Under the pieces are notes generated by a model that saw only the letters and a list, made by a program, of their open reading frames with translations, ran no database searches and was not told the origin of the DNA. The translations under genes and the position numbers were made by a program. Positions 1-57,072 of a stretch of DNA of 57,072 nt are shown piece by piece. This DNA is from a virus: positions 1 to 57,072 of the IMG/VR virus record IMGVR_UViG_3300044716_000998. The stretch is one strand, 5' to 3'. Each line of letters opens with the position of its first letter. The stretch's first letter is position 1.

Positions 1-2
1 AT

Positions 3-572
3 GGTACTGGTTATTTAATGATGCCATTATCATATGATATGTCTACTCTTCAAGCAATTGAAATGAGTAACCAAGTTCGCTTATCTAATTACTCATTCCA
101 GTTAATTAACAACAAATTACGAATATTCCCTATACCTTTCACTGAGGATGAAACACATGGTGGATATATTTGGTTTAATTATATCAAATCATCAGAACGT
201 TTAAATAATGGATTAGTTACTCCTGGAGGAGTTACAAACCCATCAAACGCTCCTTACGGTAACCCAGTATACACTCAAATTAACTCAGTTGGAAGACAAT
301 GGATATTTGAATATACTTTAGCTTTAGTAAAAGAAATTCTAGGATATGTACGTGGAAAATATAGCACTGTACCTATCCCAGATCAAAATATGACTCTTAA
401 CCAAGCTGACTTGTTAGCATCAGCTACTGCTGATAAAAATGCTTTGATAGAAAGATTAAGATTTTATTTTGATGATACTTCACAAAAAGCTTTACTTGAA
501 AGACGTTCACAAGAAAGTGAATTTAGAAAACAAGAAATTATGAATGTACCAATGGTAATTTATATAGGATAA
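3..572 (+). CDS. Neck protein, gp13-like (5' end outside window)
   Basis: The reading frame is open from base 3 with no stop before the first ATG at 18, so this is probably the C-terminal part of a larger protein whose start lies upstream. The visible 190 residues have a region rich in aromatics followed by a helical segment with the pattern VKEILGYVRGKYSTVPIP and a charged C-terminus. That pattern resembles the C-terminal part of T4-type neck proteins. Position supports this: the next genes look like gp14 and gp15, the same order as in T4. The gp13 assignment rests on order and a remembered pattern, so it is tentative. The stop overlaps the next start (TAATG). Confidence 0.5.
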   Translation, partial: GTGYLMMPLSYDMSTLQAIEMSNQVRLSNYSFQLINNKLRIFPIPFTEDETHGGYIWFNYIKSSERLNNGLVTPGGVTNPSNAPYGNPVYTQINSVGRQWIFEYTLALVKEILGYVRGKYSTVPIPDQNMTLNQADLLASATADKNALIERLRFYFDDTSQKALLERRSQESEFRKQEIMNVPMVIYIG

Positions 573-1081
573 TGGCAATATTTGGCTCGGCGAGAGATAT
601 ATCAATGTTTAGGCACGTTAACCGCGAGTTATTGTGGGATGTTATTACTCAACAATGTGCTTTATATAAATTTATTTTAGACAAAACTACTGTTAACATG
701 TATGGAGAAGCAGCAGGAGGTAAATTCTATGATGGTCCTGTATTGTTAAACGCTTTAATAACAGTAAAAGATAATACAACTCCAATAAATGAATTTGGAG
801 CCGATTTTGGATGGGGTATTGATGTAGCATTTTTAAGAGATGATTTAGTTCAAGCTAATGCTCACCCCGAAGTTGGGGATATAATTCTATACCAAGAAAG
901 TTATTTCGAAGTGGACAATACAAATGAAATCCAATACTTTGCTGGTAAGAACCCAGATTACCCATACAATCCTAATCCATTAAACCCAGGATTAAGTAAT
1001 TTTGGATATAATGTATCTATAGTATGTCAAACTCATTATGTACCTGCCGACAGACTTAACTTGATAAAAACTAGATTATAA
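572..1081 (+). CDS. Neck / head-completion protein, gp14-like
   Basis: This 169-residue protein would sit at the head-tail connection. It shares with T4 gp14 the general arrangement of an N-terminal helical part (RHVNRELLWDVITQQ), a YGE segment, and a later PEVGDIILYQESYFEVDN stretch like the EGDLIYF...LFEINWVEP segment of gp14. It is shorter than T4 gp14 (about 256 residues). It starts inside the stop of the upstream neck gene and its own stop overlaps the next start, so the three genes are probably translationally coupled. It could instead be another head-tail adaptor; gene order is the main argument. Confidence 0.5.
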   Translation: MAIFGSARDISMFRHVNRELLWDVITQQCALYKFILDKTTVNMYGEAAGGKFYDGPVLLNALITVKDNTTPINEFGADFGWGIDVAFLRDDLVQANAHPEVGDIILYQESYFEVDNTNEIQYFAGKNPDYPYNPNPLNPGLSNFGYNVSIVCQTHYVPADRLNLIKTRL

Positions 1082-1983
1082 TGACTGAAATAAGAAAACC
1101 CATACCTAAAACTCAAAGAGAAATAAGCATTTCTCAGCAGAGACCATACCAGCCACCTCCTGGAGCTGAGGGTTTTCAAGCTATTGGCAACCCAAATAAA
1201 GCTGAAGGTTTAAATAGAGGAGAACAAGTATCATTTAAAGACGATACTACAAAACCTTTTTCAGTCGGGTTAGAAGATATAGACTGGGCTGTAATGTATT
1301 ATTTTGAAAATGTTATAAGCCCAACTGTAGTACAAAATGGACAAAGACTTCCTGTACCTATAATATATGGTTCACCTGAACGTTGGAAATCATTTCAAAA
1401 AGATGGTTACTATAGAGATGCTCAAGGTAGAATAATGGCTCCACTTTTAATGTTTAAAAGAGAAAGTGTTGAAAAGAATAGAAGTGTAGCTAATAAATTA
1501 GATGCTAATATTCCATACAATTATGCTGTTACTCAAAAATCATATTCTACTCAAAACGCTTATGATAAGTTTAATGTTCAAAATAATATTAGACCTGAAA
1601 AAGTATATTACGTTACTGTAGTCCCTGATTATGTTACAATAACATATGAATGTGCTGTATTTACTTACTATATGGAACAACTAAATAAAATAGTAGAAGC
1701 TATAGAATACGCGTCCGATGCTTATTGGGGTGATCCATCTCGTTTTAAATTTAAGACTATGATTGATACTTTTAGTACTAACATAGAAATGACAGAAGGT
1801 ACAGAACGTATAGCTAAAAGTACATTTACTATAAAAATAAATGGATATATAGTTCCTGAGATTTTACAAAAAGACCTTAACTCAATTAAGAAATATTCTA
1901 ATAAAAATATATTAACGTTCACCGGCGAAGCAGTTTCATCAATAGAAAGTGTGAATTTTCTACCTCCAGGTGCACAAATTTAA
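1081..1983 (+). CDS. gp15: Tail terminator / sheath stabiliser, gp15-like
   Basis: In T4, gp15 caps the tail tube and sheath and joins the tail to the neck. This 300-residue protein keeps the landmarks of that family: a VPIIYGSPERW segment near residue 95 (T4 has VPITYASKEHF), a central YECAVFTYYMEQLNKIVEAI helix near residue 205, and a FTIKINGYIVPE strand near residue 255 (T4: LTFEVNGWMYPP). The first 60 residues are proline-, glutamine- and glycine-rich and look disordered. The gene directly follows the neck genes and precedes, after one fibre gene, the sheath and tube genes. Confidence 0.72.
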   Translation: MTEIRKPIPKTQREISISQQRPYQPPPGAEGFQAIGNPNKAEGLNRGEQVSFKDDTTKPFSVGLEDIDWAVMYYFENVISPTVVQNGQRLPVPIIYGSPERWKSFQKDGYYRDAQGRIMAPLLMFKRESVEKNRSVANKLDANIPYNYAVTQKSYSTQNAYDKFNVQNNIRPEKVYYVTVVPDYVTITYECAVFTYYMEQLNKIVEAIEYASDAYWGDPSRFKFKTMIDTFSTNIEMTEGTERIAKSTFTIKINGYIVPEILQKDLNSIKKYSNKNILTFTGEAVSSIESVNFLPPGAQI

Positions 1984-1992
1984 ATATTTATA
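1983..1992 (+). promoter_or_regulatory. Proposed late promoter box (AATATTTATA)
   Basis: The box ends 13 bases before the ATG at 2006. No TTG-type -33 element lies 20 bases upstream. The same box recurs at near-identical spacing before other structural genes, which suggests a phage-specific late promoter recognised without a -33 contact. Confidence 0.5.
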
Positions 1993-2005
1993 CTAAACAT
2001 ATAAC

Positions 2006-4591
2006 ATGGCTATATTAACACTAAGACAAGGCTCAATAGCAGGAACTTTACCTAATGACGTATACTTAAAAGGAGCAAAAATATCCATTAGTGAAATGGA
2101 TAACAATTTAATCTTTTTAGCGAATACTCTTTTAGGACCCGAAAACTCAATATCAGGCTCATTAGTCCTATCAGGTTCATTAGTGGATTTTACACAAGTA
2201 ACTTCAGTAATAGGATTAAACATGACTGGATCTGTCGGTACTTTTACAGGTTCATTTACAGGTTCATTTAGTGGTGATGGAAGCGCATTAACAGGAGTGA
2301 CTGGAGAATGGGACGGAACACATGATGGTAACGCTCAAATCACTGGAAGTTTATCTCAAGGATTAAATAATACTACAACTGGCACTTATTCACACGCTGA
2401 AGGATTTCAAACCACTACTGTTGGAGATTATTCACATACTGAAGGATACGGAACAATAGTAGATGGTACTGGGGCTCATGCTGAAGGTAATTCAACAACT
2501 GCTATAGGTAGCTACTCACATGCTGAAGGTTATTTCACTACTACTACTAATACTTTCTCACATGCTGAAGGTAAAGAAACTACATCAGCGGGATATGCGT
2601 CTCACGCTGAAGGATCAGGATCAATATCTTTAGGATGGTATTCACATGCTGAAGGTTTTAGAACAACAACACCCGGTATGCATTCTCATGCTGAAGGGAG
2701 AACAACAACGTCGGTTGGTGAGTACTCACATACTGAAGGGCTACAAACTGTAGCTATAGGCACTGGCTCACACGCTGAAGGACATATAAACTTAGCACAG
2801 GGTAATTATTCACATGCTGAAGGTAATGTTAGTACTGCTGAAGGTCAATACTCACACGCTGAAGGAAATGATACTGTAGCCGCTGGTCAATTCTCACATG
2901 CTGAAGGATCACAAACTAAAGCAGCATCAAATGGATCACATGCTGAAGGTCTATTCTCAACAACAATAGGTGTTAGTTCACATGCTGAAGGTTATCTTAC
3001 TACATCAAAAGGATTTATCTCTCATGCTGAAGGATATTCAACAACATCATCTGGTTCTTATTCTCATACTGAAGGAAGTGGCTCTATAGCAGTAGGAGAT
3101 GCATCACACGCTGAAGGATTTCAAACAACTGCTAAAGGAAATGGATCTCATGCTGAAGGTGTTTCATTCATTGTAGGAACTGGCATTATTACCCCCGCCT
3201 CAGTCAATTATTTTGAATATGACGAATACTCAGGAGGCGTAGTTTCATTAACAACAACAACATTAGTAGTAGATGGTGACTACTCAGGCAATACAGTTCC
3301 ATATACTATAGAGTATCTTTACTTAGAAAATCCATCTTATGCTTATCAAATAAATGCTTATTATTATACAACTTTCCCAATAATAACAAATATTTCATAT
3401 AGTGCAGGAACTGATGAAAGTACATTTACATTCTCCCCAGCACTCCAACCATTTTATAATGATGTTACTGGTTCACAAAATATAGCATCTGGATCATATT
3501 CGCACGCTGAAGGACAAGGCACTACTTCAGTGGGATTAGCTTCACATACTGAAGGATGGAATACTACAACAGTAGGTAATTATTCTCATGCTGAAGGATT
3601 CCAAACTACTGCTATGGGTAATTATTCACATGCTGAAGGAGGTTATACCCAACCTTTAGGTTATGGATCACATGCTGAAGGAATAGGTTCTATAGCTGAA
3701 GGCGAGTACTCACACGCTGAAGGTGATAATACGACTGCTAAAGGAATTAGATCACACGCGGAAGGCTCTTCAACAATAGCTTCAGGCTCTTATTCACATG
3801 CTGAAGGAGCCGGCACTATCTCAATTGGACAAGAATCTCATTCAGAAGGAGCTTCAACAACTTCTATTGGAAATTGGTCTCACGCTGAAGGAAGTGCTAA
3901 TAAAGCAATAGGAGATTGGTCTCATGCTGAAGGATATTTTACTACAGCAATAGGCGATTGGTCACATGCTGAAGGATCTAATACAAAAGCGTCAGGTTCT
4001 AACTCACACACTGAAGGATCAGGTACTTTAGCTATAGGCTCTTACTCACACACTGAAGGATCAAATACTTTAGCAATAGGATTAGCATCACATGCTGAAG
4101 GTGTTGAAGTTACAGCATCTGGTGATTATTCTCACGCTGAAGGTTTTAGAACAAAAGCAATTGGATATTCCTCACACGCAGAAGGTTATCAAACTATAGC
4201 ATCTGGTACTTATTCACACGCTGAGGGAGCTCAATCAACAACAATAGGTCTTTATTCACACGCTGAAGGTCAAAGTACCACATCAATAGGATACAGCTCA
4301 CACACTGAAGGTCGAGGTACTGTAGCATCAGGATCATACCAAACTGTAGTAGGCCAATATAATGTATATAATGATACTACTAGCCCATTTATTGTAGGAT
4401 TCGGAACATCAGATTCAATTAGAAAAAATGCTTTTAAAGTGACATTAAGTTCTTCTATTGTAGTAGCAACTCAAAGTGCTGCTCCAGCATGGGCGGGCAC
4501 AGAAGGAGAAATGATACCTGTAAATAATGGTGGATCATATTTCATATACACTTATATTGGAGGAGCTTGGAGATCTGCATCTCTAGCTTAA
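2006..4591 (+). CDS. SHAEG-repeat fibre/adhesin protein 1
   Basis: This 861-residue protein is built almost entirely from about 39 copies of a 14-residue motif centred on SH(A/T/S)EG followed by TTAxG-type residues. This is the pattern of YadA-like trimeric autotransporter head domains (left-handed parallel beta-roll). A fibre or surface adhesin that binds the host is the natural inference. The N-terminus (residues 1-35) has a short module shared with the other two SHAEG proteins in the window and probably attaches to the virion. An unrelated island at about residues 393-492 interrupts the array. The C-terminal block APAWAGTEGE...GGAWRSASLA is also shared with the third paralogue. No intramolecular chaperone domain is visible. 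Confidence 0.8.
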   Translation: MAILTLRQGSIAGTLPNDVYLKGAKISISEMDNNLIFLANTLLGPENSISGSLVLSGSLVDFTQVTSVIGLNMTGSVGTFTGSFTGSFSGDGSALTGVTGEWDGTHDGNAQITGSLSQGLNNTTTGTYSHAEGFQTTTVGDYSHTEGYGTIVDGTGAHAEGNSTTAIGSYSHAEGYFTTTTNTFSHAEGKETTSAGYASHAEGSGSISLGWYSHAEGFRTTTPGMHSHAEGRTTTSVGEYSHTEGLQTVAIGTGSHAEGHINLAQGNYSHAEGNVSTAEGQYSHAEGNDTVAAGQFSHAEGSQTKAASNGSHAEGLFSTTIGVSSHAEGYLTTSKGFISHAEGYSTTSSGSYSHTEGSGSIAVGDASHAEGFQTTAKGNGSHAEGVSFIVGTGIITPASVNYFEYDEYSGGVVSLTTTTLVVDGDYSGNTVPYTIEYLYLENPSYAYQINAYYYTTFPIITNISYSAGTDESTFTFSPALQPFYNDVTGSQNIASGSYSHAEGQGTTSVGLASHTEGWNTTTVGNYSHAEGFQTTAMGNYSHAEGGYTQPLGYGSHAEGIGSIAEGEYSHAEGDNTTAKGIRSHAEGSSTIASGSYSHAEGAGTISIGQESHSEGASTTSIGNWSHAEGSANKAIGDWSHAEGYFTTAIGDWSHAEGSNTKASGSNSHTEGSGTLAIGSYSHTEGSNTLAIGLASHAEGVEVTASGDYSHAEGFRTKAIGYSSHAEGYQTIASGTYSHAEGAQSTTIGLYSHAEGQSTTSIGYSSHTEGRGTVASGSYQTVVGQYNVYNDTTSPFIVGFGTSDSIRKNAFKVTLSSSIVVATQSAAPAWAGTEGEMIPVNNGGSYFIYTYIGGAWRSASLA
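2388..4320 (+). repeat. 42-bp coding repeat array (SHAEG), interrupted
   Basis: About 39 imperfect 42-base units encode the 14-residue SHAEG motif. The array runs from about 2388 to 3165 and resumes near 3495 after a non-repetitive island. The core codons are often near-identical (tcacatgctgaagga), which makes homologous recombination between units or with the other arrays likely. Confidence 0.85.
3872..3934 (+). repeat. 63-bp exact repeat shared with 35444-35506
   Basis: By direct comparison this segment of fibre gene 1 is identical base-for-base to 35444-35506 in fibre gene 2. It covers one and a half repeat units (NWSHAEGSANKAIGDWSHAEG). The identity includes third codon positions, which points to recent recombination or gene conversion. 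Confidence 0.85.
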
Positions 4592-4600
4592 TATTTATAA
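4590..4600 (+). promoter_or_regulatory. Proposed late promoter box (AATATTTATAA)
   Basis: The box begins in the stop codon of the fibre gene and ends 12 bases before the ATG at 4613. It has the same sequence and spacing as the boxes before 11156 and 38167 and lacks a -33 TTG. Confidence 0.5.
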
Positions 4601-4612
4601 TAAAATAAATTT

Positions 4613-4864
4613 ATGACAACTAAAGTTTTAACCCCAGAAGAAATTGAATTATTAAAATCAATCCAAACCAAACAAAATGATCTAATTCAAAATTTAGGCA
4701 TTGTAGAATATAAAATGCAAATGTTAGAATTAGATAAACAAGTTCTTAAAGCCGAAATCCAAAAACAAATAGAATCAGAATCTAGTTTAGGAAAACAACT
4801 TCAAGAAAAATATGGTGATGGGACTATTGATTTAGAAAAAGGAGAATTTATTAGTTCTAATTAA
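4613..4864 (+). CDS. Small coiled-coil protein, unknown function
   Basis: The gene product is 83 residues long. Residues 8-70 are almost all helix-forming and heptad-like (leucine, glutamine, lysine and glutamate-rich), so an elongated coiled coil is likely. It has no signal peptide or membrane segment. It lies between a giant fibre gene and the tail sheath gene and has its own late-type promoter box, so a virion assembly or fibre accessory role is plausible. I do not recognise the family. Confidence 0.6.
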   Translation: MTTKVLTPEEIELLKSIQTKQNDLIQNLGIVEYKMQMLELDKQVLKAEIQKQIESESSLGKQLQEKYGDGTIDLEKGEFISSN

Positions 4865-4881
4865 CTTTTACACCCTCCTTT

Positions 4882-4892
4882 GATATTTATAA
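4882..4892 (+). promoter_or_regulatory. Proposed late promoter box (GATATTTATAA)
   Basis: The box lies 22 bases before the ATG of the tail sheath gene at 4915. It differs from the other late-type boxes only in its first base. No TTG is seen at the -33 position. Confidence 0.5.
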
Positions 4893-4914
4893 CAAAATTA
4901 AATAACAACATCAC

Positions 4915-6990
4915 ATGGCAGAAACCTTAATATCCCCAGGAGTATTAGCGAGAGAAAATGATTCTTCATTTGTTTCTCGCCAACCTATTGCTGCTGGAGC
5001 CGCAATTATTGGCCCTACAGTTAAAGGACCTGTAAATATACCTACATTAGTTAGTTCATATAGCGATTTCAAAAATAAATTTGGAACTGTATTGATTAGC
5101 GGTAGTGATACTTATACTTACTTTACATCTATAGCAGCCTACAATTATTTTAACAACGGAGGAGTTTCATTACTAGTAGCTCGAGCAGTAAATGGTAATT
5201 ATTCCCCAGCAACTAGTTCTGGTATCATTAACTCTGAACCATCACTCCCAGGAGCATATTCTAGAGGCAATGTGAATATAGTTAATGACTTAGCAATTGG
5301 ATCTGGAGAAGTTAGAGTGACAGGAAGTTTCGGCTTATACAGATATATTTCTACTGCTACAGTAGGTACACCAGCTGATGATGTTGATGGACAATTATAC
5401 TATTTTGCTAGTGGATCTAACCTTGCAGCGACTGCAACCAATTTAGCTACTGTATTAAACACAACTTTAGGTAGCTATTTTACAGTAACTTCAGGATCAG
5501 GTGGATTGATTTTCTCTTCATCAGTATCATCTTCAGCATATAATGGAACAGCTATCCTCTCAGGATCTGGAACTACTTTCTCAAATATATTAACTATCAG
5601 CGGAGGTGTAACAGGAATTGGATCAGTACCATTTGTGTTAGAAACACTTTCTGAAGGCGAAATTATGAATAGTGATGGCCCAATTGATGCTTATGGAGCA
5701 TTAGCTAGTGGGTCTGCTGATAACATTAGATGGGAAATATTAAACTCAGATGCAGATTCAGGAACATTTGACTTATTAATAAGAAGAGGTGATGATACAA
5801 CTAATGACCAAATTGTATTAGAAACTTGGACTGGATTATCATTAGACCCAACTCAAGGAAACTTTATAGCTAAAGTATTAGGTGATCAAGTTGAAGTATA
5901 TAACCCAACAACTAATCAAATTGAATTAACTGGATTCTACGCTAATGCATCTCAATATGTAAGAGTAAGTACTGTTAATTATTTAACACCAAATTATTTT
6001 GATAATGCAGGTTCACCAAAACCACAATATGCTGATTACCTTCCATTAGATTCTGAAGGAGCATTTGGTGGAGCTTTAGGTGATGTGATGGGTGGAGCTA
6101 ATTTCTACAATGATATCAACTCAACTAACACACAAGGATTAGTAGGAACAGATTATGATAATATGATTAATTTATTATCAAACCAAGATGACTATATATT
6201 CAATGTGTTAATGACTCCTGGTTTGATTAACTCATTACATTCTTCACAAGTAACAAGCATTATTACAAATACTCAACAAAGAGGAGATAATATCTATGTA
6301 GTAGATATGGTTCCTTATGGATCAAATGTAAACGCAGTTGTAGCTCAAGCTACAAGTAGAAATACTTCATATGCCGCAACATACTGGCCTTGGACTTTAG
6401 TATTCGATCCAGACACTGGAGACATGGTTTGGGTACCAGCTTCAACAGTAATTGGTGGAGTATATGCTTACACCGATAACGTATCAGAACCTTGGTTTGC
6501 ACCAGCAGGTATTAATCGTGGTGGATTACAAGTAGTAAGAGCTGAGCAAAAATTACCACAATCATATCGTGATACTTTATATAATGGAAAAGTGAACCCA
6601 ATCGCTACATTCCCATCAACCGGAGTAGTAGTATATGGTCAAAAGACATTACAAACAAGAGCATCAGCATTAGATCGTGTAAATGTTCGCCGCTTGTTAA
6701 TTGCTCTTAAAGCTTATATTTCTCAAGTAGCTCAAAACTTAGTGTTTGAACAAAACACAGCAGCAACAAGAAATAGCTTCTTAGCAGTAGTTAACCCATA
6801 CTTAGAAAGTGTTCAACAAAGACAAGGATTGTATGCGTTTAAAGTAGTAATGGATGATACAAATAATACAGCAGATGTAGTAGATAGAAACCAATTAGTA
6901 GGTCAAATTTACTTACAACCAACTAAAACTGCTGAATTTATTTACTTAGATTTCAACATTACTCCAACAGGAGCTACTTTCCCAGCGTAA
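4915..6990 (+). CDS. gp18: Contractile tail sheath protein (gp18-like)
   Basis: The tail sheath polymerises around the tail tube and contracts to drive it through the cell envelope. The 691-residue length matches T4 gp18 (659). The N-terminus (LISPGVLARENDSS) matches the conserved sheath N-terminal arm, followed by AAIIGPTVKGPVNIPTLVSS and a YNYFNNGG segment equivalent to the T4 NFLQYGN region. The conserved C-terminal domain includes NVRRLLIALKAYISQVAQNL and a NPYLESVQQRQGLYAFKV segment before a QIYLQPTKTAEFIYLDF end. A variable insertion domain fills about residues 100-330. The tail tube gene follows. Confidence 0.95.
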   Translation: MAETLISPGVLARENDSSFVSRQPIAAGAAIIGPTVKGPVNIPTLVSSYSDFKNKFGTVLISGSDTYTYFTSIAAYNYFNNGGVSLLVARAVNGNYSPATSSGIINSEPSLPGAYSRGNVNIVNDLAIGSGEVRVTGSFGLYRYISTATVGTPADDVDGQLYYFASGSNLAATATNLATVLNTTLGSYFTVTSGSGGLIFSSSVSSSAYNGTAILSGSGTTFSNILTISGGVTGIGSVPFVLETLSEGEIMNSDGPIDAYGALASGSADNIRWEILNSDADSGTFDLLIRRGDDTTNDQIVLETWTGLSLDPTQGNFIAKVLGDQVEVYNPTTNQIELTGFYANASQYVRVSTVNYLTPNYFDNAGSPKPQYADYLPLDSEGAFGGALGDVMGGANFYNDINSTNTQGLVGTDYDNMINLLSNQDDYIFNVLMTPGLINSLHSSQVTSIITNTQQRGDNIYVVDMVPYGSNVNAVVAQATSRNTSYAATYWPWTLVFDPDTGDMVWVPASTVIGGVYAYTDNVSEPWFAPAGINRGGLQVVRAEQKLPQSYRDTLYNGKVNPIATFPSTGVVVYGQKTLQTRASALDRVNVRRLLIALKAYISQVAQNLVFEQNTAATRNSFLAVVNPYLESVQQRQGLYAFKVVMDDTNNTADVVDRNQLVGQIYLQPTKTAEFIYLDFNITPTGATFPA

Positions 6991-7036
6991 GAGTTGAAAA
7001 AATAAATACGTATAATAAACAAAATACAATAGAAAC

Positions 7037-7525
7037 ATGGCAATTTTAGATGCAAACGAAATATTTTTTACAGCGTTTGAACCCAAACAGCAGAACAGAT
7101 TCATCCTTTATGTAGACGGTTTTCCAAGTTATATAATCAAAGGAGTATCAGGAGTTGAATATACCGCTGATGAAGTAGTTTTAAACCATATAAACATTTA
7201 TCGTAAAGTAAAAGGTAAATCAAAATGGAGCGATATCACATTAACATTATTTGACCCAGTAACACCATCAGGTGCTCAGGCAGTAATGGAATGGGTACGT
7301 TTACACCACGAATCAGTAACAGGTAGAGATGGGTATTCAGATTTTTATAAAAAAGATTTAACCATTGATATCCTAGGTCCTGTAGGTGATGTAGTGAGTG
7401 AGTGGATTATCAAAGGAGCATTTATCAAATCTGCTAACTTTGGAGATTATAACTATGATAATGAATCTGTAGCTCAAAACATTTCAATGGTCGTAGGTAT
7501 GGATTACTGCGTATTGAACTACTAA
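7037..7525 (+). CDS. gp19: Tail tube protein (gp19-like)
   Basis: This protein forms the rigid inner tube through which DNA passes. Its length, 162 residues, is almost the same as T4 gp19 (163). Landmarks are NRFILYVDGFPSYIIKGVSG at the N-terminus, the LNHINIYRKVKGKSKWSDIT strand pair, and the GAFIKSANFGDYNYDNESV segment near the end, which is the typical gp19 tube fold. It follows the sheath gene and is closed by a strong terminator. A degenerate AATACGTATAA box at about 7005-7015 could be its own late-type promoter. Confidence 0.93.
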   Translation: MAILDANEIFFTAFEPKQQNRFILYVDGFPSYIIKGVSGVEYTADEVVLNHINIYRKVKGKSKWSDITLTLFDPVTPSGAQAVMEWVRLHHESVTGRDGYSDFYKKDLTIDILGPVGDVVSEWIIKGAFIKSANFGDYNYDNESVAQNISMVVGMDYCVLNY

Positions 7526-7549
7526 TACAAATACTTATTTTTAAAAGAG

Positions 7550-7576
7550 GCTCAACTTTTGTTGAGCTTTTTTTTT
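7550..7576 (+). terminator. Rho-independent terminator after tail tube gene
   Basis: A perfect 7-bp stem GCTCAAC / GTTGAGC with a TTTT loop is followed by nine T residues. It closes the tail tube transcription unit. The loop and first stem base (7558-7561, TTTG) also serve as the -33 box of the next promoter. Confidence 0.88.
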
Positions 7577-7589
7577 CTTTATATATTTA
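7558..7589 (+). promoter_or_regulatory. Host-type promoter overlapping terminator
   Basis: TTTG at 7558-7561 is separated by 20 bases from TATATTTA at 7582-7589, matching the Bacteroidota TTTG/TAnnTTTG promoter. The box continues as TATATTTATA, so it also fits the late-type motif. It would drive the gp26-like gene at 7624. Confidence 0.55.
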
Positions 7590-7623
7590 TATATGATAAT
7601 AATGTTATAATTAAATAAAGATC

Positions 7624-8358
7624 ATGGAAAATAAAATTAACGTCCCAACAGAAACTGTTGAATTGCCTTCTAAAGGTTTAGTGTATTCTAAAGATAATCC
7701 ACTTTCAAGCGGTACAATAGAAATGAAGTATATGACTGCTAAAGAAGAAGATATTCTAACTAACCAATCATATATTCAAAAAGGAATTGTTTTAGATAAA
7801 TTAATGACTTCACTTATTGTATCTAAGATAAATTATGATGATTTGATAGTAGGCGATAAAAACGCTGTTATGGTCGCTTCTCGTGTTTTAGGATACGGTA
7901 AAGACTATAAATTTAAATATAACAACGAACATCATGAAGTAGATTTGTCTACATTGGAGAATAAAATTATCGATGAGACACTATTTACACCTGGAGTTAA
8001 TGAATTTTCTTTTATATTACCTGCTTCTCAAACACCAATCACATTCAGATTGTTAACAGGACATGAGGAAAAGAAAATTGAAGCGGAAATCAACGGTATG
8101 AAGAAAGTTAACTCAAATATCTCAGCTGAGTTATCTACTCGTATGAAATATATTATTACATCTGTTAATGGAGATAGAGACACTAAAACTATACGAGAAT
8201 ATGTCGATACAGCTTTATTAGCTCGAGATTCTCGAGCGTTAAGAGATCATATTAAAGCAATTCAACCAGATGTAGATCTAACTTTTTTTCCCCTCGGAAG
8301 TAACGAGTCAATTTCAATTCCAATTGGACTTAGCTTTTTTTGGCCTGACTACGAATAA
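7624..8358 (+). CDS. gp26: gp26-like baseplate hub / tape-measure chaperone
   Basis: This 244-residue protein fits the T4 baseplate protein family (Pfam T4_baseplate, gp26). It begins with the typical VELPSKGLVY motif near residue 12 and continues with GTIEMKYMTAKEEDILTN. It ends with the family's IPIGLSFFWPD motif. In T4 this protein is needed for assembly of the central hub around the tape measure. The next ORF overlaps its 3' end in the +1 frame and the tape measure gene follows, the same layout as tail assembly chaperone pairs in many tailed phages. Two T7 runs, at 8283-8289 and 8335-8341, lie in the overlap region. Confidence 0.75.
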   Translation: MENKINVPTETVELPSKGLVYSKDNPLSSGTIEMKYMTAKEEDILTNQSYIQKGIVLDKLMTSLIVSKINYDDLIVGDKNAVMVASRVLGYGKDYKFKYNNEHHEVDLSTLENKIIDETLFTPGVNEFSFILPASQTPITFRLLTGHEEKKIEAEINGMKKVNSNISAELSTRMKYIITSVNGDRDTKTIREYVDTALLARDSRALRDHIKAIQPDVDLTFFPLGSNESISIPIGLSFFWPDYE

Positions 8359-8638
8359 TATATCTGAAGCTCGATTTAACGTTTTTAAACAAATACATGA
8401 AATAGTATTTCATGGTAATGGCGGGTACTCATGGGAAACAGTCTATAACATGCCTGTTTGGTTAAGGAACTTTACATTTAGTGAAATCCAGAAATTCCAT
8501 GATAATGAGCGAGAAAGAGTATCTAAAGTAAATAAACCTAATACTACTACAGTGATGGACTCCCAGGGTAATGTTTTAGTTGATAAGAATAGTATACCTA
8601 AACCAATTGCTCCTCAAAAGGCTCCAAGTTATAAATAA
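8324..8638 (+). CDS. Tail assembly chaperone partner (gp51-like?), possible +1 frameshift product
   Basis: The reading frame is offset by +1 from the gp26-like gene and has no ATG near its start; the nearest initiator would be TTG at 8324, with no ribosome-binding site. The frame is also open further upstream, so it may be expressed by +1 ribosomal slippage at T7 (8335-8341) or the earlier T7 (8283-8289) to give a gp26-fusion. The sequence is helical and charged, with YSWETVYNMPVWLRNFTFSEIQKFH. Overlap with gp26 and position before the tape measure suggest the second half of a tail assembly chaperone pair, comparable to lambda G/GT or T4 gp51. The product identity is inferred. Confidence 0.6.
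   Translation: MDLAFFGLTTNNISEARFNVFKQIHEIVFHGNGGYSWETVYNMPVWLRNFTFSEIQKFHDNERERVSKVNKPNTTTVMDSQGNVLVDKNSIPKPIAPQKAPSYK
8335..8341 (+). other. Candidate +1 frameshift slippery site (T7)
   Basis: In the gp26 frame this reads AGC TTT TTT TGG. A phenylalanine tRNA on the second TTT could slip one base forward and re-pair fully with TTT, with a tryptophan codon waiting in the A site. The next codon would be GGC in the frame of the downstream ORF. The site is near the gp26 C-terminus, as in other tail chaperone frameshifts. Confidence 0.4.
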
Positions 8639-8652
8639 AAATTTAAAAGTTA

Positions 8653-8662
8653 AATATTTATA
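8653..8662 (+). promoter_or_regulatory. Proposed late promoter box (AATATTTATA)
   Basis: The box ends 13 bases before the ATG of the tape measure gene at 8676, the same spacing as the box before 2006. No -33 TTG is present at the expected distance. Confidence 0.5.
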
Positions 8663-8675
8663 GCAAATCTACTTT

Positions 8676-11126
8676 ATGGCTGGTAAAAAAGAAATAGATG
8701 ATCTACTAAAACAGATAGAAGATAAGTATGATGCTTTAGGGAAAAAGAACCCATTTAGCGCTAAAAACTTCAATACTGGTAAAGTAGAAGAAATTATAGC
8801 TATATTAACAGCTGGTCTTAAAGACATTACTAGAGAATATGATAAGTTTAATGAGTCAATAGGTGATTCATTAAGCGGTCTTCGTGATGCCATGTCTGAA
8901 TTAAAAAAAGGCCCTAATGCTATTAAAGAAACATCTAAAGCATATCGTGGATTAACAGACATAGCTAGAGATCTTATTAAATTTAAAAAAGGAGACATTG
9001 ATCTTTCCGGACAAGAAATTAAAGAACTCCAAAAGCAAGCTTCTTTACATAAACAACGCATAGCTGATTCATTAAGATTAAATCAACTTAGAGCTCAAGG
9101 ATTAGATAGTGAATTAAAAGGTATCCTTAATGGAAGAAAATTCAATCAGACTGCTGGCGAGGAAAGAAAACGATATCAAGAAATTCTATCTACTAAAAAA
9201 GATATTGAAACCCAGAATAAAATTCTTCTTGATCAAGAAAAAGAATCAAAAGAACTTATTGGTGATATAGATGGTGAATTAAATAATGCTGCTAAAGGAA
9301 CTAAAGCTTTTGAAGGCAAATTCAAAGCATTAAGTGCCTTATTTGGAAAAGGAGAAATAGGCCAAGCTATAGCCAAGCGATTATCAGGACCTAATTCATA
9401 CAAAGGATCAGCATTTACCCCTCCAGGTGGTGCGGGTGGAGGAGGAGCACCTCCTACTGGAGGAGGCGGAGCCTCAGCAGCCTCAGGCATGATGGGAGGT
9501 GGAGGTGGTGGAGGAGCCATGGCTGGAGCAGCAGGAGGAGTATATGGTATGCTTTTAGCAAAAGCTGCTGAGAAACTTGGAGAAATAGTAGAGGAAATTA
9601 AAAAAACATTTAAGGAACTTGACAAAGCCGTTGGTGATATGGCTGGAGAATTTGGTATTAGTTACCAAGAAGCAGCTCGTCTTAGCAATGAGATGAACAC
9701 TCAGGCTAATTTGTCAATGGCTACTTCTGTTAGTACTAAGAAAATTCAAGAGGCCAACATGGCTATAAATAGAGTATTAGGTACTAATGCTGCTTTATCA
9801 GCTGAAATGGCTGTAGACTATGCCCAAATAACTCACCAAGCTAAATACTCAGCAGAAGCTATGGATGAGTTTGCTAGAATTAATTTAGCTACTAATGGAG
9901 ATATGTCTGAAAATTTAGCATTAATGCAGGGCCAAGCTGTGGCTTTGAATATGCAAAATGGTACTGTTATTAATGAGAAGAAATTATTTGAAGATTTAAT
10001 GAAAACTTCAAAAACATTACTTCTTACTTATGCTAACATGCCTAAAGAATTAATGAAGGCAGGGTATGAAGCGGCTAAGTTAGGTACATCTTTAGATAAA
10101 TTAGAAAAAGCCGGAGAATCATTATTACAATTCGAAGACTCAATATCAGCAGAATTAGAAGCTCAATTATTAACAGGTGAACAATTAAACTTAGAAGGTG
10201 CTAGATTAGCATACTTAAATAATGATATGGTTGGGTTTGCTAGAGAGTTAGCAGCCCAAAATATAACAGCCGCTAAATTCCAAGGCATGAATCGTCTCCA
10301 GCAAGATGCAATAGCCAAATCAATGGGTATGCAAAAAGATGAGATGGCTGAGATGTTAATGAATCAAGAAGCTTTAAAAAATGTAGGAGCAAAAAACACT
10401 GAAGAAGCTAAAAAGAAATATGATGAATTAGTTAAACAGTATGGTGTTGAAGGAGCTATAAAAAGATTAGGAGACGAAAAACTAGCCCAACAATTCCAAT
10501 CACAATCTTCCCAAGAAAGATGGAATGATGCTACTGAAAAATTTAAAGAAATTCTAGTATCAGTAATGGAAACTCTTATGCCTATAGTAAGTGCATTTTC
10601 AAATGTTCTTAAAATTGTAGGACCTATAGTAGGATTTGTAGCACAGTTACTTAAATTATTATTAAATATTGTTAATCTAGCTAATCCTTTCTCATGGATA
10701 GTATCTGGAATCCAATCATTAACTGGAAGTGATTTTAAAGATACAATGGCTGGTCAAAGTGTTGAGTCTATTAAAGGAACATTTAAATCTTCAAATACTT
10801 CAAAACCAACACCTGGTTTAGCAAGTGGAGGAACAGTTGTAGGAGCTGGAGCCATAATGGTAGGAGAAAACGGACCAGAAATTAGAACTGAAAAACCAGG
10901 TGCCACTATAACACCTTTAAATAAAGTTAATGCTGCCTCTGAAAGTGGTGCTAATAATAAACAACTAATAGACTCATTTAATGCTAAATTAGACAGCGTG
11001 GTAGCGGCTATTAAATCAATGAACGTATCAGTAGAGTTAGACGGTGAAAGAATAGGCCAAAATCGAACAGTTACAAATGCTGTGAATACAACTAATAATG
11101 TTATGTATAATACTAACATGGCTTAA
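8676..11126 (+). CDS. Tail tape measure protein (gp29-like role)
   Basis: The tape measure sets tail length and is ejected ahead of the DNA. This 816-residue protein is long, helical and charged in its first 240 residues, then has a glycine/alanine-rich segment (about residues 249-289), a second helical region, and hydrophobic stretches at about 625-680 (for example IVGFVAQLLKLLLNIVNL). Near residue 715 it has the LASGGTVVGAGAIMVGENGP motif seen at the C-terminus of many tape measures. It follows the chaperone pair directly, as expected. It is longer than T4 gp29 (590 residues), which would predict a longer tail if scaling holds. Confidence 0.82.
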   Translation: MAGKKEIDDLLKQIEDKYDALGKKNPFSAKNFNTGKVEEIIAILTAGLKDITREYDKFNESIGDSLSGLRDAMSELKKGPNAIKETSKAYRGLTDIARDLIKFKKGDIDLSGQEIKELQKQASLHKQRIADSLRLNQLRAQGLDSELKGILNGRKFNQTAGEERKRYQEILSTKKDIETQNKILLDQEKESKELIGDIDGELNNAAKGTKAFEGKFKALSALFGKGEIGQAIAKRLSGPNSYKGSAFTPPGGAGGGGAPPTGGGGASAASGMMGGGGGGGAMAGAAGGVYGMLLAKAAEKLGEIVEEIKKTFKELDKAVGDMAGEFGISYQEAARLSNEMNTQANLSMATSVSTKKIQEANMAINRVLGTNAALSAEMAVDYAQITHQAKYSAEAMDEFARINLATNGDMSENLALMQGQAVALNMQNGTVINEKKLFEDLMKTSKTLLLTYANMPKELMKAGYEAAKLGTSLDKLEKAGESLLQFEDSISAELEAQLLTGEQLNLEGARLAYLNNDMVGFARELAAQNITAAKFQGMNRLQQDAIAKSMGMQKDEMAEMLMNQEALKNVGAKNTEEAKKKYDELVKQYGVEGAIKRLGDEKLAQQFQSQSSQERWNDATEKFKEILVSVMETLMPIVSAFSNVLKIVGPIVGFVAQLLKLLLNIVNLANPFSWIVSGIQSLTGSDFKDTMAGQSVESIKGTFKSSNTSKPTPGLASGGTVVGAGAIMVGENGPEIRTEKPGATITPLNKVNAASESGANNKQLIDSFNAKLDSVVAAIKSMNVSVELDGERIGQNRTVTNAVNTTNNVMYNTNMA

Positions 11127-11132
11127 TTTTTT

Positions 11133-11143
11133 AATATTTATAA
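11133..11143 (+). promoter_or_regulatory. Proposed late promoter box (AATATTTATAA)
   Basis: The box is followed 12 bases later by the ATG at 11156. Box sequence and spacing are the same as before 4613 and 38167. Confidence 0.5.
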
Positions 11144-11155
11144 TAAAACACACAT

Positions 11156-11506
11156 ATGGGACTTTTAGACTTACTCGCACAAAATGGCTCTAACCTTACC
11201 TCACAAGACGGTCAGACGCCTCCAGGATTTAACCAATCTGTATCTATATTAAACTCAGCTACATTAGCTGGATCTCAATTAGATTTAGATGCGGTCACAC
11301 CACCTCAATATGATGTTAACCCAACTGTATTAGCTACATCATTGACTCAAACTCAATTAGATGGATACGATGGTCAAACACCACAAACATATCAAAATCA
11401 AGTATTATTACAAACTGGTATGCTTTTAGCGACAACATTACCTGGGTCAATATTAGACCTAGAAGGACAAACACCTCCAAGATACTTAGATAACCAACCA
11501 GGATAA
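11156..11506 (+). CDS. Small repeat protein with (L)DGQTPP motifs, unknown function
   Basis: The 116-residue product holds four copies of a DGQTPPxY/F-like motif: QDGQTPPGF, LDAVTPPQY, YDGQTPQTY and LEGQTPPRY, spaced by about 25-36 residues. There is no signal peptide or membrane segment. The gene lies between the tape measure and a large baseplate gene and its stop overlaps the next start (TAATG), so a baseplate or hub component is plausible. I do not recognise the family. Confidence 0.55.
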   Translation: MGLLDLLAQNGSNLTSQDGQTPPGFNQSVSILNSATLAGSQLDLDAVTPPQYDVNPTVLATSLTQTQLDGYDGQTPQTYQNQVLLQTGMLLATTLPGSILDLEGQTPPRYLDNQPG

Positions 11507-13719
11507 TGGGATTAATAAATTTAGTAACTAACCTACCTAACTTTTACTATTATAACTCCAAAGGGCAACAAGGGGGTTTAGGTAATTTCTCTGCTAAAAA
11601 ATTAGATTACGGAAATGACAGAAAAGGAGGAGGAACAAGCAATCAACCTTATATTGTTAAAGATCTTCCTGGACTTAATGATTATACAGTAAATAGTACT
11701 GACTTTTTACTTAGAGGTGGTATCCTTACAGCAGCAGATACCGCAGAGGACGTTAGTAGGATTTCTAAATTTTTATTTGATACTAAATCACCAAATGGTT
11801 TATTGTTTACTACTAAACAATTATTATTAGAGCGTCAAAATCCTAAAACTACATACCAAAGAAGAATATATAGTCCTACTAGTACTATACTTCAAGCAGG
11901 AGTATCGGCATTTGGTGGACATTTAAATAAACAAGGTTTAGTTCCATTTGAAAGATCATATTATATAGGTGGTAGAGATGGATATAATGATGTTATTGGT
12001 AATCTTAATAAATTAAATATAAATAGGTTATTAGGATTATATTCTTCTAAAATTAATACTGGGTATACAAATGCTTTATCTGAAATAGAATTTAATATCT
12101 CAAATCAACCTGGGGTATTAATATCATATGCTGGTGGTCCTAGTACTTTAGGAGTTCCATTCGGAAGAACTAGAATACGTTTAGCTAATTCAGCTAGAAC
12201 CCCGCAGATAAGTTTTGATTATAGATCTCGAACTGAATCAGCTATAGTTAATGGAAATATAGTTATAAGTAAAGGCCCAACAGTATATAATACTTCAAAT
12301 CCTGGAACTATAAACAAACAATTATTTGGTGTCAGTAATTTATATCTTGAACAGACTTATAAAGGATTATTTATCAATGTCCCTACAGTACTAAGAACTG
12401 TTGCTAATTTAAACCAACCTGATCCTGGAAAAACTAATATTTTCCAACCAACTAAACCAAGTAGTGTAGTAAATAATGTTTATGTGTTTAACTACGCTCA
12501 ACTATTAGACCCCGGAACAGTTCAAGCTTCAGGATCTTTAACAAGCATGGTTGATGTATCTCATAAAAACGGAGCTAGTAATGCTCTTACAGATTTTAGA
12601 GGTAAAATAAACACAACAGCTACTGGTGATGGTCTTCCTTCTACTTCATATACAGTATTCAATAGGGAGACAACATATGACACCAGTATAACAACATACA
12701 AAGGAAACTTTAAAAACGGAGCTAGAGTTCTTAATCCTAATATAGCTATTTCCCCTGACCAAACTGAAAAAGGAACATTAGGAGAAGATATAATTGATTT
12801 TAATATTACTTCTATATCAAATGGAGGAAGTAATGTTCTATTAGATTTTAAAGCATACATAGAAGACTTCTCAGATACTTTTAATGGAGAATGGGAAGCA
12901 TTTAAATATGTAGGTAGAGGAGAAAATTTTTGGAAATATAAAGGATATAGTAGAGAATTTAATATTAATTTCAATGTTGTAGCTTTATCTAGAGCAGATA
13001 TGCTCTATAACTTCAGAAAACTTAATTATTTAGGTTCATTACTTACACCAGATTATTCTAGTGTTGGTTTTATGCGTGGTAACCTGGTTAAAATGACACT
13101 AGGAAACTACTTTAATGGAGTACCAGGCATAATTAAAACAATTACATATACACCAGTATTTGAAGCAGGGTGGGATATTAATAGAAATGTAGATGGAACT
13201 AACATTCTTAAAAATTCTGCTTTATACACAGGACAGTTGCCTAAACTTATTAAAGTTAATTTATCATTCACCCCAGTTCACAAATATGTACCTAAATTAG
13301 GAGAAACATATATAGGAATTAGAGGAATTCATAATAATTTGGCTAAAAATAAAGTTCAACGTATCATCCCAGATGAAGATGGAAATACACCTACAGTAAG
13401 TGTATTAGGAGTAGGAACACCAGGCAATAGCACATTATTAACAAGTGTAGCTCAAGATGCATATGGAAAGGATATAGGAAATGATTATACTAATAATGCA
13501 GGAGGTGGTAATACTACTGATATTTTAGGAGATTCTTTTGATCCAAAATCAGGTATATTAAGTTATGCAGATTATAATGGTAACACTACAGTAAACGCTA
13601 TAGACTCAAATACTCTTGCAGGAGAAGCATTAGGTCCTAAAGTTGCTACTACTCCTGAATCTATATATACTAATGGCCCTGAACTTATAGGTGTAACTCC
13701 TACATCATTAAGTTTTTAA
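11506..13719 (+). CDS. Baseplate structural protein (possible tube initiator/cap)
   Basis: This 737-residue protein has no clear enzymatic motif. A region around residues 445-560 carries the pattern FSDTFNGEWEAFKYVGRGE, then a segment starting WKYKGYSREFNINFNVVALS, then YNFRKLNYLGSLLTPDY. Similar GR...Y...R.I...F.V.A.S patterns occur in T4-type baseplate proteins with a tube-like fold such as gp48/gp54. That link is from memory and uncertain. Gene order, between tape measure and LysM/hub genes, supports a baseplate role. The remainder is beta-rich and repetitive in Asn, Thr and Gly. Confidence 0.5.
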   Translation: MGLINLVTNLPNFYYYNSKGQQGGLGNFSAKKLDYGNDRKGGGTSNQPYIVKDLPGLNDYTVNSTDFLLRGGILTAADTAEDVSRISKFLFDTKSPNGLLFTTKQLLLERQNPKTTYQRRIYSPTSTILQAGVSAFGGHLNKQGLVPFERSYYIGGRDGYNDVIGNLNKLNINRLLGLYSSKINTGYTNALSEIEFNISNQPGVLISYAGGPSTLGVPFGRTRIRLANSARTPQISFDYRSRTESAIVNGNIVISKGPTVYNTSNPGTINKQLFGVSNLYLEQTYKGLFINVPTVLRTVANLNQPDPGKTNIFQPTKPSSVVNNVYVFNYAQLLDPGTVQASGSLTSMVDVSHKNGASNALTDFRGKINTTATGDGLPSTSYTVFNRETTYDTSITTYKGNFKNGARVLNPNIAISPDQTEKGTLGEDIIDFNITSISNGGSNVLLDFKAYIEDFSDTFNGEWEAFKYVGRGENFWKYKGYSREFNINFNVVALSRADMLYNFRKLNYLGSLLTPDYSSVGFMRGNLVKMTLGNYFNGVPGIIKTITYTPVFEAGWDINRNVDGTNILKNSALYTGQLPKLIKVNLSFTPVHKYVPKLGETYIGIRGIHNNLAKNKVQRIIPDEDGNTPTVSVLGVGTPGNSTLLTSVAQDAYGKDIGNDYTNNAGGGNTTDILGDSFDPKSGILSYADYNGNTTVNAIDSNTLAGEALGPKVATTPESIYTNGPELIGVTPTSLSF

Positions 13720-13731
13720 TAAATTAATACT

Positions 13732-14034
13732 ATGAATCGTAATCAGAATGTCACTATACTAAATAATCCAAGCGGAGTAAAATATTACAGAGATGTAAAA
13801 TTCCCTATTGTCCCTAAAAGTTTAAGTGATATATATGTAATTACAACAGCAGGAGACAGATTAGATTTACTAGCGCAGCAATATTACAGTGATACTACAT
13901 TATGGTGGATAATCTCAGCAGCAAATGATGAATTACCCCAAGATTCATTATATTTACCCGAGGGAACACAATTAAGAATTCCTGTTAATACAGACGGCGT
14001 TATTCGTTTGTATAATTTTATAAATGAAATTTAA
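13732..14034 (+). CDS. LysM-containing baseplate protein (gp53/tail protein X-like)
   Basis: The 100-residue protein has one LysM-like domain at about residues 33-88: YVITTAGDRLDLLAQQYYSD, then TLWWIISAAND and a PEGTQLRIP end. Phage baseplate proteins such as T4 gp53 and P2 gpX carry the same fold and join wedge or hub parts. The lack of a signal peptide and its place between two baseplate genes favour a structural role rather than free cell-wall binding. It is about half the length of T4 gp53. Confidence 0.68.
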   Translation: MNRNQNVTILNNPSGVKYYRDVKFPIVPKSLSDIYVITTAGDRLDLLAQQYYSDTTLWWIISAANDELPQDSLYLPEGTQLRIPVNTDGVIRLYNFINEI

Positions 14035-14040
14035 TAAGTT

Positions 14041-17000
14041 ATGGCTAGTGGAGTAATAGGACAAGCATTTGACCCTTATGTACAAGGTCAAATCGAAATT
14101 CGCCAAGAAAAATTAGGAGCGAATAATAGAAGTGAGGATGTATTAAAATACATGAACTCTAAAACGCCTTGGTTAAAACTCACATCTGGTATAGATGTAA
14201 ATGCAGCTAGACTTAAAGAAGTATTCTCTAATTCTTCATACTCATACGGATCAGGAGCTAATTTAGCTAAAGAATTCCAATTATTTGGAGCTCAATTTAA
14301 TGGTGGTAAAACAGCTACTAGAGGAGTTGGTTATACTGATAACTCATCATACGGGTTTTTATCTAATTCTAATTACGGGCATGTCCCACCCCCAGGTATA
14401 ATATCTGCAGATATAAAATCTGTTAACCGAGGTTCATTACGATTCGCTGATATTAAAATAATATGCCATAATTTACAACAATTTAAAGTTATTGAGACTT
14501 TATATTTGCGCCTAAAATACAGTATGTTACTTGAATGGGGACATTCAATATTTTTTGATAACAATGGTGATTTAAAAGAAAATACAAGTTATAGCATATC
14601 TGATGATTTTTTAGCAGGTTCAACTACATTAAACGGAGTAACTGTTAATTTAAATGAAAATGTAGTACTTACTAAAATTCGAGAACAAAGGAGACAATCT
14701 GATGGAAACTATGATGGATTTTATGGATTTGTAAAGAATTTCTCATGGACTTTAAGACAAGATGGTGGTTATGATATTACTCTTAATTTAGTATCTGCTG
14801 GAGATGTTATTGAGTCTTTAAAAATCAATACAAATTACCCAAAAGTACCAGCAACTGTAGCTTCAGGATCAAATGATCCTACATATTACACTAACCAAAA
14901 CAAATCTACTTTAAACACTATACTTAATTACTTTACTAACCAATTATGGAGTGGCGGTGGAGTAGCAGGAGATGTCAAAATAATAGATGGAATTCCTCCA
15001 AGTGGACCTACAAACACAAACCAAATATCATCAATTACTGGTTTTTCAACTAATTTTAAAAGAGATAATACTATTGGGTTTTGGACAAATTTAGAAGGAG
15101 CAGGGGTATGTTTTCCTAATTTACAACAGGGCACTTGGTATGGGGCTCAGTATTATGTAAAACTTGGTACTCTACTTAAAGTAATAGAAAGTTATTTATT
15201 ATATTATGATACTAACAAAAATGCAATACCGTTAGTAGATAGAGGAGAAGGCTACCCTCCAATAGTAGGAATTGATTGGGCATTCTTTAAAAACTACTGT
15301 TTTACTATACCTAACCAATGCAGCTCAGACCCTACAGTTTGTTTAATCCCTTTAGATACAGTATCTGCTGCTGCCGCCCCTAAATTTAGAGAAACTAGAA
15401 CTACTACAGTATTTAAAAGACCTCCTATGGCTAATGTAGTAACTACAACTACTACAGATATAGCAGCACTTCCTCTTACTTTAGCAGCTAACATAAATGG
15501 AGTAAATTCAACTATATATGGTATAATAAGTGGCGCCACATATACTATCTCAGATAACACCGCAGGTAGTGACAGAACAGTAGTGACAGTAACTTATACT
15601 TCTTTAGGTGGTGGTGGAGTTCCTCCTCTTACACGTGGTGTATATTATTATTTAGATCAAGTTGATAGAGCTGGTTTTAGATATACTAACAGTGCGTATG
15701 TTGGTAATACTATGGGAATATTATTAAATATTGATTATATAGCTAGAGTATTAGAAGAATTTATAGACCCAGAAACTGGAGCAGTATCATTATATGAATT
15801 TTTAACCAATATAATGAAAGGTGTTCAAGCTGCTTTAGGGAATATTAATAACTTTGAAGTAATATATGATGAAGACACAAATCTGTTAAGAATTATAGAC
15901 AATACAAACATACCAGAATTATTCAAAGTTTCAGGTGTTACCCCAGGAGTTGTAACTCCAATAAATCCTAATTTGTTATATAATAATTATGGAAGTTTTG
16001 TTAAAGATTTAGTTATTAAAACTGAGTTCTCAAATGCCTTTGCCACTATGGTTAGTATAGGAGCTCAAGCTAATGGAAACGTTGTCGGAGAAGACGCTAC
16101 AGCATTTAGCAAATGGAATACAGGTTTAATAGATAGGATAGTACCAGTTAAAACAAATCTTAATTCTAAACCAAGCACTGCACCAGATGTTGAAACATTA
16201 TATATTAATAATTTAGCATCATTAAGGAATTTTAATAGACTAGTAAATGATGGTGTTGTAACTGACGCCGATATATCAGCTATATCTTATACAACAGCAG
16301 ACATTTATAGTTATGATATAGGTCATTTAGTAAATAAAAATTATATACCCCCTAGAGGATTTATACCTTTAGACATGCAAATAACTTTAGATGGGATTAG
16401 TGGACCTAGATTATTAGAAGTATATACCATTAATGAAGCTTTACTTCCTGAGAATTATAGAAAACATCTACAGTTTTTAGTTAAAGGTATATCTCATAAA
16501 ATTGATATTAATGGTTGGACAACTACACTAAATAGTCTTGGTACTCCTATAGATAAAAACTTATCAGTCAAACAACCACCACGCAACGCATCATTATCTA
16601 CTGGAGGTGGCGGAGGCGGAGGCGGCGGCGGTGGCGGCGGTGGCGGTACAGGATATTGGGCAACTAAACTTCGAGCAGCTCTAGCAGCAGCAGGGGGAGG
16701 GTCTGGAGCAAATTATGATACTAGAGCAGATATAACTGAAAATATGTTTAAAGCAGCAGCTAAAGTATTTGAACTTATACACACTAATTTCCCAACATTT
16801 AAGATCGAATCTAATTCTGGAAATGATTTATTCCATAGTGCACCTCACCATTCTACTGGTAATGCTATTGACTTCACTGTAACAAACCCAGCTGCTCCAA
16901 GAGATGGATTTACATGGACATCCGCGGATGGAAGAACAACTAAACAAGTTCGATTCACTCAAGCTGATATAGATAGTATTATAAATAAAGTATTAGATCC

Positions 17001-17175
17001 ATTAACAGCCGGGAATGATAATTTTAGGTATTTAAATGAATATAATCATCCATCAGCAAGAGCTACAGGACCTCATTTCCATATATCTTGGAGTAGCGGA
17101 AGAGAGGGAAAAACTAGTCAAATTGCAGCTAAAAGAAAAGTAACAGCTGGAACATTAACTGCTATAACTATATAA
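14041..17175 (+). CDS. Baseplate hub protein fused to C-terminal zinc peptidase (tail lysin)
   Basis: The protein has 1044 residues. The N-terminal 850 look like a baseplate hub/spike component. A run of 15 glycines (residues 855-869) then links to a C-terminal domain with M15-type zinc peptidase signatures: HSTGNAID (H937 to D944) and GPHFH (residues 1010-1014). Such domains cut peptidoglycan cross-links or stem peptides. In T4 the hub carries a gp5 lysozyme instead, so here a peptidase probably does the local wall digestion during injection. The N-terminal hub assignment is by position and size; the peptidase motifs are direct. Substrate bond is unknown. Confidence 0.75.
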   Translation: MASGVIGQAFDPYVQGQIEIRQEKLGANNRSEDVLKYMNSKTPWLKLTSGIDVNAARLKEVFSNSSYSYGSGANLAKEFQLFGAQFNGGKTATRGVGYTDNSSYGFLSNSNYGHVPPPGIISADIKSVNRGSLRFADIKIICHNLQQFKVIETLYLRLKYSMLLEWGHSIFFDNNGDLKENTSYSISDDFLAGSTTLNGVTVNLNENVVLTKIREQRRQSDGNYDGFYGFVKNFSWTLRQDGGYDITLNLVSAGDVIESLKINTNYPKVPATVASGSNDPTYYTNQNKSTLNTILNYFTNQLWSGGGVAGDVKIIDGIPPSGPTNTNQISSITGFSTNFKRDNTIGFWTNLEGAGVCFPNLQQGTWYGAQYYVKLGTLLKVIESYLLYYDTNKNAIPLVDRGEGYPPIVGIDWAFFKNYCFTIPNQCSSDPTVCLIPLDTVSAAAAPKFRETRTTTVFKRPPMANVVTTTTTDIAALPLTLAANINGVNSTIYGIISGATYTISDNTAGSDRTVVTVTYTSLGGGGVPPLTRGVYYYLDQVDRAGFRYTNSAYVGNTMGILLNIDYIARVLEEFIDPETGAVSLYEFLTNIMKGVQAALGNINNFEVIYDEDTNLLRIIDNTNIPELFKVSGVTPGVVTPINPNLLYNNYGSFVKDLVIKTEFSNAFATMVSIGAQANGNVVGEDATAFSKWNTGLIDRIVPVKTNLNSKPSTAPDVETLYINNLASLRNFNRLVNDGVVTDADISAISYTTADIYSYDIGHLVNKNYIPPRGFIPLDMQITLDGISGPRLLEVYTINEALLPENYRKHLQFLVKGISHKIDINGWTTTLNSLGTPIDKNLSVKQPPRNASLSTGGGGGGGGGGGGGGGTGYWATKLRAALAAAGGGSGANYDTRADITENMFKAAAKVFELIHTNFPTFKIESNSGNDLFHSAPHHSTGNAIDFTVTNPAAPRDGFTWTSADGRTTKQVRFTQADIDSIINKVLDPLTAGNDNFRYLNEYNHPSARATGPHFHISWSSGREGKTSQIAAKRKVTAGTLTAITI

Positions 17176-17177
17176 TA

Positions 17178-17741
17178 ATGCCATATATACCTAAAAATAA
17201 AATCCAATCAAATCTATACACCTCAGGAAATGAATATACTTTAAATCCTAATGATAGTGGTAAATTTTATATTGGAAATTATTATAAATTATATACTGGA
17301 GAAACATTTACTGGTCGATTTAGTGGGGATATACCTAACAGCGTTAGGATATTCCCCTACTACGGCCCTGACGGAGAAGAATTTCAACAGCAAAAACTAG
17401 CCAAGAACCCAGCTCTTGGTATTTTTCCTACTAGTGAAGATTACAAACGAGGATATTTTACTAGATATTTTACAAAACGAATTAACCAATTGATATTTGA
17501 AGAAATAAATAAATCTACATATCAATCTTTTTCTCAAACTGCTACTCCACAACAAATTAGTCATAATTATTTATACCAGCCTATATCTTTAAAATGGAGA
17601 CTAACAGGTGATGAAAAAGAAGTATATAAGTCTAATTTAGAATTAACAAAACTAGTTGAAAAAACTAATGATGTTTTAGGGTTAGGTATATTTTTAAAAG
17701 AAAATTACCTCCAATACTATAAACCCCAAATTCAAAAATAG
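17178..17741 (+). CDS. Hypothetical virion-associated protein
   Basis: The product is 187 residues, rich in Tyr, Asn and Lys, with no membrane segment. It starts YIPKNKIQSNLYTSGNEYTL, a pattern I associate with hypothetical proteins at the end of tail gene blocks in large T4-like phages, but no function is known to me. It starts two bases after the hub-peptidase stop and is the last gene before a host-type promoter, so it belongs to the structural unit. Confidence 0.55.
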   Translation: MPYIPKNKIQSNLYTSGNEYTLNPNDSGKFYIGNYYKLYTGETFTGRFSGDIPNSVRIFPYYGPDGEEFQQQKLAKNPALGIFPTSEDYKRGYFTRYFTKRINQLIFEEINKSTYQSFSQTATPQQISHNYLYQPISLKWRLTGDEKEVYKSNLELTKLVEKTNDVLGLGIFLKENYLQYYKPQIQK

Positions 17742-17772
17742 TTTGGTTATATTATAATCTTTATTATATTTA
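17742..17772 (+). promoter_or_regulatory. Host-type promoter before polymerase-like gene
   Basis: TTTG at 17742-17745 is followed after 19 bases by TATATTTA at 17765-17772. The ATG follows 15 bases later at 17788. It begins the replication block. Confidence 0.6.
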
Positions 17773-17787
17773 CAATAAATAAAGGTT

Positions 17788-19044
17788 ATGTTTTGGCTTA
17801 TAGAAAATAAAGATCAATTATTAGAATTTTATTCTAAAGAATACAAAAATGTATTTGTAGAACTTATTCCCTATAATAACAACACTCATCCTGCTATAAA
17901 CCATCTTTCTTTATTATACATTAAATCTTTAGATGATAATAAAGGATATATGTTATGTATCAATCATACTGAGACATTCTCTATAAGCGAGAAACATATA
18001 AACACAGTATTACAGTCTTTTGATAATATTTATGTTAGAGATAAGAAATCGTTTTTATATTACTTCCCAATAAAAAAATGTATTCAATTAAATATTGAAT
18101 TTGAATTACAAAGTAGTTCTAAAATCCATTCACATTATTATAATAAATTTAGCAACAGAGAAGACATAAACCGAATCATTCCTGTAGTCAAACATTATGA
18201 AACATATGAAGAAAATTTTAAACAAATATCTGTTCAACCTAAAGATGAATTTTTAGATAAAACAATATTAGCATTTTTTGGAATTGAAAAAAACGGTATA
18301 AAAATAGACCCCAACATATTCAACAGCATCTATGAAACTAAATGCCCTATTTATTCTATACAGGATAACACAGTATACACCCAATATAACCTACTTACTA
18401 CAACGAGAAGACCTTCAAATAGGTTTAATGGTATTAATTTTGCTGCTCTAAATAAAGAAAATGGCGCACGTAAAAGTTTTATACCGAAAAATGATAGGTT
18501 CATTGAAATCGATATCTCCGCTTATCACCCAACACTTGCAGGACAGTTGGTTAATTACAACTTTGATGTACCTGATATTCATGCTGCTTTTGCTAGTTTA
18601 TATGAAGTAGATTATGCTAAAGCAAAAGAATTAACATTCAAACAGCTGTATGGAGGTGTGTTTGATGAATATAAACACCTTGAGTTTTTTCAAAAGACAA
18701 CAGAGTTCATAAATAATAATTGGAAAACATTTAATAACTCAGGCGAAGTTATTGCACCAATTTCAGGTTATCGTTTTAATAATCAATTACCTAATATGAA
18801 TCCTCAAAAGTTGTTTAATTATATGCTCCAAAACTTGGAGACATCAACTAATGTTGGTATATTGTTAAAAATTCATAGGTTATTAGTTGGTAAAAAAAGC
18901 CAAATAGTATTATATACCTATGATTCGTTTTTATTTGATATGGATAAAGATGAAGAAGATATGTTGTTGAAAGAAATATTATCTATATTCAAAGAATTAA
19001 AATTAAATGTTAAATTAAGTTATGGAAATGATTACAACTTTTGA
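17788..19044 (+). CDS. Divergent family-A DNA polymerase-like protein (palm domain)
   Basis: This 418-residue protein aligns by eye with the family-A polymerase core. TTRRPSN (from about 205) matches the TGRLSS motif. INFAALN then ARKSFIP matches LQNIP...R.AF. EIDISAYHP places motif A with Asp242. AKELTFKQLYGG (from 279) matches motif B KxxxFxxxYG. YTYDSFLFD places motif C with Asp379. The usual motif A arginine is replaced, and motif C reads YDSF rather than HDE, closer to the HDSF of T7-type RNA polymerases. The N-terminal 190 residues show no recognisable 3'-5' exonuclease motifs. The phage also encodes a family-B replicase, so this may be a repair, specialised or primer-making polymerase. 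Confidence 0.62.
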   Translation: MFWLIENKDQLLEFYSKEYKNVFVELIPYNNNTHPAINHLSLLYIKSLDDNKGYMLCINHTETFSISEKHINTVLQSFDNIYVRDKKSFLYYFPIKKCIQLNIEFELQSSSKIHSHYYNKFSNREDINRIIPVVKHYETYEENFKQISVQPKDEFLDKTILAFFGIEKNGIKIDPNIFNSIYETKCPIYSIQDNTVYTQYNLLTTTRRPSNRFNGINFAALNKENGARKSFIPKNDRFIEIDISAYHPTLAGQLVNYNFDVPDIHAAFASLYEVDYAKAKELTFKQLYGGVFDEYKHLEFFQKTTEFINNNWKTFNNSGEVIAPISGYRFNNQLPNMNPQKLFNYMLQNLETSTNVGILLKIHRLLVGKKSQIVLYTYDSFLFDMDKDEEDMLLKEILSIFKELKLNVKLSYGNDYNF

Positions 19045-19486
19045 AAAATCCCCCAATATTTATGATATGAATGGTAATTTCATAGATTTTTCACTAGATA
19101 TGACAAATAAGTTGTTTTGTACTTTTACGGATGATGTTGATCTTGATGGGTTGGTACAAAACATAACCACATCTTACAAAATTATGTATAACAAATTGTT
19201 TGTGCTATATATTAAAAGCACAAATGAATATGTTCTAACATATAACGTTGACGAATCTAACATCAGCGAAATTCCACTAAATACTATTCTAGTACATCGT
19301 AAAAAAGAAACTAATACTTTATATACAATAAACGCTCTTAACGAGTTAATTAAAAAGTTAAATGGTGGTGTTGTAGATGTATCTTATAAAGTAAATTGGC
19401 ATCATTATAAAAATTGTATATTATTAACACAAAGCAATGAAATAAAACAACTAAATACAAAAATACACAGCATAATAGAACTTTAA
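19022..19486 (+). CDS. Hypothetical protein downstream of polymerase-like gene
   Basis: The 154-residue product begins within the last codons of the polymerase-like gene (23-base overlap; a second ATG at 19028 is possible). It has a NIYDMNGNFIDF N-terminus and a LYTINALNELIKKLNGG helix in the second half. There is no signal peptide, membrane segment or catalytic motif that I recognise. The overlap suggests co-translation and perhaps a functional partner of the upstream protein. Confidence 0.55.
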   Translation: MEMITTFEKSPNIYDMNGNFIDFSLDMTNKLFCTFTDDVDLDGLVQNITTSYKIMYNKLFVLYIKSTNEYVLTYNVDESNISEIPLNTILVHRKKETNTLYTINALNELIKKLNGGVVDVSYKVNWHHYKNCILLTQSNEIKQLNTKIHSIIEL

Positions 19487-19542
19487 GCGTACTTACATAA
19501 AACGATTTTCTCACGAGGATTTTAAAAGCTTTAATAGCTAAA

Positions 19543-19574
19543 CTTGGCCTCTCTTACATTATATCGTATCTTTA
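19543..19574 (+). promoter_or_regulatory. Host-type promoter for gp32 gene
   Basis: CTTG at 19543-19546, 20 bases, then TATCTTTA at 19567-19574, 21 bases before the ATG at 19596. It lies in the 109-base gap 19487-19595, in which nothing else was recognised. Confidence 0.58.
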
Positions 19575-19595
19575 ATAAATAAATAAATAAACGCT

Positions 19596-20477
19596 ATGGA
19601 CATCAAAGCAATCAAACAAAAACTAAATGCCTTACAATCAGCTGGGCAAAAGAAAGAAAAAGTTGATTATTCCAAACATCTTTGGAAACCAAAATCAGAA
19701 GGTAAATATCAAATCCGAATCGTGCCTTCGATCTTAGACAAAAGCAACCCATTTCAAGAAGTGTTCGTTCACTACGGGTTCTCAAAATTCCCAATCTACG
19801 CTTTAACTAACTGGGGTGAAAAAGATCCAATTGTTGAATTTGCGAAACAACTTCGTGGAACACAAGACAAAGAAAATTGGAGTTTAGCTAAGAAATTAGA
19901 TCCTAAAATGAGAGTATTCGCTCCTGTAGTTGTTAGAGGAGAAGAAGAAAAAGGAGTACGTCTATGGGAATTCGGAAAAGAAATCTACATGCAATTACTT
20001 GGTATTGCAGAGGATGAGGATTATGGAGATTTCACTGACATTAACGAAGGCCGTGACTTTACAGTTGATGTAGTAACTGGTGATATCGGTGGTCGTCAAG
20101 GATTAAAATCATCAATTCGTGTTAAACCTAAAACATCAAAATTAAGTGATGACGCTGATTATGTTAAAAATTGTTTAACAGAACAGCCAAGTATTTTAGA
20201 GTTACAACGCAAAATGGATTTTGATGCTTTAAAAGAAATTCTACAAAATTGGTTAGCACCTGAAGAAGCAGAAGATGATATTGATGAGGAAGAAGAAGAA
20301 GATGTACTAACTGAAGCACCAGTTGAAGCACCAACTGAAGATCCAATTCTAGCTAAAGCAAAAGCAGAACCAAAATCAAATTACAGTCTTAAAACTCCTG
20401 CTAAACCTATGAGTAAAGCTGATAAATTTGACTCTTTATTTGACGACGAAGAAGAAGGAGAAGGTTCACCATTCTAA
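19596..20477 (+). CDS. gp32: Single-stranded DNA-binding protein (gp32-like)
   Basis: The 293-residue length matches T4 gp32 (301). It shows the gp32 plan: a basic N-terminal helix for self-association (residues 1-25), a DNA-binding core including KYQIRIVPSILD and the PIYALTNWGEKDPIVEFAKQ segment, and an acidic C-terminal tail (IDEEEEEDVL and DSLFDDEEEGEG) that recruits replication proteins. The His-Cys3 zinc knuckle of T4 gp32 is not seen. It heads an operon of recombination and helicase genes under its own host-type promoter. Confidence 0.88.
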   Translation: MDIKAIKQKLNALQSAGQKKEKVDYSKHLWKPKSEGKYQIRIVPSILDKSNPFQEVFVHYGFSKFPIYALTNWGEKDPIVEFAKQLRGTQDKENWSLAKKLDPKMRVFAPVVVRGEEEKGVRLWEFGKEIYMQLLGIAEDEDYGDFTDINEGRDFTVDVVTGDIGGRQGLKSSIRVKPKTSKLSDDADYVKNCLTEQPSILELQRKMDFDALKEILQNWLAPEEAEDDIDEEEEEDVLTEAPVEAPTEDPILAKAKAEPKSNYSLKTPAKPMSKADKFDSLFDDEEEGEGSPF

Positions 20478-20491
20478 AATAAAAATAAATT

Positions 20492-21574
20492 ATGGCCAAA
20501 ACTAAAAAATCAACATCGTTGACGGCTGCCGTCTCCGAAGAAATGAAAGCTAATTTTAGCTTAGACAAATTCAAAGAGAAAAAGCTGTTAAATACGAATG
20601 TAAAGTTTAAAGAACAAACTTGGATTCCATTTTCAAAGGCACTACAAGAATCAATTTCAGTGCCTGGAGCTCCTATAGGCCATATCACTTTGTTAAGAGG
20701 ACACAGTAACACAGGTAAAACAACTGCGCTACTAGAACTAGCAATCAATGCCCAGAAAATGGGCATTTTGCCAGTTTTCATTATTACAGAGATGAAATGG
20801 TCTTGGGAACATGCTAAACAAATGGGTTTCCAAGTTGAAGATGTAGTAGATGAAACAACTGGGGAAGTTATAGACTATAAAGGATTTTTCTTATACATTG
20901 ATAGAAGTTCATTAGGAACAATTGAAGATGTAGCTGGATTTATAGCTGATCTATTAGATGAACAAAAGAAAGGTAATTTACCTTATGATTTATGTTTCTT
21001 CTGGGATTCAATTGGTTCTATACCTTGTAAAATGAGCGTTGAAGCAAATAAAAACAACCCGATGTGGAATGCAGGTGCAATGTCACAACAGTTTGGTAAT
21101 TTTATCAATCAACGTTTCCCATTATCAAGAAAAGAAACGTCACCTTACACTAATTCAATGGTAGCAATCAATAAGATTTGGGTTGCTCCAGCTGAGACAA
21201 TTATGTCTCAACCAAAAATGAAAATGAAAAACGGTGAAACTATGTTTTTAGACGCTTCAATTGTATTAACATTTGGTAACATTACTAATAGCGGTACAAG
21301 TAAAATTAAAGCAACTAAAAATGGTAAAGAAGTTGAGTTCGCTGTTAGAACAAAAGTAGCTTGTGATAAAAATCACGTTACTGGGTTACAAACAAAAAGT
21401 ACTGTTATAGCTACTATTCATGGATTCATCAATGAGACTGAAATTAATGAATATAAGAAAAAACATGCTAATGAATGGGTTGACATTTTAGGAAGTGTTG
21501 AAGTAGACCTCATTGAAGACACCTCAGAATGGGAAGAAAGTAAAGAGGCTATAACAATAATTGAAGAGGATTAA
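20492..21574 (+). CDS. uvsX: UvsX/RecA-like recombinase
   Basis: The recombinase forms filaments on ssDNA and drives strand invasion for recombination-dependent replication and repair. It is 360 residues (T4 UvsX 391). The Walker A motif is GHSNTGKTT at residues 70-78, followed by the ILPVFIITEMKWSWEHAKQMG segment, and LCFFWDSIGSIP (about residues 168-179) is the Walker B region. MVAINKIWVAP corresponds to the loop that senses ATP and DNA. It lies between gp32 and the nuclease and helicase genes. Confidence 0.88.
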   Translation: MAKTKKSTSLTAAVSEEMKANFSLDKFKEKKLLNTNVKFKEQTWIPFSKALQESISVPGAPIGHITLLRGHSNTGKTTALLELAINAQKMGILPVFIITEMKWSWEHAKQMGFQVEDVVDETTGEVIDYKGFFLYIDRSSLGTIEDVAGFIADLLDEQKKGNLPYDLCFFWDSIGSIPCKMSVEANKNNPMWNAGAMSQQFGNFINQRFPLSRKETSPYTNSMVAINKIWVAPAETIMSQPKMKMKNGETMFLDASIVLTFGNITNSGTSKIKATKNGKEVEFAVRTKVACDKNHVTGLQTKSTVIATIHGFINETEINEYKKKHANEWVDILGSVEVDLIEDTSEWEESKEAITIIEED

Positions 21575-21575
21575 G

Positions 21576-22616
21576 ATGAATAAAAAAGATTTATTTAAGT
21601 TATTAGAAAATGTTACCCAAGAACCCGAAAAAGAAGTTACTTTTAATAAACATGATAGAGTATTAATCATAGATGGGTTAAATTTATTTTTAAGAAATTT
21701 TGCTGTACTAAATTATATCAATCAAGAAGGAGTTCACATTGGAGGACTTGGAGGTTTTTTAAGATCATTAGGGTTTCTAATAAACCAAAATAAACCTACA
21801 TCTGTATATATTGTATTCGACGGAGTTGGTTCTTCTGTTAACAGAAAGAACTTACTCCCCGAATATAAATCAGGTAGGAATATCAAACAGATAACTAACT
21901 ATGATGCTTTTGATAATATAGATGATGAACAAGATTCTAAAGCTAATCAAATATCTAGGTTAATTCATTATCTACGGTGTTTACCCATCAAAGTAATATC
22001 TCTCGATAAAGTCGAGGCAGATGACATTATCGCTTATTTATCACAATATATAACCGAAAAATACCAATCTAAATGTGTTATTGTATCTGCAGATAAAGAT
22101 TTTTTACAATTAGTCACAGATAACATAACTGTTTATAGCCCTATGGTTAAAGAGTATTATACTCCAAAAACAGTAAAAGATAAGTTTGGCTTATCACCTA
22201 AAAACTTTATATTATATAAGACATTAATGGGTGATAATTCAGATAAAATACCTGGAGTACAAGGATTAGGCCCTAAAAAATTATTTAAATTATTTCCTGA
22301 ACTAGCTGAAGAAGATTTAATACTAGAAGACATATTTAACATTAGTGAAGCCAAATATAAGGACAATGTAATATATTCTAGAGTAGTATTTAATAGTGAT
22401 TCAATAAGGAATAATTATAAAATAATGGATCTAAGCCATCCATTAATGGACGATGAAGAGAAAGAAGTTATACAAGAATTAATAGAAGCTAGACCATTTA
22501 ATTTAAAAACTAAAGAATTTTTAAACCTATATCATGAAGATGGTTTAGTTAATGTTTTAAAAAATATTGATTATTGGATAAAAGAGACATTTAAAGTATT
22601 AAGCAGTTTTAAATAA
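21576..22616 (+). CDS. rnh: RNase H / FEN-type 5'-3' nuclease
   Basis: This enzyme removes RNA primers and flaps from lagging-strand fragments. The ATG at 21576, two bases after the uvsX stop, was chosen over an upstream TTG. Key acidic motifs are VLIIDGLNLFLRN (about residue 25), VYIVFDG (about 75), KVEADDIIAYL (about 142), VIVSADKDFLQLV and LMGDNSDKIPGVQGLGPKK, the helix-hairpin-helix DNA-binding segment. Length (346 residues) fits T4 Rnh (305) and phage FEN nucleases. Confidence 0.85.
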   Translation: MNKKDLFKLLENVTQEPEKEVTFNKHDRVLIIDGLNLFLRNFAVLNYINQEGVHIGGLGGFLRSLGFLINQNKPTSVYIVFDGVGSSVNRKNLLPEYKSGRNIKQITNYDAFDNIDDEQDSKANQISRLIHYLRCLPIKVISLDKVEADDIIAYLSQYITEKYQSKCVIVSADKDFLQLVTDNITVYSPMVKEYYTPKTVKDKFGLSPKNFILYKTLMGDNSDKIPGVQGLGPKKLFKLFPELAEEDLILEDIFNISEAKYKDNVIYSRVVFNSDSIRNNYKIMDLSHPLMDDEEKEVIQELIEARPFNLKTKEFLNLYHEDGLVNVLKNIDYWIKETFKVLSSFK

Positions 22617-22624
22617 TAAAAGTT

Positions 22625-23995
22625 ATGACATTAAGTACACTTTCCCAGTATGGGACGCATTTTCAAATTAAAGTAATATCATCTTTATTGACCCATAAAG
22701 AGTTCTTAGTGAATATTCATGATATAATCAGTGAAGATTATTTTGATAATCAAGCACATAAATGGGTTATTAAGGAAATTTTAAAATACTATGACAAATA
22801 CCATTCTACACCTAGTATGGAGGTATTAAAAATAGAATTAAAAAGAATTGATAACGAGATATTACAAATATCAATTAAAGAACAGCTAAAGGAAGCATAT
22901 AAAGCATCTGATGACGATTTAGCTTATGTAGAGGAAGAATTTTCTAATTTCTGTAAAAACCAACAATTAAAAAAAGCATTACTAAACTCAGTAGAGTTAT
23001 TAGATGCTGGCGATTATGATTCAATTCGATATCTAGTAGATAACGCTTTAAAAGCAGGTGGTGATAAGAATTTAGGATTAGAGTATAGTAAAGATATTGA
23101 AACTCGATATAGAGAAGAACATCGTGTAGCTGTACCTACACCTTGGGATGCATTTAATAAATTATTTCAAGGAGGTATTGGACCTGGAGATTTTGGATTA
23201 ATATTTGGTAATCCTGGAGGAGGTAAATCATGGACATTAATTGCTTTAGGAGCACATGCTGTTAAATTAGGTTTTAATGTTATACATTACACTCTAGAAT
23301 TAGGTGAAGATTATGTAGGAAGGAGATATGATGCCTGCTTTACAGGAGTACCAGTTAATCTTATAACTGATTTTAAAAGTAAAGTAGAAGAAACTATAGT
23401 TGATTTACCTGGTAATTTAGTAATTAAAGAGTATTCACCTGGTAAAGCATCAATTTCTACAATAGAAGCACATATACAAAAATGTATAGACCAAGATTTT
23501 AAACCAGATTTGATTATTGTTGATTATGTAGATCTTCTTCGATCAAAAAGAAACAATCGTGAGCGTAAAGAAGAGATAGATGATATTTATGTTAGCACTA
23601 AAGGTCTTGCTCGTGAACTTAAAATACCAGTTTGGAGTGTATCACAAGTAAACAGAGCAGGTGCTAAAGATGACATTATTGAAGGAGATAAAGCAGCAGG
23701 AAGCTACGACAAAATTATGATCACAGATATCTCCATATCACTATCCCGTAAAAAAGAAGATAAAGTAGCAGGTACTGGTCGATTCCATATTATGAAAAAC
23801 AGATATGGGGGTGACGGAATGACATTTGGTGCTAAAGTAGATACATCAACAGGTCATTTTGAAATTTTTGAAGACTATGATGAAGAAGCAGAACAATTTA
23901 ATCCTTCTAAACCAGTTAATGGCTTCACAGACATTAACAATTTAGATAGAAGTACATTACAACAGAAATTTTTCGAATTAAACAATAAAAAATGA
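22625..23995 (+). CDS. gp41: Replicative DNA helicase (gp41/DnaB-like)
   Basis: The protein is a hexameric 5'-3' helicase that unwinds the fork. The N-terminal 160 residues are helical like the DnaB N-terminal domain. The RecA-like core has Walker A GNPGGGKS starting at residue 195, Walker B PDLIIVDYVDLLR (about 294-306), and PVWSVSQVNRAG, the segment that contacts DNA and nucleotide. Its 456 residues are close to T4 gp41 (475). A primase gene was not recognised in this window. Its last codons overlap nrdB by four bases. Confidence 0.88.
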   Translation: MTLSTLSQYGTHFQIKVISSLLTHKEFLVNIHDIISEDYFDNQAHKWVIKEILKYYDKYHSTPSMEVLKIELKRIDNEILQISIKEQLKEAYKASDDDLAYVEEEFSNFCKNQQLKKALLNSVELLDAGDYDSIRYLVDNALKAGGDKNLGLEYSKDIETRYREEHRVAVPTPWDAFNKLFQGGIGPGDFGLIFGNPGGGKSWTLIALGAHAVKLGFNVIHYTLELGEDYVGRRYDACFTGVPVNLITDFKSKVEETIVDLPGNLVIKEYSPGKASISTIEAHIQKCIDQDFKPDLIIVDYVDLLRSKRNNRERKEEIDDIYVSTKGLARELKIPVWSVSQVNRAGAKDDIIEGDKAAGSYDKIMITDISISLSRKKEDKVAGTGRFHIMKNRYGGDGMTFGAKVDTSTGHFEIFEDYDEEAEQFNPSKPVNGFTDINNLDRSTLQQKFFELNNKK

Positions 23996-24942
23996 TAACT
24001 GACCCAAGACTATTTTATAAACCGTTTGAATATCAACAAGCGTTTGACTTTTATAAAGATCAACATCGTGTACATTGGTTAGCAGACGAAGTTCCATTAG
24101 CATCTGATTTAGGTGACTGGAAAGGAAAATTAACTGAATCTGAGAAGAATTTAATTGGAAACATATTAAAATCATTTGCTCAAACTGAAGTTCATGTTAA
24201 TGATTACTGGTCAACAAAAGTATCATTATGGTTCCCAAAACCTGAAGTACAAGCAATGGCTCGTGTATTTGCAGATTTCGAATCAATTCATGCTGAAGCA
24301 TATGCTCGTTTAAATGAAGAGTTAGGTTTAGATGATTTTCAAGCATTCTTAGAAGACGAAACATCAAAAGCAAAAATTGAACGTTTAGTCGAAACACCAG
24401 GTGAAACATTAGAAGAAAAAGCACTATCATTAGCTATATTCTCAGCGTTTACTGAAGGAGTAAATTTATTCAGCTCGTTTGCTATATTAATGAGTTTTCA
24501 ATTAAGAAACTTAATGAAAGGAACAGGCCAGATTGTTGAATGGAGTGTTAGAGATGAATCATTACATTCTAAAGCAGGATGTTGGTTATTTAGAACATTA
24601 CTTGAAGAACAGCCTGAATTAAATACTGACACTTTAAGAAATGCAGTGACTGAAGCCTGCCAATTATCAGTACAATTAGAATTTAATTTTATTGATAAGG
24701 CGTTTGAAATGGGAGATGTTGATGGATTAAACATTAACCAATTAAAAAACTTTATTAAAGCACGTGCTAATGAAAAAATGATAGAGTTAGGTTATAAAGC
24801 AATTTATAATGACATTGATCCTAACTTACTAAAACAAATTGAATGGTTTGGTCATTTAACAAGTGGTAAAACACATCAAGATTTCTTTGCGGGAAGAGTA
24901 ACAAGTTATTCAAAATCAACAGCGGATTGGGACGATTTATAA
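23992..24942 (+). CDS. nrdB: Ribonucleotide reductase small subunit (NrdB)
   Basis: This is the class I subunit that holds the diiron or dimetal site and tyrosyl radical. The key motif DFESIHAEAY gives ligands Glu97 and His100 and the radical Tyr104. A second ligand set is visible in AFTEGVNLFSS and VEWSVRDESLHSKAG. Length (316) is slightly short for the family. It overlaps the helicase gene by ATGA and is followed 10 bases later by nrdA, so the subunits are probably made together. The reverse order (B before A) differs from E. coli nrdAB. Confidence 0.93.
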   Translation: MITDPRLFYKPFEYQQAFDFYKDQHRVHWLADEVPLASDLGDWKGKLTESEKNLIGNILKSFAQTEVHVNDYWSTKVSLWFPKPEVQAMARVFADFESIHAEAYARLNEELGLDDFQAFLEDETSKAKIERLVETPGETLEEKALSLAIFSAFTEGVNLFSSFAILMSFQLRNLMKGTGQIVEWSVRDESLHSKAGCWLFRTLLEEQPELNTDTLRNAVTEACQLSVQLEFNFIDKAFEMGDVDGLNINQLKNFIKARANEKMIELGYKAIYNDIDPNLLKQIEWFGHLTSGKTHQDFFAGRVTSYSKSTADWDDL

Positions 24943-24952
24943 AAAATAAAAA

Positions 24953-26677
24953 ATGAGTATACAAGTGGACACAAGTAAATGGATTAAGGGTAAAAATTAC
25001 CCTGAATGGATGGATGAGATAGCAGTTAGTATGATATCTAAAGGATATTTACTATCTGATGAAGATGTATTTGACGCTTATAAAAGAGTAACTAAATCAT
25101 CAGCACGCAGATTAAAACGTAAAGATTTACAACCCTTCTTTTACGAAGCAATAGTTAAAAACTGGTTATGTTTAGCATCACCTGTATTATCAAACTTAGG
25201 CACAGAACGTGGAATGCCAATCTCATGCTTTGGTATTGATGTTGGAGATAGTATTGAAGGCATTGCAGATGCTAACTCTGAATTAATGAGACTATCATCT
25301 CAAGGTGGTGGTGTAGGTATTGGTTTATCTCGCATTAGAGGCCGAGGTAAAGCTATTAAAGACAATGGTGTATCTGAGGGTATTGTCCCATGGGCTAAAA
25401 TTTATGACTCAACTATTTTAGCTACTAACCAAGGTAGTGTTCGTAGAGGAGCAGCGTCAGTTAACTTAAACATTAACCACCCCGACATTGAAGAGTTTTT
25501 ACAAATTCGTAGACCAAAAGGTGATGTTAATCGTCAATGTTTGAACTTACATCAATGTGTTGTCATTGATGATGCATTTATGGCTGATTTGGATAATAAA
25601 GATCCTAAAGCGATGAAGTTGTGGGGCGAAATATTAAAAACGCGTCTTGAAACAGGTGAACCTTATATCATGTTTGAAGACAATGTTAATAATGACAACC
25701 CATTAGCCTACACTAAGAATAACTTACAAGTGTCAATGACTAACATTTGTTCTGAAATTTCATTATATACAGACGAATTACACTCATTTATTTGCTGTTT
25801 ATCATCTTTAAATTTAGCTCGTTGGGATGAATGGAAAGATTATACATTTGAAAATGGAATGACATTACCTGAATTAACTTGTTGGTTCTTAGAAGGTGTG
25901 TTACAAGAATTCATTGATAGAGCTAAGAACATTAAGTTTATGGAAAACACAGTTCGTTCTGCTACTAAAGGTAGAGCAATTGGAATTGGTGTTTTAGGAT
26001 GGCATACATTTTTACAATCAAAAGGATTACCGTTTGTAGGCATTCAAGCAACTGCTTACACAAGAATGATATCTGACTTTATTGAAAGAGGCGCTTTAAA
26101 AGCATCTCGTGACCAAGCAGAATTATATGGTGAACCAGAATGGTGTAAAGGTACAGGCATGAGACACACTCATCACTTAGCAATCGCACCTACAGTATCA
26201 AATGCTCACATCTCAGGAGGCGTATCACCTTCAATTGAGCCTATTCCTGCTAATGTTTATAATTTGAAAACAGCAAAAGGTGTATTTATCAAACGTAACA
26301 GAATATTAGAAGAATTACTTGAAACTAAAGGATATAATATTGATAGTGTTTGGGATCAAATTCTAAAAGACCAAGGCTCAGTTATTAATGTTCCTTCTTA
26401 TATTTTAACTGATGAAGAAAAGGAAGTATTCTTAACATTTAAAGAAATCAATCAATTAGAAATTGTAAGACAAAATGGTGTTAGACAAGAATATGTAGAC
26501 CAAGCTATTTCATTAAATTTATGTTTTGACCCAAATGATACCCCAAAATGGATTAGTCAGGTACATAAAGAGGCCCATAAACTAGGAATTAAAACGTTAT
26601 ATTACCTACGTACTGAATCAGTATTGAGAGGAGATAATTTACAACGTTTATCAGAATGTATAAGTTGTGAAGGATAA
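24953..26677 (+). CDS. nrdA: Ribonucleotide reductase large subunit (NrdA)
   Basis: This is the catalytic subunit reducing NDPs to dNDPs. Active-site residues are visible: Cys92 (PISCFGID), NICSE at 264-268 with the radical Cys266 and general base Glu268, Cys281 (paired redox cysteine), a Tyr-Tyr pair in LYYLRTES near residue 555, and C-terminal shuttle cysteines 569 and 572 (CISCEG). At 574 residues it is much shorter than E. coli NrdA (761). The first redox cysteine is at 92 rather than 225, so the N-terminal ATP-cone activity domain is absent and dATP feedback inhibition should be lost or weak. Confidence 0.93.
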   Translation: MSIQVDTSKWIKGKNYPEWMDEIAVSMISKGYLLSDEDVFDAYKRVTKSSARRLKRKDLQPFFYEAIVKNWLCLASPVLSNLGTERGMPISCFGIDVGDSIEGIADANSELMRLSSQGGGVGIGLSRIRGRGKAIKDNGVSEGIVPWAKIYDSTILATNQGSVRRGAASVNLNINHPDIEEFLQIRRPKGDVNRQCLNLHQCVVIDDAFMADLDNKDPKAMKLWGEILKTRLETGEPYIMFEDNVNNDNPLAYTKNNLQVSMTNICSEISLYTDELHSFICCLSSLNLARWDEWKDYTFENGMTLPELTCWFLEGVLQEFIDRAKNIKFMENTVRSATKGRAIGIGVLGWHTFLQSKGLPFVGIQATAYTRMISDFIERGALKASRDQAELYGEPEWCKGTGMRHTHHLAIAPTVSNAHISGGVSPSIEPIPANVYNLKTAKGVFIKRNRILEELLETKGYNIDSVWDQILKDQGSVINVPSYILTDEEKEVFLTFKEINQLEIVRQNGVRQEYVDQAISLNLCFDPNDTPKWISQVHKEAHKLGIKTLYYLRTESVLRGDNLQRLSECISCEG

Positions 26678-26694
26678 GATATTTTAAAATAAAA

Positions 26695-26726
26695 TTTGGC
26701 CTTCGGGCCATTTTTTATTATCTTTA
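26695..26726 (+). promoter_or_regulatory. Host-type promoter overlapping nrdA terminator
   Basis: TTTG at 26695-26698, 20 bases, TATCTTTA at 26719-26726. The -33 box shares bases with the left arm of the terminator stem. The gene start is at 26743. Confidence 0.6.
26697..26716 (+). terminator. Rho-independent terminator after nrdA
   Basis: TGGCC and GGCCA form a 5-bp stem closed by a TTCG tetraloop and followed by six T residues. It ends the replication/RNR operon. Confidence 0.85.
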
Positions 26727-26742
26727 TAGCACAATAAAAGTT

Positions 26743-26943
26743 ATGAAAAAGAGATTATTAGTTATTGAAGAAGAATCAAATCCATTTTACGTAATGAATG
26801 ATTACGCCCAGTATTGGATCGGATTAAAAGAAGGCAAAGGAAATTTTAGCGATGATTTTAGTAAAGCTAGACAGCTAACAAATGATGCCCAATTTAGAAT
26901 GCTCAAACGATTGAGTGATTGTCCAATTGAAAAAATTTATTAA
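26743..26943 (+). CDS. Small hypothetical protein (66 aa)
   Basis: The product is charged and mostly helical with no membrane segment or known motif (KARQLTNDAQFRMLKRLSD near the C-terminus). It is the first gene after the nrdA terminator and host-type promoter, and is followed two bases later by another small gene. Function unknown; such genes behind host-type promoters are often host-takeover proteins, which is only a guess here. Confidence 0.6.
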   Translation: MKKRLLVIEEESNPFYVMNDYAQYWIGLKEGKGNFSDDFSKARQLTNDAQFRMLKRLSDCPIEKIY

Positions 26944-26945
26944 TA

Positions 26946-27245
26946 ATGGGAGAAAAAACAGGTTTTACAGGAAAATTAATTTATGATTTTCCAACAGAAA
27001 AAAGTACTGAGGTTTTAATTGAGGATATAGGTTGGATGAGAGTAACTTGTAGAACATTTAGAAGTTATAATGCTCCTCGTCGCATAATATATTGGGAAAA
27101 TGGAGAACAAACCATAAAAGACTATGAAGGACCTGTATATTTATACATGACCAACAAGATTGTTTTAGATCCTACTGAACCCGGTATACAATATGTAGAT
27201 AATATACAACCTGAGTCAAAACCTAGAAAATATGAAGAATTCTAA
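26946..27245 (+). CDS. Small hypothetical protein (99 aa)
   Basis: This 99-residue protein is beta-rich with several aromatic residues (GWMRVTCRTFRSY, RIIYWENGEQTIKDY) and an acidic, disordered C-terminus. I do not recognise the family. It is tightly linked to the gene before it and overlaps a 44-residue basic ORF at its 3' end. Confidence 0.6.
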   Translation: MGEKTGFTGKLIYDFPTEKSTEVLIEDIGWMRVTCRTFRSYNAPRRIIYWENGEQTIKDYEGPVYLYMTNKIVLDPTEPGIQYVDNIQPESKPRKYEEF

Positions 27246-27366
27246 TCAGATAAATGGGTTAAATGTTAGACACGTCGCGCAAATTGTACGTAGAAACATG
27301 ATTACTAGAACTAAACCATCAGGTAAATTATATTCTCGAAAAAATTTTAAATTAAATTTGGATTAA
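27232..27366 (+). CDS. Very small basic protein (44 aa)
   Basis: An ATG at 27232, inside the end of the preceding gene, opens a 44-codon frame ending at TAA 27364-27366. The peptide is strongly basic (RHVAQIVRRNMITRTKPSGK, then KNFKLNLD). Overlap by 14 bases in the +1 frame is like the coupled starts elsewhere in this genome, and it fills an otherwise empty 165-base gap. The strong positive charge suggests nucleic acid or protein binding. It could be a chance frame. Confidence 0.45.
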   Translation: MKNSNQINGLNVRHVAQIVRRNMITRTKPSGKLYSRKNFKLNLD

Positions 27367-27388
27367 TCCAAAATATCACTTATATTTA
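27357..27388 (+). promoter_or_regulatory. Host-type promoter upstream of membrane-protein genes
   Basis: TTTG at 27357-27360, 20 bases, TATATTTA at 27381-27388, continuing as TATATTTATA so it also resembles the late-type box. The ATG is 22 bases downstream at 27411. A dual early/late role is possible, which would suit lysis genes. Confidence 0.6.
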
Positions 27389-27410
27389 TAGTAAATTAAA
27401 AATAAAAATT

Positions 27411-27686
27411 ATGTTAACAGTTTTCACAATTTCAACAATAGTATTAGCTATTGCTATCGTTTTCGTACTTATGAAAAACGCATCTCTTAAGAACCAAAAT
27501 GAATATATTTGGTCACAATTAGAATTAATAGAAGCAGAATTAGATGTTGCGACTATAATCAACAAATCTCTTAAAGAGGAACTTAGTCAAACAGCCAAGC
27601 CAGTAGAAGTAAAAAAGAAATCACCTTCTAAGAAAAAATACTATCCTAGAAAACCTAAAAATACAGAAACTAAGCCAAATGCTTAA
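27411..27686 (+). CDS. Small membrane protein with basic cytoplasmic or periplasmic tail
   Basis: The 91-residue product has one N-terminal transmembrane segment (about residues 2-20, FTISTIVLAIAIVFVLM), a helical middle, and a very basic proline/lysine tail (KKKSPSKKKYYPRKPK). It lies just before the two spanin-like genes and overlaps the next by 8 bases, so a lysis-related role (holin-like or regulator) is possible. Holins usually have a shorter charged tail; a membrane anchor for another role cannot be excluded. Confidence 0.5.
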   Translation: MLTVFTISTIVLAIAIVFVLMKNASLKNQNEYIWSQLELIEAELDVATIINKSLKEELSQTAKPVEVKKKSPSKKKYYPRKPKNTETKPNA

Positions 27687-27999
27687 ACGATTTATCAAAC
27701 ACCCAGCTACACCTTGGTTACTAGTTGTATTACTATCATCATCATTAGTAATATCTCATCTAACATCAAAACCAAGACCAGTTAATGTTCCAATTGATAA
27801 TCGTATTGATAGTTTACAACATATTGCTGACTCATTAAATTTATCATATATTAAGTTAAAACATGATTATGATAGTGCTCAAGCCAATGTAAAAACAGAA
27901 ATTCAATATATCCAAATAAAAAATGCTAAAGATATTTCTAACATCCATAACTATACTACTGATCAGTGTGACAGTATGTGGTCAACACTTAACCCCTAA
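27679..27999 (+). CDS. Membrane-anchored coiled-coil protein (i-spanin-like)
   Basis: The 106-residue protein has an N-terminal anchor (PWLLVVLLSSSLVISHL, about residues 12-28) followed by a hydrophilic, heptad-like region (IDSLQHIADSLNLSYIKLKH). This is the layout of phage Rz-type inner-membrane spanins, which join the inner and outer membranes at the end of lysis. The next gene starts within it in a different frame (77-base overlap), similar to nested Rz/Rz1 pairs. No sequence-level family match was recognised. Confidence 0.5.
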   Translation: MLKRFIKHPATPWLLVVLLSSSLVISHLTSKPRPVNVPIDNRIDSLQHIADSLNLSYIKLKHDYDSAQANVKTEIQYIQIKNAKDISNIHNYTTDQCDSMWSTLNP

Positions 28000-28375
28000 A
28001 CGTATTGTTTTTAGTGGTGACACTGGTATTTTCTTTTCTCATAAACAAGAAATTGAATTATTAGTAAAATTCAAACAGTTTGAAGGATGTAAGCTTGAAA
28101 AAGCAAAATGGGAAAAATATGCTACGGATGCTGACCTACAAATAGCTAGAGAAAGAATAGCGTATGATGCTTTAAATAAAGAATATAATAGTTTACTATA
28201 TGTAGCTAAAGATTTTCAAGATAAATATAACAATGAATATACAGCTCATGAAAATACTAAAGTTAAATTAAGTGAAGCAGACAATATTAAAAACAAATGG
28301 GTTAAAGCAACTTTTACAACAGGTGGGATTGGATTAATAATCATAGCACCTTTAGTTTATTTATTAGTACATTAA
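27923..28375 (+). CDS. Candidate u-spanin-like lipoprotein with C-terminal membrane segment
   Basis: The 150-residue protein begins with a signal-like segment (LKIFLTSITILLISVTV) ending at Cys19-Gly, a relaxed lipobox. A long charged helical region follows, and a C-terminal hydrophobic segment (GGIGLIIIAPLVYLLV) ends the protein. Outer-membrane lipoprotein at one end and inner-membrane anchor at the other is the architecture of unimolecular spanins such as T1 gp11. Its start lies 77 bases inside the preceding gene. If Cys19 is not lipidated it would be an ordinary bitopic or secreted protein. Confidence 0.5.
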   Translation: MLKIFLTSITILLISVTVCGQHLTPKRIVFSGDTGIFFSHKQEIELLVKFKQFEGCKLEKAKWEKYATDADLQIARERIAYDALNKEYNSLLYVAKDFQDKYNNEYTAHENTKVKLSEADNIKNKWVKATFTTGGIGLIIIAPLVYLLVH

Positions 28376-28378
28376 GTA

Positions 28379-28594
28379 ATGAAAGAATTGTTTTTTTATA
28401 ATGGTAATGTCTATTTAGTTTTGAGAAAGTTAAATCTTAGCTATATTATAGATAGACATAATAATATTAATGAAGAGTTATTAAAAATCTGGAAAGAATA
28501 TATGGGGGCAGATCATGTATTAAAAACTGCTACTCATTTCTTATTATGTGAGACAGTCACAGAACCAGAATGGTCTGAAATAGAAGAAGTATGA
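28379..28594 (+). CDS. Small hypothetical protein (71 aa)
   Basis: The 71-residue product is mostly helical (INEELLKIWKEYMGADHVLK) with an acidic end. No motif is recognised. It starts three bases after the spanin-like gene and its end overlaps the next ORF by 4 bases, so it is probably cotranscribed. Confidence 0.55.
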   Translation: MKELFFYNGNVYLVLRKLNLSYIIDRHNNINEELLKIWKEYMGADHVLKTATHFLLCETVTEPEWSEIEEV

Positions 28595-28884
28595 AAATAG
28601 GATCAGTTGTAGAATGTATCAATGCCGCTTTTAATGAAAGGCAAAAAGAATTAATTGTGTTTTTACCAGACAAAGGAAAGTTTTATATGGTACGATCCAT
28701 AGAAGAACATTCTAGTAATAAAACTGGGATTCGCTTAGAAGAAATTGTAAATCCTCCATCAGTAGTAATAAATAATGTTCATATAGAACCTACATTTGAT
28801 ATAGAGAGATTTAGAGAAGTAGAAGGATTAGATGATCTAGTTATAGAGATGATCGAAGAAAGTATCTGTGAATTTACCAAATAA
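28591..28884 (+). CDS. Small hypothetical protein (97 aa), SH3-like barrel suspected
   Basis: The 97-residue sequence starts MKIGSVVECINA and has KGKFYMVRSIEEH, RLEEIVNPP and FDIERFREVEG. This pattern is common in small phage proteins predicted as short beta barrels, but I do not know a function. It lies directly before the DNA-modification operon, 8 bases from the DpdA-like gene. Confidence 0.55.
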   Translation: MKIGSVVECINAAFNERQKELIVFLPDKGKFYMVRSIEEHSSNKTGIRLEEIVNPPSVVINNVHIEPTFDIERFREVEGLDDLVIEMIEESICEFTK

Positions 28885-28892
28885 TAAAATCT

Positions 28893-29702
28893 ATGTTTAA
28901 ACCAAAAGTATCCCATGAAGTACCTTTATGTCTTCTAGAACGAAGTAAACAATTTAATAATTATGATTATTGTTTACCTCATTTATTAGACCAAAATGAA
29001 GAGTATAAAGAGTATTTTCTCCAATCTAGTAAAGAAGGTCGTTACATTATAATGGATAATAGTCTCCATGAACTAGGAACACCATATTCAGAAGATAGAT
29101 TATTGTATTGGTTAGAAAAACTTCAACCTGATGAATTTATAGTTCCTGATCATTGGCAAGACAAAGACAAAACACTTAGAAGTGCGGATGAATGGATTCA
29201 AAAAGAATATGATTATCCAAATACTAAATTTGTAGCAGTTGTTCAAGCAAATAATCTTATGGAAGGTTTAGAATGTTTTAATACATTAAAAAACTCTTTA
29301 GGTTATAAAAAAATAGCAATTTCATATGGTGCAAGTTGGTATAATGATTTATCATTACATCCTGATCCAAATTTTGCTAAAATGATGGGTCGTATTTCGT
29401 TTGTAAAAACATTAGTAGATGATTATTCATTAAATGAACCATGGCAAGAAGTTAAATTACATTTATTAGGTTGTCAATTACCTCAAGAATTTGGTTATTA
29501 TCACCATTTAAGTTGCATTGAAACGATAGATACATCAAATCCAATTTTGGCCGGTATAGATAATATGCCTTATCAAAGTTATGGTTTAACATTAAAACCA
29601 AAAACTAGAATAGATGATATAATAGATGTACATCCTTATGATTTAAATTTGGCTTTAATATTAAATAACATAGATTTATTCCGTAAAATAAACAACATAT
29701 GA
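28893..29702 (+). CDS. dpdA: DpdA-like 7-deazaguanine DNA transglycosylase
   Basis: The 269-residue protein resembles phage members of the tRNA-guanine transglycosylase superfamily that exchange guanine in DNA for a 7-deazaguanine. Supporting segments are MDNSLHELG (about 52), IVPDHWQDKDKT (from 83; VPD...D is a TGT barrel motif), FVAVVQANN, HLLGCQLPQEFGYY and IETIDTSNP (209-217, with Asp213). It lacks the CxCxxC zinc motif of bacterial TGT and is shorter. Its stop overlaps queC by four bases, and queD, queE and folE follow, which is the strongest support. Which base is inserted cannot be read from sequence. Confidence 0.72.
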   Translation: MFKPKVSHEVPLCLLERSKQFNNYDYCLPHLLDQNEEYKEYFLQSSKEGRYIIMDNSLHELGTPYSEDRLLYWLEKLQPDEFIVPDHWQDKDKTLRSADEWIQKEYDYPNTKFVAVVQANNLMEGLECFNTLKNSLGYKKIAISYGASWYNDLSLHPDPNFAKMMGRISFVKTLVDDYSLNEPWQEVKLHLLGCQLPQEFGYYHHLSCIETIDTSNPILAGIDNMPYQSYGLTLKPKTRIDDIIDVHPYDLNLALILNNIDLFRKINNI

Positions 29703-30598
29703 AAAAACAAGCAGTTTTATCGTTAAGTGGAGGAATGGATAGTTCCACACTATTACTTCATCTACTAGCTAATAGTTATGAAGTCACAGCATTATCATTT
29801 GATTATGGACAAAAACATAATGTAGAATTAGAGCGTGCTAAAGATTTAGTTAATTATATTAATGAAAATCCTAGTCGAGTATTCCATCATGATCATGCTC
29901 CTAATGGATTTGAAGAAACATACCCATTAGTAAAACATCAAGTAATTAAACTAGATGGCTTATCTGAATTATTAAACTCAGCATTAGTTACTGGAGGTGA
30001 AGAAGTACCTGAAGGACATTATGCTGAAGAGAATATGAAAGCAACAGTAGTTCCGAATCGCAATAAGATTTTTAGTTCTATTATTCAAGCAGTTGCGTTG
30101 TCAATTGCTGAACAAAAAGATACTGATTGTGCTATTGCAATGGGAATACATGCTGGTGATCATGCTATTTATCCTGACTGTCGTCAAGAGTTTAGAGATG
30201 CTGATTTTGAAGCATTTAAAGCAGGTAATTGGGGTGCTGAAAAAGTATATTATTATACACCTTACCTTGATAATAATAAGGCTGGTATTTTAGTAGATGG
30301 AGATGACTGCTGTGAGCAATTAGGTCTTAATTTTAACACAGTATATTCCTTCACCAACACATCTTACAAACCAATTTATATCCCTTACCCTGAAAGCACA
30401 TCTAGAGTAGAAGAAGTATATAGAACTAAATGGGGAGAATGGTACTCAGATTACAAATCAGCATCATCAGTAGAACGAGTTGAAGCATTTATGAGACTTG
30501 GAAAAGTAGATCCAGTTGGCTATGCTGATGAGACAGGTCCTGTAAGTTGGGAAACAGTAGTTAAACATGTAGAACAAATATTAGAAAATCATGAGTAA
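29699..30598 (+). CDS. queC: 7-cyano-7-deazaguanine synthase (QueC), zinc ligands missing
   Basis: QueC turns CDG into preQ0 using ATP and ammonia. The PP-loop SLSGGMDSS (residues 8-16) is intact, and FDYGQKHNVELERAKDL and the VPNRNKIFSSI segment match QueC. The C-terminal zinc site is lost. The position of the usual WSCY reads YSFT, and the usual CGxCxSCxERxEAF reads DYKSASSVERVEAF, so all four cysteines are replaced. The protein is somewhat long (299 residues versus about 230). It sits between the DpdA-like gene and a thioredoxin-like gene. Confidence 0.88.
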   Translation: MKKQAVLSLSGGMDSSTLLLHLLANSYEVTALSFDYGQKHNVELERAKDLVNYINENPSRVFHHDHAPNGFEETYPLVKHQVIKLDGLSELLNSALVTGGEEVPEGHYAEENMKATVVPNRNKIFSSIIQAVALSIAEQKDTDCAIAMGIHAGDHAIYPDCRQEFRDADFEAFKAGNWGAEKVYYYTPYLDNNKAGILVDGDDCCEQLGLNFNTVYSFTNTSYKPIYIPYPESTSRVEEVYRTKWGEWYSDYKSASSVERVEAFMRLGKVDPVGYADETGPVSWETVVKHVEQILENHE

Positions 30599-30845
30599 AT
30601 CAATTTATTATTATAGTGCTGAATGGTGTGAGCCATGTAAAGCATTAGGCCCAACTATGGAGCAAATAGCAAAACAAATCCCAGTACAAAAACGAAATGT
30701 AGACTATACTGATCCTGCTATCATAGCAGAAGCGAAAGTTAGAAGTGTTCCTACAGTTGTATTGATGGAAAATGGAAGAGAACTTAAACGCTTTACAGGA
30801 AACAGATCGTTTAGTGAAATCATTAATTGGTTAAATGAAGGATAA
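30591..30845 (+). CDS. Thioredoxin-like protein 1
   Basis: The 84-residue minimal thioredoxin fold has the redox motif WCEPCK (Cys13, Cys16) and the cis-proline segment RSVPTVVLMENG. It overlaps queC by 8 bases and precedes queD by one base. Phage thioredoxin/glutaredoxin proteins usually reduce ribonucleotide reductase, and NrdA here keeps its C-terminal shuttle cysteines. Its place within the que operon hints at another or additional client. Confidence 0.85.
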   Translation: MSKSIYYYSAEWCEPCKALGPTMEQIAKQIPVQKRNVDYTDPAIIAEAKVRSVPTVVLMENGRELKRFTGNRSFSEIINWLNEG

Positions 30846-30846
30846 T

Positions 30847-31329
30847 ATGGCAACAAGATATGTATCAACTAAATTATTCGAGAATTACTCAGTAGCAATT
30901 CGACAATATAAAGCAGCACACTCACATTGCCAGTTATTACACGGTTATGCTTTAAAATTTAAAGTATGGTTTGCATCTAACGAACCTAATATTGATGAAC
31001 AGTTAGATGATATGAATTGGATTGTTGATTATGGTGGATTTAAAACACCACCTAAAGGTAATGGTTTAAAAGATTGGATGGATCATATGTGGGATCATAC
31101 AACATTAATTCAAGCTGATGATCCGTATCGTGATTTGTTTGAACAAATGCAAATGGAAGGTCTATGTAAAGTACATTTCTTAGAAAAGATGGGTGCTGAA
31201 AGTAATGCTCGTTTAGTATATGAACACTTTAATGAAGTATTATCTAAAACAGACGCAGGTCGTTGCAAGTGTATTAAAGTAGAGTGTTTTGAAAATGATA
31301 ATAATAGCTCAATTTACGAGGAAATATGA
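30847..31329 (+). CDS. queD: 6-carboxytetrahydropterin synthase (QueD)
   Basis: QueD makes carboxy-tetrahydropterin, the second step from GTP to preQ0. The protein shows FENYSVAIRQYKAAHSHCQLL followed by HGYALKFKV, which corresponds to the zinc-binding AAH...HGH region, with Tyr at the usual third-His position. DDMNWIVDYGGFK matches the catalytic D-F segment, and DHTTLI, ESNARLVYEHF and CIKVECFEND match the C-terminal part. ATG 30847 was chosen because it follows the thioredoxin stop by one base; an in-frame ATG at 30835 would overlap it. The operon context makes the function secure even with the altered HGH. Confidence 0.83.
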   Translation: MATRYVSTKLFENYSVAIRQYKAAHSHCQLLHGYALKFKVWFASNEPNIDEQLDDMNWIVDYGGFKTPPKGNGLKDWMDHMWDHTTLIQADDPYRDLFEQMQMEGLCKVHFLEKMGAESNARLVYEHFNEVLSKTDAGRCKCIKVECFENDNNSSIYEEI

Positions 31330-32108
31330 AACCAGGAAGAATAGAAGATTATAATAAAAAATTACCTATTGTAGAGTTATATACAGCTGTACAATCTGAA
31401 GGTAGTAGAGCAGGTATGCCTACGGTAGTTATTAGAACTACAGGTTGTACTCACAGATGTTGGTTTGGTGAAGGTGGATGGTGTGATTCATGGTATACAA
31501 GTATTCATCCTGAAAAAGGAAAATATACATTTAATGATATTATAACTATTTATGACAATAACCCTCATATTAGAGAAATGATGTTAACAGGTGGTTCACC
31601 TACAATGCATCCTGATCTAGTAAACGAATTAACCCATTTAGCAGAAAAACGTGGCTTATTTATCACAATTGAAACAGAAGGTTCTCATTTCATTGAAACT
31701 GACTACCCTATTGGTCTTATATCTCTTAGCCCTAAGTTTAGTAACAGCATTCCTGCACTTGGGACTCTTACACCGCAAGGTAAAATTGCGGACCAAAAGA
31801 TGGTGGACCAACATAACAAACACCGTCTTGATAAAGAAACGATAAGAAAAACGTTAGAGTATCACCACGATTATCATTTCAAACCAGTTTGTAATCCTAT
31901 TGAAATGCCTGAGGCATGGGAGGAAATTGAAGCATTTAGAATTGAAATGGATATTTCAAAACGTAAGACTTGGTTAATGCCTCCTGGTGATACAAGAGAC
32001 GAGTTAATTAGAGTTTACCCAATGGTGATGGATTTTTGTAGAGATAACGGCTATAACTTTACAGGAAGAGAGCATATTATAGCCTTTGACACTAAAAGAG
32101 AAGTTTAA
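31326..32108 (+). CDS. queE: 7-carboxy-7-deazaguanine synthase (QueE), radical SAM
   Basis: QueE is the radical SAM enzyme converting carboxy-tetrahydropterin to CDG. The N-terminal VELYTAVQSEGSRAGMPTVVIR is the characteristic QueE start, followed by the cluster loop GCTHRCWFGEGGWCDSW. The three cysteines are Cys41, Cys45 and Cys53, i.e. CX3CX7C instead of the usual CX3CX2C. MLTGGSPTMHPDLV is the GGE-like SAM motif (here GGS), and ISLSPKFSNS and WLMPPGD are also QueE features. It overlaps queD by four bases (ATGA) and is followed by a second thioredoxin-like gene. Confidence 0.87.
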   Translation: MKPGRIEDYNKKLPIVELYTAVQSEGSRAGMPTVVIRTTGCTHRCWFGEGGWCDSWYTSIHPEKGKYTFNDIITIYDNNPHIREMMLTGGSPTMHPDLVNELTHLAEKRGLFITIETEGSHFIETDYPIGLISLSPKFSNSIPALGTLTPQGKIADQKMVDQHNKHRLDKETIRKTLEYHHDYHFKPVCNPIEMPEAWEEIEAFRIEMDISKRKTWLMPPGDTRDELIRVYPMVMDFCRDNGYNFTGREHIIAFDTKREV

Positions 32109-32109
32109 A

Positions 32110-32397
32110 ATGAATAAACAACTACTAAAAGAAATCCTTCAAGACAAGAACGATAGCTTTATACTTTTTTACTCAGAAGATTGTATCCATTGTGGTATAG
32201 CAAGACCTATAATCCAAGAGCATGCTGCTAAAAAGATGATACCAGTGCATAGAATTGAAGAAACCACTAACAATGGAGACATATTCAATATGTTTAATGT
32301 AGATTTTTATCCTACATTGGTGCATATAAAATCAGGTAGAGTTTTAAAGTATGTCGGTGTAGATGATATAGTACAAATGATTAAAAATAGTAAATAA
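32110..32397 (+). CDS. Thioredoxin/glutaredoxin-like protein 2
   Basis: This 95-residue protein has the redox motif DCIHC (Cys25, Cys28) after a FILFYS strand, and a VDFYPTLVHIKSGRV cis-proline segment. ATG 32110 was chosen because it lies one base after the queE stop; an upstream TTG in frame would overlap queE. It shares its last base with the next gene start (TAATG). A second redox protein in the same operon is unusual and may serve a different client than the first. Confidence 0.8.
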   Translation: MNKQLLKEILQDKNDSFILFYSEDCIHCGIARPIIQEHAAKKMIPVHRIEETTNNGDIFNMFNVDFYPTLVHIKSGRVLKYVGVDDIVQMIKNSK

Positions 32398-32897
32398 TGC
32401 GACCTTTAATCTACTCAGAAAACATTAAAAACAGATGTTTTTCTATTGCTCATATAATAAACCAAAGACACCACGATACATCTGATCAAGTAGTATTTGC
32501 TTGTGTATTAAATGGAGGTTTTATGTTCTACACAGAACTTGTTAAAAACTTAAACTTTAATATAGAATGTGATTTTGTTCGAGTAAAAAGTTATATTGGT
32601 AAGAAAGAACAAGGTGATGTTGAAATTACTAAAGATTTAGAAACACCTATTAAAGATAAACATTTATATCTAGTTGATGACCTAATCGACTCAGGTAATA
32701 CTATGAAATATCTAATAGATTATATGAAAATTAAAGAACCTAAATCAATAACATTAGTTACATTATGTAAACGTAAAGATATTGAGTTCCCTAATCACAT
32801 TTATGGTTTTGAATTAAATGATGAATGGATTGTAGGAATGGGTTGCAATGATGAAAATGGTTTTAATAGAAATCTTACATCCATTTACTCAATCTAA
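32397..32897 (+). CDS. Phosphoribosyltransferase (HPRT-like)
   Basis: The 166-residue protein has the PRPP-binding signature LYLVDDLIDSGNTM (about residues 93-106), the VLNGGFMFYTELVKNL loop, and a FVRVKSYIGK flexible loop, which together resemble hypoxanthine-guanine phosphoribosyltransferases. It would make IMP or GMP from free base and PRPP. In this operon it could recycle guanine released when the transglycosylase exchanges bases, or handle 7-deazapurines; that is inference. It is followed by a host-type promoter for folE. Confidence 0.82.
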   Translation: MRPLIYSENIKNRCFSIAHIINQRHHDTSDQVVFACVLNGGFMFYTELVKNLNFNIECDFVRVKSYIGKKEQGDVEITKDLETPIKDKHLYLVDDLIDSGNTMKYLIDYMKIKEPKSITLVTLCKRKDIEFPNHIYGFELNDEWIVGMGCNDENGFNRNLTSIYSI

Positions 32898-32929
32898 TTT
32901 GGAAAAGTTAAAATTAATTGTTATATTTA
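32898..32929 (+). promoter_or_regulatory. Host-type promoter for folE
   Basis: TTTG at 32898-32901, 20 bases, TATATTTA at 32922-32929. The ATG at 32936 is only six bases after the -7 box, so the transcript is predicted to be leaderless or nearly so. Confidence 0.6.
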
Positions 32930-32935
32930 CACTAT

Positions 32936-33631
32936 ATGGAAAATAATAGAAGAAAATTTCACAACGATATTGAGTGTGTGAAAACAGGTTTAGCAAATGG
33001 TTCTGCCTTAGATCGTCCATTAACAGACGATGAAAAACAGCAAATGATTGAAGAAGCAACTGAACATTTTGGTAATTTCTTAACAGCATTAAAATGTGAT
33101 TGGCAAAATGATCCTAACTCTGCTGATACACCTCGTCGAGTAGCTAAAGCTTACGTTAATGATTTATGGGCCGGCCGATATAATGGATTTACTGATATTA
33201 CTTCATTCCCATCAGATGGATATGATGGTGTAATTATCGAACGTAATATCAATTTAACATCAATGTGCTCGCATCATCATCAAACAATTAGAGGTGTAGT
33301 TCATATTGGCTATATTGCAGGTGCTAAAGGTAGAGTAATTGGTTTATCTAAACTGAATCGTATTGTAGAACACTTTGGTCGTAGAGGTGCTATTCAAGAA
33401 CAATTAACAGCAGCTATTCACCAAGCAGTAAATAAGGTTTGTGAAGGTAACTTAGGTGTTATTGTAACTGTAGTTGCTACCCACAATTGTGTTAGTTGTA
33501 GAGGTATTAAACACCAAGGTGCTGCAATGGTTACTACTAAAGCATCAGGTGTGTTTATGGAAAACGATAATTTAGCACGTAAAGAATTTTTTGATTCACT
33601 TAAAATAAATAATGGTCATGTATCAATCTAA
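32936..33631 (+). CDS. folE: GTP cyclohydrolase I (FolE)
   Basis: FolE converts GTP to dihydroneopterin triphosphate, the entry step to preQ0 (and folate). Family motifs are clear: DTPRRVAKAYVNDLW, the zinc and active-site loop SMCSHHHQTIRGVVHIGYI, GLSKLNRIVEHFGRR, and THNCVSCRGIKH with the second zinc cysteine. The ATG at 32936 was chosen over an upstream TTG since it follows the promoter. The length (231 residues) fits. Its 3' end overlaps the next gene by 20 bases. Confidence 0.93.
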   Translation: MENNRRKFHNDIECVKTGLANGSALDRPLTDDEKQQMIEEATEHFGNFLTALKCDWQNDPNSADTPRRVAKAYVNDLWAGRYNGFTDITSFPSDGYDGVIIERNINLTSMCSHHHQTIRGVVHIGYIAGAKGRVIGLSKLNRIVEHFGRRGAIQEQLTAAIHQAVNKVCEGNLGVIVTVVATHNCVSCRGIKHQGAAMVTTKASGVFMENDNLARKEFFDSLKINNGHVSI

Positions 33632-34244
33632 ATTAGAAGAAAAACAAGCAGAACTTATTGAACTATTAACAACACAAGTTGCTGATTTATCTATGATGTC
33701 TAAAATTGAATTTGGAGATGATGTTGTTAAAAAATGGAACAGACTATCAAATGAAATTAATAGTATAAAAGAAAATTATGTTCCGTTTGTTAGCGAAGTA
33801 GAAGAATTTAACGCTACAATGGGTAAACCAAACAATTATGAACCTACTATTCCATCTAAAGATGAATGGATGTTTGTTTATAATTTTATATTAGAAGAAC
33901 TAGAAGAATATAAAGACGCATGCGAAACAGGAAACATCGTAGAGGTTTTAGACGCATTATGCGATATTACCTACGTGTCTTTAGGAAACGGGGCTATGTT
34001 GCACGGTTTAAAAGACCAAATTCTACCCGCTTACTTAGAGGTGCAAGCAAGTAATATGTCTAAAGCTTGTAAAACAGAAGAAGAAGCTAACTTCACTGTT
34101 AAACTTAGAGAACAAGAACAAGGAGAGAGTTGCCATTACGAAAAACAAGGCGACTATTATATAGTATATCGTTCTCGAGATCGTAAAGTAATGAAATCAG
34201 TAAACTATTTCCGCCCAAATTTAAAACAATTTTTAAATAAATAG
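33612..34244 (+). CDS. MazG/PRA-PH-like nucleotide pyrophosphohydrolase
   Basis: The 210-residue protein contains an all-alpha NTP pyrophosphatase domain: EELEEYKDACETGNIVEVLD then ALCDITYVSLGNG (about residues 94-126), with the EExxE...ExxD metal-binding layout of MazG and phosphoribosyl-ATP pyrophosphohydrolases. It could sanitise nucleotide pools or hydrolyse a modified nucleotide. A helical N-terminal extension (1-70) and a basic C-terminal region (YRSRDRKVMKSV) flank it. It starts within the end of folE; ATG 33612 or 33618 is possible. Confidence 0.7.
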   Translation: MVMYQSKLEEKQAELIELLTTQVADLSMMSKIEFGDDVVKKWNRLSNEINSIKENYVPFVSEVEEFNATMGKPNNYEPTIPSKDEWMFVYNFILEELEEYKDACETGNIVEVLDALCDITYVSLGNGAMLHGLKDQILPAYLEVQASNMSKACKTEEEANFTVKLREQEQGESCHYEKQGDYYIVYRSRDRKVMKSVNYFRPNLKQFLNK

Positions 34245-34262
34245 TTTTTTTTAGTGCCATGT

Positions 34263-34273
34263 CATATTTATAA
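34263..34273 (+). promoter_or_regulatory. Proposed late promoter box (CATATTTATAA)
   Basis: The box stands 27 bases before the ATG of fibre gene 2 at 34301, with no -33 TTG at the right distance. It marks the switch from the modification operon to a structural block. Confidence 0.48.
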
Positions 34274-34300
34274 GAAAACACTAATCTCTTATAAACACAC

Positions 34301-36202
34301 ATGGCACTTACTCTCCGTTTAGAAAAAGGATATGAATTAACATATGCTGAATTAGATGGTAATTTTACATTTATTACATCTAGTTTCTTAAGTACAGCTT
34401 CCTTTAATGATTTTATGGCTAATGCCTCAATCACTGGTTCATTAAATGGTACAGCATCATACGCATTAACAGCATCATACGTAGATTTAGCAAACTTATC
34501 TTCTACAGCATCATATGCTTTAACAGCGTCATATGTGGATTTAGCAGTTTTGTCTTCTACAGCTTCATATGCGCTAACAGCGTCATATATAGATTCACCA
34601 AATATTACAGCTAATAATATTACTGTCATTAATGATATAGTAATTGGCAATAATGGTACTATAAACGGTCAAAATATATTAACAACTGCGGATGCATCAC
34701 AATTTGTAACCTCAGTTAATGGAATTTTCCCAACAGCAGGTAACGTATCTGTATCATTAACAGCAGTACTTACAGGTACATCTGCTTCATTAGCCGCGTC
34801 TTCATCAGGAGCAGTTACAGGTTCATTAGCTAACGGAGTATTATGGGTAGTGTCAGGAGATGCTACACCTGCTAATAATGGTGATGCCTATATATTCCAA
34901 TCTGGATCAGTAGGTCAATGGTTAACAGTAGCTCCATTTGATTTAGCTGTAGGAGATGCTCGATATGTACTTCAATACGGAGACGGAGCTATAACAGGAT
35001 CATTTGTAATCTCAGGATCAGGAGTAACAGTAGACTTAAAAGGTGATACTACCATTTCTGGATCATTAAGATTTGAAGAGAGCTATGGTGTAAATGATTT
35101 AACTAATAGATTATCTATAGATCCTAATGTTAGAGAATTGTACGATATTAACGGTACAGCAGTAATAAATTGGGAAAATTATGACTTAATTGACCCCAGT
35201 GGTGTTAGAAGTATAGATTGGGAAGATAGACAATTAAAAGATTATACTAATAATATATCATTAAATTGGGATGACCGTGAATACTACTACCCAAATGAAA
35301 ATACAGCTATATCATTAGGTACTCAAGATGTTATCAAGGTAATTGGTTTAATGCAACTTACAGGTAGCATGACCCAAGGAGAGAACACTACAGCAATAGG
35401 TAACTACTCACATGCTGAAGGTACTTTCACCTCAGCAGCAGGTAATTGGTCTCACGCTGAAGGAAGTGCTAATAAAGCAATAGGAGATTGGTCTCATGCT
35501 GAAGGAGGTCAAACAACAGCAAAAGGAGATTTATCTCATGCTGAAGGTAATAACACTAAAGCAGTAGGCATATATTCACACTCTGAAGGAATCAACACAT
35601 TAGCTTCAGGCGCTTATTCCCATGCTGAAGGATTACTCACAATAGCGTCAGGTGCTTATTCCCATGCTGAAGGATCAGGATCTATATCTTTGGGTATCTA
35701 CTCACACGCTGAAGGAATTGACACAGACGCAATTGGAATCAGTTCACATGCTGAAGGATGGTCTACAACAGCTGTAGGACAAGGATCACATTCTGAAGGT
35801 ATATCCACAGTAGCGATAGGTACATATTCACATGCTGAAGGTGATAATACAACTGCTAAAGGAACTAGATCACACGCTGAAGGATGGTATACTATAGCAG
35901 GAGGTGCTTGGTCACATGCTCAAGGTGTTTATAACTTAGAATCTTCTAATGATTTTTCATTTATCATAGGTAATGGTACTGATGGTAGTAATAGGAGTAA
36001 CTTATTATACGCTTCTGGATCACAAGTACAAGTAACAGGATCACTAGCGATTTCGGGATCTGTATCAACAGGAAACGGAACAATAATCCTACCAGGGCTA
36101 GTATTAGCTAGTTATGCTGATGATACAACCGCCGCAGCAGCTGGTATTCCAATAGGTGGATTATATAGAAATGGAAGCTTTATACAAATTAGATTAGTTT
36201 AA
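34301..36202 (+). CDS. SHAEG-repeat fibre/adhesin protein 2
   Basis: The 633-residue protein has the N-terminal module shared with the third paralogue (LRL..G..LTY.ELD.NFTFITSSF), then three copies of an STASYALTASYVD-type repeat (about residues 50-103) common in tail fibres, a beta-rich stalk, and a distal block of 13 SHAEG repeats (about residues 368-545). A short non-repetitive C-terminus ends in GGLYRNGSFIQIRLV. It lies in a five-gene fibre region with its own late-type promoter. Host adhesion is inferred from the YadA-head-like repeats. Confidence 0.75.
   Translation: MALTLRLEKGYELTYAELDGNFTFITSSFLSTASFNDFMANASITGSLNGTASYALTASYVDLANLSSTASYALTASYVDLAVLSSTASYALTASYIDSPNITANNITVINDIVIGNNGTINGQNILTTADASQFVTSVNGIFPTAGNVSVSLTAVLTGTSASLAASSSGAVTGSLANGVLWVVSGDATPANNGDAYIFQSGSVGQWLTVAPFDLAVGDARYVLQYGDGAITGSFVISGSGVTVDLKGDTTISGSLRFEESYGVNDLTNRLSIDPNVRELYDINGTAVINWENYDLIDPSGVRSIDWEDRQLKDYTNNISLNWDDREYYYPNENTAISLGTQDVIKVIGLMQLTGSMTQGENTTAIGNYSHAEGTFTSAAGNWSHAEGSANKAIGDWSHAEGGQTTAKGDLSHAEGNNTKAVGIYSHSEGINTLASGAYSHAEGLLTIASGAYSHAEGSGSISLGIYSHAEGIDTDAIGISSHAEGWSTTAVGQGSHSEGISTVAIGTYSHAEGDNTTAKGTRSHAEGWYTIAGGAWSHAQGVYNLESSNDFSFIIGNGTDGSNRSNLLYASGSQVQVTGSLAISGSVSTGNGTIILPGLVLASYADDTTAAAAGIPIGGLYRNGSFIQIRLV
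35400..35926 (+). repeat. 42-bp coding repeat array (SHAEG), 13 units
   Basis: Thirteen 42-base units run from the first SHAEG near 35405 to the degenerate last unit SHAQG near 35912. Several neighbouring units are near-identical, for example two consecutive GAYSHAEG units. Confidence 0.85.
35444..35506 (+). repeat. 63-bp exact repeat shared with 3872-3934
   Basis: The segment is identical in every base to part of fibre gene 1, 31.5 kb away. This indicates recent exchange between the two arrays or a very recent common origin. Confidence 0.85.
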
Positions 36203-36221
36203 TAAATAAAAACACACATAC

Positions 36222-37472
36222 ATGCCAACACTTTCAGGTTCATTTGCGATCACAGGATCCATTAACACAACTGGTAATATAACATTCTCAGCAACTGGGT
36301 CATCTGTAGTACAAAATGTACATCATATTACCCCAAATGGTACTGCTTCATTTGATGGATTTAGTAACACAACCGCTACTTTACAATACGGTATAAATCT
36401 TATAACCACAGCAACATCTACAGACTATTGTGCTAAATTACCGCAACCATTTACAGGTAAAAGCGTTACAGTAATTAATAAAAGTGGTATAGATATACAA
36501 ATATTCCCAAGTAATGCTGGAGGAGACATTAACGGTGGCGCAGACGAAGGAATCTCAGTCCCATCAGATGGAACTTCATATTTATTTAATTGCTATGAAA
36601 ATCCATTACCTGGTGGTTGGTCAGTATTAGCAACTAGTGGGAATAATATTGCTTATACCTCTGAAGTAGTTAGTTCATCATTAAGTGCTTGGACAAGCCC
36701 ATTTGATCCTTCATTTGCAAACAGCAGGCACGTATTTGGTTTTATAAATAATTCTATGAAAGCTACAGGTAGTTCTCCATCTTCTGCAAATTCATGGTAT
36801 TCATTAGATGATACTTCACCTATTTTTATTCCTCAATATGAAGTTAAAACACTTGATTTTGGGAACGATTTTAGTGTTTGGCCACACCAACGCCCAGATA
36901 ATCCATGGAGTAAAATAAATGGTATATTACTTTCTACTAACTTATCAAGTAGCATAGATGAACTTTGGTTTTCTGTACAACTTGGAATGTCACTTGAAAC
37001 ATATAATGCTGGTACTAATATAGATGCAGATCCATTTGAATGTTATGGAGCATATGGTTCTCCTCTCCCACAATGGACAAATTTTAAAACTAATACTTTA
37101 ACCCCTTGGGTAAACTCCCACCCAGGAAACTGGGGGGCCGATATAAGTGCGGGCGCAGGAGGAATGGGAATACTTGCCACTCCATCAGTTGTTCCTGGTA
37201 CATTTACAGCAGGAAATGATAGCCCATATTTAGCTACTAATGCTGGAGAACCAGGAACAGTTAGATTTATTTTAAGTTTCCCTCAAGCTTACTCAGTTGA
37301 CAGTTTAGGAGCAACAAATTTAGGAATAAATTATATAGGTTCTCATACTACAGCCTACGGATCATATGATAATTATAGAGTTAAACATTGGGGATTAACT
37401 ATGGGACATTTTTATAATTTCTCACTTCCAAATTTAAAACTAATACCTAGATATTTTGTAACTGCATCATAA
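36222..37472 (+). CDS. Probable fibre-associated structural protein (416 aa)
   Basis: The N-terminus (SGSFAITGSINTTGNITFSA) is a short beta-repeat typical of phage fibre proteins. Segment 30-140 is beta-rich with KSVTVINKSGIDIQIFPS, a pattern seen in phage receptor-binding or fibre-tip domains. The C-terminal 250 residues are aromatic- and glycine-rich and look like a globular recognition or carbohydrate-binding domain, but I do not recognise the family. It follows fibre gene 2 by 19 bases. Confidence 0.55.
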   Translation: MPTLSGSFAITGSINTTGNITFSATGSSVVQNVHHITPNGTASFDGFSNTTATLQYGINLITTATSTDYCAKLPQPFTGKSVTVINKSGIDIQIFPSNAGGDINGGADEGISVPSDGTSYLFNCYENPLPGGWSVLATSGNNIAYTSEVVSSSLSAWTSPFDPSFANSRHVFGFINNSMKATGSSPSSANSWYSLDDTSPIFIPQYEVKTLDFGNDFSVWPHQRPDNPWSKINGILLSTNLSSSIDELWFSVQLGMSLETYNAGTNIDADPFECYGAYGSPLPQWTNFKTNTLTPWVNSHPGNWGADISAGAGGMGILATPSVVPGTFTAGNDSPYLATNAGEPGTVRFILSFPQAYSVDSLGATNLGINYIGSHTTAYGSYDNYRVKHWGLTMGHFYNFSLPNLKLIPRYFVTAS

Positions 37473-37489
37473 TTTAAAACATATATACA

Positions 37490-37882
37490 ATGCCATTTTT
37501 ACCCTTATATACAGCGTCAATCTACCAATCAGCTGGTAATATGTTAGAAATAACAGAAAGTATTGGTGGAAAATCAACTAACATTATTACAGGCTCATGG
37601 TCACGTTTGACTACAGGATCATATGCTTTTATATCATCAGGTTCATTTACTGGAGCCTCAGGAAGCATTACTGGAAGTATAGGTTTACAAATTACACTGA
37701 CCCCTACTAGTTCAGCATCTATACCTACAAATGGAATATTTGCTTACACTCCAGCTCCTGGTGTTAATAGTCAAAATGCACTTTATGTAAACACATATTC
37801 TGATTATTTTTCTCAAACCTTAGCGGATAATGTAATTAACTCAGGGTCATGTACTCTAGTTATAGGTATTAATTACCAATAA
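37490..37882 (+). CDS. Small fibre-region protein (130 aa)
   Basis: The 130-residue protein is rich in Ser, Thr and Gly (GSYAFISSGSFTGASGSITG) and predicted to be all-beta, like a fibre or decoration protein. No signal peptide or known motif is seen. It stands between two fibre-block genes and is expected to be cotranscribed with them. Confidence 0.5.
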   Translation: MPFLPLYTASIYQSAGNMLEITESIGGKSTNIITGSWSRLTTGSYAFISSGSFTGASGSITGSIGLQITLTPTSSASIPTNGIFAYTPAPGVNSQNALYVNTYSDYFSQTLADNVINSGSCTLVIGINYQ

Positions 37883-37896
37883 TATATATTAAAACT

Positions 37897-38094
37897 ATGA
37901 TTAAGGCAACTACTAAACAACCACCTATTAACATTACCCCTCCAAGGTTTGTTAAGAATAATCCTACTTACTATCAAGGACCTAAAATAGGAGGAAGCGG
38001 AACCAGTAAAAGATACCCATCTACTCCTGGGTTAACTAAATATGTAAAAAATTATTACGTAGTTAGTGGGTATGTAACAATGGAACAACCTTAA
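37897..38094 (+). CDS. Small basic protein in fibre block (65 aa)
   Basis: The 65-residue product is basic and proline/glycine-rich (TTKQPPINITPPRFVKNN, GPKIGGSGTSKRYPS) with no hydrophobic segment. I do not recognise it. It closes the fibre unit before a terminator and could be a minor virion part; coding potential is supported mainly by position and codon use like its neighbours. Confidence 0.45.
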   Translation: MIKATTKQPPINITPPRFVKNNPTYYQGPKIGGSGTSKRYPSTPGLTKYVKNYYVVSGYVTMEQP

Positions 38095-38116
38095 TCAAAC
38101 TAACATACGTTAAATT

Positions 38117-38143
38117 AAAGGGCTGGATTATTCTAGCCCTTTT
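38117..38143 (+). terminator. Rho-independent terminator in fibre block
   Basis: AAAGGGCT and AGCCCTTT form an 8-bp stem extended by a G-T and a G-C pair, with a T run after the right arm. It ends just before the late-type box for fibre gene 3. Confidence 0.75.
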
Positions 38144-38154
38144 AATATTTATAA
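38144..38154 (+). promoter_or_regulatory. Proposed late promoter box (AATATTTATAA)
   Basis: The box follows the terminator directly and ends 12 bases before the ATG at 38167, as for the boxes before 4613 and 11156. Confidence 0.52.
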
Positions 38155-38166
38155 CAAAACACATAT

Positions 38167-40143
38167 ATGTCTTTAATACTCAGATTAGCCCAAGGTTCAG
38201 CTTTAACCTACCAACAATTAGATGATAACTTTACATTTATTACATCTAGTTTTTGCCCTAACTCAGCTACAGGATCATTTGCGATTACAGGATCTAATAA
38301 TTTTAGTGGGTCTCAATATATCACTGGTTCATTAACAAACGGAGCAGATTGTAACTCAGCAATAGGTCTTTACTCACATGCCGAAGGTGATTGCTCTACA
38401 GCTATAGGATCATCATCTCATGCTGAAGGATATTTTACTACCGCTGTAGGTATTTATTCACACGCTGAAGGTAATTTGACTATAACAATAGGAAGTGCCT
38501 CACACGCTGAAGGAATCCAAACTGTTGCAGCTGGAACTAGTTCACATGCTGAAGGACAAATAACAACAGCTAAAGGAATTGCCTCACATGCTGAAGGATA
38601 TAATACTACTGCTAATGGGACAGGCTCACATGCTGAAGGATATCTTACTTATATAAATGGAGACTACTCACATGCTGAAGGGTTATTAAGTATAGTTGCT
38701 CCTGGAGCATTTGGAGCACACGCTGAAGGACAAGCCACATTAGTTTTTAATACTGGCACACACGCTGAAGGATTATCTACTACAGCTATATTACCGTATT
38801 CACATACTGAAGGTGAAAAAACTACAACATTAGCATATAACTCACATGCTGAAGGATTATACTCAATAACTTTAGGATATGGATCACATGCTGAAGGTTC
38901 AAGTTCTATAGCAGTAGGAGATACTTCACACGCTGAAGGATTTCAAACAACATCAATAGGAACAGCATCACATGCTGAAGGAACTCTCACTACAGCAGTA
39001 GGTACATACTCACACGCAGAAGGGTATAGCTCAAAAGCATTAGGTAATTTTGGTTCACATGCTGAAGGATATATCACAACTGCTATAGGAGAAGTAGCCC
39101 ACTCTGAGGGAGTATTTACAGTAGCGATTGGTCAAAATTCTCACACTGAAGGTCAAAGCACAACAGCAATTGGAGTAGCATCCCACACTGAAGGATATTT
39201 AACAACCACTAAAGGTGATTATTCACACGCTGAAGGAATTTCTACAATAGCGTCAGGTGCTTATTCACATGCTGAAGGGTCAGGTTCTATAGCAATAGGA
39301 ATTGCTTCACATGCTGAAGGATTTCAAACAACAGCTAAAAATATCTACTCACACGCTGAAGGAGTAATTACAATAGCATCAGGTGCTTACTCACATGCTG
39401 AGGGATTTAATACAAAAGCAAATGGACTTTACTCACACGCTGAAGGATCATCAACAACTGCGGCAGGTGGTAGTTCACACGCTGAAGGAGGTAGCACTAT
39501 TTCAATAGGGGACCATTCACATACTGAAGGATTTCAAACAACAGCTATAGGAGACTATTCACATACTGAAGGAAGATTCACCACTACAACAGGAAATTAC
39601 TCACATGCTGAAGGTGTTCATACTACAGCAAATTTTTATTCTCATGCTGAAGGCTCAGGCTCAGTAGCAGCAGGAAGTGGTTCGCATGCTGAAGGCAATT
39701 TAACTACATCTATTGGGAAGTATTCACACTCTGAAGGAATTCAAACAACATCTATAGGCTTTTATTCACATGCTGAGGGATATTACAATACTGCTATTGG
39801 AGAAGCTTCACATGCCGCTGGTAATAGTACTACTGCTTTAGGAGATGCATCATTCACAACCGGATATAATCTTGTAGCTTCAGGATCATTCCAAACTGTT
39901 GTAGGTAAAAATAACACAGCAGGTGATGATACTAGCTTATTTATTGTAGGTATTGGTGAAGGAAAATTAGAAGATGGATTTAAAGTAACTCAATCTGGCT
40001 CAATTGTTATAAGCGCGTATTCTACTGCTCCCGCATGGACAGGAACTGAAGGAGAATTAGTATTTTACAGTAATGCAGGAACAGTTAGATTGTACGCTTG
40101 GGATAGTTTTGGAGCTGTTTGGAGATCATCTTCATTTGCTTAA
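38167..40143 (+). CDS. SHAEG-repeat fibre/adhesin protein 3
   Basis: The 658-residue protein starts with the shared N-terminal module (residues 1-35), has a short SATGSFAITGSNN linker, and then about 35 SHAEG repeats that fill residues 65-555. The C-terminal block APAWTGTEGELV...FGAVWRSSSFA is homologous to the end of fibre protein 1. The YadA-head-like repeats suggest a long trimeric beta-roll adhesin. Whether the three paralogues form one fibre, three fibres or alternative tips cannot be decided from sequence. Confidence 0.8.
   Translation: MSLILRLAQGSALTYQQLDDNFTFITSSFCPNSATGSFAITGSNNFSGSQYITGSLTNGADCNSAIGLYSHAEGDCSTAIGSSSHAEGYFTTAVGIYSHAEGNLTITIGSASHAEGIQTVAAGTSSHAEGQITTAKGIASHAEGYNTTANGTGSHAEGYLTYINGDYSHAEGLLSIVAPGAFGAHAEGQATLVFNTGTHAEGLSTTAILPYSHTEGEKTTTLAYNSHAEGLYSITLGYGSHAEGSSSIAVGDTSHAEGFQTTSIGTASHAEGTLTTAVGTYSHAEGYSSKALGNFGSHAEGYITTAIGEVAHSEGVFTVAIGQNSHTEGQSTTAIGVASHTEGYLTTTKGDYSHAEGISTIASGAYSHAEGSGSIAIGIASHAEGFQTTAKNIYSHAEGVITIASGAYSHAEGFNTKANGLYSHAEGSSTTAAGGSSHAEGGSTISIGDHSHTEGFQTTAIGDYSHTEGRFTTTTGNYSHAEGVHTTANFYSHAEGSGSVAAGSGSHAEGNLTTSIGKYSHSEGIQTTSIGFYSHAEGYYNTAIGEASHAAGNSTTALGDASFTTGYNLVASGSFQTVVGKNNTAGDDTSLFIVGIGEGKLEDGFKVTQSGSIVISAYSTAPAWTGTEGELVFYSNAGTVRLYAWDSFGAVWRSSSFA
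38365..39825 (+). repeat. 42-bp coding repeat array (SHAEG), about 35 units
   Basis: About 35 units of 42 bases encode the SHAEG motif without a large interruption. Two slightly longer units (near 38690-38780) insert extra residues such as the PGAFG segment. Confidence 0.85.
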
Positions 40144-40168
40144 TATATAAAAAACATATTTTTAAATT

Positions 40169-40193
40169 AGGCTTGGGAAACCAAGCCTTTTTT
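40169..40193 (+). terminator. Rho-independent terminator after fibre gene 3
   Basis: AGGCTTGG and CCAAGCCT form a perfect 8-bp stem with a GAAA tetraloop, followed by a T run. It separates fibre gene 3 from the DNA polymerase gene. Confidence 0.9.
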
Positions 40194-40203
40194 ATTATCT
40201 TTA
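40172..40203 (+). promoter_or_regulatory. Host-type promoter for DNA polymerase, overlapping terminator
   Basis: CTTG at 40172-40175, inside the terminator stem, is followed after 20 bases by TATCTTTA at 40196-40203. The ATG at 40210 is six bases further, so the mRNA is expected to be leaderless. Confidence 0.57.
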
Positions 40204-40209
40204 CAGTAT

Positions 40210-42792
40210 ATGTATCAAGCTATTTATTACGACCATAAAAGTTATACTTATCATTTACGAGATGATAAACAAGGTTGGATGGATTTTCAACTCCAGCCTA
40301 CATTTTGGAAACGTGTTCCTGAGTGGCAAGAAAATGCTCGTCCTGTATTAACAGGAGGATGGGCTATTCCTACTAAAAAATATAATAAAGATGACCGCGA
40401 TTTATTAGAAAAAGATATTGATAAATCATTATATGCTTTACGAGAATTATATTACAAAGAAGAAGATGTAGTACCATCTTGGCATAATATTGTTTATATA
40501 GATATTGAGATTGAGATGGGAGGTGCATTAACACCTGAGTATGTTAAATCTGCTCCTATGCCTCTTACTTCCATTGCTTTAATAGATATAACAACTAAAC
40601 AAAAAATATGTTTTATAGTTGATAAATCAAAACAAATCCCCGAAACAAACCAAGATGATAAAATTATTATACCCTGTGGTTCAGAACGGGAATTGATAGG
40701 TAAATTTTTATCTAAATATGAGGAATTAGATCCTACTATATTAGTTGGTTATAACTCAGCTTACTTTGACTTACCATACTTATACTACAGAATGTTACAA
40801 ATTGTTGGTATAGACGAAGTAGAACGTTTATCTCCAATAGGTAAAGTCGAGGCACGTGATTTTAATGGTGAAAATCAAATTAAAATAGGTGGAGTTAACC
40901 ATCTAGACTATATGTTACTTCATAAGAAGTACATTATGAAAGAAGAACCATCATATAAATTAGGTGACATTGGAACTAAGTATGTTGGTTTAGGTAAAAT
41001 TGAATATGAAGGTAATTTAAATACATTATTTAGAGATGATCTAAATAAATTTATTGATTATAACTTACGAGACGTTGAGATTCTAGAAAAACTAGAAGAA
41101 AAACTTAAGTTCATTGAGTTAACAATTATGATATCTCATATTTGTAATATACCTTATGAATCAATTTATTATAATACTGTAATGAATGAAGGTGCTATAT
41201 TAAAGCATCTTAAACGTGAAGGTATTATTTCACCTAATAAACCAACAACTCATAACCCATCACGAAAAACAGTTAATTCAACTTATGCTGGTGGCTATTT
41301 ATTAGAACCAATACCAGGATTGTATTTTGATGTGATTGATTTAGACTTCACATCACTATATCCTTCCATTATTAAATCACTTAATTTAGGAATTGAGACA
41401 TTAGTAGGTAGAATTGTTACTCATAATCCTACTTATGAACAAAATCATAGTTTAGAAAAACTTAAAGAACGAGACCCTAATGAAATAATAACAGTTGAGA
41501 AACTAAATAAAAAGAACTACACACTCCAATCAGCTCAAATATCAATTAATAAATTGATCCAAATGATTGAAGAAAATGACTTTACATTATCAGCCTCAGG
41601 TGCTATGTTTAGAACTGATGAACAAAGTGTAGTTGCTAAGATTCTAGAAGGTTGGTTTGGAAAACGAGAACATTATAGAGGTTTAAAGAAAACAGCTGGT
41701 AAATCTGAAGACTGGGCTAACTATAAATTATATGATTTGTTCCAACACGCTTTTAAGATCTTGCAAAACGCTATGTATGGTACATTTGCTAAAAACGGAT
41801 GGAGATATACAGACGGACATTTAATTTGTAGTGCTGCTATTACTAACAGTGGTCAAAGATTAACACAAGAGAGTATTATATTTGCTAATAATAAACTAAA
41901 TACAGAACTAAAATCAGATAAACAATTTATTTGTATTAGTGATACTGATTCCATGTATATTGAATTAGGTGATTTATTAAAACATAGATACCCTAACTCA
42001 ACACCTGACCAAAAAGATGAATTGATATTAAAAATGGCTACTGAAATACAGGATGAGTCAAATTATTACTTGAATGCATTATGTAAGAAAATATTTAATA
42101 TTAACCCTAAAAAACATTATTTCCAATTAAAACAAGAAGTAATTGCTAAAGGTATCTTAGTTACAGGTAAGAGAAGATATGCAATGTACATTACTAATAA
42201 GGAAGGTGTTGCTGTTGAAGAACTAGACATGAAAGGACTTGAATTGATGAAGTCCAATATGAATAAACGATTTAAAGGGTTTGGTGAACAATTAATTAAA
42301 GATATCCTATTTGGTAAAACTAAAACAGAGATAGATAAAACCATTATTGATTTCTACAAATTAGTTAAAACATTAGATCCTAAAGAATTAGGTAAACCAA
42401 CAGGAGTAAAACAAATATCATCATATAAAATACCAGCTAGAGCAGGTGAAATGTTTAGTTCATTTAAATTAAAAGCACCTAGTAATACTAAAGCAGCAGT
42501 TCGTTATAATGACCTATTAAAATTTAAACGTTTAGATAAACAATATGAATCAATAGTAGAAGGTGATAAAATCTTTATTATTAACTTAAAACCAAATATG
42601 TACAAATTAGAAACAATTGGTTTACCAAATGCTAAAGTACCTGACGAAATAGAAAAGTTTGTTAAAACATATATTGATGTAGATGAGATTTTTGAATCAC
42701 TACTACTAAATAAATTAAAGGAACTTTATAAAGATTTAAAATGGGATTTTCCGCCTTTAAATTCTAATGTTACAAAATTCTTTGCTTTTTAA
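40210..42792 (+). CDS. gp43: Family-B DNA polymerase (gp43-like)
   Basis: This is the main replicase, 860 residues versus 898 in T4. The 3'-5' exonuclease is intact: YIDIEIEMGG (Asp98, Glu100) and LVGYNSAYFDLPYLYYRM. Polymerase motif A is DLDFTSLYPSII (Asp379), motif B KILQNAMYGTFAKNGWRY, and motif C SDTDSMYIEL (Asp578, Asp580). The C-terminal end VTKFFAF resembles the clamp-binding tail of such polymerases. The sliding clamp gene follows 23 bases later. Confidence 0.95.
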   Translation: MYQAIYYDHKSYTYHLRDDKQGWMDFQLQPTFWKRVPEWQENARPVLTGGWAIPTKKYNKDDRDLLEKDIDKSLYALRELYYKEEDVVPSWHNIVYIDIEIEMGGALTPEYVKSAPMPLTSIALIDITTKQKICFIVDKSKQIPETNQDDKIIIPCGSERELIGKFLSKYEELDPTILVGYNSAYFDLPYLYYRMLQIVGIDEVERLSPIGKVEARDFNGENQIKIGGVNHLDYMLLHKKYIMKEEPSYKLGDIGTKYVGLGKIEYEGNLNTLFRDDLNKFIDYNLRDVEILEKLEEKLKFIELTIMISHICNIPYESIYYNTVMNEGAILKHLKREGIISPNKPTTHNPSRKTVNSTYAGGYLLEPIPGLYFDVIDLDFTSLYPSIIKSLNLGIETLVGRIVTHNPTYEQNHSLEKLKERDPNEIITVEKLNKKNYTLQSAQISINKLIQMIEENDFTLSASGAMFRTDEQSVVAKILEGWFGKREHYRGLKKTAGKSEDWANYKLYDLFQHAFKILQNAMYGTFAKNGWRYTDGHLICSAAITNSGQRLTQESIIFANNKLNTELKSDKQFICISDTDSMYIELGDLLKHRYPNSTPDQKDELILKMATEIQDESNYYLNALCKKIFNINPKKHYFQLKQEVIAKGILVTGKRRYAMYITNKEGVAVEELDMKGLELMKSNMNKRFKGFGEQLIKDILFGKTKTEIDKTIIDFYKLVKTLDPKELGKPTGVKQISSYKIPARAGEMFSSFKLKAPSNTKAAVRYNDLLKFKRLDKQYESIVEGDKIFIINLKPNMYKLETIGLPNAKVPDEIEKFVKTYIDVDEIFESLLLNKLKELYKDLKWDFPPLNSNVTKFFAF

Positions 42793-42802
42793 AAAACTTC
42801 AT

Positions 42803-42810
42803 TATATTAA
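42803..42810 (+). promoter_or_regulatory. Weak candidate promoter -7 box for sliding clamp gene
   Basis: TATATTAA lies five bases before the ATG at 42816, with TTTG 18 bases upstream at 42781-42784. Box and spacer both deviate from the other sites, so this is a weak candidate. Confidence 0.28.
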
Positions 42811-42815
42811 ATCAT

Positions 42816-43541
42816 ATGATATCAAAATTTCAACTCCAATCAGTTATTGAGAAATACCATTTAAAAGGATTAATAGAAAACGTTAAATGGCGTATAGATG
42901 GTAATAAAGTGCTTACTATTGATTTTATGGCGCCTACGCGTGAAATGATAGGAAAGGTGGTATATAACGGGTTTCCATTACCTGAATCCGAAATAGGCAT
43001 TAATAACACTACCCAATTAGATAAATTATTATCAATCACAAGTGGTGATCTAATGTTGGATTATGCTAAAGAAGGTAAAGTAATATCTAAATTACTAATA
43101 GCTGACCAACAATTCAATTTAAATTATGCTTTAGCAGATTTACTTACAATCGCTAAACCAGGTGAATACAACGGACCTGAAGAGTATAATACTGATGCTG
43201 TTTTAGATGAAGAAGTAGTGACTGCTCTTATTAAAGCTAAAAATGCTTTACCTAATAGTGAAAATGTAGTTATTAAACCTGGTCTTAATGGTTTAGAATT
43301 TACATTTGGTGGTGATGTTGAATATGCTAATAAAGTTACATATTCTATTTCAAATCCTAATATTATAGACTCTAATACATTTGAATTGACTTATAGTTCT
43401 GATTTATTGAAAGAAATATTAGTTAGTAATAAAAGTGCTGAGAATGGAAAATTATATATTAATTCAAATGGTTTAATGAAACTTGAATTTAACCATAAGG
43501 AATTACAAAGTAAGTACTATGTAGTTGCTAAGGAACAATAA
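42816..43541 (+). CDS. gp45: Sliding clamp (gp45-like)
   Basis: The trimeric clamp tethers the polymerase to DNA and in T4 also activates late transcription. The 241-residue protein fits gp45 (228). Features are the N-terminal FQLQSVIEKYHLKGLIENV, a central acidic linker region, and the C-terminal LKEILVSNKSAENGKLYINS followed by KYYVVAKE, typical of the second clamp domain. It is flanked by the polymerase upstream and, some genes later, both clamp-loader subunits, as in T4. Confidence 0.82.
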   Translation: MISKFQLQSVIEKYHLKGLIENVKWRIDGNKVLTIDFMAPTREMIGKVVYNGFPLPESEIGINNTTQLDKLLSITSGDLMLDYAKEGKVISKLLIADQQFNLNYALADLLTIAKPGEYNGPEEYNTDAVLDEEVVTALIKAKNALPNSENVVIKPGLNGLEFTFGGDVEYANKVTYSISNPNIIDSNTFELTYSSDLLKEILVSNKSAENGKLYINSNGLMKLEFNHKELQSKYYVVAKEQ

Positions 43542-43546
43542 TATTA

Positions 43547-43557
43547 TATATTTATAA
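43547..43557 (+). promoter_or_regulatory. Proposed late promoter box upstream of groES region
   Basis: TATATTTATAA matches the late-type box; a GTTG at 43524-43527 with a 19-base spacer means it could also act as a host-type site. It lies 16 bases upstream of a second, host-type promoter, giving a tandem arrangement. Confidence 0.42.
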
Positions 43558-43573
43558 TAAAGTTACATTTAAA

Positions 43574-43605
43574 TTTGGATATAATAAAATAGATTATTAT
43601 ATTTA
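43574..43605 (+). promoter_or_regulatory. Host-type promoter for the groES-groEL unit
   Basis: TTTG at 43574-43577, 20 bases, TATATTTA at 43598-43605, a close match to the Bacteroidota consensus. The ATG of the first gene is at 43620. Confidence 0.62.
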
Positions 43606-43619
43606 CATAAAAACAAGTT

Positions 43620-43925
43620 ATGAGTCAAGAAAAACAAGAAGCCCAATCTGGCACAAGTACAATTAGAGATGAAGTTTTAGAACCTTATTTTATAGGAAAA
43701 GATCATTATTGTTACACTGTTTACGAAAATGTAACATCATCTGAATCACCTAATAAAACATATGTTAAATCATGGGGTCACTTCGGTAAACTAGATGCTG
43801 CATTAAAAAGTGTAGCTCAAATGAAAGTCCATAAGAAAAAAGATTTTAACTCACTTCAAGAGTATATAAAAGAATGGACTAATATTCAAGAAGAATTTAA
43901 TCAAAAACTATCAATTATAATATGA
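43620..43925 (+). CDS. Small hypothetical protein upstream of groES (101 aa)
   Basis: The protein contains LEPYFIGKDHYCYTVYENVT and VKSWGHFGKLDAALKSVAQMKV, a pattern of small phage proteins of unknown function that I associate with a WGR-like or short beta-alpha fold. No catalytic motif is apparent. It overlaps groES by four bases (ATGA), so it is translationally linked to the chaperonin genes. Confidence 0.58.
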   Translation: MSQEKQEAQSGTSTIRDEVLEPYFIGKDHYCYTVYENVTSSESPNKTYVKSWGHFGKLDAALKSVAQMKVHKKKDFNSLQEYIKEWTNIQEEFNQKLSIII

Positions 43926-44215
43926 GTAAACTAACAGCAACGTTCAACGCAGTGATCGTTAAACCTCAAGAAGAGGAAGAATCAATGTATGGGTCTATTG
44001 TAGTACCAGACCTAGGAAAAGAAAAGGTACTAAAAGGAACAATCGTATCAATCGGTGAAGGATACTATTCGGTAACAGGAACATTTGTACCTACAACATT
44101 AAAAGTAGGACAAAAAGTTATCTTACCACTAGCAGGCCCTTCAAAGATCGATTTCGAAGGAGAAGAGTATTATACATTACCAGAAAACCAAGTTTTAGCA
44201 GTTATTGAAGATTAA
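43922..44215 (+). CDS. groES: Co-chaperonin GroES
   Basis: The heptameric lid of the chaperonin cage. This 97-residue protein has the GroES beta-barrel pattern: FNAVIVKPQEEEESMYGSIV, the mobile loop region around YGSIVVPDLGKEKVLKGTIV, GEGYYSVTG, LKVGQKVILP and a YYTLPENQVLAVIED end. T4 encodes only the divergent gp31; here the protein is a recognisable GroES. It lies five bases before groEL. Confidence 0.88.
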   Translation: MSKLTATFNAVIVKPQEEEESMYGSIVVPDLGKEKVLKGTIVSIGEGYYSVTGTFVPTTLKVGQKVILPLAGPSKIDFEGEEYYTLPENQVLAVIED

Positions 44216-44220
44216 AAATT

Positions 44221-45840
44221 ATGAGCAAAATTATTGAATTCGGACCCGAAGCACGAAAAAAATTAGTTAACGGGATTGATAAACTAGCAAATGCAGTTAC
44301 ATCAACATTAGGCCCTAACGGCCGCAACGTAGTAATTTCTAAACCTGGAGACTATCCAGTATCTACAAAAGATGGAGTTACTGTAGCAAAAAGTATTGAA
44401 CTTGAAGACCCAATTGAAGAATTAGGTGTTCAAATGGTTAAACAAGCAGCTATTAAAACAGCAGACAATGCAGGAGATGGAACAACTACTTCTACATTAT
44501 TAGCTCAAGAGATGGTTAAAGCAGGCTTAACACATTTAAGTAATGGAGCAAACGCAGTAGAAATTAAACGTAATATAGACGCTGCAGTTAAAGAAGTAGT
44601 TAATGAACTACGTAGAAACATATCTCAAGATATTAGTTCTGAGGAACAACTTGAACAAGTAGCAACTATCTCAGCAAATAATGACCCTGAAGTAGGAAAA
44701 TTGATAGCTACAGCGATGAATAAAGTAGGAAGAGAAGGTGTAGTTCATATTGAAGAGTCTAAATCAGGCGAAACTTATCTTGAGACAGTAGAAGGAATGC
44801 AATTTGATCGTGGTTACAAATCTCATTATTTTGTAACAGATAATAACTCAATGAGTTGTGTTTTAGAAAATCCTATGATACTTATTGCTGATAAGCGATT
44901 AACTCAAGTTAAAGATTTATTACCGATTTTAGAAGGTGTATCTGCTCAAAACAGACCATTATTCATAATCGCTGAAGATCTTGAAGGTGAAGCATTAGCT
45001 ACATTAATTGTAAACAAAATGAGAGGTACAATTAAAGTATGCGCAGTTAAAGCACCTGACTTTGGAGATCGCAGGAAATTAATTTTAGAAGACATCGCCA
45101 TTCTAACTGGTGGTCAAGTGTTTAGTACTGAGAAAGGTATGAAACTTGATAAATTTAACTGGGATTGGTTTGGCGAAGCCAGAGTAATAACAATAACAAA
45201 AGATGAAACAACCATTGTTGACGGAAGAGGAGAATCTGAACGAATACAAACACGTATTGAAGAGTTACAGCTCCAAATCGAAAAAACAAAAACACCTTTC
45301 GAACAAGAAAAACTCCAAGAAAGACTCGCGAAATTTGTCGGAGGAGTAGCTATCATCCACGTAGGTGGAAATACTGAAACTGAAGTTAAAGAAAAGAAAG
45401 ACCGAGTTGATGATGCACTTCAAGCAACTAAAGCTGCAATTGAAGAAGGTATTGTACCAGGAGGTGGAGCAGCATTAATTTACGCTCGTGAAGCAATTTC
45501 AAACCGCGAATCAATAGGAGGTAAAATTGTATATAAAGCATGCGGTGCTCCATTTATGAAAATTCTTACTAATGCTGGTTATACTGATCAAGAATCATTT
45601 GGGTTGATTAATGAATTACTAGGATGTAATCTTAATTGGGCAGGATATAATCTTAAAACAGAGATATTTGTCGATATGAAAGATGCTGGTATTATTGATC
45701 CAACTAAAGTTACTCGCACAGCAATCGAGAATGCAGCTTCAGTAGCAGGAACAATTCTATTAACAGAATGTACTATTGTAGATAAGCCTGAAGATAATAA
45801 ACAAGATAATAGTATGGCTAACATGGGAGGAATGTTCTAA
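44221..45840 (+). CDS. groEL: Chaperonin GroEL
   Basis: The full-length chaperonin (539 residues) would form the folding chamber. The equatorial ATP-binding motifs are intact: TLGPNGRNVVI, STKDGVTVAKSIEL and NAGDGTTTSTLLAQEM. Apical and hinge segments are present (QFDRGYKSHYFVTD, KVCAVKAPDFGDRRK, EEGIVPGGGAALIYA), and the tail keeps a shortened SMANMGGMF in place of the usual GGM repeats. A phage-encoded GroES/GroEL pair probably folds the major capsid or tail proteins. Base composition is like its phage neighbours, so it is not a recent host insertion. Confidence 0.96.
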   Translation: MSKIIEFGPEARKKLVNGIDKLANAVTSTLGPNGRNVVISKPGDYPVSTKDGVTVAKSIELEDPIEELGVQMVKQAAIKTADNAGDGTTTSTLLAQEMVKAGLTHLSNGANAVEIKRNIDAAVKEVVNELRRNISQDISSEEQLEQVATISANNDPEVGKLIATAMNKVGREGVVHIEESKSGETYLETVEGMQFDRGYKSHYFVTDNNSMSCVLENPMILIADKRLTQVKDLLPILEGVSAQNRPLFIIAEDLEGEALATLIVNKMRGTIKVCAVKAPDFGDRRKLILEDIAILTGGQVFSTEKGMKLDKFNWDWFGEARVITITKDETTIVDGRGESERIQTRIEELQLQIEKTKTPFEQEKLQERLAKFVGGVAIIHVGGNTETEVKEKKDRVDDALQATKAAIEEGIVPGGGAALIYAREAISNRESIGGKIVYKACGAPFMKILTNAGYTDQESFGLINELLGCNLNWAGYNLKTEIFVDMKDAGIIDPTKVTRTAIENAASVAGTILLTECTIVDKPEDNKQDNSMANMGGMF

Positions 45841-46034
45841 TGTTAGACGCAGTAAGCTTAATTGGTAAAACAATCGAAATCGATTTAGAAATATACACAA
45901 TCTCTAACATACACTACATTCCGGGTTCGGAATCGGTGTATATTAGTTTAAGCACTGAAGACTATAGTATGAACATAGGCCTAGACAGATTTTTATCACT
46001 ATTAAAAGAACAATATGTCAGAACTAGAAACTAA
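45840..46034 (+). CDS. Small hypothetical protein (64 aa)
   Basis: The 64-residue protein starts at the groEL stop (TAATG) and ends inside the next gene. It is beta-rich (GKTIEIDLEIYTISNIHYIP) with no known motif. Coupling to groEL suggests coexpression, not necessarily a shared function. Confidence 0.55.
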   Translation: MLDAVSLIGKTIEIDLEIYTISNIHYIPGSESVYISLSTEDYSMNIGLDRFLSLLKEQYVRTRN

Positions 46035-46275
46035 AGAAGAATTAGTATTAATCGCTAAACGACACCCACCTGGAGATCAGTGGGTGTTGTTAGATGATTT
46101 ACCTGCTGTTTATTCTTCATTAACAGAAACATTAGAGGCATACTTCCAAAAAGTACAACAGCCCTGTGATTTTAGATTATCACCTGTGAAAGGTGAATTA
46201 TATGCTATTGTAACTACAGTAGCAGAAATAAAACCAATTCCTCCAAAGAAATTTAACATGTATGGAGATTATTAA
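46015..46275 (+). CDS. Small hypothetical protein (86 aa)
   Basis: The 86-residue protein has an N-terminal charged helix, a PPGDQWVLLDDLP segment and VKGELYAIVTTVAEIKPIPP. No motif is recognised. It is the last gene before the duplicated UUCG terminator/promoter cassette. Confidence 0.55.
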   Translation: MSELETKEELVLIAKRHPPGDQWVLLDDLPAVYSSLTETLEAYFQKVQQPCDFRLSPVKGELYAIVTTVAEIKPIPPKKFNMYGDY

Positions 46276-46281
46276 ATAAAA

Positions 46282-46313
46282 TTTGGCCTTCGGGCCATTT
46301 TTTATTATCTTTA
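46282..46313 (+). promoter_or_regulatory. Host-type promoter for gp44, overlapping terminator
   Basis: TTTG at 46282-46285, 20 bases, TATCTTTA at 46306-46313. The ATG at 46320 follows after six bases, predicting a leaderless transcript. Confidence 0.6.
46284..46303 (+). terminator. Rho-independent terminator after chaperonin unit
   Basis: TGGCC-TTCG-GGCCA hairpin with six following T residues, identical to the terminator at 26697-26716. Confidence 0.85.
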
Positions 46314-46319
46314 CAATAT

Positions 46320-47252
46320 ATGAAAGAAAATAGTTTATTTGTAGAAAAATATAGATCTAAAACATTAGAAGACTATATCGGTAATGAGCAATTAAAATCT
46401 ATTGTTGCCCAATATATTGAGAAAAATGATTTACAAAATTTATTATTGTATGGAACACCTGGAACAGGTAAAACAACATTAGCTAAATTAATTGTAAATA
46501 ATTTTAACTGTGATTATCTTTATATTAATGCATCAGACGAGAGAGGTATTGACACTATTAGAGATAAAGTTCAAGGTTTTGCTTCAAGCGCTTCATTTAA
46601 ACCAATTAAGATTATTATCTTAGATGAAGCTGATTTCTTAACTATACAAGCACAAGCTTCACTTAGGAATATTATTGAAACATATTCTCTTACTACTCGA
46701 TTCATACTGACATGCAATTATCTTGAACGTATTATTGATCCACTTCAATCACGATGCCAAGTGTTAAAAATTACACCCCCATCTAAAAAAGAAGTAGCAA
46801 GACATACAGCTGTTATTTTAGATAAAGAAGATATCCATTACACATTAGAGGATCTAGTTTTAGTAGTTAATAAACACTACCCAGATGTTAGAAAAATACT
46901 TAATACTTGTCAAGTAAATACTATTCATGGAGAAGCAAATAGTTTTCTTAAAATAGACAAAACAGTATTAACAGGTGGTTATAAAGATGCTTTATTAAAG
47001 GAACTTAAATCACCATCTAAAAATAGTTTTAAAAACATTAGACAAATACTTGCTGATAGCAATTTAGATGATTTTGAAGAGATTTATAGATTCCTATATG
47101 ATAGTTTAGATGAGTATGGTAATAATGATCTATCAAAAGCAATGATTGTTATTGAAATAGAAAATTATATGTACCATGCTAACTTCAGAATTGATAAAGA
47201 AATCAATGTAATGGCTTTATTAGCCTCAATTTTAAAAATAATTAATCAATAA
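46320..47252 (+). CDS. gp44: Clamp loader large subunit (gp44-like AAA+ ATPase)
   Basis: The AAA+ subunit opens and loads the clamp. The protein starts with FVEKYRSKTLEDYIG, has Walker A GTPGTGKTT from residue 45, Walker B IIILDEAD (to about residue 105), a sensor-1 FILTCNY and the SRC motif QSRCQVLKI with the arginine finger. The 310-residue length agrees with T4 gp44 (319). The small subunit gp62 is encoded two genes later. Confidence 0.93.
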   Translation: MKENSLFVEKYRSKTLEDYIGNEQLKSIVAQYIEKNDLQNLLLYGTPGTGKTTLAKLIVNNFNCDYLYINASDERGIDTIRDKVQGFASSASFKPIKIIILDEADFLTIQAQASLRNIIETYSLTTRFILTCNYLERIIDPLQSRCQVLKITPPSKKEVARHTAVILDKEDIHYTLEDLVLVVNKHYPDVRKILNTCQVNTIHGEANSFLKIDKTVLTGGYKDALLKELKSPSKNSFKNIRQILADSNLDDFEEIYRFLYDSLDEYGNNDLSKAMIVIEIENYMYHANFRIDKEINVMALLASILKIINQ

Positions 47253-47257
47253 ATAAA

Positions 47258-47503
47258 ATGAATAAACAACAACCCCAAAACCCAAATGTCAACGTTGACA
47301 TTAAGAGTACAACTCCTATGACTTCACCTGAAGGTAATCATGTGTTTGCTGAAGGAGTAATTTTACGTAAAGTATCTAAATTTGTAGCAGGTACAACAGA
47401 AGACGCTATTATGCCTATTCCATGTTTTTATGATGTGGTGACAGGAAAAGTATTGTTAGAGTTATTACCTAAAGAAGTTAGAGAAGAGTATGACAATATT
47501 TGA
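47258..47503 (+). CDS. Small hypothetical protein between clamp-loader subunits (81 aa)
   Basis: The 81-residue protein has a disordered Asn/Gln/Pro N-terminus and a beta-rich C-terminal part (GVILRKVSKFVAGTT, PIPCFYDVVTGKVLLELLP). I do not recognise it. It lies five bases after gp44 and overlaps the gp62-like gene by 14 bases. Confidence 0.55.
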   Translation: MNKQQPQNPNVNVDIKSTTPMTSPEGNHVFAEGVILRKVSKFVAGTTEDAIMPIPCFYDVVTGKVLLELLPKEVREEYDNI

Positions 47504-47900
47504 TTGGTTAAAGGAAATTACCTATAATAAATCAAAATGGGAATCATTTACTGAGGAAGAACAAGCATCATTTAATCCTTATATGGTGCATCGCTTCCTC
47601 AGTATGAGTCCTGAGTACATAGAATTTGTAAATTTAGTACAAACTTTTCCATATTCTGATAAAAAGAAAATATATAATATATATTTATATATGATACCTA
47701 AAAAGAATATGTTCCTTAAATACATCAAATCCTCTAAAAAGAAAAAGCAAGAATCATTGCTTAAACATGTTGCTAACTATTTTGAATGCTCACTAGGTGA
47801 AGCTGAAGAATATATTGACATATTAAGAGAATCTGGAGTAAAAAGTATCCTTACTAAATTAGGTGTTGAAGAAAAAGAACAAAAAAAGTTATTAAAATGA
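47490..47900 (+). CDS. gp62: Clamp loader small subunit (gp62-like)
   Basis: The 136-residue helical protein matches gp62-like proteins of T4-type phages: MTIFDWLKEITYNKSKWESF, FNPYMVHRFLSMSPEYIEFVN, YMIPKKNMFLKYIKSSKKKK and FECSLGEAEEYIDIL. It pairs with gp44 in the clamp loader. T4 gp62 is longer (187 residues). Position close to gp44 supports the call. Confidence 0.75.
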   Translation: MTIFDWLKEITYNKSKWESFTEEEQASFNPYMVHRFLSMSPEYIEFVNLVQTFPYSDKKKIYNIYLYMIPKKNMFLKYIKSSKKKKQESLLKHVANYFECSLGEAEEYIDILRESGVKSILTKLGVEEKEQKKLLK

Positions 47901-48151
47901 AAGACAAAATTACAGAAGCTGTTATTGAAGATCTTAAATCTAGAAGTGAGCGTGGTATAAAAAAATATAATACTACTTTAGATCAAAACAATAAAGACAA
48001 CTACATGAATCATTTATATGAGGAATTGTTAGATGCGGCTCAATACGCTAAAAAAGAAATGTCTATCATTCCTGAAATCCAAGAAATGATTCAAAAATAT
48101 CCTAACAATGCTGAGTTAGGAGAATTCATTCGTATTAAATATAAAAAATAA
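47897..48151 (+). CDS. Small MazG-like protein
   Basis: The 84-residue protein has KSRSERGIKKYNTTLDQNNK then HLYEELLDAAQYAKKEM. The EELLDA helix with the R..RG..KY..TLD leader is a pattern of small MazG-like or dNTP pyrophosphohydrolase-related phage proteins. Only one half of the metal-binding four-helix set is visible, so it may be a dimer or a non-catalytic relative. It overlaps the gp62-like gene by four bases. Confidence 0.55.
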   Translation: MKDKITEAVIEDLKSRSERGIKKYNTTLDQNNKDNYMNHLYEELLDAAQYAKKEMSIIPEIQEMIQKYPNNAELGEFIRIKYKK

Positions 48152-48154
48152 GTT

Positions 48155-49090
48155 TTGACTAAAAAGGTTCCGCAAATAATTAAGGAGATAAGACAATTTA
48201 CTCCTTTAGAAATAGATTACTCTTATCAAAAATCTATTTCCTATTCTCAATATTCCATTTGGAAACAATGTCCCCACAAATGGGAGTTGATGTATAAAGA
48301 TGGACTCCAAGTCTATACTCCTACAATCCATACTGTGTTTGGAACAGCCATACATGAAACACTTCAAAATTATTTAACAGTAATGTATGAAGAAAGTGCT
48401 GCGGCTGCTGATCGTATTGATATAGAGGAATACTTTGAGAACGTTTTTAGAGAAACATATTTAAAAGAATATAAAGCTAATAAATCTACTCATTTTAGTG
48501 CCCCTACAGAAATGAGAGAGTTTTTTGATGATGGGATGAATATCTTAAATTTCTTTAAAAAGAAAAAAGGTGGACATTTTAGTAAGAAAAGCTGGCACTT
48601 AGTAGGATGTGAGCTACCATTGTCTATACGCCCAGATGAGCGTTATAAAAACATTATATTAAAAGGTTATATTGACTTAGTGATGTATAATCAAGATGAA
48701 AATATATTGAAAATATACGATTTTAAAACGTCTACACGGGGTTGGAATGATAAAGCTAAAAAAGACGAGGACAAACAATTCCAAATTATATTCTATAAAC
48801 ATTATTATAGTAAACAGTTTGGCATCCCTGAAGACAATATTGAGGTAGAGTTCTTTATATTAAAAAGAAAAATATGGGAAGAAAGTGAATTCCCTCAAAG
48901 TAGAATTCAAATATTCACACCTGCTAGTGGTAAAATTAAAACTAAAAAAGCAGTTGACTCAATGACTAAATTTATAGAAGAATGTTTTACACTAACAGGA
49001 GAATACAAAGACACCACTCATCCTATCACTCCAAGTGATAATTGTAAGTATTGCCCGTTTAATGATAAAGCAGATTTATGCTCAAAGTAA
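48155..49090 (+). CDS. PD-(D/E)XK nuclease, RecB/Cas4-like
   Basis: The 311-residue protein starts at TTG 48155, three bases after the previous stop; no ATG fits because the SYSQYSIWKQCPHKW motif is near residue 30. The nuclease core is GYIDLVMYN followed by LKIYDFKTS (Asp...Asp-x-Lys), with QFQIIFYKHYY as the following RecB helix. Cys39 and the C-terminal Cys297, Cys300 and Cys309 (CKYC...LC) look like the four-cysteine iron-sulfur cluster of Cas4/AddB-type nucleases. It would process DNA ends in recombination or host DNA degradation. Confidence 0.78.
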   Translation: MTKKVPQIIKEIRQFTPLEIDYSYQKSISYSQYSIWKQCPHKWELMYKDGLQVYTPTIHTVFGTAIHETLQNYLTVMYEESAAAADRIDIEEYFENVFRETYLKEYKANKSTHFSAPTEMREFFDDGMNILNFFKKKKGGHFSKKSWHLVGCELPLSIRPDERYKNIILKGYIDLVMYNQDENILKIYDFKTSTRGWNDKAKKDEDKQFQIIFYKHYYSKQFGIPEDNIEVEFFILKRKIWEESEFPQSRIQIFTPASGKIKTKKAVDSMTKFIEECFTLTGEYKDTTHPITPSDNCKYCPFNDKADLCSK

Positions 49091-49107
49091 ATATTTTTGA
49101 ATCTGTA

Positions 49108-49117
49108 TATATTTATA
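49108..49117 (+). promoter_or_regulatory. Proposed late-type promoter box (TATATTTATA)
   Basis: The box lies 21 bases before the ATG at 49139. No TTG occurs 20 bases upstream. The boxed sequence agrees with the other late-type sites. Confidence 0.42.
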
Positions 49118-49138
49118 TAGGACATAAAAATAAAAGCT

Positions 49139-49336
49139 ATGAGTAAAAAAGATATGACACTAACTAGTGTTAAAATCCAAAGTGATCTATTCGAAGAATT
49201 TAGAATAGAATGCGTTAAAAGAAAATTTAGTTTCCAAAAACTAGCAGATCGAACCATCCATTTATATCTTACTGATGAAGACTTTCGTAAAAAAGTTCAC
49301 AATCACTTAAATTTAAATTTGGATAGGCCAGAATAA
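49139..49336 (+). CDS. Small ribbon-helix-helix-like protein (65 aa)
   Basis: The 65-residue protein has a strand MTLTSVKIQSDLFEEFRIEC followed by helices (KRKFSFQKLADRTIHLYL), resembling Arc/MetJ-type ribbon-helix-helix DNA-binding proteins. It could be a small transcriptional regulator. The similarity is in pattern only. It has its own promoter box and its 3' end contains the -33 element for the glycosyltransferase gene. Confidence 0.5.
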   Translation: MSKKDMTLTSVKIQSDLFEEFRIECVKRKFSFQKLADRTIHLYLTDEDFRKKVHNHLNLNLDRPE

Positions 49337-49349
49337 ATTGTTACATTAA
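49318..49349 (+). promoter_or_regulatory. Candidate host-type promoter for the glycan block
   Basis: TTTG at 49318-49321, 20 bases, TACATTAA at 49342-49349, 15 bases before the ATG at 49365. The -7 box is less perfect than at the other sites. Confidence 0.42.
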
Positions 49350-49364
49350 AATAAAATCTATAAT

Positions 49365-50807
49365 ATGAATTCAAGTTTTGCTTACTTGCCTCAAAACGAG
49401 AGGAAAAAAATCTTATTAATTTGTGACGACCTTAGAGTACATTCAGGAGTAGCTACAGTAGCTAGAGAAATGGTACTTAACACCGCTCAGCATTTTAATT
49501 GGGTAAACATAGGTGGAGCCATTAACCACCCAGAACAAGGTAAACGATTAGATTTATCCCAAGACACTAATACAAACACAGGGTTAGAAGATGCCTCAGT
49601 TGTATTATATCCAACTAATGGATATGGTGATACTAATCTTATTCGTGCTCTTATTAAATTAGAGAAACCAGATGCTATTTTCTTAATTACTGACCCAAGA
49701 TATTTTGCTTGGTTGTTTCAAATTGAAAATGAGATTAGAAGAAAAATACCAATTGTATATTTAAACATTTGGGATGACTATCCTGCTCCTCATTATAATA
49801 AAGCATTTTATGAATCATGTGATGCGTTATTAGCTATTTCTAAACAAACTAAAAATATTAATGAATTAGTATTAAATGATAAAGTAGGTGATAAAATACT
49901 TAGATATGTGCCTCATGGTTTGAATCATGATATTTTTAAACCTATTGATGAATCTTATCCTCAATATAAAGAGTTTTTAGAATTTAAAAAACAATTATTT
50001 AAAGGTAAAGAATTTGATTTTGTTTTATTCTTTAACTCTAGAAACATTAGAAGAAAACAAATACCTGATACATTATTAGCATATAGATACTTTATTGATC
50101 AATTACCTATTGAACAAGCTAAAAAATGTGCTTTTGTATTACATACTAATGTTATGGATGATAATGGTACTGACTTAGAAGCCGTTCGAGAATTATTCTT
50201 AACAGGAGAACAATACAATATATTTTTCTCAGAACAAAGAATGGACCCAGATCGTATGAATTGGTTATACAATTGTACTGATGCTCAAATCTTATTAACA
50301 TCTAATGAAGGATGGGGATTAAGTTTAACTGAGGCTATATTAGTAGGAAATCCAATTATAGCCAATGTAACAGGTGGAATGCAAGATCAAATGCGCTTTA
50401 GTAAAAAAGGAAAATGGATTGATTTTGACGCTGATTTTCCTTCAAACCATAATGGCACTATTAAAGAACATGGTGAATGGGCATTTCCAGTATACCCAAC
50501 TAACAGATCAATTCAAGGTTCTATTCCAACACCTTACATTTGGGATGACAGATGCAACTCTGAAGATGCAGCTGAACAAATCATGAATGTCTATAATTTA
50601 GGTAAAGAAAAAAGAAAAGCATTAGGATTAAAAGGTCGCGAATGGGCTTTAGGTGATGAAGCAGGATTCACAGGCGAAAGAATGGGTGCTAGAGTAATTG
50701 AAGCGTTAAATGAATTATTTTCAACTTGGAAACCAAGAGAAAAATATGAGTTTATAAACGCTAATGAATATAAAGAAAAAGTTGCTAATCATAAATTGTT
50801 ATATTAA
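49365..50807 (+). CDS. Glycosyltransferase, GT-B fold (family 4-like)
   Basis: The 480-residue protein shows a two-Rossmann GT-B layout. The N-terminal domain has KKILLICDDLRVHSGVATVA, like the glycine-rich donor loops of GT4 enzymes, and the C-terminal domain has FNSRNIRRKQIPDTLLAY and ILLTSNEGWGLSLTEAILVG with the acidic E...E donor-binding motif. The acceptor is unknown. It is the first of six sugar-related genes and probably modifies a glycan on the virion, host surface or DNA. Confidence 0.8.
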   Translation: MNSSFAYLPQNERKKILLICDDLRVHSGVATVAREMVLNTAQHFNWVNIGGAINHPEQGKRLDLSQDTNTNTGLEDASVVLYPTNGYGDTNLIRALIKLEKPDAIFLITDPRYFAWLFQIENEIRRKIPIVYLNIWDDYPAPHYNKAFYESCDALLAISKQTKNINELVLNDKVGDKILRYVPHGLNHDIFKPIDESYPQYKEFLEFKKQLFKGKEFDFVLFFNSRNIRRKQIPDTLLAYRYFIDQLPIEQAKKCAFVLHTNVMDDNGTDLEAVRELFLTGEQYNIFFSEQRMDPDRMNWLYNCTDAQILLTSNEGWGLSLTEAILVGNPIIANVTGGMQDQMRFSKKGKWIDFDADFPSNHNGTIKEHGEWAFPVYPTNRSIQGSIPTPYIWDDRCNSEDAAEQIMNVYNLGKEKRKALGLKGREWALGDEAGFTGERMGARVIEALNELFSTWKPREKYEFINANEYKEKVANHKLLY

Positions 50808-50809
50808 TC

Positions 50810-52114
50810 ATGAACAAACCGTTATTTGTAATATCTTGCCCTATAGACTGTTATGCAGGATATGGAGCGCGTAGTAGAGACTTAGTTAAAGCAATCATTG
50901 CTACTGATAAGTATGATGTTAAAATTCTTCCACAACGTTGGGGAGAGACACCTTGGGGATTCATTGAAGAAAATCCAGAATGGACATTCTTAAATAATCA
51001 TATTTTAGATCAACCTCAATTGCCTAAACAACCTGAGATTTGGATGCAAATCACAGTACCAAATGAGTTCCAACCAGTTGGAAAATATAATATTGGAGTA
51101 ACAGCAGGTATCGAAACAACTATATCTCCAGGAGATTGGATTGAAGGAATTAATAGAATGGATTTGACTTTAGTATCATCTAATCATTCGAAAAAAACAT
51201 TCCTTGAAACAATCATACAAAAAGTAGATCAACGTACAAATCAACCTTTAGGTGAAATTAAAGTACAAAAACCAATTGAAGTATTATTCGAAGGTGCTAA
51301 TACAGACATCTACAAATATCTTGATACTATACCTAAAAACACATTCCCTGAAATAGATAACATTCCTGAGTCATTTGCTTATTTGTTTGTTGGACACTGG
51401 ATTAATGGTGATTTAGGTGAAGATAGAAAAAATGTAGGTTTATTAGTTAAAGCATTCTATGAAATCTTTAAAAATAAGAAAAATAAACCAGCATTAATTT
51501 TGAAAACTTGTCAAGTAGGATCATCTTATATGGACCGAGATGAGATTTTAAAGAAAATAACATTTATTAAGAAAACAGTTAACTCAACAGATCTACCTAA
51601 CATTTATATTTTACATGGAGAGTTTAGTGACAGCGAGATGAATGAGTTATATAACCATGATAAAATAAAAGCAATGGTTAATTTAACTAAAGGTGAAGGA
51701 TTTGGAAGACCATTACTTGAATTTAGTTTAACTAAAAAACCAATCATAACAACTAATTGGAGTGGACATACAGATTTCTTAAACCCAGAATTCACTACAA
51801 TGTTACCAGGTACTTTAACTCCAGTTCACCCAAGTGCTGCTAACCATATGTTATTAAAAGAAGCAAATTGGTTCTCAGTAGAACAAGGTCAAATGGGAGC
51901 TCGGGTTAAAGATATATTTGAAAACTATAAAAATTATATTGATGGTGCTAAACGCCAAGCATATAAAAATAAAAATGAATTTAGTTGGGATAAAATGAAA
52001 GACAAGTTAGATGAAATTTTAACTAAAAACATACCTGATTTTCCAAAACAAGCAGAGTTAAAATTGCCTCAACTAAAAAAGATAGAATTACCTAAATTAC
52101 AAACTAATGGATAA
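50810..52114 (+). CDS. Glycosyltransferase, GT-B fold, second copy
   Basis: The 434-residue protein starts with FVISCPIDCYAGYGARSRDL, a GT4-type N-terminal loop, and has KAMVNLTKGEGFGRPLLEFS followed by KPIITTNWSGHTDFL, the EGFGRP...E motif of the nucleotide-sugar site. A lysine/proline-rich tail ends the protein. It starts two bases after the preceding transferase and overlaps the next gene by eight, so they form one operon. Confidence 0.8.
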   Translation: MNKPLFVISCPIDCYAGYGARSRDLVKAIIATDKYDVKILPQRWGETPWGFIEENPEWTFLNNHILDQPQLPKQPEIWMQITVPNEFQPVGKYNIGVTAGIETTISPGDWIEGINRMDLTLVSSNHSKKTFLETIIQKVDQRTNQPLGEIKVQKPIEVLFEGANTDIYKYLDTIPKNTFPEIDNIPESFAYLFVGHWINGDLGEDRKNVGLLVKAFYEIFKNKKNKPALILKTCQVGSSYMDRDEILKKITFIKKTVNSTDLPNIYILHGEFSDSEMNELYNHDKIKAMVNLTKGEGFGRPLLEFSLTKKPIITTNWSGHTDFLNPEFTTMLPGTLTPVHPSAANHMLLKEANWFSVEQGQMGARVKDIFENYKNYIDGAKRQAYKNKNEFSWDKMKDKLDEILTKNIPDFPKQAELKLPQLKKIELPKLQTNG

Positions 52115-52565
52115 AATTATAAATTGCCCTAAATCAGGAGGAGACTTATGTTACGAAACACAAGTCACCCCTGACATAACAAACTGGATGTCTTTGTCTT
52201 GTGGATATTGGACCAACTCATTAATGACTAAAAATAGTGATTTCTATAATGAGCAAATGGAGATATTGCCTGAGTTGTATAAAGAACTAGCTTGGGAAGA
52301 CCCAGAAACAAAATTAATTTGGTTACCACAAACCATTAATCAACCTACTCAAGGTATGATATTTGCAAATGGTGCTAGTGCTGATAACTGGATGTGGGCA
52401 GCTGTAAAAGCAGTCCCAGTAACAGAAGAAGAAAAACATAAGTTTCCAATTCCAAAACAACCAGGAAAGTTCTATGAATATAGAATGGATATGACTACTA
52501 TGGCTAATTTTGAAGAAAGAGATTTTATAGAAGCTTTAAGTTACATTGGCCTTTTAGGAGAATAA
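52107..52565 (+). CDS. Hypothetical protein in glycan block (152 aa)
   Basis: The product begins with CPKSGGDLCYETQ, which resembles one knuckle of a zinc ribbon, but no second cysteine pair is visible. The middle is rich in tryptophan and proline (NWMSLSCGYWTNS, ASADNWMWAAVKAVPV). A role with the neighbouring transferases is suggested only by overlap and position. Confidence 0.5.
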   Translation: MDKIINCPKSGGDLCYETQVTPDITNWMSLSCGYWTNSLMTKNSDFYNEQMEILPELYKELAWEDPETKLIWLPQTINQPTQGMIFANGASADNWMWAAVKAVPVTEEEKHKFPIPKQPGKFYEYRMDMTTMANFEERDFIEALSYIGLLGE

Positions 52566-52576
52566 TATTATCTTTA
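52545..52576 (+). promoter_or_regulatory. Host-type promoter for glycosyltransferase family 2 gene
   Basis: ATTG at 52545-52548, 20 bases, TATCTTTA at 52569-52576. The ATG at 52581 is four bases away, the shortest spacing seen here, so translation should be leaderless if this promoter is used. Confidence 0.55.
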
Positions 52577-52580
52577 TAGT

Positions 52581-53204
52581 ATGAAAATTTCGTACGCTAT
52601 AACAATATGCGATGAATTGGAGGAGATTAAATGTCTCCTCCCTATTCTACGCAAACACAAACGTCCCGAAGATGAGATATGTGTATTATGGGACAAGCCA
52701 AAAGCATCACAAGAATTAATGTACCAATTATATATGTGGTCTTCTAAAGACTATATTATATTAAAAGAAAGTGAATTTAAAGGACACTTCTCTGATTGGA
52801 AAAATGAACTAACACAAATGTGCTCAGGCGATTATATTTTTCAAATTGATGCTGATGAATATCCACATCCTGAATTTATAGAAAACCTACCAGCAGTACT
52901 AGAATATAATACAGCAGTTGAATTATATGCTGTACCTAGAGTAAATACAGTAGAAGGTTTAACTCAAGAGCATATTCAAAAGTGGGGGTGGAATGTAAAT
53001 GAAAAAGGATGGATTAACTGGCCTGATTTCCAAACACGAATCTATAAAAACACTCCTGAGATTAAATGGGAAAATAAAGTCCATGAAAGGTTAAAGGGGC
53101 ATAAAGAATTTGCTTTTTTACCAATGGAAGAGGAATGGTCACTGTATCATATTAAGACAATTGAACGACAAGAAAAACAAAACAATTATTATGACACACT
53201 CTAA
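52581..53204 (+). CDS. Glycosyltransferase family 2-like (GT-A), short
   Basis: The 207-residue protein has the GT-A layout: an N-terminal ISYAITICDELEEIKCLLPI, a HFSDWKNELTQMCSGDYIFQ segment, and the metal-binding IDADEYPHPEF (DxD) near residue 95. The following part (NWPDFQTRIYKNTPEIKWEN, then KVHERLKGH) is typical of glycan transferases of the lipopolysaccharide type. It overlaps the next transferase by 14 bases. Confidence 0.75.
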   Translation: MKISYAITICDELEEIKCLLPILRKHKRPEDEICVLWDKPKASQELMYQLYMWSSKDYIILKESEFKGHFSDWKNELTQMCSGDYIFQIDADEYPHPEFIENLPAVLEYNTAVELYAVPRVNTVEGLTQEHIQKWGWNVNEKGWINWPDFQTRIYKNTPEIKWENKVHERLKGHKEFAFLPMEEEWSLYHIKTIERQEKQNNYYDTL

Positions 53205-54039
53205 TCCTTTAACTTTTTGTATCTCTACATATAATAATCTTAATTATCTTAAAATAGCAGTAGAGTCAGTTAGAGTAAATAGCTATTTTAAAGACGCTCC
53301 ATTTATAATTCATGCTGAGAACTGTACTGATGGAACAAATGAGTGGCTAGAGCAAGTTAAAGACAAATATAATCTAACTTTAATTATCGAGCCTAATAAC
53401 ACTACAGTTAGAGGAATTGGAGGAGGAATGAACATATGTGCTGACCATGTTCAAACTGAGTATATAAATTTCCTACACTCAGACTTTTATGTCACTAAAG
53501 ATTGGGATTTAGCCTTATATAATATTCATCAGAAATATCCTGATGAAAAATTATGGGTAAATAGCTTTAGAATTGAGCCTAATATGTTTAATTCTCCTGA
53601 CAGATGGGGAACATTATTAGTCGACCCTGAAATATTTGGAGGTTATTATCATAATTTTGATAGTGAAAAACTAGAACAATTTTCTAAAGAGTTTAGTGAT
53701 CTAAATAATTTAGAAATTCCTAAAGGTGAAGGTGTAAGCGGTTTAGTTAAAAAATCGGTATGGGATGAAGTTGGAGGTAATGATCCAATTTTTGCTCCTG
53801 CTAGTTGGGACGACATGGATTTATTCCTTAGAATGTTACAACATGATGTAAGATTTATAATGCCTACTAAATCTGTTGTATGGCATTTTGGAGCTAGAGG
53901 TAGCCACAGATTAGAAGAAAATGATGGTAAATCATCTCAACGTCAAAGAGAAGCTGAGGTTTCTAATTCTATTAAATGGGTAACAAAATGGGGAAAGATG
54001 CCTATGTTTGATGAGTATGGTATGATTAAAAAATTCTAA
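53191..54039 (+). CDS. Glycosyltransferase family 2-like (GT-A)
   Basis: The 282-residue protein begins at ATG 53191 (an earlier in-frame start at 53110 would overlap the upstream gene by 95 bases). It has TFCISTYNNLNYLKIAVES at the N-terminus, the donor loop ENCTDGTNEWLEQ, YINFLHSDFYVTKDWD in the DxD position, and ASWDDMDLFLRMLQHDVRF followed by VVWHFG, a typical GT2 C-terminal active-site region. The acceptor is not identifiable. Confidence 0.78.
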   Translation: MTHSNPLTFCISTYNNLNYLKIAVESVRVNSYFKDAPFIIHAENCTDGTNEWLEQVKDKYNLTLIIEPNNTTVRGIGGGMNICADHVQTEYINFLHSDFYVTKDWDLALYNIHQKYPDEKLWVNSFRIEPNMFNSPDRWGTLLVDPEIFGGYYHNFDSEKLEQFSKEFSDLNNLEIPKGEGVSGLVKKSVWDEVGGNDPIFAPASWDDMDLFLRMLQHDVRFIMPTKSVVWHFGARGSHRLEENDGKSSQRQREAEVSNSIKWVTKWGKMPMFDEYGMIKKF

Positions 54040-54040
54040 T

Positions 54041-55186
54041 ATGAAGAAAATTTTAATATTTGCCTCAGATAATAGGGGTTATAATGAAATTAGAAATGTA
54101 GTTAATGAATTATCTCAATGTGAATGTGATTATTTATTTATCTACCCTATAAACGGAGAATTAACGTTTGAATCCAATATTGATTACTCTAAATACCCTA
54201 ATTTTGAATCTAAATCTATAGGCTTTACATTACCATTCAAACCAGATATACTATTAATTACTAGAGAAGCATGGCATCCAGAAACAAGTTTAATAGTAGA
54301 ATTTAAACAAGCTGGAGCTATAATTTGTAATCTAGAAAATTCATCTTGGCTTTATAACAATATAAAAACTCGATTAGAGATTTTAAGTAGAATGAAGTTC
54401 CCAACTAATATGATTGATATGTTCTTTGATCATAGTTATTGGACTTATGAAACTAAAACTAAAGCAGGATGGGTTAAAACTAAATCTCAAATAGTAGGAA
54501 TTCCAAAATTTGATAATTTAAAAAATATATCTACTAAAGACATAGAACAAAAATATAATATAACTAAACCTGTGATAGTATTATATGGTTCAATGGAAGA
54601 TAATATTAGACCAAATATTATAAAGGTATCTAAAGAAATAGAATCTATCTACAAAGATACTCATCATTTATTCTATAAACCTCACCCTAAAGAATTTACA
54701 GATTACTCAAGTGAATTTAAAGATAAATGTTTAGTTGCGTCTCCTTCATTTAGAGTTATAGATGATGAAGGAGAAATGTATGCTTTTGCTAAACTTGGGG
54801 ACATACATATAGGAATAATAACATCAGTGATGTATTACCCTTTATATTTTAATAAATCTATATTTTATATCTCTGACAATAGTGGAGTACTATCAGATAT
54901 GGAATTTAATAATTTTAAAGGCAATGAATATAACTTCTGGGCTCCATTAATGAATGTTAGTTCTTGGGATGAATTTGTAGATAAAATAGGAGAACATAGA
55001 GTAGAAGAATTTAAAGAAAGATATAACTTTTTCATAGAAAACTTTAAAAATACTTTGAAATCATATAAAGGTGACTTATCTTTATATCATTATGATAACA
55101 CTTCTTTATTAAAATACTATGATGATTTTAATGATGGAAGAGCATCTAAACGTGTAGTGAAACATTTATTAAATTTATATAATTAA
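54041..55186 (+). CDS. Glycerophosphotransferase/glycosyltransferase-like protein (GT-B)
   Basis: The 381-residue protein has a GT-B-like layout with IVLYGSMEDNIRPNIIKVSK and HHLFYKPHPKEFTDY (KPHP motif) in the second domain. This combination is found in CDP-glycerol glycerophosphotransferases and related polysaccharide transferases. GIITSVMYYPLYFNKSIFYI could be the donor-binding strand. Exact donor and acceptor are unknown. It begins one base after the upstream stop, and its own stop shares a base with the next start. Confidence 0.6.
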   Translation: MKKILIFASDNRGYNEIRNVVNELSQCECDYLFIYPINGELTFESNIDYSKYPNFESKSIGFTLPFKPDILLITREAWHPETSLIVEFKQAGAIICNLENSSWLYNNIKTRLEILSRMKFPTNMIDMFFDHSYWTYETKTKAGWVKTKSQIVGIPKFDNLKNISTKDIEQKYNITKPVIVLYGSMEDNIRPNIIKVSKEIESIYKDTHHLFYKPHPKEFTDYSSEFKDKCLVASPSFRVIDDEGEMYAFAKLGDIHIGIITSVMYYPLYFNKSIFYISDNSGVLSDMEFNNFKGNEYNFWAPLMNVSSWDEFVDKIGEHRVEEFKERYNFFIENFKNTLKSYKGDLSLYHYDNTSLLKYYDDFNDGRASKRVVKHLLNLYN

Positions 55187-56196
55187 TGAGATTAAATTTT
55201 GACAAAAAAACAATCCTCATAACTGGAGGAACAGGTTCATTAGGTAGAGCTATCATTCAACGACTTAAACAATATGATTGTAAAATTATTGTTTATAGTA
55301 GAGATGAAGGCAAACAAGCTTTATATTTTGGACAAGATAAATCTATTATTAAAGTGATAGGTGATGTTAGGGATTATGAACAACTAGTGAAAACTATGAA
55401 AAAACATAAACCTAATTATGTTATACACACAGCTGCTTTGAAGCGAATAGATGATATGGAATATTACCCTGAAGAGTGTGTTAAGACAAATATACAAGGT
55501 TCTATAAATGTAGCTAATGCATCTATGGAAGCAATGGTAGATAAATGTATATTAGTGTCTACTGATAAAGCTTGTGTTCCTATTAATGTTTATGGTGCCT
55601 CTAAGTTTACAGCTGAGAGATTATTTAGTAATTTTGATTACAATTCTACTCATACTATCTTTAGTTCTGTAAGATATGGAAATGTAATTGCTAGTAGAGG
55701 ATCATTTATCCCATTATGGATGGGGTTATTAGATCAAGAAAAAGATATAAATGTTACATCATTAGATTGTACTCGATTCTTATTTACCTTAGAAGATGCT
55801 GTTAATACAGTATTATCATCTTTACTTAATAGTATTGGAGGAGAAGTATTTATTCCATACTTTGATTCATTTGATATGGAAACTATTATTAAATCTTTAT
55901 CTAACATAACTAACAAAGACATTAAGTATAATGTAATAGGTATGCGACCAGGAGAAAAATTCCATGAGGATATGATAGCTAAAACAGAGTTGCCATTTAC
56001 TTATCATTCTGAGTTTTTAGATGGATTTACAACTGAGCATTGTAATAAATTACTTTGTGTAATACCTCAATTCACAGACAAACAATATCCTCTTGAGAAA
56101 TATACAGGACCTGAATTTAACTCAGGTATGTTCTTAAATGACTCAGTTCAATATTTAACAGATTTAATTAATAAAGGATTACGAGATGCTAACTAA
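55186..56196 (+). CDS. Nucleotide-sugar 4,6-dehydratase (CapD/PseB-type SDR)
   Basis: The 336-residue extended SDR has the NAD(P)-binding ILITGGTGSLGRAI (residues 10-23), the GDVRDYEQLVKTM strand, HTAALKRIDDMEYYPEECVK, STDKACVPINVYGASKF with the YxxxK catalytic pair, and SVRYGNVIASRGSFIPLW. The pattern is that of UDP-GlcNAc 4,6-dehydratases (PseB, FlaA1, CapD soluble form). The product keto-sugar could be aminated by the next enzyme. It overlaps the aminotransferase gene by 11 bases. Confidence 0.85.
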   Translation: MRLNFDKKTILITGGTGSLGRAIIQRLKQYDCKIIVYSRDEGKQALYFGQDKSIIKVIGDVRDYEQLVKTMKKHKPNYVIHTAALKRIDDMEYYPEECVKTNIQGSINVANASMEAMVDKCILVSTDKACVPINVYGASKFTAERLFSNFDYNSTHTIFSSVRYGNVIASRGSFIPLWMGLLDQEKDINVTSLDCTRFLFTLEDAVNTVLSSLLNSIGGEVFIPYFDSFDMETIIKSLSNITNKDIKYNVIGMRPGEKFHEDMIAKTELPFTYHSEFLDGFTTEHCNKLLCVIPQFTDKQYPLEKYTGPEFNSGMFLNDSVQYLTDLINKGLRDAN

Positions 56197-57072
56197 AAAA
56201 ATAAACGAACAAGAATTATGGGACAATGCTGTTAGGTTAATGCCTAGAGGTACCCAAACAATGAGTAAATGCCCTGATCAATTTGTAGATGGCATTTATC
56301 CTAAATTTGTTAAATCAGGTAAAGGAGCTTATCTATATGGTTTAGATGGGAAGAAATATCTTGATTACATGTGTGCTTTAGGTCCTATTATTTTAGGTTA
56401 TAATCATAGATCTACAAATAGAGCAATAAAGAAACAACTTAAAAACGGAATTATATTTTCTTGGCCTACATTATTAGAACAAGAATTAGCTCAATTAGTG
56501 ACTGAAGTTGTACCTTGTGCTGAACAAGTTAGATTTTGCAAAAACGGAACTGATGCTGATTTAGCGGCAGTAAGAATTGCTCGTTCATACACTAAAAAGG
56601 AAAAAATACTAAAACCTTCAGGTGGTTATCATGGGTGGGGTGATTGGCATGCTATTACAATGAGACCATATGGTGTTCCGTCTTGTCTAAAAGATTTAAT
56701 TGATGAGTTTGAATTCAACAATTTAGAAAGTTTAGAGAATTTACTTAAAAAAGGAGACGTAGCAGGAGTAATTTTAGAACCTCAAGCGCTAACAACTCCT
56801 AAACCAGGTTATTTAGCCGGAGTAAAAGAATTATGTGCTAAATATGAAGCGTTACTTATTTTTGATGAAGTAGTAACTGGATTTAGATGGAGTTTAGGTG
56901 GCGCACAAGAATACTTTGGTGTTACTCCTGATTTGTGTTGTATGGGCAAAGCAGTAGCAAATGGAATGCCTTTAGGTATCATTGCTGGTAAAGCAGAGTA
57001 CATGAATGAATTAAATCATGCTTTCTTTTCTATGACATTTGGTGGTGAAGCTTTATCTTTAGCAGCTGCCAT
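56186..57072 (+). CDS. Class III PLP aminotransferase (GSA aminomutase-like), cut by window end
   Basis: The frame is open from ATG 56186 to the end of the window (295 codons). The start LWDNAVRLMPRGTQTMSK and then GAYLYGLDGKKYLDYMCALG resemble glutamate-1-semialdehyde aminomutase-like enzymes. SGGYHGWGDWH, LIFDEVVTGFRWS (PLP-ring Asp) and MGKAVANGMPLG (Schiff-base Lys) are the class III PLP motifs. Next to a 4,6-dehydratase it is likely to make an amino sugar rather than 5-aminolevulinate. The C-terminus lies outside the window. Confidence 0.85.
   Translation, partial: MLTKKINEQELWDNAVRLMPRGTQTMSKCPDQFVDGIYPKFVKSGKGAYLYGLDGKKYLDYMCALGPIILGYNHRSTNRAIKKQLKNGIIFSWPTLLEQELAQLVTEVVPCAEQVRFCKNGTDADLAAVRIARSYTKKEKILKPSGGYHGWGDWHAITMRPYGVPSCLKDLIDEFEFNNLESLENLLKKGDVAGVILEPQALTTPKPGYLAGVKELCAKYEALLIFDEVVTGFRWSLGGAQEYFGVTPDLCCMGKAVANGMPLGIIAGKAEYMNELNHAFFSMTFGGEALSLAAA

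Follow-up and report, generated by a model that had tools for sequence, protein, structure and literature searches.

A predicted preQ0 operon with a DpdA-like transglycosylase, a zinc-free QueC-like protein and an HGPRT-like gene in environmental phages

What becomes of the guanine when a phage exchanges it for a 7-deazaguanine in its own DNA? Post-replicative exchange leaves one guanine to be disposed of at each modified position, and no treatment of this disposal was found in the literature searched. By our estimate, a genome of ~160 kb at 32% GC has ~52,000 guanines; full exchange in 100 progeny would release ~5 million of them, which in a 1-fl cell amounts to roughly 9 mM. Enzymes of the DpdA3 type reportedly replace guanine completely. 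The question is raised by a 57,072-nt fragment of a phage genome (IMG/VR virus record IMGVR_UViG_3300044716_000998; hereafter the window), for which a first-pass annotation had proposed 7-deazaguanine modification of DNA and had added that a phosphoribosyltransferase (PRT) encoded among the modification genes might recycle the guanine released. The conservation of this gene in the operon, as described below, turns the guanine cost into a testable question.

The operon consists of nine closely packed genes on one strand (28893–34244, +) that overlap by a few bases according to ORF coordinates, and its gene order is that of Table 1. The genes for the DpdA-like protein, QueC, QueD, QueE and FolE, earlier described as contiguous and overlapping, were all found in this stretch on the same strand, and matches to Pfam and PHROG confirm the set of a transglycosylase with FolE, QueD, QueE and QueC (as in the preQ0-type phage DNA-modification group, group 2 of PMC6884629), with QueC as a variant. 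The matches of QueC, QueD, QueE and FolE pass the Pfam gathering cut-offs, while these four and HGPRT all score under the stricter NCBIfam equivalog cut-offs. The gene order is kept across dozens of independent contigs and is thus not due to chance; a thioredoxin gene adjoins queC in 45 of 47 QueC loci. The MazG-like gene is a frequent neighbour of folE, and nrdB/nrdA and replication genes precede the operon. A promoter search gave matches no commoner than in shuffled sequence.

Table 1. Genes of the operon, in positions of the window
Product	Coordinates	Strand	Evidence
DpdA-like, predicted DNA-guanine transglycosylase, 269 aa	28893..29702	+	PHROG 19058; AlphaFold2 fold match; profile matches to 7ui4 and DpdA1
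QueC-like, CDG to preQ0 (predicted)	29699..30598	+	PF06508 5.5e-37; fold match QueC 2pg3/3bl5
Thioredoxin, WCEPC	30591..30845	+	PF00085 4.4e-15
QueD-like 6-carboxytetrahydropterin synthase, CxxxHGY type	30835..31329	+	PF01242 2.4e-10; phrog_2389 8e-31; alignment
QueE-like radical SAM enzyme, cluster motif CTHRCWFGEGGWC	31326..32108	+	Radical_SAM 2.8e-8; phrog_2076 5.5e-49
Thioredoxin-like protein	32086..32397	+	PF00085 4.9e-8; ATG start probably 32107
HGPRT-like	32397..32897	+	TIGR01203 5e-41; PDB HGPRTs; conserved residues; operon linkage
FolE, GTP cyclohydrolase I	32918..33631	+	PF01227 1.1e-41; zinc residues CSHH and HxC kept
MazG/PRA-PH-like nucleotide pyrophosphohydrolase	33612..34244	+	PF01503 1.1e-8; phrog_671 4.9e-28

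In the scheme that we propose, FolE, QueD, QueE and then QueC would convert GTP to preQ0, and the DpdA-like enzyme would put preQ0 in the place of guanine in the phage DNA, protecting it from host restriction enzymes. One guanine would be set free per exchange, and HGPRT would join it to PRPP to give GMP, which would return to the GTP pool feeding FolE; the removal of guanine, the product, would also counter reversal of the exchange. Modification of the phage DNA by a 7-deazaguanine, a known kind of system, is very probable, and the scheme as a whole, combining the preQ0 operon, exchange by DpdA and recycling by HGPRT, is probable.

No Pfam or NCBIfam model matches the 28893 protein, so its label as DpdA-like needed testing by other routes, and a PDB sequence search with the single sequence retrieved no transglycosylase; its placement came only from profile and fold comparison. 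In a fold search against the PDB with an AlphaFold2 model (pLDDT 95.5), all 50 matches listed are TGTs with probability 1.00 (best E 8.6e-9), with moderate TM-scores of 0.53–0.65 of the query among the matches listed. The best PDB match of the family profile is the bacterial DNA-guanine transglycosylase 7ui4 in the HLLG...D stretch, a weak match (E 0.004). The profile alignment with DpdA1 places D55 at the DSG aspartate, HLLG at HAFG and D213 at the DSS aspartate, so that the catalytic aspartates and HxxG...D are aligned with DpdA1 and partly with 7ui4; D55, D86, H190, G193 and D213 are invariant in 15 diverse family members. The barrel and the active aspartates, on which the first-pass annotation had made its call depend, are both present in the model and the alignment, and the DpdA-like label held. 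The protein belongs to PHROG 19058 together with gp056 of Campylobacter phage CP220 and gp206 of Flavobacterium phage immuto, the latter annotated as DpdA. The DpdA of the CP220 family is probably the DpdA3 of Cui et al. 2023, and the 28893 protein is a candidate member of that subfamily. The protein thus has the TGT fold, is DpdA-like and would exchange bases in DNA. A boost of host tRNA queuosine instead of DNA modification, as proposed for phages having Que genes without DpdA (PMC6884629), is hardly to be expected here, since the transglycosylase clusters with phage DpdA-type proteins and, at 269 aa, is ~100 residues shorter than tRNA TGTs (~360–370 aa).

QueC is unusual in a way that the first-pass annotation did not mention. 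The zinc motif C(x)8CxxCxxC, with all four cysteines, is absent in 108 of 108 distinct QueCs of this clade, whereas it is present in 83 of 86 QueCs from cells and other phages; in its place the clade has a fixed motif, TNTSYKP...SDYKSASSVERxEAF. The protein is therefore named a QueC-like, zinc-free variant. It shares with canonical QueC (PMC13329287) the fold and the motifs SGGxDS, YxQxHxxE, VPxRN and YPDC, all retained in the window and found as written in 117 of 124 clade QueCs, the remaining ones differing only in YPDC; the tyrosine corresponding to the essential Y189 is also retained. A scan with the window QueC found relatives encoded in 368 viral stretches, and the best 80 of the 368 are all zinc-free, so the operon type appears to be common among environmental phages. 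Avoidance of zinc by the whole pathway was considered and rejected, as FolE retains its zinc residues. The change in QueD is common to many other phages.

Canonical QueC is defined by its zinc ligands, and their loss could alter preQ0 synthesis, which bears on the final base in the DNA. The earlier proposal of preQ0 drew on the lack of QueF, ArcS-like and amidotransferase genes in the window; as the window is a fragment, gene absences judged from it alone carry little weight. The absence of QueF extends to nine related records of 128–180 kb, themselves possibly incomplete, in which no QueF over the cut-off, formyltransferase or GATase_6 was found; these include the closest relative (G001, 128 kb, DpdA identity 95%). 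PreQ0 is therefore the likeliest final base, and we favour it as the main base in the phage DNA, with some reserve. QueC acts in two steps with ADG as the intermediate (PMC13329287), and a zinc-free enzyme that halts after the first, amide-forming step would leave ADG as the final base. The uniform loss of the zinc motif in the clade fits such a halt, as does the presence of DpdA of PHROG 19058 in Campylobacter phages, in whose DNA dADG has been reported (PMC6884629). The QueC of CP220 retains the zinc cysteines, however, so zinc loss and dADG do not go together, and immuto-like phages pair zinc-free QueC with QueF, which requires preQ0, and a formyltransferase; zinc loss was accordingly rejected as a marker of dADG phages. 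With the Y189-equivalent tyrosine, YPDC, VPxRN and YxQxHxxE all kept as well, ADG is an unlikely final base. Less likely still is further processing of the base, in which host QueF or phage genes beyond the window would yield preQ1 or one of its derivatives. In favour of it, the window is incomplete, the sister lineage (immuto, G008, G010, G015–G017) encodes QueF and a formyltransferase, and a Bacteroides control genome has QueF; against it, G001 and the eight other long records lack QueF over the cut-off, formyltransferase and GATase_6.

The PRT noted earlier is specifically HGPRT-like, with a full-length match to TIGR01203 at 140 bits against an equivalog cut-off of 150, and its use of guanine or hypoxanthine as substrate is predicted. 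The PRPP loop DDLIDSG, the SY pair, the lysine and R158 are conserved, and D94, D95, D98, S65-Y66 and R158 are invariant. HGPRT is present at 40 of the 47 QueC loci having enough flank, and DpdA, QueC, QueD or QueE is encoded within 10 kb of it at 101 of the 110 distinct HGPRT loci of phages; it lies on the strand of FolE in 90 of 91 loci (median gap 39 nt). The linkage outlasts rearrangement, with HGPRT after QueC in some loci (L065, L088, L102, L104) and DpdA downstream in others (L133–L150). The gene has a dN/dS of 0.08 against its nearest relative, and phage HGPRTs form a clade separate from the 17 bacterial HGPRTs sampled. Some clade members are without HGPRT (L063, L067, L069, L078). Six phages whose DpdA is of another type served as controls (CAjan, nt-1, Dp-1, Lars, EC151 and HCTV-1) and have no PF00156 protein, and CP220, which has the same DpdA family, has no PRT; the BSTP5 gene between queE and folE, where HGPRT would lie, is an HNH endonuclease.

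The earlier idea of guanine recycling gains from the HGPRT identity, the operon conservation and the absence in the six controls. Confinement of HGPRT to DpdA phages had to be rejected, as two large phage records (G014 and G019, 173 and 112 kb) have HGPRT without DpdA or QueC, and so recycling is something we infer. These phages, the position of the operon after nrdB/nrdA and replication genes, and the PRT of phiST, distant from its DpdA, would suit a general purine salvage enzyme that sits in the operon by happenstance and supplies nucleotides, perhaps by reusing host nucleic acids that have been broken down. Such a role is possible though doubtful, given the tight folE/queE linkage in ~90% of cases, kept through rearrangements, the lack of a PRT in the control phages, and the nesting of the exceptions L122, L124 and L126 within the operon-linked clade, as if the operon had been lost. 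A base-using PRT next to a pathway that makes a base, and to genes for ribonucleotide reductase, might also load the 7-deazaguanine onto a nucleotide for insertion by polymerase. This route is very unlikely: it is needless given a transglycosylase, and D98, the aspartate expected at N7, is invariant as in ordinary HGPRTs, while 7-deazaguanines have no N7 available for protonation. Recycling of the guanine released by exchange is thus the role that we consider fairly probable for HGPRT.

What is new is HGPRT as a near-constant operon partner together with a zinc-free QueC in ~100 related environmental phages; a literature search for HGPRT together with 7-deazaguanine phages found nothing relevant. 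It is tentatively suggested that this large clade runs a closed cycle, in which guanine set free by DpdA is taken up by an HGPRT dedicated to this task, which shifts the reversible exchange towards full replacement and refills the GTP used by FolE, and in which QueC makes preQ0 without zinc. As a natural variant, the zinc-free QueC offers a way to probe the function of the zinc site in this enzyme.

Among known systems, dPreQ0 is present in the DNA of Escherichia phage CAjan and Mycobacterium phage Rosebush (PMC6884629); both likewise combine the preQ0 pathway with a DNA transglycosylase, with no amidotransferase gene found, whereas the window has another DpdA family, HGPRT, two thioredoxin-like genes, MazG and a zinc-free QueC. 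Phage immuto (NC_055915) shares the DpdA family (34.9% identity), a zinc-free QueC (61% identical), QueD, QueE, FolE and a hydrolase, and a PRT gene likewise lies between its queE and folE. It differs in encoding QueF and a formyltransferase, in having a short PRT (131 aa) and in the position of QueC, ~11 kb from the other genes. The CP220 family, with dADG in its DNA, shares PHROG 19058, with DpdA 39.6% identical over 98% of the protein, and differs in its scattered genes, zinc-type QueC and lack of a PRT. Compared with the HGPRTs of TIGR01203, which it matches over its full length and in the conserved residues, the window HGPRT is distinct in belonging to a phage-specific clade and in lying inside a DNA-modification operon.

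Nine consecutive genes with short overlaps form the operon, which lies in a 57 kb record that also encodes T4-like replication proteins (UvsX-like, DnaB-like helicase, single-strand binding protein, clamp loader and NrdA/NrdB). The first-pass annotation had described contiguous preQ0 genes beside a DpdA-like gene and read them as 7-deazaguanine DNA modification. The observation was right, and the main reading holds: the pathway is complete, and the 28893 protein has a transglycosylase fold and active site. A thioredoxin gene adjoining queC is present in 45 of 47 loci, conserved on a par with the pathway genes, and a MazG-like pyrophosphohydrolase gene is often located 3' of folE, as in Cellulophaga phage phiST (L003, 6555-7142). 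Elsewhere in the window, many SHAEG repeats resembling the head repeats of tail fibres or adhesins are found in large proteins, a GroEL is encoded by the phage, and glycosyltransferases and an epimerase might decorate the virion or DNA.

Coordinates of the operon genes, in order, and of other features in the window
Feature	Position	Strand
Operon (nine genes)	28893-34244	+
DpdA-like protein, 269 aa	28893-29702	+
QueC		+
Thioredoxin	30591-30845	+
QueD	30835-31329	+
QueE	31326-32108	+
Thioredoxin-like		+
HGPRT		+
FolE		+
MazG/PRA-PH-like	33612-34244	+
SHAEG-repeat proteins	34301-36202; 38167-40143	
GroEL (phrog_5725, 4e-158)	44221-45840	
Two adjacent glycosyltransferases (phrog_2170) and nucleotide-sugar epimerase	49365-52114; 55186-56196	

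Pfam and NCBIfam searches with the 28893 protein gave no match, and it is assigned to PHROG 19058 (function unknown) together with proteins of Campylobacter CP220 and Flavobacterium phage immuto, the latter labelled DpdA in its record. Its AlphaFold2 model has a pLDDT of 95.5, and all 50 solved structures among the best fold matches listed are tRNA-guanine transglycosylases. D55, D86, H190, G193 and D213 are invariant in 15 diverse members of the family, and in a profile comparison with DpdA1 proteins D55 corresponds to the DSG aspartate, HLLG to HAFG, and D213 to the DSS aspartate. The best PDB match of the family profile is bacterial DpdA (7ui4), a weak one (E 0.004) over the HLLG...D stretch. 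From its fold and active site, the 28893 protein is a predicted DNA-guanine transglycosylase. Cui and co-workers (2023) reportedly named the Campylobacter-type enzyme DpdA3 and described full guanine replacement.

QueC of this pathway is unusual. According to Libby and co-workers (2026, PMC13329287), canonical QueC has SGGxDS, YxQxHxxE, VPxRN and YPDC, and its zinc-binding residues form the motif C(x)8CxxCxxC. The four catalytic motifs are common to both proteins, whereas the zinc motif belongs to the canonical enzyme only: all four cysteines are gone from the window QueC, with TNTSYKP...SDYKSASSVERVEAF in their place. This replacement stretch retains the tyrosine equivalent to essential Y189 in an alignment with E. 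coli QueC and with other canonical sequences taken from the loci. The best matches of the predicted structure are still QueC (2pg3, 3bl5). None of the 108 distinct full-length QueCs of this phage clade has the zinc motif, and 106 have the new one. The zinc motif is present in 83 of 86 QueC loci from cellular genomes and other phages, the other three being members of this very clade within metagenome bins. All six immuto-like records with the same zinc-free QueC encode both QueF and formyltransferase; since the substrate of QueF is preQ0, this suggests that the zinc-free QueC retains preQ0 production.

QueD and QueE are also variant. CxxxHGY replaces CxxxHGH in 134 of 135 QueD matches, a change noted in the window QueD and at L002, L003, L010, L013 and L296-L300, and most aligned members have another residue in place of the first zinc histidine as well; two of what we take, from E. 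coli QueD, to be three zinc ligands are changed. Phages of Pseudomonas, Stenotrophomonas, Rhizobium and Synechococcus share the CxxxHGY type. The window QueD is only 43% identical to that of the nearest related locus, L005, while neighbouring genes are 86-100% identical, as if the QueD gene had been swapped. The cluster-binding loop of QueE is CTHRCWFGEGGWC, CX3CX7C rather than CX3CX2C, with identical spacing in 122 matches.

The NCBIfam HGPRT model covers the whole window protein (5e-41), which many solved HGPRTs also match, and the PRPP loop, the SY pair and the aspartate expected to be catalytic do not vary within the phage family. The search from QueC gave 47 loci with 6.5 kb or more of downstream sequence; 40 of these carry HGPRT, a frequency close to that of FolE (41) and QueD (43). 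Searching from HGPRT, DpdA/QueC/QueD/QueE were found in 64 of 72 newly found loci, although this search, confined to the best 80 of 476 matches of a profile built from operon members, is biased towards the clade. Pooled, they accompany 101 of 110 distinct HGPRT loci; FolE is on the strand of HGPRT in 90 of the 91 loci having it (median gap, 39 nt). No phosphoribosyltransferase of any kind was found in six phages with other DpdA types or in CP220. In a tree, the phage HGPRTs cluster together and separately from 17 bacterial HGPRTs sampled outside the Flavobacteriia (support 100/100). As counter-evidence, however, this HGPRT also occurs in two larger phage records that lack DpdA and QueC, G014 of 173 kb and G019 of 112 kb, although in the tree they nest within operon-linked members. 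Five phage contigs (L118, L122, L124, L126, L148) encode the same HGPRT on a stretch that lacks Que, FolE and DpdA genes; for L122 and L124, DpdA and QueC are missing from the entire 112 and 173 kb records.

The closest relative, whose DpdA is 95% identical, has a record of 127,786 bp; neither this record nor those of eight further relatives (128-180 kb) showed QueF over the cut-off, a formyltransferase or a GATase_6 domain, and control genomes gave the expected results. Weak QueF-profile matches below the cut-off in three records (G006, G011, G012) are located inside FolE genes. Following the argument made for comparable gene sets in PMC6884629, we predict preQ0 as the final base in the DNA of this phage; ADG, or derivatives made by the host, is a possible alternative. 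QueF and formyltransferase co-occur in G008, G010, G015, G016, G017 and immuto (W02), and both are absent from the remaining clade records searched, a split that suggests two lineages with different final bases.

From the genes, fold and linkage, we infer the following reactions in the window phage. GTP would be converted to preQ0 by FolE, QueD, QueE and QueC; DpdA would exchange preQ0 for guanine in DNA, and HGPRT would convert the released guanine to GMP, hence back towards GTP. Transglycosylation is reversible in principle, so that guanine removal should favour high replacement. Neither the HGPRT linkage nor the zinc-free QueC was found in the literature searched, the most relevant study lying outside it. 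The 7-deazaguanine system itself is of an already known kind, and these two features are what differs.
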